From Rhizobiaceae bacterium (lineage in GTDB: Bacteria; Pseudomonadota; Alphaproteobacteria; Rhizobiales; Rhizobiaceae): DNA of 38,554 bases. Below the pieces are notes generated by a model. The model saw only the letters and a program-made list of their open reading frames with translations. It was not told the DNA's origin and searched no databases. Positions 1-38,554 of this stretch are shown one piece after another. The translations under genes were made by a program, and so were the position numbers. Where the stretch lies: positions 1-38,554 of the forward strand of contig JAHDEP010000002.1 of assembly GCA_020628775.1 (NCBI GenBank), written 5' to 3'. Each line of letters opens with the position of its first letter. Position 1 is the first letter of the stretch.

Positions 1-515
1 AGCTACACAAATTTGAAGCTCCTCAGAAATTGATCGATTCTGAATTCGACAGCATCTGGCGTCAGGTTGAGACTGATCTTGAGCAAAACAACAAAACTTT
101 TGCTGATGAAGACACAACAGAAGAAGAAGCTCGTGAAGAGTATAAGGCACTTGCAGAGCGCCGCGTTCGCTTGGGTCTTGTTCTTTCTAAGATCGGTGAA
201 GCAGCTGAGATCGATGTGACTGAAGATGAGCTTCAGCGTGCATTGTTCGAACAAGTTCGTCAGTTCCCAGGTCAAGAAAAAGAAATCTATGAGTATTTCC
301 AAAAGACACCTGGCGCTGCACAATCACTTCGCGCACCAATCTTTGAAGAAAAAACAATTGATCACATCATGACTTTGATCGACATCAAAGATGAGACAGT
401 GACTAAAGAGCAATTGACTGCAGATGATGAAGCGGAAGCTGCTGCAGAAGAAAAGCCTAAAAAGAAAAAAGCAGCTCCTAAGAAGAAAGCTGCAAAGAAA
501 TCTGAAGACGAATAG
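1..515 (+). CDS. tig: Trigger factor, C-terminal part (5' truncated by window edge)
   Basis: Open frame continues upstream of the listed start ([16 protein letters not shown]...). Trigger-factor-like C-domain with acidic/Lys-rich tail [20 protein letters not shown]. Confidence 0.9.
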
Positions 516-540
516 TCTGATCGATTTTCAATATTTAAGA

Positions 541-568
541 GCCGTCGGATATTTCCGGCGGCTTTTTT
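541..568 (+). terminator. Rho-independent terminator after trigger factor
   Basis: GCCGTCGGA-tatt-TCCGGCGGC stem (one G:U) followed by TTTTTT. Confidence 0.85.
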
Positions 569-621
569 GTTTGCCTTTATGTTTGGTTTGACTACCATGA
601 TGTGATTGCGGGAGTTGTTTT

Positions 622-1239
622 ATGGTTAGCCTAGAATTTTTACTCACATCATTAGTCGTTGTTCTATTGCCAGGTACCGGCGTGATTTATACGCTGGCTT
701 ATGGTTTGGGGCAGGGGCTGCGCGCGAGCATAATTGCCGCATTTGGATGTACGTTAGGCATCATACCCTCAGCATTTGCTGCCATTATTGGTCTGTCAGC
801 GATTTTGCATACGAGTGCCGTGGTTTTTCAGACGATTAAGTTTCTCGGGGTGCTTTATCTGTTTTATATGGCGTGGGGGCTATATAAGGATAGCGGACCG
901 CTAAAATTACAGCGCCAAGACAAAATGCTTAAGCCAAGCAAGATCATCTTAGATGGTGCTTTGTTAAATGCGCTTAACCCAAAGCTATCGTTATTTTTCC
1001 TAGCGTTTTTGCCGCAATTTACGTCCAATACTGTCCAAGCTCCCATATTTGAGCTGACGATGTTGGCCGGTATCTTTATGCTAATGACATTTCTTGTCTT
1101 TATTGTGTATGGCGCATTTGCCTCATATGCGCGTGACTATGTGATATCAAAGCCAAACGTGATGAAATGGATCAGAAACTCATTTGCCGCGTCATTTGGA
1201 CTTTTGGGCTTACGCCTTGCATTTTCATCTGAGAAATAA
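622..1239 (+). CDS. LysE/RhtB family translocator
   Basis: About 205 aa multi-TM protein with LysE-family features (LLPGTGVIYTLAYGLGQGLRASIIAAFGCTLG, NALNPKLSLFFLAFLPQF). Confidence 0.85.
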   Translation: MVSLEFLLTSLVVVLLPGTGVIYTLAYGLGQGLRASIIAAFGCTLGIIPSAFAAIIGLSAILHTSAVVFQTIKFLGVLYLFYMAWGLYKDSGPLKLQRQDKMLKPSKIILDGALLNALNPKLSLFFLAFLPQFTSNTVQAPIFELTMLAGIFMLMTFLVFIVYGAFASYARDYVISKPNVMKWIRNSFAASFGLLGLRLAFSSEK

Positions 1240-1241
1240 AA

Positions 1242-2042
1242 CTAAATTAGCTTGAGGCCTTTAAAGCTCACATGTCCGTCTTTGCCGATGATGATATGAT
1301 CATGCAGCGTGATGCCAAGTGGCTTGGCTGTGTCCATAATCAGCTGTGTCATATCAATATCCGCCCGAGAAGGCGTAGGATCACCTGACGGGTGATTGTG
1401 AACCAATATGATCGCAGTTGCCGATAGCTCTAGCGCGCGTTTGACAACTTCACGAGGGTATACGGGTGTATGATCAACGGTACCTGTTTGTTGTACTTCA
1501 TCAGCAATCAGCACGTTCTTTTTGTCCAAAAACAAAATACGAAACTGCTCACGCTCTTCAAAGGCCATTGCAGAATGACAATAGTCGATAACCGCTGTCC
1601 ACGATGAGAGCAATTGTTTGTCGCGCAATTCAGATTTTAGCATGCGCTGAGAGATTTGCGATACAAGCTTTAAATCGTACGCCACGCTTTCGCCAATGCC
1701 CTTAACCTCTTGCAAGCGCGCAGCTGGTGCACCAAAGACTTGCGCTAAGCTGCCAAATTTCTCCAGCAGTGCTTTTGCAATCGGTTTGGTGTCGCGGCGG
1801 GGGATTAAACGAAACAGCAGCAGTTCAAGCAGTTCGTAGTCTTCAAGCGCCTCACTGCCTTTTGTTTTAAAGCGTTGACGCAATCGGTCACGATGCCCGT
1901 GATAATGTTCAGCTTTTACCGGTGTTTGCTTTCTTTGTTGAATGACTTTGGTGTTTTGTTCAGCGAAATATAAACGTTCATCAATCTCTGGCTCTTCTAA
2001 ACCAGTTGGTGTTTTCTTGTCGCTGTCACCATTTTCATCCAT
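1242..2042 (-). CDS. radC: RadC/JAB-domain (DUF2466) family protein
   Basis: UPF0758 features including JAMM motif [16 protein letters not shown]. Start at 2042 gives a TAATG overlap with the map stop; the ORF track also allows a start at 2096. Confidence 0.85.
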
Positions 2043-2866
2043 TAACTCAATCCAGGTCGATCCAGGCCTTTCGGGGATAACGTGAAGATTTCGCATCCAT
2101 CTGCTGTAACGCCAATTGAATGTTCATATTGTGCGGTGAGGGATCTGTCCCTTGTTACCGCAGTCCAACCATCTGACAACACTTTTACATGGGGACGACC
2201 CAAATTGATCATTGGCTCAATTGTGAAAATCATTCCCTCGCGCAGTTCAGGCCCCTGATCCGGCTCACCATAATGCAAGATATTAGGAACATCGTGGAAC
2301 ATTTGGCCCAATCCATGGCCACAGAAATCTCGAACCACGGAGCATCTTTCAGCTTCAGCATATGTTTGAATAGCATGCCCAATTGCACCGGTGCGAGCAC
2401 CGGGTTTAACGGCTTCAATTCCAAGCATGAGGCATTTATGTGTGACTTCCATCAAGCGCTCTGCAGCGCGTTTGATTTGCCCAACAGGATACATGCGGCT
2501 TGAATCGCCATGCCAACCATCAACGATATATGTCACATCAATATTGACGATATCGCCTTCTTTGAGTGGTTTGTTGTTTGGAATGCCGTGGCACACCACA
2601 TGGTTGATAGATGTGCAGGATGATTTTGTATATCCGCGGTAGTTCAAAGTGGCTGGAACAGCGTTATGGTCCTTGCCAAATTCAAACACAAATTTATCGA
2701 TTTCTTCTGTCGTAACACCAGGTTTTACGATGTCGACAAGTTCATCAAGACAGCGCGCGGTTAATGCGCAGGCTCTTCGCATACCAGCAAACCCAAATTC
2801 CCCATGAAGACGGATTTGGCCAGTGTTTTTAATTGGCGCTGATTCAGCTGCAATATAGTTTACCAT
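2042..2866 (-). CDS. map: Methionine aminopeptidase type I
   Basis: Characteristic segments [53 protein letters not shown]. Confidence 0.95.
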
Positions 2867-2878
2867 ATCTATTATTCT

Positions 2879-3607
2879 TTATTTACTCGCGTTTTGAACG
2901 TGTTCTTCGTCTAATTCAATCAGACCTTCAGGCGAGATTCCTTTGTCTGTGATTTTGCACCTAATTGCATAAGCTTCAACCCCTTGTTTCATCGCAAGGT
3001 CAAAGTTTTCTGCATATACGGGGTCTAAATCCCGGCAGATTTTCAATTTTTCGCAATCATTGCGTTGGATAAGATAGACCATAATGGCACGGTGACCGTG
3101 TTTAACCATTTCGGCCAGTTCTTGCAAATGTTTGGCACCGCGAGCCGTGGCACTATCGGGGAATTCTGCCAGAGATTTTTCCCTCATAAAGTGAACATTT
3201 TTAATTTCTACATATGCCGTGCCGAGTGTTTCATCTGTAAGCAAGATATCAATGCGAGAGTTCTGGCCGTATTTTTGCTCGCGCTTGAGTGTTTCATAAT
3301 CAGCTAAATTTGAGATCATGCCATCAATTATTGCAGCTTCCACCAGTTTATTTGGCCGCGATGTGTTGATGCCAACAATGGTGTCATCAGCTTCGACAAG
3401 TTCAAGACTATATTGATACTTTCGTGTGCCTCCCGTTCCATGGTCGCACATCCAAATGGTTGATCCTGGCGTTGTTAATCCGCGCATTGAGCCTGTATTA
3501 GGGCAGGAGCCGGTGATTAATGTGCCGTCTTCCATCTCCGCATCGAAAAGAAAGCGTTTGTAGCGTTTGATGAGCTTGCCGCGAACAAGTCTTGGTTCAA
3601 ATATCAT
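2879..3607 (-). CDS. sfsA: DNA/RNA nuclease SfsA
   Basis: SfsA signature segments RLVRGKLIKRYKRFLFDAEMEDG, CPNTGSMRG, YVEIKNVHFM, FPDSATARGAKHLQEL. Confidence 0.93.
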   Translation of the reverse strand: MIFEPRLVRGKLIKRYKRFLFDAEMEDGTLITGSCPNTGSMRGLTTPGSTIWMCDHGTGGTRKYQYSLELVEADDTIVGINTSRPNKLVEAAIIDGMISNLADYETLKREQKYGQNSRIDILLTDETLGTAYVEIKNVHFMREKSLAEFPDSATARGAKHLQELAEMVKHGHRAIMVYLIQRNDCEKLKICRDLDPVYAENFDLAMKQGVEAYAIRCKITDKGISPEGLIELDEEHVQNASK

Positions 3608-5427
3608 TTGATAGTTGCACTCACATAAGAACCGGGCGCATTTTCAATTGGCTTGAGCTTTGTGCCCCCGGGTTTACGCGCTTTAACATCGTCTTTATCG
3701 CCATTTGAAACCCATTCATGCCAATGTGGCCACCAAGATCCAGGTGTTTCAGTCGCTGTGGCTTTCCACTGCTCAAAATTCTGTTTGCCGCGATCGCCGG
3801 TCCAATATTGATATTTGCCAGCCGCTGGTGGATTAACGATACCGGCAATATGCCCTGAACCCGACATGACATACTCTGTTGGTCCGCTGAAGAAACTGCA
3901 ACCAAGGTAAACTGATTCCGGCGGAGCGATATGATCTTCTTTCGCGGCGATATGCATGACAGGAATTTCAATATCAGAGACGTTAACGGCTTTGCCATCG
4001 AGCACCATGCGACCTTGCGACAGATTGTTCTCAAGATAGCAATTGCGCAGATAAAACGAATGATTTGCCGCCGACATGCGTGTTGAGTCTGAGTTCCAAT
4101 GCAACAGATCAAACGGCATTGGGTCTTTGCCTTTAAGATAATTATTGACCACATAGGGCCAAATAAGATCCGCAGCACGCAGCATGTTAAATGCCGCCGC
4201 CATCTTCGAACCTTCAAGATATCCTTTGGCTTTCATGTCTTCTTCAAGCGTATCAATATGCTCCTGATCAGCAAAAACTTTCAAATCGCCTGCATGGGTG
4301 AAATCAACTTGCGTTGTGAAGAATGTTGCAGATTTTATCCGTTTGTCGCCTTTTTGTGCATGTAGCGCCAAAGTCGCAGTGAGCAGCGTGCCGCCAACAC
4401 AATAACCAATGGCGTTGGCTTGTTTTTCTCCGGTGGCTTTTTCAATTGTATCTAGCGCGAAATCAATGCCCAGCTTTGCGTAATCCGTCCAATCCAGTTT
4501 TGAATGCTCTTCAGTTGGATTTACCCAGGAAATTACAAATACCGTGTGGCCTTGTTCGACAACCCAGCGGATGAAGGATTTCTTTTCATTCAGATCGAGA
4601 ATGTAGAATTTGTTGATCCAAGGCGGGCAAATCAGAAGAGGGGTCTTTAAAACCTTATCTGTTGTCGGCTCATATTGAATGATTTGACAAACATCACTTT
4701 GCGCAATGACCTTGCCCGGCGAAACAGCGATATTTTCACCCAGTTTAAAGGGGGTTGAATCAACCTGTCTGACTTTTAGATCACCTTTACCTGCGGCGAT
4801 ATCTTCAGCCAGATTATGCATGCCGCGCACAAGATTTTCTCCATTTGTTGCGACAGTTTCTTTGTAGATCTCTGGATTAGTTAGCGCAAAGTTTGTCGGT
4901 GAAAGCGCCTGTAAGATTTGACGCACATAAAACTCAGCTTTGTGTTTTGTGTGATCGTCTAAGCCTTCAGTTTGCGCAACCAATCTTTCCGCCCAATCGC
5001 TTGTAACCCAATAGGCGTTGCGAAGAACTTCAAAGAACGGTTGGTTTTGCCAGTCCGGGTCTGAAAAACGTCTGTCTTTACGAGTGGTAAAAGCGTCTTC
5101 TTCTTCTTTGTTTGCCATTTTGTTGATGGAGTGTGTCCAAAGCTCAAAATAGCTCGTTAGGAGAGAGGTTTGTGCTTCAAGCGCGCGTTGCGGATCTTCC
5201 ATCCAATATTGGCTAACTTTGGACAGTGTTTTGACCATATCAGCGACTGGTTCAGAAGGTTTATCGACCTTTTCGCCTTTTTCACGGGGCTCAACCCATG
5301 CAGCAGCAGCTTTACCCAATTGCTCGACAGTTCGCGCTAAATTATAGGCCATTTTCTCCGGGTCATTGACAACATACGCTTCCAGAGGGTTTTTTGTATC
5401 CGGTTTGTCGTCTTTTTTGTCAGTCAA
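3604..5427 (-). CDS. phaC: Class I poly(3-hydroxyalkanoate) synthase
   Basis: Lipase-box-like GYCVGGT, LICPPWINKFYILDL, GSGHIAGIVNPP. The listed ORF opens at TTG 5451. An SD-like GGGAG is better placed for TTG at 5427 (LTDKKDDKPDT...). Confidence 0.93.
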   Translation of the reverse strand: MTDKKDDKPDTKNPLEAYVVNDPEKMAYNLARTVEQLGKAAAAWVEPREKGEKVDKPSEPVADMVKTLSKVSQYWMEDPQRALEAQTSLLTSYFELWTHSINKMANKEEEDAFTTRKDRRFSDPDWQNQPFFEVLRNAYWVTSDWAERLVAQTEGLDDHTKHKAEFYVRQILQALSPTNFALTNPEIYKETVATNGENLVRGMHNLAEDIAAGKGDLKVRQVDSTPFKLGENIAVSPGKVIAQSDVCQIIQYEPTTDKVLKTPLLICPPWINKFYILDLNEKKSFIRWVVEQGHTVFVISWVNPTEEHSKLDWTDYAKLGIDFALDTIEKATGEKQANAIGYCVGGTLLTATLALHAQKGDKRIKSATFFTTQVDFTHAGDLKVFADQEHIDTLEEDMKAKGYLEGSKMAAAFNMLRAADLIWPYVVNNYLKGKDPMPFDLLHWNSDSTRMSAANHSFYLRNCYLENNLSQGRMVLDGKAVNVSDIEIPVMHIAAKEDHIAPPESVYLGCSFFSGPTEYVMSGSGHIAGIVNPPAAGKYQYWTGDRGKQNFEQWKATATETPGSWWPHWHEWVSNGDKDDVKARKPGGTKLKPIENAPGSYVSATIK

Positions 5428-5569
5428 TATGGCGCTCCCGCATAATACCAAGTAATGAGTATCAAGCCTTAGTTAGGCTATGATGTTATCATATGGATGT
5501 ATATGTAAGTTTTTAATGACTTTTTGCTCGTTTGTCATCGCTTCAATGCGAGTTTGGGATGTATAAAGC

Positions 5570-6106
5570 ATGAATAATGATAGGATACGCTTTTTTGTCA
5601 CAGTCGTATTTGCGTTTGCGTTGACGAGTTGTGTTTCAACCTCGCTGGAAGATGCAGCGCCAACTGCAGTGCCTAACCAGCCAACTAATTTGACCGCCAT
5701 TAGCCAAGAAACTGCAGCGCAGGAGCCTAACCAGCAGACAGCACAAGAGGCGTTACAAGCACCTTTGCCAGCTACAACTGCGCAGCAACCCACTGTAAAT
5801 AATACAGTTCCAACCGCAACAAGCAGCCAATCAGCTAGCAGTAATAATGCCGTTGCGGTTGATAGTAATGCTATTCCGCCAAAGCCAACGGGTGAACAAT
5901 TTCCCTCCTTTGCAGAAGAGAAGCGCGGCGAAACTAATCAGATGACGCCTGAAGAGAAAGCTGCAATTGAAGCGCAAATGACTGAGCTGTTGATCCAGCG
6001 CGAAACGGACCCACGAATCAAGGCGCGATATCAGGCACGTCTGAGATATCTGCGCCAATTGGCAAAAACCCATGCTTCGGACACGTCTGCCAAAATTGCG
6101 CAGTAA
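5570..6106 (+). CDS. Putative lipoprotein with Gln/Thr/Ala-rich low-complexity region
   Basis: Signal peptide with lipobox (FAFALTSC|VSTS), then an A/Q/T/P/N-rich linker and a charged C-terminal segment. Confidence 0.65.
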   Translation: MNNDRIRFFVTVVFAFALTSCVSTSLEDAAPTAVPNQPTNLTAISQETAAQEPNQQTAQEALQAPLPATTAQQPTVNNTVPTATSSQSASSNNAVAVDSNAIPPKPTGEQFPSFAEEKRGETNQMTPEEKAAIEAQMTELLIQRETDPRIKARYQARLRYLRQLAKTHASDTSAKIAQ

Positions 6107-6226
6107 TTTCAGCTTATGACATATGTTAGCCCAACTAATAGCAATATATTGGGTTTGGCCCTTGCTTTTGGATTTTAGACATAGCAAATCATAATAAACC
6201 AACTAACTATCAAAGAGAGAAAGAAA

Positions 6227-7453
6227 ATGGTTGAATTCCACTCTGTCAAAAGACTCCCGCCTTATGTGTTCGAACAGGTTAACCGCCTGAAAGCGAGCGC
6301 ACGAGCGGCCGGAGCCGACATTGTGGATTTGGGCATGGGTAATCCTGATTTGCCAACCAACCAATCTATCGTTGATAAATTGTGCGAAGCTGCACAGGAT
6401 CCAAGAGCGCACCGTTATTCAACATCGCGCGGTATTCCGGGTCTACGCCGCGCACAGGCGAATTATTACAAGCGCCGTTTTGGCGTCACGCTTGATCCAG
6501 ATACGCAAGTTGTTGCAACTTTGGGATCAAAAGAGGGTTTTGCAAACATGGCGCAAGCCATTACCGCACCCGGTGATGTGATCTTATGCCCGAACCCAAC
6601 ATATCCAATCCATGCCTTTGGATTTATCATGTCGGGCGGGGTTATTCGTTCAATGGAAGTCACGCCAGATGACAGCTTTTTCCCGCATTTAGAACGCGCT
6701 GTAAGGCACTCAATTCCAAAACCATTGGCATTGATTTTAAACTATCCTGCCAATCCAACGGCCTGCGTTGCTTCGCTTGATTTTTATAAAGACGTGATCG
6801 CATTTGCAAAGAAGCATGACATTATCGTTCTGTCAGATTTGGCATATTCCGAGATCTATTTTGACGGCAATCCGCCGCCATCTGTTCTTGAAGTTGATGG
6901 TGCGATGGATGTGGCTGTTGAATTTACATCCATGTCCAAGACCTTCTCAATGCCAGGCTGGCGTATGGGATTTGCCGTAGGTAATGAGCGTCTGATTGGC
7001 GCGCTAAGCCGCGTAAAATCATATCTTGATTATGGTGCGTTTACACCTATCCAAGTGGCAGCAACTGCTGCACTTAACGGTGATGGTTCTGATATCGCGG
7101 AAGTTCGCGATACCTATAAGCATCGCCGCGATGTGATGGTTGAATCATTTGGCCGAGCAGGGTGGGATGTAACGCCACCGGCTGCGACGATGTTTGCATG
7201 GACGAAAATTCCTGAACCTTTCACCCATCTTGGTTCGCTTGAGTTCTCCAAATTACTGGTTGAAAAGGCTGATGTTGCCGTTTCTCCAGGTGTTGGATTT
7301 GGTGAGCATGGTGATGAATATGTGCGCATTGCATTGGTTGAAAATGAGCATCGTATTCGTCAGGCTGCGCGCAATATCAAGAAGTTCTTTGCGGAAGCTG
7401 GCGCTGCCGGTAATGAAGCTGAGAATGTGATTGATCTAAACTCACATCGGTAG
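6227..7453 (+). CDS. Class I/II PLP aminotransferase (alanine / LL-diaminopimelate aminotransferase-like)
   Basis: Fold-type I motifs NYPANPTA, SDLAYSEIYFDG, SMSKTFSMPGWRMGFAVGN. Located directly upstream of hom. Confidence 0.85.
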   Translation: MVEFHSVKRLPPYVFEQVNRLKASARAAGADIVDLGMGNPDLPTNQSIVDKLCEAAQDPRAHRYSTSRGIPGLRRAQANYYKRRFGVTLDPDTQVVATLGSKEGFANMAQAITAPGDVILCPNPTYPIHAFGFIMSGGVIRSMEVTPDDSFFPHLERAVRHSIPKPLALILNYPANPTACVASLDFYKDVIAFAKKHDIIVLSDLAYSEIYFDGNPPPSVLEVDGAMDVAVEFTSMSKTFSMPGWRMGFAVGNERLIGALSRVKSYLDYGAFTPIQVAATAALNGDGSDIAEVRDTYKHRRDVMVESFGRAGWDVTPPAATMFAWTKIPEPFTHLGSLEFSKLLVEKADVAVSPGVGFGEHGDEYVRIALVENEHRIRQAARNIKKFFAEAGAAGNEAENVIDLNSHR

Positions 7454-7474
7454 CAACACATAATCCACAAAATG

Positions 7475-7530
7475 AAGATTGACCTCTGCGCTGGGGGGCA
7501 TTAAACCTTGGCGCAAAGTCAATCTTTCTT
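7475..7530 (+). terminator. Terminator-like hairpin between aminotransferase gene and hom
   Basis: AAGATTGAC/GTCAATCTT 9-bp arms with inner TGCGC/GCGCA arms, followed by a T-rich tract TCTTTTC. Confidence 0.6.
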
Positions 7531-7574
7531 TTCATAGACAGAATTAATTACATCGCACATTGAACGGATATCTT

Positions 7575-8897
7575 ATGTCAAACGGTCTTAAAATTGGTAT
7601 TGCTGGTCTGGGTACTGTTGGCTCATCGCTGGGCCAATTGTTAGAGACAAAAGCAGAAACTTTGACCAAAAGTTGCGGCAAAGATCTCACGGTGACGGCG
7701 GTTTGCGCTGCCAATAAAGACAAAGACCGCGGCTTTGATTTATCTAAAGCAACTTGGTTTGATGATGCTGTTGAATTGGCCGAAAATGCCGATATCAACG
7801 TGCTTGTTGAATTGATCGGTGGTGAAGATGGTATCGCTTATGAAGCGGTCAAGTCTGCGCTTTCACGTGGCTGCCATGTCGTGACCGCCAATAAAGCTCT
7901 TTTGGCAAAACACGGTATGGAATTTGCCGCAATCGCTGAAGAAAAAGGCGTGATCTTAAATTATGAAGCTGCAATTGCAGGCGGCATTCCTATTGTCAAA
8001 GCCATGCGAGAAGCCCTATCAGGCAACAAGATTTCTCGCGTTTACGGCATTATGAACGGGACGTGTAACTATATCCTGACACGCATGCTTGCAGATAACA
8101 TGAGCTTTGAAGATTGTTTGGCTGATGCGCAGAGACTTGGATATGCTGAAGCTGATCCAGCTTTTGATATTGAAGGTAATGACACAGCGCATAAACTTGC
8201 TCTTTTAACCAGCCTTGCATTTGGCACGCAATTGGCGGCCGATGAGATCTATCTTGAAGGTATTACAAATATCACTATCGATGATATTCATGCAGCCGAT
8301 GAGTTGGGCTATCGCATCAAGCTTTTGGGCGTGGCGCAAAAAACAGATACTGGTATTGAACAACGTGTGCATCCAACAATGGTGCCAACACATAGTCTTG
8401 TTGCGCAGGTGGACAGTGTGACTAATGCTGTTGCTGTTGAAACGGATCTTTTAGGCGAACTTGTTATGTCCGGACCTGGGGCCGGTGGTATGGCTACAGC
8501 TTCAGCGGTTATTGGTGATTTGGCTGATATTGCAAAAAGCCGTGAAGGTGCACAGCATGCGCCGGTATTTGGCAATCCTGTCAAAGAGTTGAGCGAGTAT
8601 AAGCGTGCAAAAATGCGTGAGCATAAGGGCGGTTATTTCATTCGTTTATCTGTTGAAGATAAGGCGGGTGTGATCGCAAATATCGCAACACATATGGCGG
8701 ATCAGTCGATCTCACTAAAATCAATTGTTCAACGTGCACAAAACGGCGGCTCAAGCGATCATAATCAAACTGTGATCCTTGTCACGCATGCAACGACAGA
8801 ACAGGCGGTGCGTGATACCGTCGATCACATTGAAAAAGAGGGCTATTTGACTGCGGCTCCTCAAGTGATCCGTATCGAAGACCCTGAAAAATCCTAG
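7575..8897 (+). CDS. hom: Homoserine dehydrogenase
   Basis: GIAGLGTVGSSLG Rossmann motif, TANKALLAKHG, MNGTCNYILTRM, EADPAFDIEGNDTAHKLALL, C-terminal ACT-like domain. Start ATG at 7575; the ORF track lists TTG at 7560. Confidence 0.93.
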   Translation: MSNGLKIGIAGLGTVGSSLGQLLETKAETLTKSCGKDLTVTAVCAANKDKDRGFDLSKATWFDDAVELAENADINVLVELIGGEDGIAYEAVKSALSRGCHVVTANKALLAKHGMEFAAIAEEKGVILNYEAAIAGGIPIVKAMREALSGNKISRVYGIMNGTCNYILTRMLADNMSFEDCLADAQRLGYAEADPAFDIEGNDTAHKLALLTSLAFGTQLAADEIYLEGITNITIDDIHAADELGYRIKLLGVAQKTDTGIEQRVHPTMVPTHSLVAQVDSVTNAVAVETDLLGELVMSGPGAGGMATASAVIGDLADIAKSREGAQHAPVFGNPVKELSEYKRAKMREHKGGYFIRLSVEDKAGVIANIATHMADQSISLKSIVQRAQNGGSSDHNQTVILVTHATTEQAVRDTVDHIEKEGYLTAAPQVIRIEDPEKS

Positions 8898-8909
8898 GGA
8901 TTTTATTCG

Positions 8910-9629
8910 TTATTTCAGCATCTGTTGCGCAAATAACAGGATTTGCTCTTCAATATCGCGCCATTGCGCGATCCGAGCTTCTGAAAAACGATACGTTAAG
9001 CGTAACCCTTGACCAAAATTAATATCTCTTTGGCAACCGGCGGAATTTGCAGTTTCGCCGGGGCTGTTTTGCAAGCACTTAATCACATAAGGGCGCTCTT
9101 TAGTGATGTTCTCCATGTATAGGATTTCACCGCTATAAGATGATTGAGGGCTCATTTTGTAAAATACAAGCCCGTTTGGGCCAGCATTTGGTGCGCCTTG
9201 AATGAAATTGCGATAAATGGGTTCAAATCTTGAAGACATATCAACTTGATCTTTTGAATAACCAATATCGATAAAGATCAGCGATGAATTGGCATCAATA
9301 CTGTTGAACTTGTCTTTGGTGGCTTCGCTATATCCTGCCATTTCAGGCCAAGAAAGATAGAGTTTTACCCCATCGGCCACACCATTTCGTCTCTGGCTAT
9401 CAAAGCGGATTGCGTTGGCGGAAACATTAAGCCTGTTCTCACCCATAATAATTGAATACCGCTGAAGGTCATCTGTGTGCCCAGCTTTAACTATCGAACC
9501 ACTGAAATATTTCCCACCCAGATGGATGACCAATGTTACCAACAGCAATATCGCAACCACAAAAGCGACACGCCAGGCAAATTTTGGTGTGATAAGTGGT
9601 TTGTGCGAGGGGTTATTCGTCTCATTCAT
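8910..9629 (-). CDS. Conserved hypothetical single-pass membrane protein
   Basis: Complete 239-aa ORF with one N-terminal TM (VAFVVAILLLVTLVIHLGG); family not recognised. Confidence 0.65.
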   Translation of the reverse strand: MNETNNPSHKPLITPKFAWRVAFVVAILLLVTLVIHLGGKYFSGSIVKAGHTDDLQRYSIIMGENRLNVSANAIRFDSQRRNGVADGVKLYLSWPEMAGYSEATKDKFNSIDANSSLIFIDIGYSKDQVDMSSRFEPIYRNFIQGAPNAGPNGLVFYKMSPQSSYSGEILYMENITKERPYVIKCLQNSPGETANSAGCQRDINFGQGLRLTYRFSEARIAQWRDIEEQILLFAQQMLK

Positions 9630-9788
9630 TGCTTAGCATTCAGCGATCAGTGGAAACTACACTTTGCGTGTTTAGGGTTGGATTGTGATCAGAATCAACT
9701 TTATGATGGGCAGATTATTCAATTTGATTGTATTGAGCAATGATAACTCATTGTCTTGCAATAAGATGAGGAAAACAGGAGGTCCGAA

Positions 9789-10319
9789 ATGCCGGTTTAT
9801 AGTTTAGACGGGGTTGAACCAAATTTGCCTGAAAAAGGAAGCTATTGGATAGCAGATAATGCTCAGGTCATGGGTAAAGTCACGCTATCGACAGGTGTTG
9901 GCATATGGTTTGGCGCTGTTTTACGTGGCGATAATGAAATGATTTCCATTGGCAAGCGCACCAATGTTCAGGAAAACTGCACATTGCATACCGATATGGG
10001 CTTTCCGCTAGATGTCGGCGAGGGCTGTACGATTGGGCATAATGCTATTTTACACGGATGTCAGTTGGGGGATAATACGCTCATTGGCATGGGCGCGACG
10101 GTTTTAAACGGCGCTAAAATCGGCAAAAATTGCATTGTTGGTGCCGGGGCATTGATCACGGAAAATAAGGTGATACCAGATAATTCACTGGTTGTGGGTT
10201 CACCGGGCAAAGTTATACGCCAAATTGACGATAAGACAGAGGCGGCGTTGCGTGAGGGCGCGCAAAACTATGTTGATAATGCTATGAGGTTTGCAAAAGG
10301 GCTGAAGCGGATCGATTAA
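9789..10319 (+). CDS. Gamma-class carbonic anhydrase family protein (left-handed beta-helix hexapeptide repeats)
   Basis: GVGIWFGAVLRGDNEMISIGKRTNVQENCTLHTD, CTIGHNAILHGC, GMGATVLNGAKIG. Strong SD AGGAGGT upstream. Confidence 0.92.
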   Translation: MPVYSLDGVEPNLPEKGSYWIADNAQVMGKVTLSTGVGIWFGAVLRGDNEMISIGKRTNVQENCTLHTDMGFPLDVGEGCTIGHNAILHGCQLGDNTLIGMGATVLNGAKIGKNCIVGAGALITENKVIPDNSLVVGSPGKVIRQIDDKTEAALREGAQNYVDNAMRFAKGLKRID

Positions 10320-10338
10320 TCGATCAAGAGATAAAATG

Positions 10339-10371
10339 TGCTGGTCCGCATGGGACAGACGCGGACCAGCA
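10339..10371. repeat. Perfect 11-bp inverted repeat (hairpin 1 in convergent intergenic region)
   Basis: TGCTGGTCCGC - ATGGGACAGAC - GCGGACCAGCA. Confidence 0.9.
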
Positions 10372-10375
10372 ATAA

Positions 10376-10418
10376 CCTGAGCCTTTATAGGGGGGACGAG
10401 GATAAGGTCAGGCTCAGG
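10376..10418. repeat. Perfect 9-bp inverted repeat (hairpin 2 in convergent intergenic region)
   Basis: CCTGAGCCT ... AGGCTCAGG, with GGGGACGA in the loop. Confidence 0.9.
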
Positions 10419-10486
10419 AAACTGAATTATCCAATATCTTTTTCTGTCCGAGTTCGTCCCCGATACTCAATCGACAGATTTATTAC

Positions 10487-11095
10487 TTAGTTGGTTGTAC
10501 CAACAGCTCCGCTATTGCCATTGCCAAGTTTCATCCATGCACCGGCATGTTCCGAAGACTGGCGTTTGATGAAGCGATAACCTGTTTCATGCCACAGTCG
10601 TACATCGTTACGCAGATTATCGAGTACATAGTCACCGTAATCTGTGCGAACTGTCAGTACGGCATGTCCAGAGCCGTCTGGTTGGAGTACAACAGTGATC
10701 AGAAGGTCAGCTGGTGAAAACCCAGCTTTCATCAGACTTGCGCGCTTGAGCAGCACATAATCTTCACAGTCACCCACTGTTCGTGGATATGACCATACTT
10801 CTTCAACACCGTGAATTTGCATATCTGTCAAAGGTTTGATCTTGCGATTAACAGCTGTATTGATCTTAAGCATCTTGTCCCATGCTTTTCTCGTGAGCTG
10901 CATTGGTCCTTGGTCCCGACCGATGACGCCACACTCATTTGGGTTTGCCTTACAAAATTCGTAATGCCCAATAGGTGGATTAGTTTGACTGACTGGACTT
11001 AGAAAATCATGCGCCGCATGAGCGTTACTCATAGAAGCAATTCCAAGTCCTAATAATAGTGCACCTGTTTTTACTGTGCTATTGATGTGAACCAT
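10487..11095 (-). CDS. Bacterial transglutaminase-like cysteine peptidase (BTLCP)
   Basis: Signal peptide, then VWSYPRTVGDCEDYVLLKRASLMKAGF and GHAVLTVRTDYGDYVLDNL (Cys/His/Asp triad region of the BTLCP family). Confidence 0.88.
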   Translation of the reverse strand: MVHINSTVKTGALLLGLGIASMSNAHAAHDFLSPVSQTNPPIGHYEFCKANPNECGVIGRDQGPMQLTRKAWDKMLKINTAVNRKIKPLTDMQIHGVEEVWSYPRTVGDCEDYVLLKRASLMKAGFSPADLLITVVLQPDGSGHAVLTVRTDYGDYVLDNLRNDVRLWHETGYRFIKRQSSEHAGAWMKLGNGNSGAVGTTN

Positions 11096-11554
11096 TTTCG
11101 TTCTCCCCGTTATGGGAAGGAATATGGCAGCACGCTTTTTACATTGGCCAAATTTTGGCGCTAAAATTCGATGCTAAATATCTGAAAAATAACGATAAAT
11201 TTTAATTGAGTTCAATTCAAATAAGGTTCAATTTTACATCAAATCGAATTCATATTTTCAGAAAAATTAGCTAAATTTGTAGCTACTTTGCCGCAACACT
11301 ATATTTCAAAGGCGGTTGGGCGGGTTGGAATTTTGTTGATTTTTTGAAGAAGTGTGAGGTCCAGCAAGCAATGAACCAAACATGGCAAGTTGATCAAAGC
11401 GCATAAGGATGCGAAAAAGCAGGAAAATAGGGCGCGAAAAAAAATTGAAAAAAGTGAAATTATTTTTCAAATTTGGCGAATTAAATAGATTTGGACCGCA
11501 GAAACTGCGTTTGGAAACTCAATTTATAACGAATTTTAGCGCAATTAGACTGAC

Positions 11555-12160
11555 TTAAAGTCTGTTTTCCAGCTCTTCGATTGGCTGAATATTGAGAAAT
11601 TCCATTGAAATACCCGTCTCAAAGTGACGTAATACGCGACCCTGCATGGAGCCGAGCCATATTAATGAGCCAATTTCAGGCCTAACATCGATCTCAAAGG
11701 CGGCACCTGATACGGATAGATCAATAATACGGACAGGATAAGTTCGTCCATCTTCAAGTCTGATCTCAGAATTCATCTTACGCGGCGTTGTACGCTCGTG
11801 ACGACGATCTTCTTCCATGCCAAGTTCGTGCTTATTGGCAAGCCAGGTCAATTGAGCGGCTAATTTATTCTGCTTTCGAGGTGTTGCATTAATGCTAACT
11901 TCAAACCCAGCTTTCGTCACGCTAATCACGTGACCTTCAAGACGGCCGATTTGTTCAATATATGCGATAATTCTTTCGCCATGTTCGGGCAGGTGGGCTG
12001 CTTCTACGAACGCCACAGCAGGAGACATCTTGTTGATGAAGCACTTTTGCTCAGTATAGTCTTCGCGCATCATGCGCCCTTGAAGCTCTACACTTACACT
12101 GTAAAAAGTGTTTGCTTCATCGTTTTCAGTGCCAATATCTCTTCGTGCTGCCGATAGCAT
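11555..12160 (-). CDS. PilZ domain-containing protein (probably two PilZ-like domains)
   Basis: C-terminal RRHER (RxxxR) and DLSVSGAAF (D/NxSxxG) c-di-GMP motifs. The N-terminal half has a PilZ-like beta pattern but no clear motif. Confidence 0.8.
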   Translation of the reverse strand: MLSAARRDIGTENDEANTFYSVSVELQGRMMREDYTEQKCFINKMSPAVAFVEAAHLPEHGERIIAYIEQIGRLEGHVISVTKAGFEVSINATPRKQNKLAAQLTWLANKHELGMEEDRRHERTTPRKMNSEIRLEDGRTYPVRIIDLSVSGAAFEIDVRPEIGSLIWLGSMQGRVLRHFETGISMEFLNIQPIEELENRL

Positions 12161-12265
12161 TTGACTTTCCCAAACTCTTAACTTTGGTTTTTAAACTAAA
12201 AGACTATGGTTAATAATGTGTAAGTTTTAGCCGTTTTGAACGATATAATTGTAGCAATTTTGGAA

Positions 12266-12919
12266 TTAGTTTTTCAAACCACCATCGATGACAAAAAGAT
12301 GGCCAACTCGTTTGGCATCCTCATCGTTACTGCTGGTTGTGTTTAAAGTTTCAGAACGGCCCAAAGCCTTAAAATCTACAGGTATTGTATCTTTATCGAT
12401 ATGTCGGATCGCTGTGAGCGACATTCCGATAATATGCTTTTTGTTGAGACTAAATTCACTACCCATTTGAGCAAGGGAACCGATCACACGATCAAACTTT
12501 CCGTTTTCGCTCACAAGAGGGAGCAACAACATCTCAAGTTTATTGACGGTGCCCATTGTTGAAAGGCCATCAGCGCAAACAACAAATGGCATTTGTTCAG
12601 ATGCGCATTGCGCTACAATCGTGCTAGGTTTGCGCTCTACACCGTTGAGCCACAGGCCGCTGAATGATTTGCCGCGCAATTCATCACCAAACATAGCGCA
12701 GATGTCACCACCTGCAAGTTTTAGCGATGCAATGTCGCCTGCTAATTCTAGCATAAATATTGAAGGTAGAATGTTGCCAATATAAGCAGGTTCAAACTCG
12801 TGACGAGAAGGGGCGGGGTCATCGCCTCTTAGTTCATTCCAATACTGGAATAGCTCTCTGCTGGTTTGATGTCTCATGACAATAATACTCAATACACTTA
12901 CATGTCCTTGTAAGATCAT
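12266..12919 (-). CDS. PAS domain-containing protein (PAS_5-like)
   Basis: ELFQYWNELRGDDPAPSRHEFEPAYIGNILPSIFMLEL, GDICAMFGDELRGKSFSGLW, typical of alphaproteobacterial PAS_5 proteins. Confidence 0.8.
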   Translation of the reverse strand: MILQGHVSVLSIIVMRHQTSRELFQYWNELRGDDPAPSRHEFEPAYIGNILPSIFMLELAGDIASLKLAGGDICAMFGDELRGKSFSGLWLNGVERKPSTIVAQCASEQMPFVVCADGLSTMGTVNKLEMLLLPLVSENGKFDRVIGSLAQMGSEFSLNKKHIIGMSLTAIRHIDKDTIPVDFKALGRSETLNTTSSNDEDAKRVGHLFVIDGGLKN

Positions 12920-12999
12920 ATCACAAATTGCAATTTATTGGTGATGTATCGGCAAAATGGGTGAAAATCCCGCGCGTTAAGGTTAATAAATGGTTTCGC

Positions 13000-13131
13000 T
13001 TGCTGGTTTTGTAATAGCATGGCATTGTGTTTTCAGGCTTCCAATTGGAATACTAGCACCCCAAATTGACCGAAATTTTGGTCACCGGCCACGTGAGCTT
13101 CTTTAGTGAATTGCTCCGTGGCCTTTTTTTT
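13000..13131 (+). ncRNA. Candidate intergenic small RNA ending in an intrinsic terminator (5' end unknown)
   Basis: Orphan + strand terminator (13087-13131) with no + strand CDS upstream. A second small hairpin TGACC-gaaatttt-GGTCA lies at 13067-13084. Confidence 0.45.
13087..13131 (+). terminator. Intrinsic terminator with no annotated upstream gene on this strand
   Basis: GGCCACG(T)GAGC ... GCTCCGTGGCC 11-bp stem with one bulge, then T8. Confidence 0.85.
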
Positions 13132-13190
13132 ATCTTAAAACTGGGATAGATAGGCTTAAGGCCTATCCAATTGAAATATCGGAATTTTTG

Positions 13191-13904
13191 ATGAACGAAA
13201 TAAATGAAGAACACCGCGAACCTGCGCAGCCAAATCCTCCGATTTTTAACCTACCTAATGTGATATTGCTTTTTTTATTGATTATGGTGGCCATTCATGT
13301 TGCTCGCGATATGCTGTTATCTGACGAGCAGAACCTTCAAGTGTTAATAAATGGCGCTTTTATTCCTCAAAGATACCTGTTTTCGTTCTCAGATCAGAAT
13401 TTAGCTTATTTTACAACGCCGGTGACTTATTCGTTCTTACATGGCGGATATGGGCACCTTGCGGTCAATAGTCTTTGGCTTGCCGCGTTTGGTGCAGTGG
13501 TTGCACGGCGCTTGGGCGCTGTGCGATTTGTTATCTTTTGGGTTTTGTCTGCAATTGCATCTGCTGCATTTTTTGCAGGGTTAAATTGGGGGCAGGCTGT
13601 TCCCGTAATTGGTGCGTCCGGGGTTGTTTCAGCATTAATGGGCGCTGCGGCTCGTTTTGCCTTTCCTTTGGGTGGCAGGTTTGTGCGTGAAAAGGCTCAC
13701 TTTTTACCGCGTCAATCATTTGCCGATGTTCTGCAAAACAGAACCGTTCTCATATATGTCGGATTTTGGTTTGTAATCAGTCTATTACCCGCAATTGGCT
13801 TTGGCGCATCGTCAAATGCAAGCACAATTGCTTGGGAGGCACATATCGGCGGATTTTTGTTTGGCTTCCTATTGTTTGACCTATTTGATCATAAAGACTG
13901 GTAA
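13191..13904 (+). CDS. Rhomboid family intramembrane serine protease
   Basis: SFLHGGYGHLAVNSLWLAAFG, catalytic GASG (VIGASGVVSALMG), AHIGGFLFG, multiple TMs. Confidence 0.92.
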   Translation: MNEINEEHREPAQPNPPIFNLPNVILLFLLIMVAIHVARDMLLSDEQNLQVLINGAFIPQRYLFSFSDQNLAYFTTPVTYSFLHGGYGHLAVNSLWLAAFGAVVARRLGAVRFVIFWVLSAIASAAFFAGLNWGQAVPVIGASGVVSALMGAAARFAFPLGGRFVREKAHFLPRQSFADVLQNRTVLIYVGFWFVISLLPAIGFGASSNASTIAWEAHIGGFLFGFLLFDLFDHKDW

Positions 13905-14044
13905 AAGTTGCATAATTGTCAAAAATGACGGTACACTGTGAGTCTATCGGAAAGGGTGGTTTTCCGAGGTAAGACATTCCCTTTTCGTAGCGGCGCTGCT
14001 TAGCAGCGAGACTTTGAGTTGGTTACAAATATGAGGAGGATGCA

Positions 14045-14476
14045 ATGACTGTTAAACAGATTTTGGATGAAAAGGGCTATAGTGTATCGACTATGGCTGC
14101 GACCGAAACAATTGCCGAAGCAATTGATTTTTTGGCTGGCAACAAATTCGGTGCTGTAGTTGTGTCATCCAAAGGCCAGGAAGTCGCCGGGATTTTATCT
14201 GAGCGCGATATCGTGCGCACAATTTCAGAAAACGGCAAAGATGCGGTGGAATTTCCGATTTCAAAGGTTATGACTAAAAATGTGAAAACCTGTAAAGCCA
14301 CAACAAGTGTGATGGAAGTCATGGAAATCATGACCAAAGGTGGTTTCAGACACATTCCTATTGTTGATGAGGATAAGCTGATTGGTATCATCTCCATTCG
14401 CGATGTGATTAAGCACCGCATGAATGAAGTTGAAAGAGAAGCTGAAGAAATTAAGGCTTATATTGGCGCAGGCTAA
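14045..14476 (+). CDS. Tandem CBS domain protein
   Basis: GAVVVSSKGQEVAGILSERDIVRTI and FRHIPIVDEDKLIGIISIRDVIKHR. Confidence 0.9.
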   Translation: MTVKQILDEKGYSVSTMAATETIAEAIDFLAGNKFGAVVVSSKGQEVAGILSERDIVRTISENGKDAVEFPISKVMTKNVKTCKATTSVMEVMEIMTKGGFRHIPIVDEDKLIGIISIRDVIKHRMNEVEREAEEIKAYIGAG

Positions 14477-14493
14477 CGCCGCTTTTGACGAGA

Positions 14494-14907
14494 TTACTCT
14501 TCAGAAATAAGCGTTGGGTTTGAGGACCCAATGCCATCGACTTTTCGATAAAAGCAAGATTTACGACCCGTGTGGCAGGCGACACCATCGCCTGTCATTT
14601 TTACTTCGATAATAACCGCATCCTGATCGCAGTCTGTGTGCATACTAACAACTTCTTGTAAGTTGCCGGACGTCTCGCCCTTTTTCCATAATTCTTGACG
14701 TGATCTTGAATAATAATGCGCAATACCCGTTTCGATGGTGAGCGCTAAAGCTTCAGCATTCATATAAGCGAGCATAACGATTTGCCCGTCATTGGTATCC
14801 GTGACAACTGTTGTAATGAGGCCTTTTTCATCAAATTTAGGCGTAAAAGGTCCGTCCTGCTCGAGCAGTTTTTTATCACTCGCCGGCGATTTAAAATCGA
14901 TTGTCAT
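14494..14907 (-). CDS. hisI: Phosphoribosyl-AMP cyclohydrolase
   Basis: [58 protein letters not shown]. Confidence 0.95.
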
Positions 14908-14912
14908 GATAA

Positions 14913-15536
14913 TTAGCTTTTGCCGATGGCAGCCATGAACTTCAACTGTTCTTCTTTATCTGAGCGGTATTCGCCAGTGTAAGAAGACGTTAGTGTAATG
15001 GAACCGTGTTTACGGATCCCACGCATTGCCATGCACATATGTTCAGCTTCAACCATCACCGCAACACCTTTTGGCTGAAGTGCTTCCGTGATTGATTGTG
15101 CGATTTGCTCTGTCATAGATTCTTGCGTCTGCAGACGTTTAGCAAAAATATCAACAACACGGGCAATCTTTGAAAGGCCGACGACTTTCCCATCTGGGAG
15201 ATAAGAGACATGCGCTTTACCAATAATTGGCACCATGTGATGCTCACAATGTGAGAAAAACGGAATGTCTTTGATGGTTACAGGACCAGAATAGCCGGAA
15301 ACTTGCTCGAATGTACGAGACAATTCCTCAGCTGGATTTTGCTCATATCCTGCAAACAGTTCAAGATAAGCGTTGACCACACGTTTAGGCGTGTCGAGCA
15401 AACCCTCACGTCCTGGATTCTCGCCAACCCATTTAAGAAGCGTTTCAACTGCCGCCTCAGCCTCTTCGCGGCTAGGTTTTTGGCCGTCTCCAAGCTCCGT
15501 ACTGTTAGCTAAGATATTTTTGACAATCGCGTCCAT
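14913..15536 (-). CDS. folE: GTP cyclohydrolase I
   Basis: [66 protein letters not shown]. Confidence 0.96.
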
Positions 15537-15691
15537 CTTTAACTCCGAGACCTTAAAGTAGATCGTAATGTTATAACTTAATCAGATTTATTGTAAATCG
15601 TCATTCTGGTATTTATGTGTTTTGTCTTTCTTACACAAGCCACTATATAGTAGGTGTTAGTTGAATTTCGAGTGAATTATTTGGAAATGAT

Positions 15692-16132
15692 ATGATAGAT
15701 AAAGTCTATAATGCAAAGATATTAGAATTTGCAGGAAATATATCCCATATTGGTGCGTTAGAGGATGCGGATGCAGAGGCTATTGCGCACTCCAAACTAT
15801 GCGGCTCGAAGGTTAAAATCTGGCTCAAAGTTTCCGATGGTAAAGTGTCTGATTTCGGTCATGACGTTAAAGCATGCGCTTTGGGGCAGGCGACTTCATC
15901 TATTATGGCAAAACATATTATCGGTTCTACGCCCGATGAATTGCGCGTTGTGCGAGATCAGATGTGGGCTATGCTGAAGGAAAACGGCACGCCGCCTGAA
16001 GGGCGTTTTGAAGATTTGAAATATCTTGAACCTGTTAAAGAATATCGCGCGCGTCACGCTTCTACGATGTTGACCTTTGATGCAGTTGTTGATGCGCTTG
16101 ATCAGATCGAACAGGCAAAAGTTGCCGTTTAG
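15692..16132 (+). CDS. Iron-sulfur cluster assembly scaffold (IscU/NifU N-terminal-like) protein
   Basis: CGSKVKIWLKVSDGKVSDFGHDVKACALGQATSSIMA pattern with conserved Cys. Typical neighbour of yidD/thrS. Confidence 0.82.
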   Translation: MIDKVYNAKILEFAGNISHIGALEDADAEAIAHSKLCGSKVKIWLKVSDGKVSDFGHDVKACALGQATSSIMAKHIIGSTPDELRVVRDQMWAMLKENGTPPEGRFEDLKYLEPVKEYRARHASTMLTFDAVVDALDQIEQAKVAV

Positions 16133-16137
16133 AACAT

Positions 16138-16461
16138 GTGATGGATAAATCAGATGAAAAACGGTCTTTGTCACGCAATTGGCAGGGCAGTTGGCCAAAA
16201 ACCCCCGGTCGGTTGCTGGGACTTGGTATTATCCGGCTTTATCAGCTGACATTATCAGGATTTATCGGCAATTCATGCCGTCACTTACCCACATGTTCTG
16301 AATATGGATATGAGGCGATTGCGCGCTATGGATTGTGGTCCGGTGGTTGGATGGCAGCGATCCGCATTATCAAATGTGGACCGTTTGGCACGCATGGTCA
16401 TGACCCTGTTCCAGAACAATTATCACCAAAACACCGTTGGTGGTTTCCTTGGCGAAAGTAA
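16138..16461 (+). CDS. yidD: Membrane protein insertion efficiency factor YidD
   Basis: GIIRLYQLTLSGFIGNSCRHLPTCSEYGYEAIARYG...KCGPFGTHGHDPVP. Confidence 0.93.
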   Translation: MMDKSDEKRSLSRNWQGSWPKTPGRLLGLGIIRLYQLTLSGFIGNSCRHLPTCSEYGYEAIARYGLWSGGWMAAIRIIKCGPFGTHGHDPVPEQLSPKHRWWFPWRK

Positions 16462-16573
16462 ACCTCGGCACAAGCTCGATTTGTTAGCTGTTTGTTTGAT
16501 GGCAAAGTTTGGTCTTTACCTTGCAACTTCATCACGTTAAAAGCGGCCAGCTTTAAAGGCTAATTAATATCAA

Positions 16574-16608
16574 CCACCCGCATTTGTAGGCGGGACTGGA
16601 TACAGGAG
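16574..16608 (+). promoter_or_regulatory. Candidate thrS leader hairpin with tRNA-Thr-anticodon-like loop next to the SD
   Basis: CCA-CCCGC-ATTTGTAG-GCGGG-(AC)-TGG stem-loop, loop containing U-UGU-A at 16584-16588, followed by GGAG SD (16605-16608) and ATG at 16617. Confidence 0.4.
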
Positions 16609-16616
16609 CATACACC

Positions 16617-18575
16617 ATGGCAGACGCCATTACTCTCTCATTCCCTGATGGTTCTGAACGCAGTTACGACGCTGGTACAACCGGCCGTGACGTTGCAGAA
16701 TCAATTTCTAAATCATTATCTAAAAAGTCAGTTGCGATCGCTATTGATGGCGAATTGCAGGATTTGACCGATCCGATCACATCTGGTGCAATCGAGATCA
16801 TTACACGTACCGACGATCGCGCGCTGGAGTTAATTCGCCATGATGCTGCGCACGTGATGGCTGAAGCTGTGCAGGATTTGTATCCGGGCACGCAGGTCAC
16901 CATTGGTCCGGTTATTGAAAACGGTTTCTTCTACGACTTTGCCAAAGATACCCCGTTCACCCCGGAAGATTTGCCAAAGATCGAAAAAAGAATGCGCGAA
17001 ATTATCGGGCGCAACGACAAATTCACCAAAGAAATTTGGACACGTGAAGAAGCAAAGCGCGTGTTTAAAGAAAAAGGTGAAGATTATAAAATCGAGTTGA
17101 TCGATGCGATCCCCGGTGATGAAGATCTTAAGATCTATTATCAGGGCGACTGGTTTGATCTGTGTCGTGGTCCGCATATGGCATCCACAGGCCAAATCGG
17201 CAATGCATTTAAATTGATGAAGGTTGCCGGTGCTTATTGGCGTGGTGATTCTGACAATGAAATGCTGACCCGTATTTATGGCACAGCATGGGCTGACCAA
17301 AAGCAGCTTGATGCGCATCTTCATATGATTGAAGAAGCTGAAAAGCGTGATCACCGCAAGTTGGGTCGCGAGATGGACTTGTTCCACTTCCAGGAAGAAG
17401 GTCCGGGCGTTGTGTTTTGGCATGCTAAAGGCTGGCGAATGTTCCAGACTTTGGTCAATTACATGCGTCGCCGTCTTGATGAACATGGCTATGATGAAGT
17501 GAATGCGCCGCAAATCTTGGATAAGGCTTTGTGGGAAACTTCAGGTCACTGGGGTTGGTATCGCGAGAATATGTTTGCAACTCAAACTGAAGATGATCGG
17601 GTCTTTGCTATTAAGCCGATGAACTGCCCGGGGCACGTTCAAATCTTTAAGCATGGTCTTAAATCTTATCGTGAACTTCCGATTAAGATGGCTGAATTTG
17701 GTAACGTCCATCGTTACGAGCCTTCTGGTGCGCTTCATGGATTAATGCGTGTTCGCGGATTTACCCAGGATGATGCGCATGTATTCTGTACTGAAGAGCA
17801 GATGACCTCTGAATGTTTGCGTATCAATGATCTTATCTTGTCGACTTATGCAGATTTCGGATTTGAAGAGATAACTGTGAAACTATCAACCCGCCCTGAA
17901 AAGCGTGTAGGTAGCGATGAAAGCTGGGATCGTGCCGAAGAGGTCATGACGAAGGTTCTAAAAACCATCGAAGAGAACTCAGAAGGCAAGATTAAAACCG
18001 GAATACTTGAAGGTGAGGGCGCGTTTTACGGTCCTAAGTTTGAGTATACTTTGCGTGATGCTATTGGTCGTGAGTGGCAGTGTGGCACAACACAAGTTGA
18101 TTTCAACTTGCCAGAGCGTTTTGGCGCATTCTACATCGATAGCGATTCTGAAAAGCGCCAACCAGTGATGATCCACCGTGCGATTTGCGGATCTATGGAG
18201 CGTTTCTTGGGAATTCTTATTGAGAGTTTCGCAGGTCATATGCCGCTATGGTTTGCGCCTTTGCAGGTTGTTGTTGCGACCATTACATCTGAAGCTGAGG
18301 AATATGCTTTGGAAGTTGCAAAGGAGCTAAAGGCAGCTGGATTGCAGGTTGATACAGATTTCAGAAATGAAAAAATCAACTACAAGGTTCGCGAACACTC
18401 AGTCACAAAAGTGCCTGTGATTATCGTTTGTGGTCGTCGGGAAGCTGAAGAGCGAACTGTAAATATCCGCCGCTTGGGTAGCCGTGATCAGACACCGATG
18501 TCGCTTGATGAAGCTGTTTCATCTCTAAAGCTTGAGGCAACACCACCTGATTTGCTTAGAAAAATGGCTGACTAA
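16617..18575 (+). CDS. thrS: Threonyl-tRNA synthetase
   Basis: TGS domain, [88 protein letters not shown]. Confidence 0.97.
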
Positions 18576-18599
18576 ATAAATCATAGCTTACTAAATAAG

Positions 18600-18634
18600 A
18601 TCCCGCTTGAATGAATGTTCCAGCGGGATTTTTT
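18600..18634 (+). terminator. Terminator after thrS
   Basis: ATCCCGCT-...-AGCGGGAT perfect 8-bp stem followed by TTTTTT. Confidence 0.85.
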
Positions 18635-18648
18635 AATTGTGGGATACT

Positions 18649-19641
18649 TTAATTAGAAAGAAGAACTTCAACGTCTGAATTTCTACCCGGTGAAACATGG
18701 AAATCTAGCGGGTATTCAGCGTTCTGATGCAGCGCGATTACGGTATAATCGCCTTCTGATAATACCAGTCTTGGGAATGCGCCGACCATCTCACCGATAA
18801 TGTCGCCTGAAGATGAGTAAACCGACCATGCCGTATCCGCGATACCTTCACCGCCAACTTTTGAGACGAGCTTGAACGTCACTTCAGCGGCGCGGTGGTT
18901 CATCACAACTTCGGTTAATTTGCCTTTTTCAACGCGCACATCTGCGCGGGTAACGGCGTTCACATCGCCGTATTTGGAGACAACATGATATGTGCCCTCA
19001 TTAAGGCGAACAATTAAATTGGGTTTGACAAATTCCAAAATCAGCTGACGATCTGTGTCTGCAACGGCATCTTGTTCACCGCTATAAATCGAAAAGTTCA
19101 ATAGGCTAGGGGAGAGGCGTGTATTATTGCCTGACGCTGCTTTTAATACGATCCCGCCGGCATCGAGAATAAATTTCTGTGGTGGAATTTCTGCATCCGG
19201 CGTAACGGAGAGTTTTTTTGTCACACTCGCTCTGCCGAAAGCAACATGGACGAAATAATCACCCGGTTCAAAATCCATTGATGTTGATCCACCTTCCGCA
19301 GCAGCGATTAGTCTTAGCTTACCTTCTTCATCCGGGGTTGGGTCAAATACGCGCCAAATCAACCCTGTTTGAATGGGTGCGCCTTCATCTTGCAGCACAG
19401 CTTCAAGAACAACTGATAGTGCAGTTGCCGAGTTTTGCGCCGGATTGGCTGTAGGGCTGAAATCTTCAAGGCCGGGTAATTGAATATTTGGTTGCGGTTC
19501 GACAGTAAATGAGTTTTGCGCATTCACATGTGTGCTGAGCAAAACAATTGATAATCCTATCCAGAACAAGGCTTTAAGTTTAAAAATCATAACCCACACG
19601 CTTATTGATAACTTATTTGCTCTTTTAACATCAGAATCCAA
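18649..19641 (-). CDS. Secreted/periplasmic hypothetical protein with repeated beta-rich modules
   Basis: Signal peptide (LKALFWIGLSIVLLSTHVNAQ) with likely start about 19590, then repeated 'G(D/T)Y(F/H/T)V' beta-sandwich-like modules. Confidence 0.65.
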   Translation of the reverse strand: MDSDVKRANKLSISVWVMIFKLKALFWIGLSIVLLSTHVNAQNSFTVEPQPNIQLPGLEDFSPTANPAQNSATALSVVLEAVLQDEGAPIQTGLIWRVFDPTPDEEGKLRLIAAAEGGSTSMDFEPGDYFVHVAFGRASVTKKLSVTPDAEIPPQKFILDAGGIVLKAASGNNTRLSPSLLNFSIYSGEQDAVADTDRQLILEFVKPNLIVRLNEGTYHVVSKYGDVNAVTRADVRVEKGKLTEVVMNHRAAEVTFKLVSKVGGEGIADTAWSVYSSSGDIIGEMVGAFPRLVLSEGDYTVIALHQNAEYPLDFHVSPGRNSDVEVLLSN

Positions 19642-19739
19642 ACTAGGGAAATTATATAATTATCAAATAGTGGCTGGATTTGGGTCGCTTGTATGATTAT
19701 GTCAGTCCCAAGTGAATTGGCAAAATTGGAATATCTGAC

Positions 19740-20342
19740 TTGTTTTATAATACGAATGAAAATCAACATGGGCTTGCCCACGATCCATTTAAGGCAATTG
19801 TATCCCCAAGACCCATTGGTTGGATTGGAAGTAAAGGTTCAGATGGGAGCTTAAATCTGTCGCCTTATTCATTCTTTAATGCCATTGCCGATAGCCCAAA
19901 ATTGGTGGTCTTTGCCTCAGGTGGGCGGAAAGATAGCGTACGAAATTGCGAAGAAACTGGCGAATTTAGCGTTAATATGGTTGGGCATGCACAAATTGAT
20001 GCAATGAACCAAAGTTCTGCAGCTTATGAATATGGGGTCAATGAGTTTGAAAAATCCGATCTAACAGCTGGCCAGTGCGAGTTGATCGATGCGCCACGCG
20101 TTATCGGAGCTTACGCTGTTTTAGAATGCAAAGTCACAGATATTACCAAGCCGAAGATTATTGGCGGTGAACATCCTGCCGCGCTTTTGGTGACAGGGCA
20201 GGTTGTGGGTATTCATATTAATGAAGATGTTATCACAAATGGCAGATTGGACAGTCGTAAAACTCAAACGGTTTCTCGCCTTGGCTATATGGATTATGCC
20301 GTCGTCAACGACACTTTTGAATTAATGCGGCCGAAGGTCTAA
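19740..20342 (+). CDS. Flavin reductase family protein (FMN-binding split barrel)
   Basis: HDPFKAIVSPRPIGWIGSKGSDGSLNLSPYSFFNAIADSPKLVVFASGGRKDSVRNCEETGEFSVNMV. TTG start. Confidence 0.9.
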   Translation: MFYNTNENQHGLAHDPFKAIVSPRPIGWIGSKGSDGSLNLSPYSFFNAIADSPKLVVFASGGRKDSVRNCEETGEFSVNMVGHAQIDAMNQSSAAYEYGVNEFEKSDLTAGQCELIDAPRVIGAYAVLECKVTDITKPKIIGGEHPAALLVTGQVVGIHINEDVITNGRLDSRKTQTVSRLGYMDYAVVNDTFELMRPKV

Positions 20343-20488
20343 TTCATAAAATTACTTTGATGATTGGCGCCAATGATTATTGATGACGTTTATCGGCGAA
20401 GATTAATAAACATGATGAACGGATCGTAAACCTTTTGGCGATAAGCTCTTACCAACTTGGAATTATCGGGTTGGATTGAGTCGCAATA

Positions 20489-21700
20489 ATGATCATAAAA
20501 GAATTCTTACAGTGGACAGTAAATTCTGATACGAAATCCCGCGTTATGGCGGTTAGAGCGCTGTGTGAAGCGTATATTTCGGGGCATTTTACGTCAGAAG
20601 AAATGAAAGCTGCAGAAGGTTCTATGGCGCTTTTGCTGGAAGACTTGTCTCCTGCTGTTCGTAAAGAAATGGCGACGGTTTTGGCCCAATCCGTTAACGT
20701 TCCAACTATGATTATCAACGCTTTGGCGCAAGATCAGATCGAAGTAAGCGCACCAATATTGGCGTTTTCACCTCTTCTAAGCGACAATAGTTTGGTTGAT
20801 CTTATCGCCACGGGTGGTTTTTCTCAGCAGTTTATTATCGCAAAACGAGATTATCTAAGCGCATCGGTGTGCGCAGCGCTGGTTGAAGTTGGCGATAAAG
20901 AAGCGGTGCTTGCATTGCTTGATAATCCAAACGCACATATCGCAAGATTATCGATCTCTCGCCTTGCTGAGCGTTTTGGTTATTACGGTCCGATCCGTAG
21001 CCAATTGCTTGAGCGCTGTGACCTGCCATCTGATACTCGTCATAAATTGGTTGAAGAACTGAGCAACACATTTGCCAACAGCCCACTTGTTGGCGCTTTG
21101 ATGGGCAAAGACAGATTGGTCAATGTAACCAAGGATGCATGTTTTCATGCAACGATCTCGCTTGCTGAGACAACGCAAGGCGATGATATGTTGGCTCTTG
21201 TCGAACATCTTCGTATTTCAGGTAAATTAACTCCGGCGTTTTTAATGCATGTTTTGACAATTGGAAACGTGGATTTCTTTGCGACAATCATTGAAAAACT
21301 GTCTGGCAAATCTATCTCACGCATTCGCGCCATTTTGGCAGATGGGCACAGCTCAGTGGTAAACGCGCTATATGTTTCAGCTGGCTTGGATGGTGAAATC
21401 TGTCCGGCCTTTGTGAGTGCAACATTGCTTTGGCGTAAAGCTTCTTCAAGCAATCATCATATGACTGGTGATCAAATCACTGAGTATTTGATGGAAGAAT
21501 ATTATGATGAACTGCATAAGGACAGTGCAATTGCTGAGCTGTTGATGATGCTGGAAAAAATCCAGTTTGCGCAACGCCGTAAAATGGCAAAGCAGTTTGC
21601 TTTGTCACTTACTTCTCAAGTGTCCGAAGTCGCACATGTACCTCAAGCTCTACCGGCACCAGAGGTTACTCAAGATCCTCATGAATCAGAAGCTGCATAA
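20489..21700 (+). CDS. DUF2336 domain-containing protein
   Basis: HEAT-like alpha-helical protein typical of alphaproteobacterial DUF2336 (SRVMAVRALCEAYISGHFTSEE...). Confidence 0.75.
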   Translation: MIIKEFLQWTVNSDTKSRVMAVRALCEAYISGHFTSEEMKAAEGSMALLLEDLSPAVRKEMATVLAQSVNVPTMIINALAQDQIEVSAPILAFSPLLSDNSLVDLIATGGFSQQFIIAKRDYLSASVCAALVEVGDKEAVLALLDNPNAHIARLSISRLAERFGYYGPIRSQLLERCDLPSDTRHKLVEELSNTFANSPLVGALMGKDRLVNVTKDACFHATISLAETTQGDDMLALVEHLRISGKLTPAFLMHVLTIGNVDFFATIIEKLSGKSISRIRAILADGHSSVVNALYVSAGLDGEICPAFVSATLLWRKASSSNHHMTGDQITEYLMEEYYDELHKDSAIAELLMMLEKIQFAQRRKMAKQFALSLTSQVSEVAHVPQALPAPEVTQDPHESEAA

Positions 21701-21706
21701 AGCGAT

Positions 21707-23863
21707 TTAGATATCCAAATTATCGACGAATTCGGCATTGTCCTGAATGAATCTGAAGCGGGCTTCAGGTTTTGTACCCATCAGGTCATCGACTGCCTTA
21801 TTGGTGTTCTCAATAACGATGTCGTCAATCTCGATCTTTAAAAGCGTACGTTTTCCAGGCAGCATGGTTGTTTCTTTAAGCTGCGCTGGTAGCATTTCAC
21901 CCAAGCCTTTAAAGCGCCCGATCTCAACTTTACCGCGGCCTTTAAATTCTGTTTCCAATAATTCCGCTCTATGCGCATCATCGCGGGCATAAAGCGTTTT
22001 CCCACCCTGCGATATTCGGTAAAGCGGCGGAACAGCTAGAAATAGATGCCCCTCGCGAACGAGGTTTGGCATTTCCTGATAGAAGAATGTGATGAGCAAT
22101 GAAGCAATATGCGCGCCATCAACGTCAGCATCGGTCATGATAATGATGCGTTCATAACGAAGATCATTTTCATGATATTTGCTGCGTGTTCCGCATCCCA
22201 ATGCTTGGATAAGATCGGCCAATTGTTGGTTTGCAGTAATTTTTTCCCGACCAGCGCTAGCAACGTTCAAAATTTTACCACGTAGCGGCAAAATAGCCTG
22301 GTTTTTACGATTTCGAGCTTGTTTAGCTGATCCACCCGCTGAATCACCCTCCACGATGAAGAGTTCAGCGCCTTCAGCAGTATTTTGGCTACAATCTGCC
22401 AATTTTCCCGGCAGACGAAGCTTTCTAACTGCTGATTTGCGGTTTACTTCTTTTTCTTTACGGCGGCGCAAACGTTCTTCTGAGCGTTCAACCACCCATT
22501 CAAGTAGCTTTGCTGCTTCTTGAGGTGAATCTGCGAGGAAGTGATCAAATGCATCACGCAAACCATTTTCTACAATGCGCTGCGCTTCCACTGTTGCCAG
22601 CTTATCTTTGGTCTGGCCAACAAATTCCGGCTCGCGAATGTAAACGGAAAGCATGCCGATCGCTGAAATCATCACATCATCGGTGGTAATTTGCGCGGCT
22701 TTTTTGTTGCCTGTGAGCTCGCCATAGGCTTTTAAGCCGCGGGTGAGGGCAATACGAAATCCAGCTTCATGTGTACCGCCATTGCGCGTTGGAATGGTGT
22801 TACAATATGAATCAACGGAACTGTCACCGGCGTGCCAGGCAACGGCCCATTCCATGGAGCCATGACCACCTGTTCGCTCACTTTTGCCTGAGAAAATATC
22901 GCGGCAAACACGATGGTTTTTACCCAATGTGTGCTCAAGATAGTCTTTTAGACCGCCAGGATAGTGGAATTTATCTTTTTCAGGGACAGGTCCTCCTTCT
23001 TTTAACAATGAAGGTGCACATATCCATCTAACTTCAACACCGCCAAACAGATACGCTTTTGATTGCGCCATCTTATAAAGACGTGCTGGGTCGAATTTAA
23101 CTTCGCTGCCAAAAATTTGTTCGTCAGCGTGAAAACACACTTTCGTGCCACGACGGTTATGCACTTCGCCCAATTCTTCAATGCCGCCCTGCGGTAAACC
23201 GCGAGAGAAGCGTTGGCGATAAAGACGTTTATCACGCGCAACTTCAACATACATATCGTCAGATAATGCATTCACAACGGATATACCCACACCGTGAAGA
23301 CCACCGGATGTTTCATAAACGGAGCTGTTAAACTTACCGCCGGCATGCAGCTTGGTTAGCACAACTTCAAGCGTTGAAAGCCCTTCATCAGCATATTGCG
23401 GGTGAATGTCGACGGGGATACCACGACCGTTATCGGTCACTGAAATATATCCGTTTTCATCAAGTTCAACCTCAATAAAGCTGGCATGACCGGCCACAGC
23501 CTCATCCATTGAGTTATCGATAATTTCGGCAAATAGGTGATGAAGCGCGTTTACATCGGTACCACCGATATACATGCCTGGACGCAGGCGCACAGGTTCA
23601 AGACCCTCTAAAACCTCAATCGCATTAGCGCCGTATTCACCATCACCATCCGGCTTTGGTGGCGCTTTTTTAGCAGGTGCAGGTTTTACAGCTGGAGGCG
23701 CAGCAGGGGCAGTTGCCGCAGGTGCTGGTGTCACAGGTGTCGCTTGAGGCGCAGATGCTGGAGCCGCACTTGATACATCTTTTGAAACTTTGTCATTATC
23801 GCTAGATTGTGGTGTTGGAGCCGAGCTGCCAAATCCAGAAAATAGATCGTTTGAATCATCCAT
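21707..23863 (-). CDS. parE: DNA topoisomerase IV subunit B
   Basis: NAIEVLEGLEPVRLRPGMYIGGTDVNALHHLFAEIIDNSMDEAVAGHA, TDNGRGIPVDIHPQ, EGDSAGGSAKQARNRKNQAILPLRGKILNV, DADVDGAHI. Ala/Pro-rich N-terminal extension. The ORF track lists a start at 23878. Confidence 0.96.
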   Translation of the reverse strand: MDDSNDLFSGFGSSAPTPQSSDNDKVSKDVSSAAPASAPQATPVTPAPAATAPAAPPAVKPAPAKKAPPKPDGDGEYGANAIEVLEGLEPVRLRPGMYIGGTDVNALHHLFAEIIDNSMDEAVAGHASFIEVELDENGYISVTDNGRGIPVDIHPQYADEGLSTLEVVLTKLHAGGKFNSSVYETSGGLHGVGISVVNALSDDMYVEVARDKRLYRQRFSRGLPQGGIEELGEVHNRRGTKVCFHADEQIFGSEVKFDPARLYKMAQSKAYLFGGVEVRWICAPSLLKEGGPVPEKDKFHYPGGLKDYLEHTLGKNHRVCRDIFSGKSERTGGHGSMEWAVAWHAGDSSVDSYCNTIPTRNGGTHEAGFRIALTRGLKAYGELTGNKKAAQITTDDVMISAIGMLSVYIREPEFVGQTKDKLATVEAQRIVENGLRDAFDHFLADSPQEAAKLLEWVVERSEERLRRRKEKEVNRKSAVRKLRLPGKLADCSQNTAEGAELFIVEGDSAGGSAKQARNRKNQAILPLRGKILNVASAGREKITANQQLADLIQALGCGTRSKYHENDLRYERIIIMTDADVDGAHIASLLITFFYQEMPNLVREGHLFLAVPPLYRISQGGKTLYARDDAHRAELLETEFKGRGKVEIGRFKGLGEMLPAQLKETTMLPGKRTLLKIEIDDIVIENTNKAVDDLMGTKPEARFRFIQDNAEFVDNLDI

Positions 23864-23940
23864 AAATTCTTGCCGCAATTAACCTGTTCGAATCACTTAT
23901 TTATCGTCATAATGTAGCGAACTAAGGGAGCCTTGTCCGC

Positions 23941-24852
23941 GTGAACTCATCATTTACAGCTATTTATAGGCATTTTTTCTTGTGTGGAGCGTTATTATGC
24001 GTCCTTATAGGTTCACTATTTGTACCTATTGGTGCGCATGCTCTTGAAATTAAGCCTTTTAAAGACAAGCTCTTTGCATATCCGCAAATTTTAGAATCTC
24101 GCGACAATGGCGATTTCTTGCTGGTGAAATACGATAAGAATGTCGATTTGCATGGTCGTGATGAAATTCCGATCCGTAAGGTAAAGCGTAAATACGTCAA
24201 AACTGGGATGCGTCGGCACACGACTTCACAAGAGTTTGAATTTGAAGGTCGCAATATTGAGATTAGTTTTGTTGCGCGAAAAGGTGCGCCAAAATTCACG
24301 GTGCTGTTTATCCATGGCGCAAAAGGTGATCGTCGTCTTGGGATGAAGGATTATACCTTCGGTGGGAACTTTAACCGCTTGAAAAATATCGCTCTACAGA
24401 ACAATGGTCTTTACATCACTCAAACCGTTAGAGAGTTTTCTAAAGAGGGCGTCGAGGATGCAAGAGCCTTGGTACGCTATCTGCACGATGTGAAGAAGAC
24501 ACCTAATATCTTTATCGTTTGCGCATCTATGGGCGGGCAAATTTGCAATAAGATGGCGCATAATCACAACGATGTTGCTCGGTTAAGCGGTATCGTATTA
24601 CTAGGAGCGATCCCGGATCGTAACCTTTTGAAATCGCACGCAATTACTGTTGGTTTGCCGATTGTGATTGCACATGGAAATGATGATGTCGTCTATCCAT
24701 GGAGTATCCAGAATGAGGTTTACAAGTCAATTAAACGTCGTGAATCTCGCTATCCAATTCAACTCGTTTTATTTGATACAGGACGTCACGGAACGCCAAT
24801 TCGAATGATAGATTGGCGGCAGACATTGAACTGGCTGTTTCGCCGTTCTTAA
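23941..24852 (+). CDS. Secreted alpha/beta hydrolase family protein
   Basis: Signal peptide, GTG start, FIHGAKGD oxyanion region, nucleophile CASMGG, HGNDDVV and GRHG acid/His segments. Confidence 0.75.
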   Translation: MNSSFTAIYRHFFLCGALLCVLIGSLFVPIGAHALEIKPFKDKLFAYPQILESRDNGDFLLVKYDKNVDLHGRDEIPIRKVKRKYVKTGMRRHTTSQEFEFEGRNIEISFVARKGAPKFTVLFIHGAKGDRRLGMKDYTFGGNFNRLKNIALQNNGLYITQTVREFSKEGVEDARALVRYLHDVKKTPNIFIVCASMGGQICNKMAHNHNDVARLSGIVLLGAIPDRNLLKSHAITVGLPIVIAHGNDDVVYPWSIQNEVYKSIKRRESRYPIQLVLFDTGRHGTPIRMIDWRQTLNWLFRRS

Positions 24853-24992
24853 AATTTGAATGAATGACTTAATCGCTTTTTAACTACAAAGCGCAAATTC
24901 ACGACTTTTACACCCCGTGTTAGCAATATTTCAGCGGGTCAGAGCTATCCTTTGAGTAACCTTTTGAACGAGTTTAACTTGGGGCTACTGTC

Positions 24993-26426
24993 ATGGATGC
25001 AAAATCCAACATTAAACACACACCATTATGCGTTGATTTGGATGGAAGCCTGATCGCCAGCGACACCCTTTGGGAGGGGTTGGTGGCATTGCTGATGCAA
25101 AAGCCTTTGATGATCTTTCAAGTCATTGGTTGGTTGTTGGCTGGCAAAGCGGTTTTAAAGAAAAACGTTGCTGAGCATACCGATCGCTCTGGTGAAGATT
25201 GGCCGGTGCGCGATGAGGTGGTTGCATATATCAACCAAGCCAAAGCGCAGGGCCGAAAAGTTTATCTCGTCACAGGTGCTGCACAAAAGACTGCGGAAGC
25301 TATTTCAAAACATCTTGGTTTGTTTGATGGTGTTTATCACAGCGATGAGCAGATCAATCTAACCTCGACGCGCAAACGCGATAAACTTGTTCAAGAATTT
25401 GGTGATGGTGGATTTGATTATATCGGCAATAGCGCTGATGATATTGCAGTGTTTAACAGTGCTAGACGCGGTATTGTCGTTGCCCCCGATCGAGCGGCAA
25501 AAACCTGGCTGAAGCAAAATCAATCGGAGGAAATTCCGACAAAACGAACCGGAATTAAAACAGTTCTAAAAGCCATCCGCGTGCACCAATGGCTGAAAAA
25601 CGTGCTCATTGCTGTGCCGCTGTTTTTAAATCATACATTCCTTGATTTTCAATCTGTTTCCGCTGCGATCATTGCATTCTTTTCTTTCAGTTTCTTTGCT
25701 TCGTCGGTTTATATCGTTAATGACCTTTCCGACCTTAAGGCAGATCGTGCGCATCCGAAAAAGTGTAAAAGACCGCTCGCAAGTGGTGCGATCTCCATTC
25801 CAACTGCTGCCATTTTGTGGGTCGCATTATTCTCAGCGTCAGTGGTGTTAGCATCCTTGTTGCCGATTGAATTTTTATACGTGATGGTGGTCTATGCGAT
25901 CATTACAACGGCATATACTTTCGTTTTAAAACGAAAACTATTGGTTGATGTATTCACGCTCGCAAGCCTTTACACCATTCGTATCATCGCAGGTGCATTT
26001 GCGACACATAGCGGATTGTCATTCTGGCTATTGGCATTTTCTATTTTCTTCTTCTTATCTTTGGCATTGGTCAAACGTTATGTCGAACTTTCAGAAGGTG
26101 AGAAAGAAGACGACAGCAAGCTTTTAGGGCGCGGATATTACGGCATGGATACATCAATGCTGGCGCAAGGCGGTGTTTCATCAGCATTTACATCTGCAAT
26201 GGTTTTGGCGCTTTATATCAACAGCCCAGAGTTTAGTGAGATGTATGATAATCCGTGGGTGTTATGGCCTCTGGTTCCGCTGATTTTATATATGCTTTTG
26301 CGTATCTGGATTTTGGCAGGACGTGGACTTGTTCATGAAGATCCTGTTGTCTTTATTATGCGTGACTGGCGAAGCCAACTCACAATGGTTACAGGTGGCC
26401 TGCTGATCTTTGGAGCGATGATTTAA
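24993..26426 (+). CDS. HAD-family phosphatase / UbiA prenyltransferase fusion, resembling decaprenyl-phosphate phosphoribosyltransferase
   Basis: N-terminal HAD motifs (VDLDGSL, KRDKLV, GNSADDIAVF) fused to UbiA segment IRVHQWLKNVLIAVPLFLNH and NDLSDLKADRAHPKKCKRPLASGAI. Confidence 0.88.
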   Translation: MDAKSNIKHTPLCVDLDGSLIASDTLWEGLVALLMQKPLMIFQVIGWLLAGKAVLKKNVAEHTDRSGEDWPVRDEVVAYINQAKAQGRKVYLVTGAAQKTAEAISKHLGLFDGVYHSDEQINLTSTRKRDKLVQEFGDGGFDYIGNSADDIAVFNSARRGIVVAPDRAAKTWLKQNQSEEIPTKRTGIKTVLKAIRVHQWLKNVLIAVPLFLNHTFLDFQSVSAAIIAFFSFSFFASSVYIVNDLSDLKADRAHPKKCKRPLASGAISIPTAAILWVALFSASVVLASLLPIEFLYVMVVYAIITTAYTFVLKRKLLVDVFTLASLYTIRIIAGAFATHSGLSFWLLAFSIFFFLSLALVKRYVELSEGEKEDDSKLLGRGYYGMDTSMLAQGGVSSAFTSAMVLALYINSPEFSEMYDNPWVLWPLVPLILYMLLRIWILAGRGLVHEDPVVFIMRDWRSQLTMVTGGLLIFGAMI

Positions 26427-26427
26427 A

Positions 26428-27774
26428 ATGCCAGTGATAGATCACGATAATGATCTTCAAAGCTGGGGGCGGGTTGAGCGGTTAAAGCGCACGATCATCC
26501 AAAGCGAAGCACTAAGAGGATCCAATGTTCAGGTTTTGCCGTTTGGCAATGGACGGTCATATGGGGATTCCTGCCATAGTGATAATGGCGTTTTGCTCAA
26601 CACGAGAACTAACGCGCAAATCCATAGTTTTGATCCACAAAGCGGTGTTTTAAATGCTGACGCTGGGGTGTTGCTTGTTGATGTGCTTCGCCATGTCATA
26701 CCGCACGGTTTCTTTTTAGAAGTTACGCCTGGAACATCATATATTACGCTGGGTGGCGCGATCGCCAATGATGTTCACGGCAAGAACCATCACGTGAAAG
26801 GCACATTTGGTCATTGTGTTCAATCATTTACGTTGATCAGGTCAGATATTGATTCAGCTGTGATGTGTTCGCGCGAAGAAAATTCTGAACTTTTTGCAGC
26901 GACGATCGGCGGCATGGGATTAACCGGGCTGATTACGCATGTCACAATGAAGTTGATGAAAGTGGCATCACCTGACATTGAGCAAAAGTCGATTCGATTC
27001 AACAATTTGGATCAGTATTTTGATATTTGCGATGAAATTGATAATCAACATGAATACTCAGTTGCATGGATTGATCAATTAACATCGGGTGCGAATTTCG
27101 GCCGTGGTGTATTAATGGCAGGTGATCATGCGCACGCGGGGAAGGGTGAAAACTCATTACCTAAATCAGCGCCCAAACCGGCAAAGCTATCGGTACCTTT
27201 TACGCCGCCAATAAACTTGATCAATAAATTGAGCTTAACAGCATTTAACGCAGCTTATTTTCATAAAGCAAAAGCTGGCACACATCATAGCATTGTGCCT
27301 TGGCAGGGATATTTTTATCCGCTTGACGCAATAAAAGGTTGGAACAAATTATATGGCCCAAAGGGTCTGTTCCAACATCAGTCGGTTTATCCATTATCGG
27401 GTGGGCGTGAAACTACTATTTTATTACTCGAGTGCGCAAAGCGTCATAATCATGCATCGTTTCTAACTGTGTTAAAGCGTTTTGGCGCAATGAAATCGTC
27501 TGGCATTTTCTCGTTTCCGCGAGAAGGGTTTACGCTGACACTAGATTTTGCCAATCAAGGCGAGCGAACGCTCAAATTTTTGCGCGAACTTGATGAAATT
27601 ACGATGGCCGCCGGGGGTGCTGTTAATCCCTATAAAGATCAGCGCATGGCGCCGGATGTTTTCGAGGCTTCTTTTCCGGCATGGCGGGATTTGGAAAAGC
27701 ATCGAGATCCAAAATTCATGTCTAATTTTTGGCAACGAACCGCTATGCAATTGAACACAAGCGTTTCAAAATGA
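26428..27774 (+). CDS. FAD-binding oxidoreductase, DprE1-like (decaprenylphosphoryl-beta-D-ribose 2'-oxidase family)
   Basis: VLPFGNGRSYGDSCHSDNGVLLNTR, GGAIANDVHGKNHHVKGTFGHCVQSFTLI, YGPKGLFQHQSVYPL, VNPYKDQRMAPDVFEASFP. Confidence 0.88.
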   Translation: MPVIDHDNDLQSWGRVERLKRTIIQSEALRGSNVQVLPFGNGRSYGDSCHSDNGVLLNTRTNAQIHSFDPQSGVLNADAGVLLVDVLRHVIPHGFFLEVTPGTSYITLGGAIANDVHGKNHHVKGTFGHCVQSFTLIRSDIDSAVMCSREENSELFAATIGGMGLTGLITHVTMKLMKVASPDIEQKSIRFNNLDQYFDICDEIDNQHEYSVAWIDQLTSGANFGRGVLMAGDHAHAGKGENSLPKSAPKPAKLSVPFTPPINLINKLSLTAFNAAYFHKAKAGTHHSIVPWQGYFYPLDAIKGWNKLYGPKGLFQHQSVYPLSGGRETTILLLECAKRHNHASFLTVLKRFGAMKSSGIFSFPREGFTLTLDFANQGERTLKFLRELDEITMAAGGAVNPYKDQRMAPDVFEASFPAWRDLEKHRDPKFMSNFWQRTAMQLNTSVSK

Positions 27775-27872
27775 AACTAGATACAATTTTAGATAAATTG
27801 TACGACGCTGCTGAACGTGAATTTCATTTATTCTTGCTAAACAAGATCCAGAACGAAAATTCTGGGACGTAA
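27771..27872 (+). CDS. Candidate small ORF (33 aa): MKLDTILDKLYDAAEREFHLFLLNKIQNENSGT
   Basis: ATG overlaps the upstream stop as ATGA and TAA lies 2 nt before the next ATG, filling the operon gap. Absent from the supplied ORF track, which lists nothing shorter than 60 aa. Confidence 0.5.
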   Translation: MKLDTILDKLYDAAEREFHLFLLNKIQNENSGT

Positions 27873-27874
27873 AA

Positions 27875-28324
27875 ATGAAGTTTATTTGGTTTATTTTATT
27901 CACGGTTCTGACCAATGCCGCTGCGCAGCTCATGCTCAAGCAGGGTATGACAATGGTTGGTCCGCTGAATATCACTGCGGAAAACGCGATTATCCGTGTC
28001 TTTCAAATCCTTTTCCAACCGTGGGTGTTTGCGGGACTTGTGGTCTTCGTCATTTCAATGGTGTCGCATTTATTTGTGCTGACCAAAGTTGAATTGTCAT
28101 TCGCTTATCCATTTATTTCGCTAGCATTTGTGACGGTTACTGTGTTCGCTGTTGTGTTCTTCGGGGAAGAAATCAACCAATGGCGCATCCTTGGCATTGC
28201 GCTGATATGCCTTGGAACATTTTTCGTCGCCAAATCAGATACATCACAAAAACAAGCCCTCGCGTCAGAGGTGATTGAAGAACAACAAATTGGGTTAAAC
28301 CCAGATACTGCAGGAAGGTCGTAA
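27875..28324 (+). CDS. Small DMT/EamA-type (SMR/ArnE-like) transporter
   Basis: 4-TM protein: FILFTVLTNAAAQLMLKQGM, LSFAYPFISLAFVTVTVFAVVFFGEEINQWRILGIALICLGTFFVAKS. Confidence 0.8.
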   Translation: MKFIWFILFTVLTNAAAQLMLKQGMTMVGPLNITAENAIIRVFQILFQPWVFAGLVVFVISMVSHLFVLTKVELSFAYPFISLAFVTVTVFAVVFFGEEINQWRILGIALICLGTFFVAKSDTSQKQALASEVIEEQQIGLNPDTAGRS

Positions 28325-28326
28325 TT

Positions 28327-29337
28327 ATGAAGCATATCATTTTTGGTGGGGATGGCTTTGTAGGCTCACATTTGGCCCCAAAACTATTAGATGACGGGCA
28401 AGAAGTTGTTGTTGTTGATGTTAAAAACAGCGGACACAAACATTATGGCGATGTGCAGTTTGTTCAATTGGACATCACGCAAGAAGATCAGTTTTCAAAA
28501 CTAGATATTTCTGCTGATGACGTGGTTTACAACATGGCGGCAACGATGTTGTCACCATTGCAGATCCGCTCAAAACGTTATGATTTCTTCTGGCCAGTTA
28601 ATTTCCATGGTGCAGGAAACATCATGAAATCGATGGATAAAGCTGGCGCATCGAAATTTGTGCAGTTCACAACTGATATGGTCTACGGCCACACAGTTGT
28701 AAGCCCTCAAACGGAAGATCACCCAATTGCACCGCTTGGTGAATATGGTGCATCAAAATGGGCAACTGAGCAGGCATGTCACGATTGGCGTGAGAAGGGC
28801 ATGGATATTTCAATTTTCCGTCCTCGCCTTATTATCGGGCCTGGTCGCTTGGGTATTCTTGAAAAGCTATTTAAGTTGATTGATCTAAACCTACCGGTAC
28901 CAATGATTGGTTCAGGTAAGGCGCCTTACCAATTTATTTCTGTCTACGATTGCGCTGAAGCTGCGCGCTTGGCGTGGAAAGCTGATTTCCCAAATGATGC
29001 TTATAATCTTGGGTCTTCAAACCCGCCATCTGTGCGTCAATTGCTCGGTGGATTGATCAAACATGCAGAATCAAAATCGTTCCTGGTCCCAACACCAGGG
29101 TTTGCGGTGAAGAAGACGCTTGCTTTGCTCGATCTAATGAACATGCCGATCATGGATCCAGAGCAATATTTGATTGCCGATGAGATGTGCGTTCGCGAGA
29201 CCGGTCGTGCGCAAAAAGACATGGGGTTTGTGCCTCAATATAATGACATGGACATGCTCATTGCTGCTTACGATGAATATCGTGGCAACATTGCTAACGC
29301 ATCTTCACAAAAATTAAACGCAGTTCCTGCTGAATAA
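28327..29337 (+). CDS. NAD-dependent epimerase/dehydratase (extended SDR)
   Basis: IIFGGDGFVGSHLAPKL Rossmann motif, YGASKWATEQA (YxxxK), FRPRLIIGPGRLGILEKL. Confidence 0.88.
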   Translation: MKHIIFGGDGFVGSHLAPKLLDDGQEVVVVDVKNSGHKHYGDVQFVQLDITQEDQFSKLDISADDVVYNMAATMLSPLQIRSKRYDFFWPVNFHGAGNIMKSMDKAGASKFVQFTTDMVYGHTVVSPQTEDHPIAPLGEYGASKWATEQACHDWREKGMDISIFRPRLIIGPGRLGILEKLFKLIDLNLPVPMIGSGKAPYQFISVYDCAEAARLAWKADFPNDAYNLGSSNPPSVRQLLGGLIKHAESKSFLVPTPGFAVKKTLALLDLMNMPIMDPEQYLIADEMCVRETGRAQKDMGFVPQYNDMDMLIAAYDEYRGNIANASSQKLNAVPAE

Positions 29338-29371
29338 TAGCTAGCTGAATATTAGATTGGAAACGAGTATG

Positions 29372-30829
29372 TTAAACGCAGTTAAAAAAGAAGTATCAGC
29401 AGAGATGGAATTTGCGCCTTTGGATATCAAAGTAAAACGTCCAAACCTTTTAACGGTTGATGATGCGAAAGATATGGGCCTTGCCGAGATGACGGAGCTT
29501 TTTAAAGATCACGTTAATCCAGGTCAGTTGCACTTCATGAAGTTGCTTGGTTTTCACAAAGTGAAAATTGAAAGCGCTGAAGGCATGGTATATCGCGATC
29601 AAGATGGTCGTGAAATCCTAGATTTCTTCGGTGGCTTTGGTTCGCTCGCATTTGGTCATAACCATCCACGTATTCTTGATGCGCGCAAAACCTTCCAGGA
29701 CGAAAAACGTCATGAAATTGCGATGGCATTTTTGTCTCAATATAATGCTGCACTTGCCAAGAACCTGGCTGAAATTGCACCAGGTGATCTTAACATGGTG
29801 TTCTTGGGTTCATCCGGCTCTGAAGCAATGGAAGCTGCGGTAAAAGTTGCAGAACGTGCTGCTGGTCCTAAGAAATCAAAGATCGTTTATGCAGAAAACT
29901 CATTCCACGGCAAAACCAAAGGTGTTTTGTCTGTGACAGACTCGCCGCTTTATAAAGGTGAGTTTAAGTTGGTTGAAAACACTGTTCGTGTGCCGTTTGC
30001 AGATATTGATGCGATCAAAAACGCATTTGAAAGCGATCCTGAGATTGGCGTGATTGTGCTTGAAACCATCCAAGGTGGTGGCGGTATCATCAAAGCTGAG
30101 CCTAAATTCTGGCAAGAACTTCGTGCTTTGTGTGACAAACACAATGTGCTTTGGGTAGCCGATGAAGTGCAGTGCGGCATGGGTCGTTCAGGTCAATTCT
30201 TTGCCTTTGAATACGCAGATGTTGTTCCAGATGTGACGGCGCTTGCAAAATCTTTAGGTGGCGGTAAATGCGCTATGGCTGCAATGATTGCGACCACAGA
30301 TGTTTATATGAAAGCATATGGTACGCCAAAAACAGCGTTGATCCACGGTCAAGCGACATTTGGTGGTATCGGTGAAGCTTGTGTGACCTCAATTGAAGGT
30401 TTGAACATTCTTTATGATGAAAACCTGATTGAGAATTCGGCACAGACAGGTGCGTATTTGTTGCAACGCCTTGAGGCGCTTCAAGAGAAATATCCAAAAC
30501 TGATCAAAGATGTTCGCGGGCAAGGGCTGATGGTTGGTCTTGAATTCCACGACTTTAGCCAGACATTGCCAATGGTTCTGCGTCCGGTGGTATCAGTGCT
30601 GGATGAAAAGCTGAAAGGTTCGCTTTCAGGGTTTATCGGATCGCTTATGCTGCGTGATTATGATGTGTTGGTTGCGTTCACTGAATATAACCGCAATGTC
30701 ATTCGTCTTGAGCCGCCACTCATTTGTGAGAAGCGCCACGTTGATCAATTCATCTCAGCGCTGGATGATCTGCTGGGTCGCGGTATTGTTCGCATTGTGA
30801 AAGACTTTGTTGCAAGCCAGGTGAAATAG
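29372..30829 (+). CDS. Class-III PLP-dependent aminotransferase
   Basis: DFFGGFGSLAFGHNHPRI, SSGSEAMEAAVKVAE, ENSFHGKTKGVLS, WVADEVQCGMGRSGQFFAFE, ALAKSLGGGKCAM (PLP Lys). Start ATG at 29372; the ORF track lists 29357. Confidence 0.88.
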   Translation, partial: LNAVKKEVSAEMEFAPLDIKVKRPNLLTVDDAKDMGLAEMTELFKDHVNPGQLHFMKLLGFHKVKIESAEGMVYRDQDGREILDFFGGFGSLAFGHNHPRILDARKTFQDEKRHEIAMAFLSQYNAALAKNLAEIAPGDLNMVFLGSSGSEAMEAAVKVAERAAGPKKSKIVYAENSFHGKTKGVLSVTDSPLYKGEFKLVENTVRVPFADIDAIKNAFESDPEIGVIVLETIQGGGGIIKAEPKFWQELRALCDKHNVLWVADEVQCGMGRSGQFFAFEYADVVPDVTALAKSLGGGKCAMAAMIATTDVYMKAYGTPKTALIHGQATFGGIGEACVTSIEGLNILYDENLIENSAQTGAYLLQRLEALQEKYPKLIKDVRGQGLMVGLEFHDFSQTLPMVLRPVVSVLDEKLKGSLSGFIGSLMLRDYDVLVAFTEYNRNVIRLEPPLICEKRHVDQFISALDDLLGRGIVRIVKDFVASQVK

Positions 30830-30850
30830 CACCTTAGCGAACCAAAACGA

Positions 30851-32638
30851 TTAATTTTGAGTTGTAGCGTCCTCTGCAGGTTCTGCCGGGGGCGCTTTTT
30901 TGATGAAGGCATCATAACAATCATTTAAGCGAATGCGTTTGTGATTGATATCAATTGCGTCTTTGTAGATCTGATAAATCTCATCAACAGTGAAGAGGAT
31001 GGGGCAGGTGGGTCGCAAAATAATGTCTGCGTTCTGAACGGAGTTTGAAACCTTTTCGCTCATCTCTCCAAGCGTTCTACCGGAATCAGCGCCAATTTGA
31101 ACGTGTAGAGGCGCGTTTCTATTCATCAAGAAAGGGAACGGGTTGGTGAAATCAATCGTGAAGATCGTTTCAAATTTTACGTTATTCTCAGCCTCATATT
31201 GATAAATTGAATCGATGGCCTCATCCATGAGGTGATACCACAGGATTTGGAAGTCAGGTTCTGAGAAGATGATTGAGCTTGGCAGCACTTCGCTCTTGGA
31301 TAAATTACCTAGTTGCCATTTGCCCTTGGTGTAAAACTCTTTCATTGGTTCTATGCGTTCAAGGAAAATATCTTTCGCCGATACATTGCCCAATATTCCC
31401 AGATTTTTATGCTCTAAGCTGTCATATGTCGGCGCAACGGCAATGGTTCTAAGCCCTTTGTGGGTCAATTTAGTAAAGGTTGGCAGCACGGTCGCCATGG
31501 CCAAAACGATGATGAATAAGTTTGGCAAACGCTCAGGAGATGCGCGGAAATATAAGATCATTAATATGACAGGCCATAACATGATAAAGGCCTGCGAACC
31601 GGTATTTTGCGTCTCATAAAATATGCCAGCGAGTAAAACAAAGCCTAGGGCAAAATAATCGTGGCTGACGAGATCTGTAAACTTGTGCCAATAAGGTTTG
31701 AACACGGGTGTTGGTTCTGCTCGGTTTCGTGCACCAAAAATATCGGTGAAGAAGAGCGCTAAAATGAGCAAGCCGCAGGCAAATACGACATCCATTCTTT
31801 GCGAGAACACAGTCAGGAATTTGGGCAGCAACACAGATTGGTTAGATTGCGCAAGATCCCAAATGCTTTGTAGATAGCTTGAAATGATCCCTGTTTGAAA
31901 CTCAAGCCCAACCAATGCTGCGGCAAATAACACGAGTGAGGCAACAAGCGCGAAAAAGCCCACTAGTCCTGAAAGAAAGCCAAAGCCAACAATGATTAAA
32001 GCCGCTGCGAATGCGGTGATTTTGCCCAGGATAAGCGCGATCCCGCATAAAGCTAGCAGCAATGCTTGCACAAAGGGGTTTCGAATAAAAAACACGCTTG
32101 CTGTTGTGACATAAAGTAATATCGCACCGTGGCGGTTATAATGCCCAAAACCATCAACACCGGGGAAGGGGAAGAAATCAACGGTGCCAAAAGGAAACGC
32201 TGCAAAGACTAAAAATGGTAGCAGCAGTCCAAGTGCTAGGCGCAGCGACCGGCGCGAGACCATCCAGCAGACAATCAGCATCATTGGCGCTGTGATTAAA
32301 AGTTGCGACCAGTGAATGATGAGAACCGGATGTCCGTTTGGAAAATAGTTATGCAGTAAAGTTGCAAGCCAATAATTGAGCGGGCCTACCGGGGTGTTAA
32401 AATCAACTGAAGGCAATTGACCAAGATTGATGCGATGAATGGCATCGAAGTAAATATTGGTATCCCAATACATTGGACCAATCGGAACAGCGAATTGCTG
32501 TGTGAGCACAAAGGCCATGCCAGCGATCGAAGCTGCGAAGATGATCAAAATGATCAGCATATTTAATAATAATGGCGATTGAGATCGCACGGGATCAAAT
32601 GAATCATTCGCTGTTAGAAGTTTCATTTCTAAGTCCAA
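30851..32638 (-). CDS. Polytopic membrane protein, GT-C glycosyltransferase-like
   Basis: Many TMs, early periplasmic loop GPMYWDTNIYFDAIHRINLGQLPSVDFNTPVGPLNYW, and a soluble C-terminal domain. Confidence 0.65.
   Translation of the reverse strand: MDLEMKLLTANDSFDPVRSQSPLLLNMLIILIIFAASIAGMAFVLTQQFAVPIGPMYWDTNIYFDAIHRINLGQLPSVDFNTPVGPLNYWLATLLHNYFPNGHPVLIIHWSQLLITAPMMLIVCWMVSRRSLRLALGLLLPFLVFAAFPFGTVDFFPFPGVDGFGHYNRHGAILLYVTTASVFFIRNPFVQALLLALCGIALILGKITAFAAALIIVGFGFLSGLVGFFALVASLVLFAAALVGLEFQTGIISSYLQSIWDLAQSNQSVLLPKFLTVFSQRMDVVFACGLLILALFFTDIFGARNRAEPTPVFKPYWHKFTDLVSHDYFALGFVLLAGIFYETQNTGSQAFIMLWPVILMILYFRASPERLPNLFIIVLAMATVLPTFTKLTHKGLRTIAVAPTYDSLEHKNLGILGNVSAKDIFLERIEPMKEFYTKGKWQLGNLSKSEVLPSSIIFSEPDFQILWYHLMDEAIDSIYQYEAENNVKFETIFTIDFTNPFPFLMNRNAPLHVQIGADSGRTLGEMSEKVSNSVQNADIILRPTCPILFTVDEIYQIYKDAIDINHKRIRLNDCYDAFIKKAPPAEPAEDATTQN
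30866..30901 (+). terminator. Terminator of the + strand cluster, embedded in the 3' coding end of the convergent gene
   Basis: AGCGTCC/GGGCGCT stem with one G:U, followed by TTTTTT. Confidence 0.6.
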
Positions 32639-32715
32639 ACACCATTAATAGATTTATATTTATATACCGCGAACGAGATCGTATTCGATTTACAACTAAA
32701 GAAAAACCCCTATAC

Positions 32716-32745
32716 GAAAAAACCCCGGTATTGCTACCGGGGTTT
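32716..32745 (-). terminator. glnA terminator (- strand)
   Basis: AAACCCCGGTA-ttgc-TACCGGGGTTT perfect 11-bp stem. A-run on + strand becomes a U-tract on - strand. Confidence 0.9.
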
Positions 32746-32768
32746 CTAAACTGAGCTAAACTGCGAAA

Positions 32769-34178
32769 TTATGCAGAATAGTACATGTCAAACTCAACAG
32801 GGTGAGGTGTGTGCTCAAGACGGATAACTTCTTCCATCTTCAACTCGATGTAAGCATCGATTTGATCATCATCAAATACACCACCAGCTGTTAGGAACTT
32901 ACGATCTTTGTTAAGTGCTTCTAGAGCTTCACGCAATGAACCACAAACTGTTGGGATCTTTTTAAGTTCTTTAGCCGGAAGATCGTAAAGATCTTTATCC
33001 ATTGGCTTACCTGGGTGAATTTTGTTTTTGATGCCGTCAAGACCAGCCATAAGCATTGCAGCAAATGCAAGATATGGGTTAGCCATTGGATCAGGGAAAC
33101 GAACTTCTACGCGTTTTGATTTTGGTGAAGAACCAAATGGGATACGACAAGAAGCAGAACGGTTACGTGCAGAATATGCAAGTAGAACTGGAGCTTCGTA
33201 GCCAGGAACCAAACGCTTGTATGAGTTTGTTGATGGGTTTGTGAAAGCGTTAAGCGCTTTAGCGTGCTTAATGATACCACCAATGTAGAACAAGCAGTTC
33301 TCAGAAAGACCAGCATACTCATCACCAGCAAATGTTGGCTTACCGTCTTTCCAGATTGACTGGTGAACGTGCATGCCTGTGCCGTTATCGCCATAAACTG
33401 GCTTAGGCATAAATGTAGCTGTTTTACCGTATGCATTTGCAACTTGCTGAACAACGTATTTGTAGATTTGAACTTTATCAGCGTTGATTGTCATTTCATC
33501 GAACATCACACCGAGTTCGTGCTGAGCTGCAGCCACTTCGTGGTGGTGCTTTTCAACTTTAACACCCATTTCTTTCATCACTGTCAGCATTTCAGAACGC
33601 ATGTCTTGCTCTGAATCTACTGGCGGTACTGGGAAGTAACCACCTTTAGTGCGTGGACGGTGGCCAAGGTTACCAGTCTCGTAGTCTGTACCAGTGTTAG
33701 TTGGCAATTCGGTCGAATCTAGTTTGAAACTGGTGTCATATGGGTCTGATGTAAATTTAACATCGTCAAATACGAAGAACTCAGGCTCTGGACCAACATA
33801 GATTGTGTCGCCAACGCCAGAAGCTTGCATGTATGCTTCAGCTTTTTTAGCAATTGAACGTGGGTCACGGTTGTAACCTTCACCAGTCACAGGATCCAAA
33901 ATGTCACAAGTGATGGCAAGAGTTGATTGAGCGAAGAATGGGTCAACATGACATGTTGAACAATCAGGCATCATAACCATGTCTGATTCATTGATTGCTT
34001 TCCAGCCTTCAATTGATGAACCATCAAACATGACGCCATCTGCGAACATGTCTTCATCAACGACGCTAACGTCCATTGTTACATGCTGCATTTTACCGCG
34101 TGGATCTGAAAAACGCAGATCAACGAACTTGATGTCTTCTTCTTTAATTTGCTTCAGAATGTCTTTAGCAGTCGTCAT
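32769..34178 (-). CDS. glnA: Type I glutamine synthetase
   Basis: [44 protein letters not shown], adenylylation-site region [10 protein letters not shown]. Confidence 0.97.
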
Positions 34179-34249
34179 TATGTAATTCCCTAAAGTTAGT
34201 GATGACGAAAATTTGGCCGCAGGATAGCGACCCGTGATTTTTTTATTGC

Positions 34250-34636
<387 letters not shown>

Positions 34637-34650
34637 TCATTTTTTTACTA

Positions 34651-34666
34651 AGCACATGCCGTGCCA
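34651..34666 (-). promoter_or_regulatory. Candidate sigma-54 (-24/-12) promoter for glnB-glnA
   Basis: On - strand TGGCAC-GGCAT-GTGCT: GG and GC separated by 10 nt, about 63 nt upstream of the glnB ATG. Confidence 0.6.
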
Positions 34667-34910
34667 AATTAGTAGACAAAACTAATAAATTTTCAAAAAT
34701 CAGCAAAAATACATCAAAATGGTGATTTTTTCTGTTCAAACTCTCAAAAACGAATCGATTTGTTCGTCAATTATGCCTCTTTGGATGAAATAGGCCCCCG
34801 TTATGTGCATCTTTAAAAATTACCGACCTGTATGAAATGATTAAATTTTATGCAAAAGACTAAAAAATAGACAAAGTAAGATTTTTGCTGACTAAAAAAG
34901 TGCTCAATAC

Positions 34911-35357
34911 TTAGCCATTCATCATGTCGTTGAAACGCTTCACAATTTCATTTGATGAAACATCTTCGACATTTGTTGCGACGTGCCAGATATGTCCGAA
35001 CGGATCGCGGATCTTTGCAGACTTATCGCCATGGAACTGAAGTTTTAATGGGGCTAACACTTCGCAACCGGCCTGTTGCAGTTTGGGCAGTAAAGTATCT
35101 ACGTCATCGACATATATATTTAATGACACAGGCGTGCCGCCAATTGAGATCGGTGAGTTAATCCCTGAATCCGGAAATTCATCACTGAGCATAAGGCGGC
35201 AATCCCCAATGAGGATTTCGCAATGCATAATGACCCCGTCGGGACCTGCTAATCTGAAATCTTCTTCTGCGCCGAAATACTCTTTGTAAAAAGCAACGGC
35301 TCTGTCCGCATTTCTGCAAACAAGATATGAGGAGACTTTATTATACCCTTTGCGCAT
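34911..35357 (-). CDS. VOC (glyoxalase/PhnB-like) family protein
   Basis: VSSYLVCRNADRAVAFYKEYFGAEEDFRLAGPDGVIMHCEILIGDCRLMLSDE, DPFGHIWHVATNVEDVS. Confidence 0.88.
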   Translation of the reverse strand: MRKGYNKVSSYLVCRNADRAVAFYKEYFGAEEDFRLAGPDGVIMHCEILIGDCRLMLSDEFPDSGINSPISIGGTPVSLNIYVDDVDTLLPKLQQAGCEVLAPLKLQFHGDKSAKIRDPFGHIWHVATNVEDVSSNEIVKRFNDMMNG

Positions 35358-35359
35358 GC

Positions 35360-38275
35360 TTATTCTGCCGCGTCTTGTGTATTCGTGCGTCTATAGAGCA
35401 ATTCCTTGAGGAAGTGGCCGGTATATGATTTTTCGATCTCAGCGACATCCTCCGGTGTGCCGATTGCAACGATTTCACCGCCGCCATCACCACCTTCAGG
35501 CCCGATATCAATGATCCAGTCTGCGCTTTTGATAACTTCAAGATTGTGCTCAATCACGACAACAGAATTTCCTTGATCGACGAGTTCTTGAAGAACTTCT
35601 AGAAGTTTTGCCACATCGTGGAAATGAAGACCTGTCGTCGGTTCATCCAGTATATATAATGTCTTACCGGTAGAGCGTTTGGAGAGCTCTTTGGCTAACT
35701 TCACGCGCTGAGCCTCACCACCTGACAATGTATTGGCTTGTTGGCCAACTTTGATATAGCCAAGTCCCACTCGGTTAAGTGTTACCAGCTTATCACGCAC
35801 TGCAGGCACAGCATCAAAGAACACGCAACCTTCTTCAACGGTCATATCCAAAACATCGGCAATTGATTTGCCTTTAAATGTGACTTCTAAAGTTTCGCGA
35901 TTATAGCGCTTTCCGTGGCACACATCACAGGTGACATAAACGTCCGGCAAGAAGTGCATTTCAATTTTAATCACACCATCGCCTTGGCAAGCCTCACAAC
36001 GACCGCCTTTAACGTTAAATGAGAAACGTCCCGGCTGATATCCGCGGGTTTTAGCCTCCGGCAATCCGGCAAACCACTCGCGGATAGGGGTGAAGGCACC
36101 TGTATATGTTGCAGGGTTTGAACGTGGCGTGCGTCCAATTGGCGACTGGTCAATGTCGATAACTTTATCGACAAATTCCAATCCTTCAATGCGGTCATGC
36201 GGGGCAGGGTTATCTCGCGCACCCATGATGCGCCGCGCCGCTGCTTTATATAATGTCTCAATTAGGAATGTTGATTTACCGCCACCAGACACACCGGTTA
36301 CCGCAGTAAACACACCCAATGGAATAGATGCAGTTATATTTTTGAGGTTGTTGGCTGTTGCACCGACAACTTTAAGTTCGCGTTTCTTGGTTGGTTTACG
36401 GCGTTCAGGTCGATTAGGAATTTCCATCTTGCCAGATAAATATTGCCCAGTGAGCGACTTTTTGTTCGCCATGATTTGTTTTGGCGTGCCTTGTGCCACA
36501 ATCTCACCACCGTGAATGCCAGCTGCGGGTCCAATATCAACCACGTAATCTGCAGTCAGAACCGCATCCTCATCATGTTCAACAACAATCACCGTATTGC
36601 CGATATCGCGAAGATGACGAAGCGTATCGAGTAGGCGTGCGTTATCGCGTTGATGAAGACCAATGGATGGCTCATCCAAAACGTACAATACACCTGTCAA
36701 ACCGGAACCAATTTGTGAAGCTAGGCGAATACGCTGGCTTTCACCGCCGGATAAAGTGCCAGAGTTTCGCGATAATGTCAGATAATCAAGGCCCACATCG
36801 TTGAGGAATTTTAAGCGTTCGCGGATCTCTTTTAAAATGCGCTCGGCAATTTCCATTTGTTTCGATGTCAGCTTGTCAGGAAGCGAATTAAACCATTCTC
36901 CTGCACCACGAATGGACATTTGGCTCACATGGCCAATATGTTTGTCATCTAGTTTAACAGCAAGCGTTTCAGGCTTTAGGCGATAACCGTTACATGACGG
37001 GCAGGAGGCTTGCGACATATATCGCTCAATTTCATCGCGTGCCCAATTGCTGTCTGTCTCGCGCCAACGGCGTTCAAGGTTTGGAATGATGCCTTCAAAG
37101 TTTTTCGATGTTTTATATGAGCGCAGACCATCGTCATAATTAAACTCGATCTTCTCTTTTGTACCATTGAGGATGGCATCCTGAGCTTTATCAGTCAGTT
37201 CAAACCAGCAATCGCCCATTCGAAAGTTAAAGTGTTTTCCGAGCGCTTCTAATGTTTGCTTATAATAAGGTGATGATGATTTCGACCAAGGTGCAATCGC
37301 GCCATCTCTTAAGGTCTTGCCTTGATCAGGTACGATCAGGCTTTCATCAATTTTCTTTTGGCTGCCAAGCCCATCGCAAGTGGGGCATGCGCCAAATGGG
37401 TTGTTAAATGAAAACAATCGCGGCTCGATCTCGGGGATTGTAAAACCAGAGACGGGGCACGCAAACTTTTCGGAAAAAACAATACGCTCATGCGTCTCGT
37501 TCTTAGATTTGTTTTTTGAACCGGATGCAGTTTCAGCTTCAGGTAATGGCTTGTCAGCAAATTCTGCGACTGCCAATCCCTCTGATAGGCGAAGACATGT
37601 CTCTAAACTATCTGCAAGACGGGCTGCGCTATCGGGTCTGACAACAACACGATCAACAACCACATCAATATCGTGTTTGAATTTCTTATCAAGCTCAGGC
37701 ACATCGGCGATCTCATAATATTGACCATCGACTTTAAGGCGTTGATAGCCTTTTTTCATCAGCTCAGCCATTTCCTTGCGATATTCGCCTTTACGACCTC
37801 TGATGAGCGGCGCCAATATATAAAGTCGCGTGCCTTCTTCGATGTCTAAAACCCGATCCACCATTTGGCTGACGGTCTGACTTTCAATCGGTAACCCTGT
37901 TGCTGGTGAATAGGGCACGCCAACGCGCGCAAATAGCAAGCGCATATAGTCATAGATTTCCGTGACTGTACCAACGGTTGAGCGCGGGTTGCGGCTTGTT
38001 GTTTTTTGCTCAATTGAAATTGCAGGTGACAGGCCATCAATCTGGTCGACATCCGGCTTTTGCATCATTTCTAGGAATTGGCGCGCATAGGCTGAAAGAC
38101 TTTCAACGTAGCGACGCTGGCCTTCAGCATAGATTGTATCAAATGCTAGAGAAGATTTTCCCGAGCCTGAAAGACCGGTCATGACGATCAACTTATTTCT
38201 GGGGAGGTCTACATCTACACCCTTTAAATTGTGCTCTCGCGCCCCGCGCACCGAAATCGTCTTTAATTCACTCAT
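35360..38275 (-). CDS. uvrA: Excinuclease ABC subunit A
   Basis: [60 protein letters not shown], two ABC signature regions ([24 protein letters not shown]), CxxC zinc motifs. Confidence 0.98.
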
Positions 38276-38399
38276 GGGAAATCCGAAATTATACCAATTG
38301 AAAATAATGTTCTGTTTTATACCTATTTACGCATCTGTCGAGCTTTGGATTTTATTCATCAACATTTGATTCGCTTGACGACAGTTTTATCTTTATATA

Positions 38400-38414
38400 G
38401 AACAAAAATAGAAC
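38400..38414 (-). promoter_or_regulatory. LexA/SOS box upstream of uvrA
   Basis: GAAC-AAAAATA-GAAC (GTTC-N7-GTTC on the uvrA strand), matching the alphaproteobacterial LexA consensus, about 125 bp upstream of the uvrA start. Confidence 0.7.
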
Positions 38415-38481
38415 AAACTAGATTATTTTTTGTTTGTCCATCAAAATTGATTATGTTTACAGCTTGCATCATAATTTTTGA

Positions 38482-38521
38482 GTGGGCAGCATAATTTGTG
38501 TGGGCAGCATAATTTGTGTGG
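38482..38521. repeat. 18-bp tandem direct repeat
   Basis: GTGGGCAGCATAATTTGT x2 followed by GTGG. A degenerate copy (GCATCATAATTTTTGA) lies just upstream. Confidence 0.85.
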
Positions 38522-38554
38522 ATTGTCCTTGGTATTAAATAATAATGTGAGACG

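Follow-up and report, generated by a model that had tools for sequence, protein, structure and literature searches.

A structured RNA element at the 3' end of BTLCP mRNAs across Hyphomicrobiales, with loops that match the Shine-Dalgarno site of their own transcript

The window, i.e. the whole stretch of DNA analysed here (38,554 nucleotides from a Rhizobiaceae bacterium), contains two convergent genes. The one on the plus strand stops at position 10319 and encodes a hexapeptide-repeat protein, which we take to be gamma-carbonic-anhydrase-like, while the one on the minus strand stops at 10487 and encodes a bacterial transglutaminase-like cysteine proteinase (BTLCP). A PilZ-domain protein (11555-12160) and a PAS_5 protein (12266-12919) are encoded upstream of the latter, both on the minus strand. 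Between the two stop codons lies a region that is unusually well folded on both strands when compared with dinucleotide shuffles (z -4.86 for the minus strand, -3.43 for the plus strand). The features discussed below are listed in Table 1.

Table 1. Features of the BTLCP transcript in the window.
Feature	Position	Strand	Description and basis
BTLCP gene, mRNA bearing the element	10487..11095	-	202 aa; ORF; Pfam PF06035 Peptidase_C93, E 1.1e-65
Leader hairpin UUCCUUCCC-AUAAC-GGGGAGAA	11101..11122	-	Fold of own and 76 related leaders; pair statistics, 47 leaders
HP0, third hairpin, UCUGUC/GACAGA	10443..10478	-	Fold in 3 species; both-sided stem changes in G001
HA, 9-bp hairpin, 25-nt C-rich loop GACCUUAUCCUCGUCCCCCCUAUAA (10385-10409)	10376..10418	-	Homologous hairpin covaries across the order
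HB, 13-bp terminator hairpin, loop CUGUCCC (10352-10358)	10339..10371	-	Terminator scan; homologous helix 98.7% paired, 76 members
U-rich tail CAUUUUAUCU, 3' of HB	10329..10338	-	Terminator scan; longer U-runs in many relatives

In the initial annotation this region was read on the plus strand, as two hairpins whose loops are complementary to consecutive segments downstream. The elements of that description are present in the sequence: a first hairpin with 11-bp arms (10339-10349 and 10361-10371) and the loop GGACAGA (10353-10359), a second one with 9-bp arms (10376-10384 and 10410-10418) and the loop GGGGACGA (10392-10399), and the respective complements TCTGTCC (10443-10449) and TCGTCCCC (10454-10461), both exact in the window species. 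By simple counting, each of the two loop complements (7 and 8 nt long, within 64 nt downstream) would arise by chance with a probability of roughly 2%, which makes pure chance an unlikely source of both. These inverted repeats fold on both strands, which together with the exact complementarities would fit a plus-strand pseudoknot or a bidirectional 3' end shared by the convergent genes. However, the complementary segments are altered in sister species, TCTGTCC being replaced by TCTGTCT in G003 and by TCTGCCA in G001, and TCGTCCCC by TTGTCCCC in G003, which is not the behaviour of conserved plus-strand loop partners; crossing pseudoknots are thus not supported as the central feature. A covariance model of related elements (R1, described below and built without the window copy), when run over 2.2 kb around the element, gave 17.8 bits (E 0.0025) on the minus strand vs 6.5 bits on the plus strand. 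In addition, the gene found downstream varies among relatives and the element tracks BTLCP whichever gene that is. We therefore consider the plus-strand and bidirectional readings highly improbable.

Read on the minus strand, the element forms the structured 3' UTR of the BTLCP mRNA. Hairpin HA, with the stem CCUGAGCCU/AGGCUCAGG, begins 68 nt 3' of the BTLCP stop, and is followed by HB, with the stem UGCUGGUCCGCGU/AUGCGGACCAGCA. The terminator scan picked HB on this strand only, where the GC-rich 13-bp hairpin is followed by the U-rich tail CAUUUUAUCU, as in intrinsic terminators. The reported lack of a U-tract does not hold here, since the minus strand has CAUUUUAU after HB and many relatives have proper U-runs. 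The two supposed downstream segments both fall within a third, genus-level hairpin, HP0, located between BTLCP and HA, with stem arms at 10443-10448 and 10473-10478 (plus coordinates): TCTGTCC corresponds to a stem arm and TCGTCCCC to the loop, which on the minus strand contains GGGGACGA (10454-10461). In G001 the HP0 stem is altered on both sides (UCUGCC/GGCAGA), which supports the hairpin and weakens the plus-strand loop pairing. The block of about 90 nt that contains HA and HB differs by one base in two congeneric species (G001 and G003), while its flanks have diverged. The element is present as a single copy in its own genome, according to the genome-wide search proposed in the initial annotation, and the plasmid and phage collections gave no match to it, so that a mobile or multi-copy element was rejected. 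A 22-nt match to HB in contig 57 of G001 covers only half a hairpin and was taken as chance.

BTLCP loci were gathered from 81 genomes, plus 80 loci from named GTDB genomes. The same two-hairpin layout, with other stem sequences, was found 3' of most members of one BTLCP subfamily; in Rhizobium johnstonii 3841, for instance, it reads GGCCCGGUC-AGUCCCCGCAUCCCGUCCCC-GACCGGUGCC, followed by GAGCCGUUCCCG-CUGUCC-CGGGAACGGCUC. A poor MAFFT alignment of 13 elements, from which no useful structure emerged, was replaced by A3, an alignment of 28 elements on which R1 was built. In a search blind to gene positions, R1 had matches, in most cases a single one per genome, in 47 of 81 genomes belonging to the order, and the 30 best matches were all located 1-174 nt 3' of a BTLCP stop, on the same strand. 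No strong free-standing match appeared, the element being found almost only behind BTLCP. A class-wide sample gave one matching genome out of 190 (L255, G255:C1:550761-550830; 35.4 bits, E 0.003), a match that may be chance. Two variations in layout were also observed: two tandem copies of the element 3' of one BTLCP gene (L178, G051:C15:164964-165138), and what appears to be a repetition, inside the element, of the HB hairpin with a GUCCCC loop (L182, G011:C97:54663-54780).

The stems of the family covary. In A3, which was aligned by sequence alone, there were 53 double-sided cells against 15.8 after shuffling, with slid controls far lower, and among 76 members, in an alignment fitted to the structure, 226 double-sided changes were counted against 57 ± 10 after shuffling, involving 19 of the 21 pairs. 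The absence of compensatory changes in relatives had been named in the initial annotation as grounds for discarding the element; this check did not refute the element, and the earlier suggestion of a structured RNA or sRNA-like 3' end withstands the covariation check. The window copy is a divergent member, absent from the matches of the genome search with R1 and found in the 2.2-kb search, and we join it to the family because position, architecture and loop motifs agree. No Rfam family matched the window or 34 related loci; the best weak match, to a microRNA model, was a chance one (15.9 bits vs a threshold of 90), and with no score above the gathering threshold a known Rfam family was rejected. 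Literature searches in the main text of open-access papers returned no description of the element, though an uncharacterised transcript from this locus may already have been listed elsewhere. HA-HB is an uncatalogued RNA family across Hyphomicrobiales (rhizobia and relatives), fixed in its position behind the genes of one BTLCP subfamily. We hold the structure, strand, location and conservation of the element to be established with very little doubt, and the initial interpretation as a whole to be partly supported.

The loops behave differently from the stems. Of 77 distinct HA loops, 72 contain GUCC (12 ± 3 after shuffling), as do 45 of 56 HB loops (6.7 ± 2.3 after shuffling). That the loops are constant while the stems vary points to a partner for the loops. 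A candidate is found at the other end of the same mRNA. The leaders of the subfamily are conserved, roughly as UGUCAUUGUCnCCUCAUAACGGGGAGACA-AUG, and a small hairpin encloses the GGGGA Shine-Dalgarno (SD) site in nearly every one of 77 leaders, that of the window (11104-11108) included; pair statistics on 47 leaders gave 81% of cells paired, vs at most 60% in slid controls. The HA loop, through GUCCCC and CCCCGU, is complementary to the SD site of its own mRNA, with a mean longest Watson-Crick run of 6.52 against 4.87 ± 0.10 for shuffled loops. Set beside 306 neighbouring gene starts of these genomes, BTLCP leaders reach 6.52 contiguous pairs and the neighbours 3.99 (Wilcoxon p ~1e-13; gene starts picked by simple rules), and at least 6 pairs with the own HA loop are formed by 82% of BTLCP leaders vs 9% of neighbours. 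Own SD-loop pairings also beat permuted ones (0/5000), with the kinship among genomes left in; as the genomes are related, neither the permutation nor the neighbour test counts independent events. When the R. tropici-like clade was compared with the R. etli-like one, the signs of a joint change of SD and loop were mixed, and we do not count them in favour of the pairing.

Complementarity between a motif in the 3' UTR and the SD site of its own mRNA is found across the order, and is weak in the genus of the window, where the match comprises 5 Watson-Crick pairs (7 if one G-U is allowed) and is not exceptional. In the window, and also in G002, the rank of the match among gene starts was not distinctive. 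Three Agrobacterium loci (L133-L135) have lost HA, and their short 3' UTR retains, just before the terminator, GUCUCCCC, an exact complement over 8-9 nt of their own SD sequence GGGGAGAC. In some cases an SD-hairpin leader of this kind precedes a gene that lacks the 3' element. A second BTLCP subfamily (L055-L058, L061-L064, L147, L148 and others) carries a CtrA-box-like TTAA-N7-TTAA upstream and lacks both the SD-hairpin leader and the 3' element; the latter was present in 0 of 21 BTLCP genes with such promoters and in 73 of the remaining 89.

Two explanations dispense with this pairing. HB could be just a terminator and HA a stabilising structure upstream of it, as the quality of HB as an intrinsic terminator and the strong selection on the stems would allow, but plain terminators do not need loops that are kept while stems change, and the loops have a match in the conserved leader; we regard this explanation as unlikely. 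The GUCCC loops could also be protein-binding sites, their resemblance to the leader being secondary. The repetition of a short loop motif in HA and HB would suit such sites; however, we identified no protein known to bind loops of this kind and the loops match their own leader far better than controls do, which leaves this explanation very unlikely.

Based on these data, the loops (GUCCCC, CCCCGU) would pair with the SD site of BTLCP itself, be it in cis, on a single mRNA, or once the 3' end has been released as a small RNA. This pairing would keep BTLCP translation low, in a negative feedback loop. The BTLCP gene probably regulates itself, and we see about an even chance that it does so through pairing of the 3' UTR element, or of an sRNA derived from it, with the SD site, to the repression of its own mRNA. 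The 3' UTR could instead be the source of a trans-acting sRNA with many purine-rich ribosome-binding sites as targets, the BTLCP leader being one among several. Since C-rich loops match many purine-rich starts, trans targets are possible, and by duplex energy there are dozens of starts in G035 and G002 that do as well as BTLCP or better; HB has a terminator tail as sRNAs do, and sRNAs with C-rich loops, such as PmaR (PMC6234868), are known in the same family. Against this stand the near-exclusive location of the element behind BTLCP, the rank of the BTLCP leader by contiguous pairs, which in G035 is within the top few of 293 starts and overall is far above neighbours, and the single occurrence in the own genome of the extended SD motif AACGGGGAGA-N3-8-ATG, at BTLCP. 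We take a trans-acting sRNA of this kind to be possible but somewhat unlikely.

Returning to pairing with the own SD site, HP0 may add a further component in the genus of the window. The loop pairing of the initial annotation survives there in part and in another form, as a plausible loop-loop contact of HP0 and HA between GGGGACGA and UCGUCCCC, and is not general in the family: the complementarity extends over 8 nt in two species of the genus and 6 in the third, and over 6 nt in Hoeflea-like genomes, and a general HP0-HA kissing loop was rejected, as it did not exceed permutation in 52 loci (p 0.9) and was limited to these two groups. The SD-like GGGGACGA loop of HP0 can pair with HA in this genus, and may buffer it. 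More tentatively, this could be a new RNA family in which, across the order, the leader hairpin that closes the SD is coupled with a matching hairpin loop of the 3' UTR. A single transcript would then carry both halves of its translational switch, and the HP0 of the genus would act as an internal, SD-mimicking decoy for the loop.

Several described systems offer points of comparison. In the icaR mRNA of Staphylococcus aureus, a UCCCC motif in the 3' UTR is complementary to the SD of that very transcript (PMC3868564). The BTLCP transcript shares with it the C-rich motif and its complementarity; however, gene and organism are unrelated, the BTLCP pairing is a prediction, and the motif is placed in hairpin loops beside the terminator, combined with a leader that has its own SD-closing hairpin and conserved order-wide. 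OppZ and CarZ of Vibrio cholerae are autoregulatory sRNAs derived from 3' UTRs (PMC7398697), and here too a 3' end, located on the mRNA and ending in its own terminator (HB), is proposed to feed back on its own transcript, with the difference that for the BTLCP element a released RNA that acts in trans is a proposal. By analogy, our best reading is that the element would work like icaR or like OppZ/CarZ, which is not a claim of membership in either.

Among alphaproteobacterial sRNAs, PmaR, GspR, EcpR1 and AbcR (PMC6234868, PMC5928217, PMC4414408) resemble the element in their compact stem-loops with pairing sites in the loops, that of PmaR being C-rich. EcpR1 was rejected as its identity because it belongs to another locus, divK-pleD/rpmG, and so was the Sinorhizobium GspR, located at SMc03844/SMc03845, SMc03845 being a thioredoxin-fold gene and not a BTLCP (PMC9561847). 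PmaR, compared by description only, has been reported only from Agrobacterium and one Rhizobium strain, and the HA-less Agrobacterium BTLCP loci (L133-L135) argue against identity with it. With respect to the protein, HvyA of Caulobacter is a BTLCP protein that blocks capsule formation and is translationally controlled by an unidentified factor (PMC4241560); we found in that paper no passage on UTRs or sRNAs. The likeness lies in the translational control of a BTLCP protein, but Caulobacter belongs to a different order and the class-wide sample gave only one weak R1 match.

The regulatory 3' UTRs of bacteria have been described, to our knowledge, mostly in single species. The element on BTLCP mRNAs extends over Hyphomicrobiales, is not in Rfam and has as its computed partner the ribosome-binding site of its own mRNA, which makes a direct reporter test possible. 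Besides this, an RNA element on BTLCP mRNAs is a concrete candidate, in rhizobia, for the mechanism of translational control of the HvyA type (PMC4241560).
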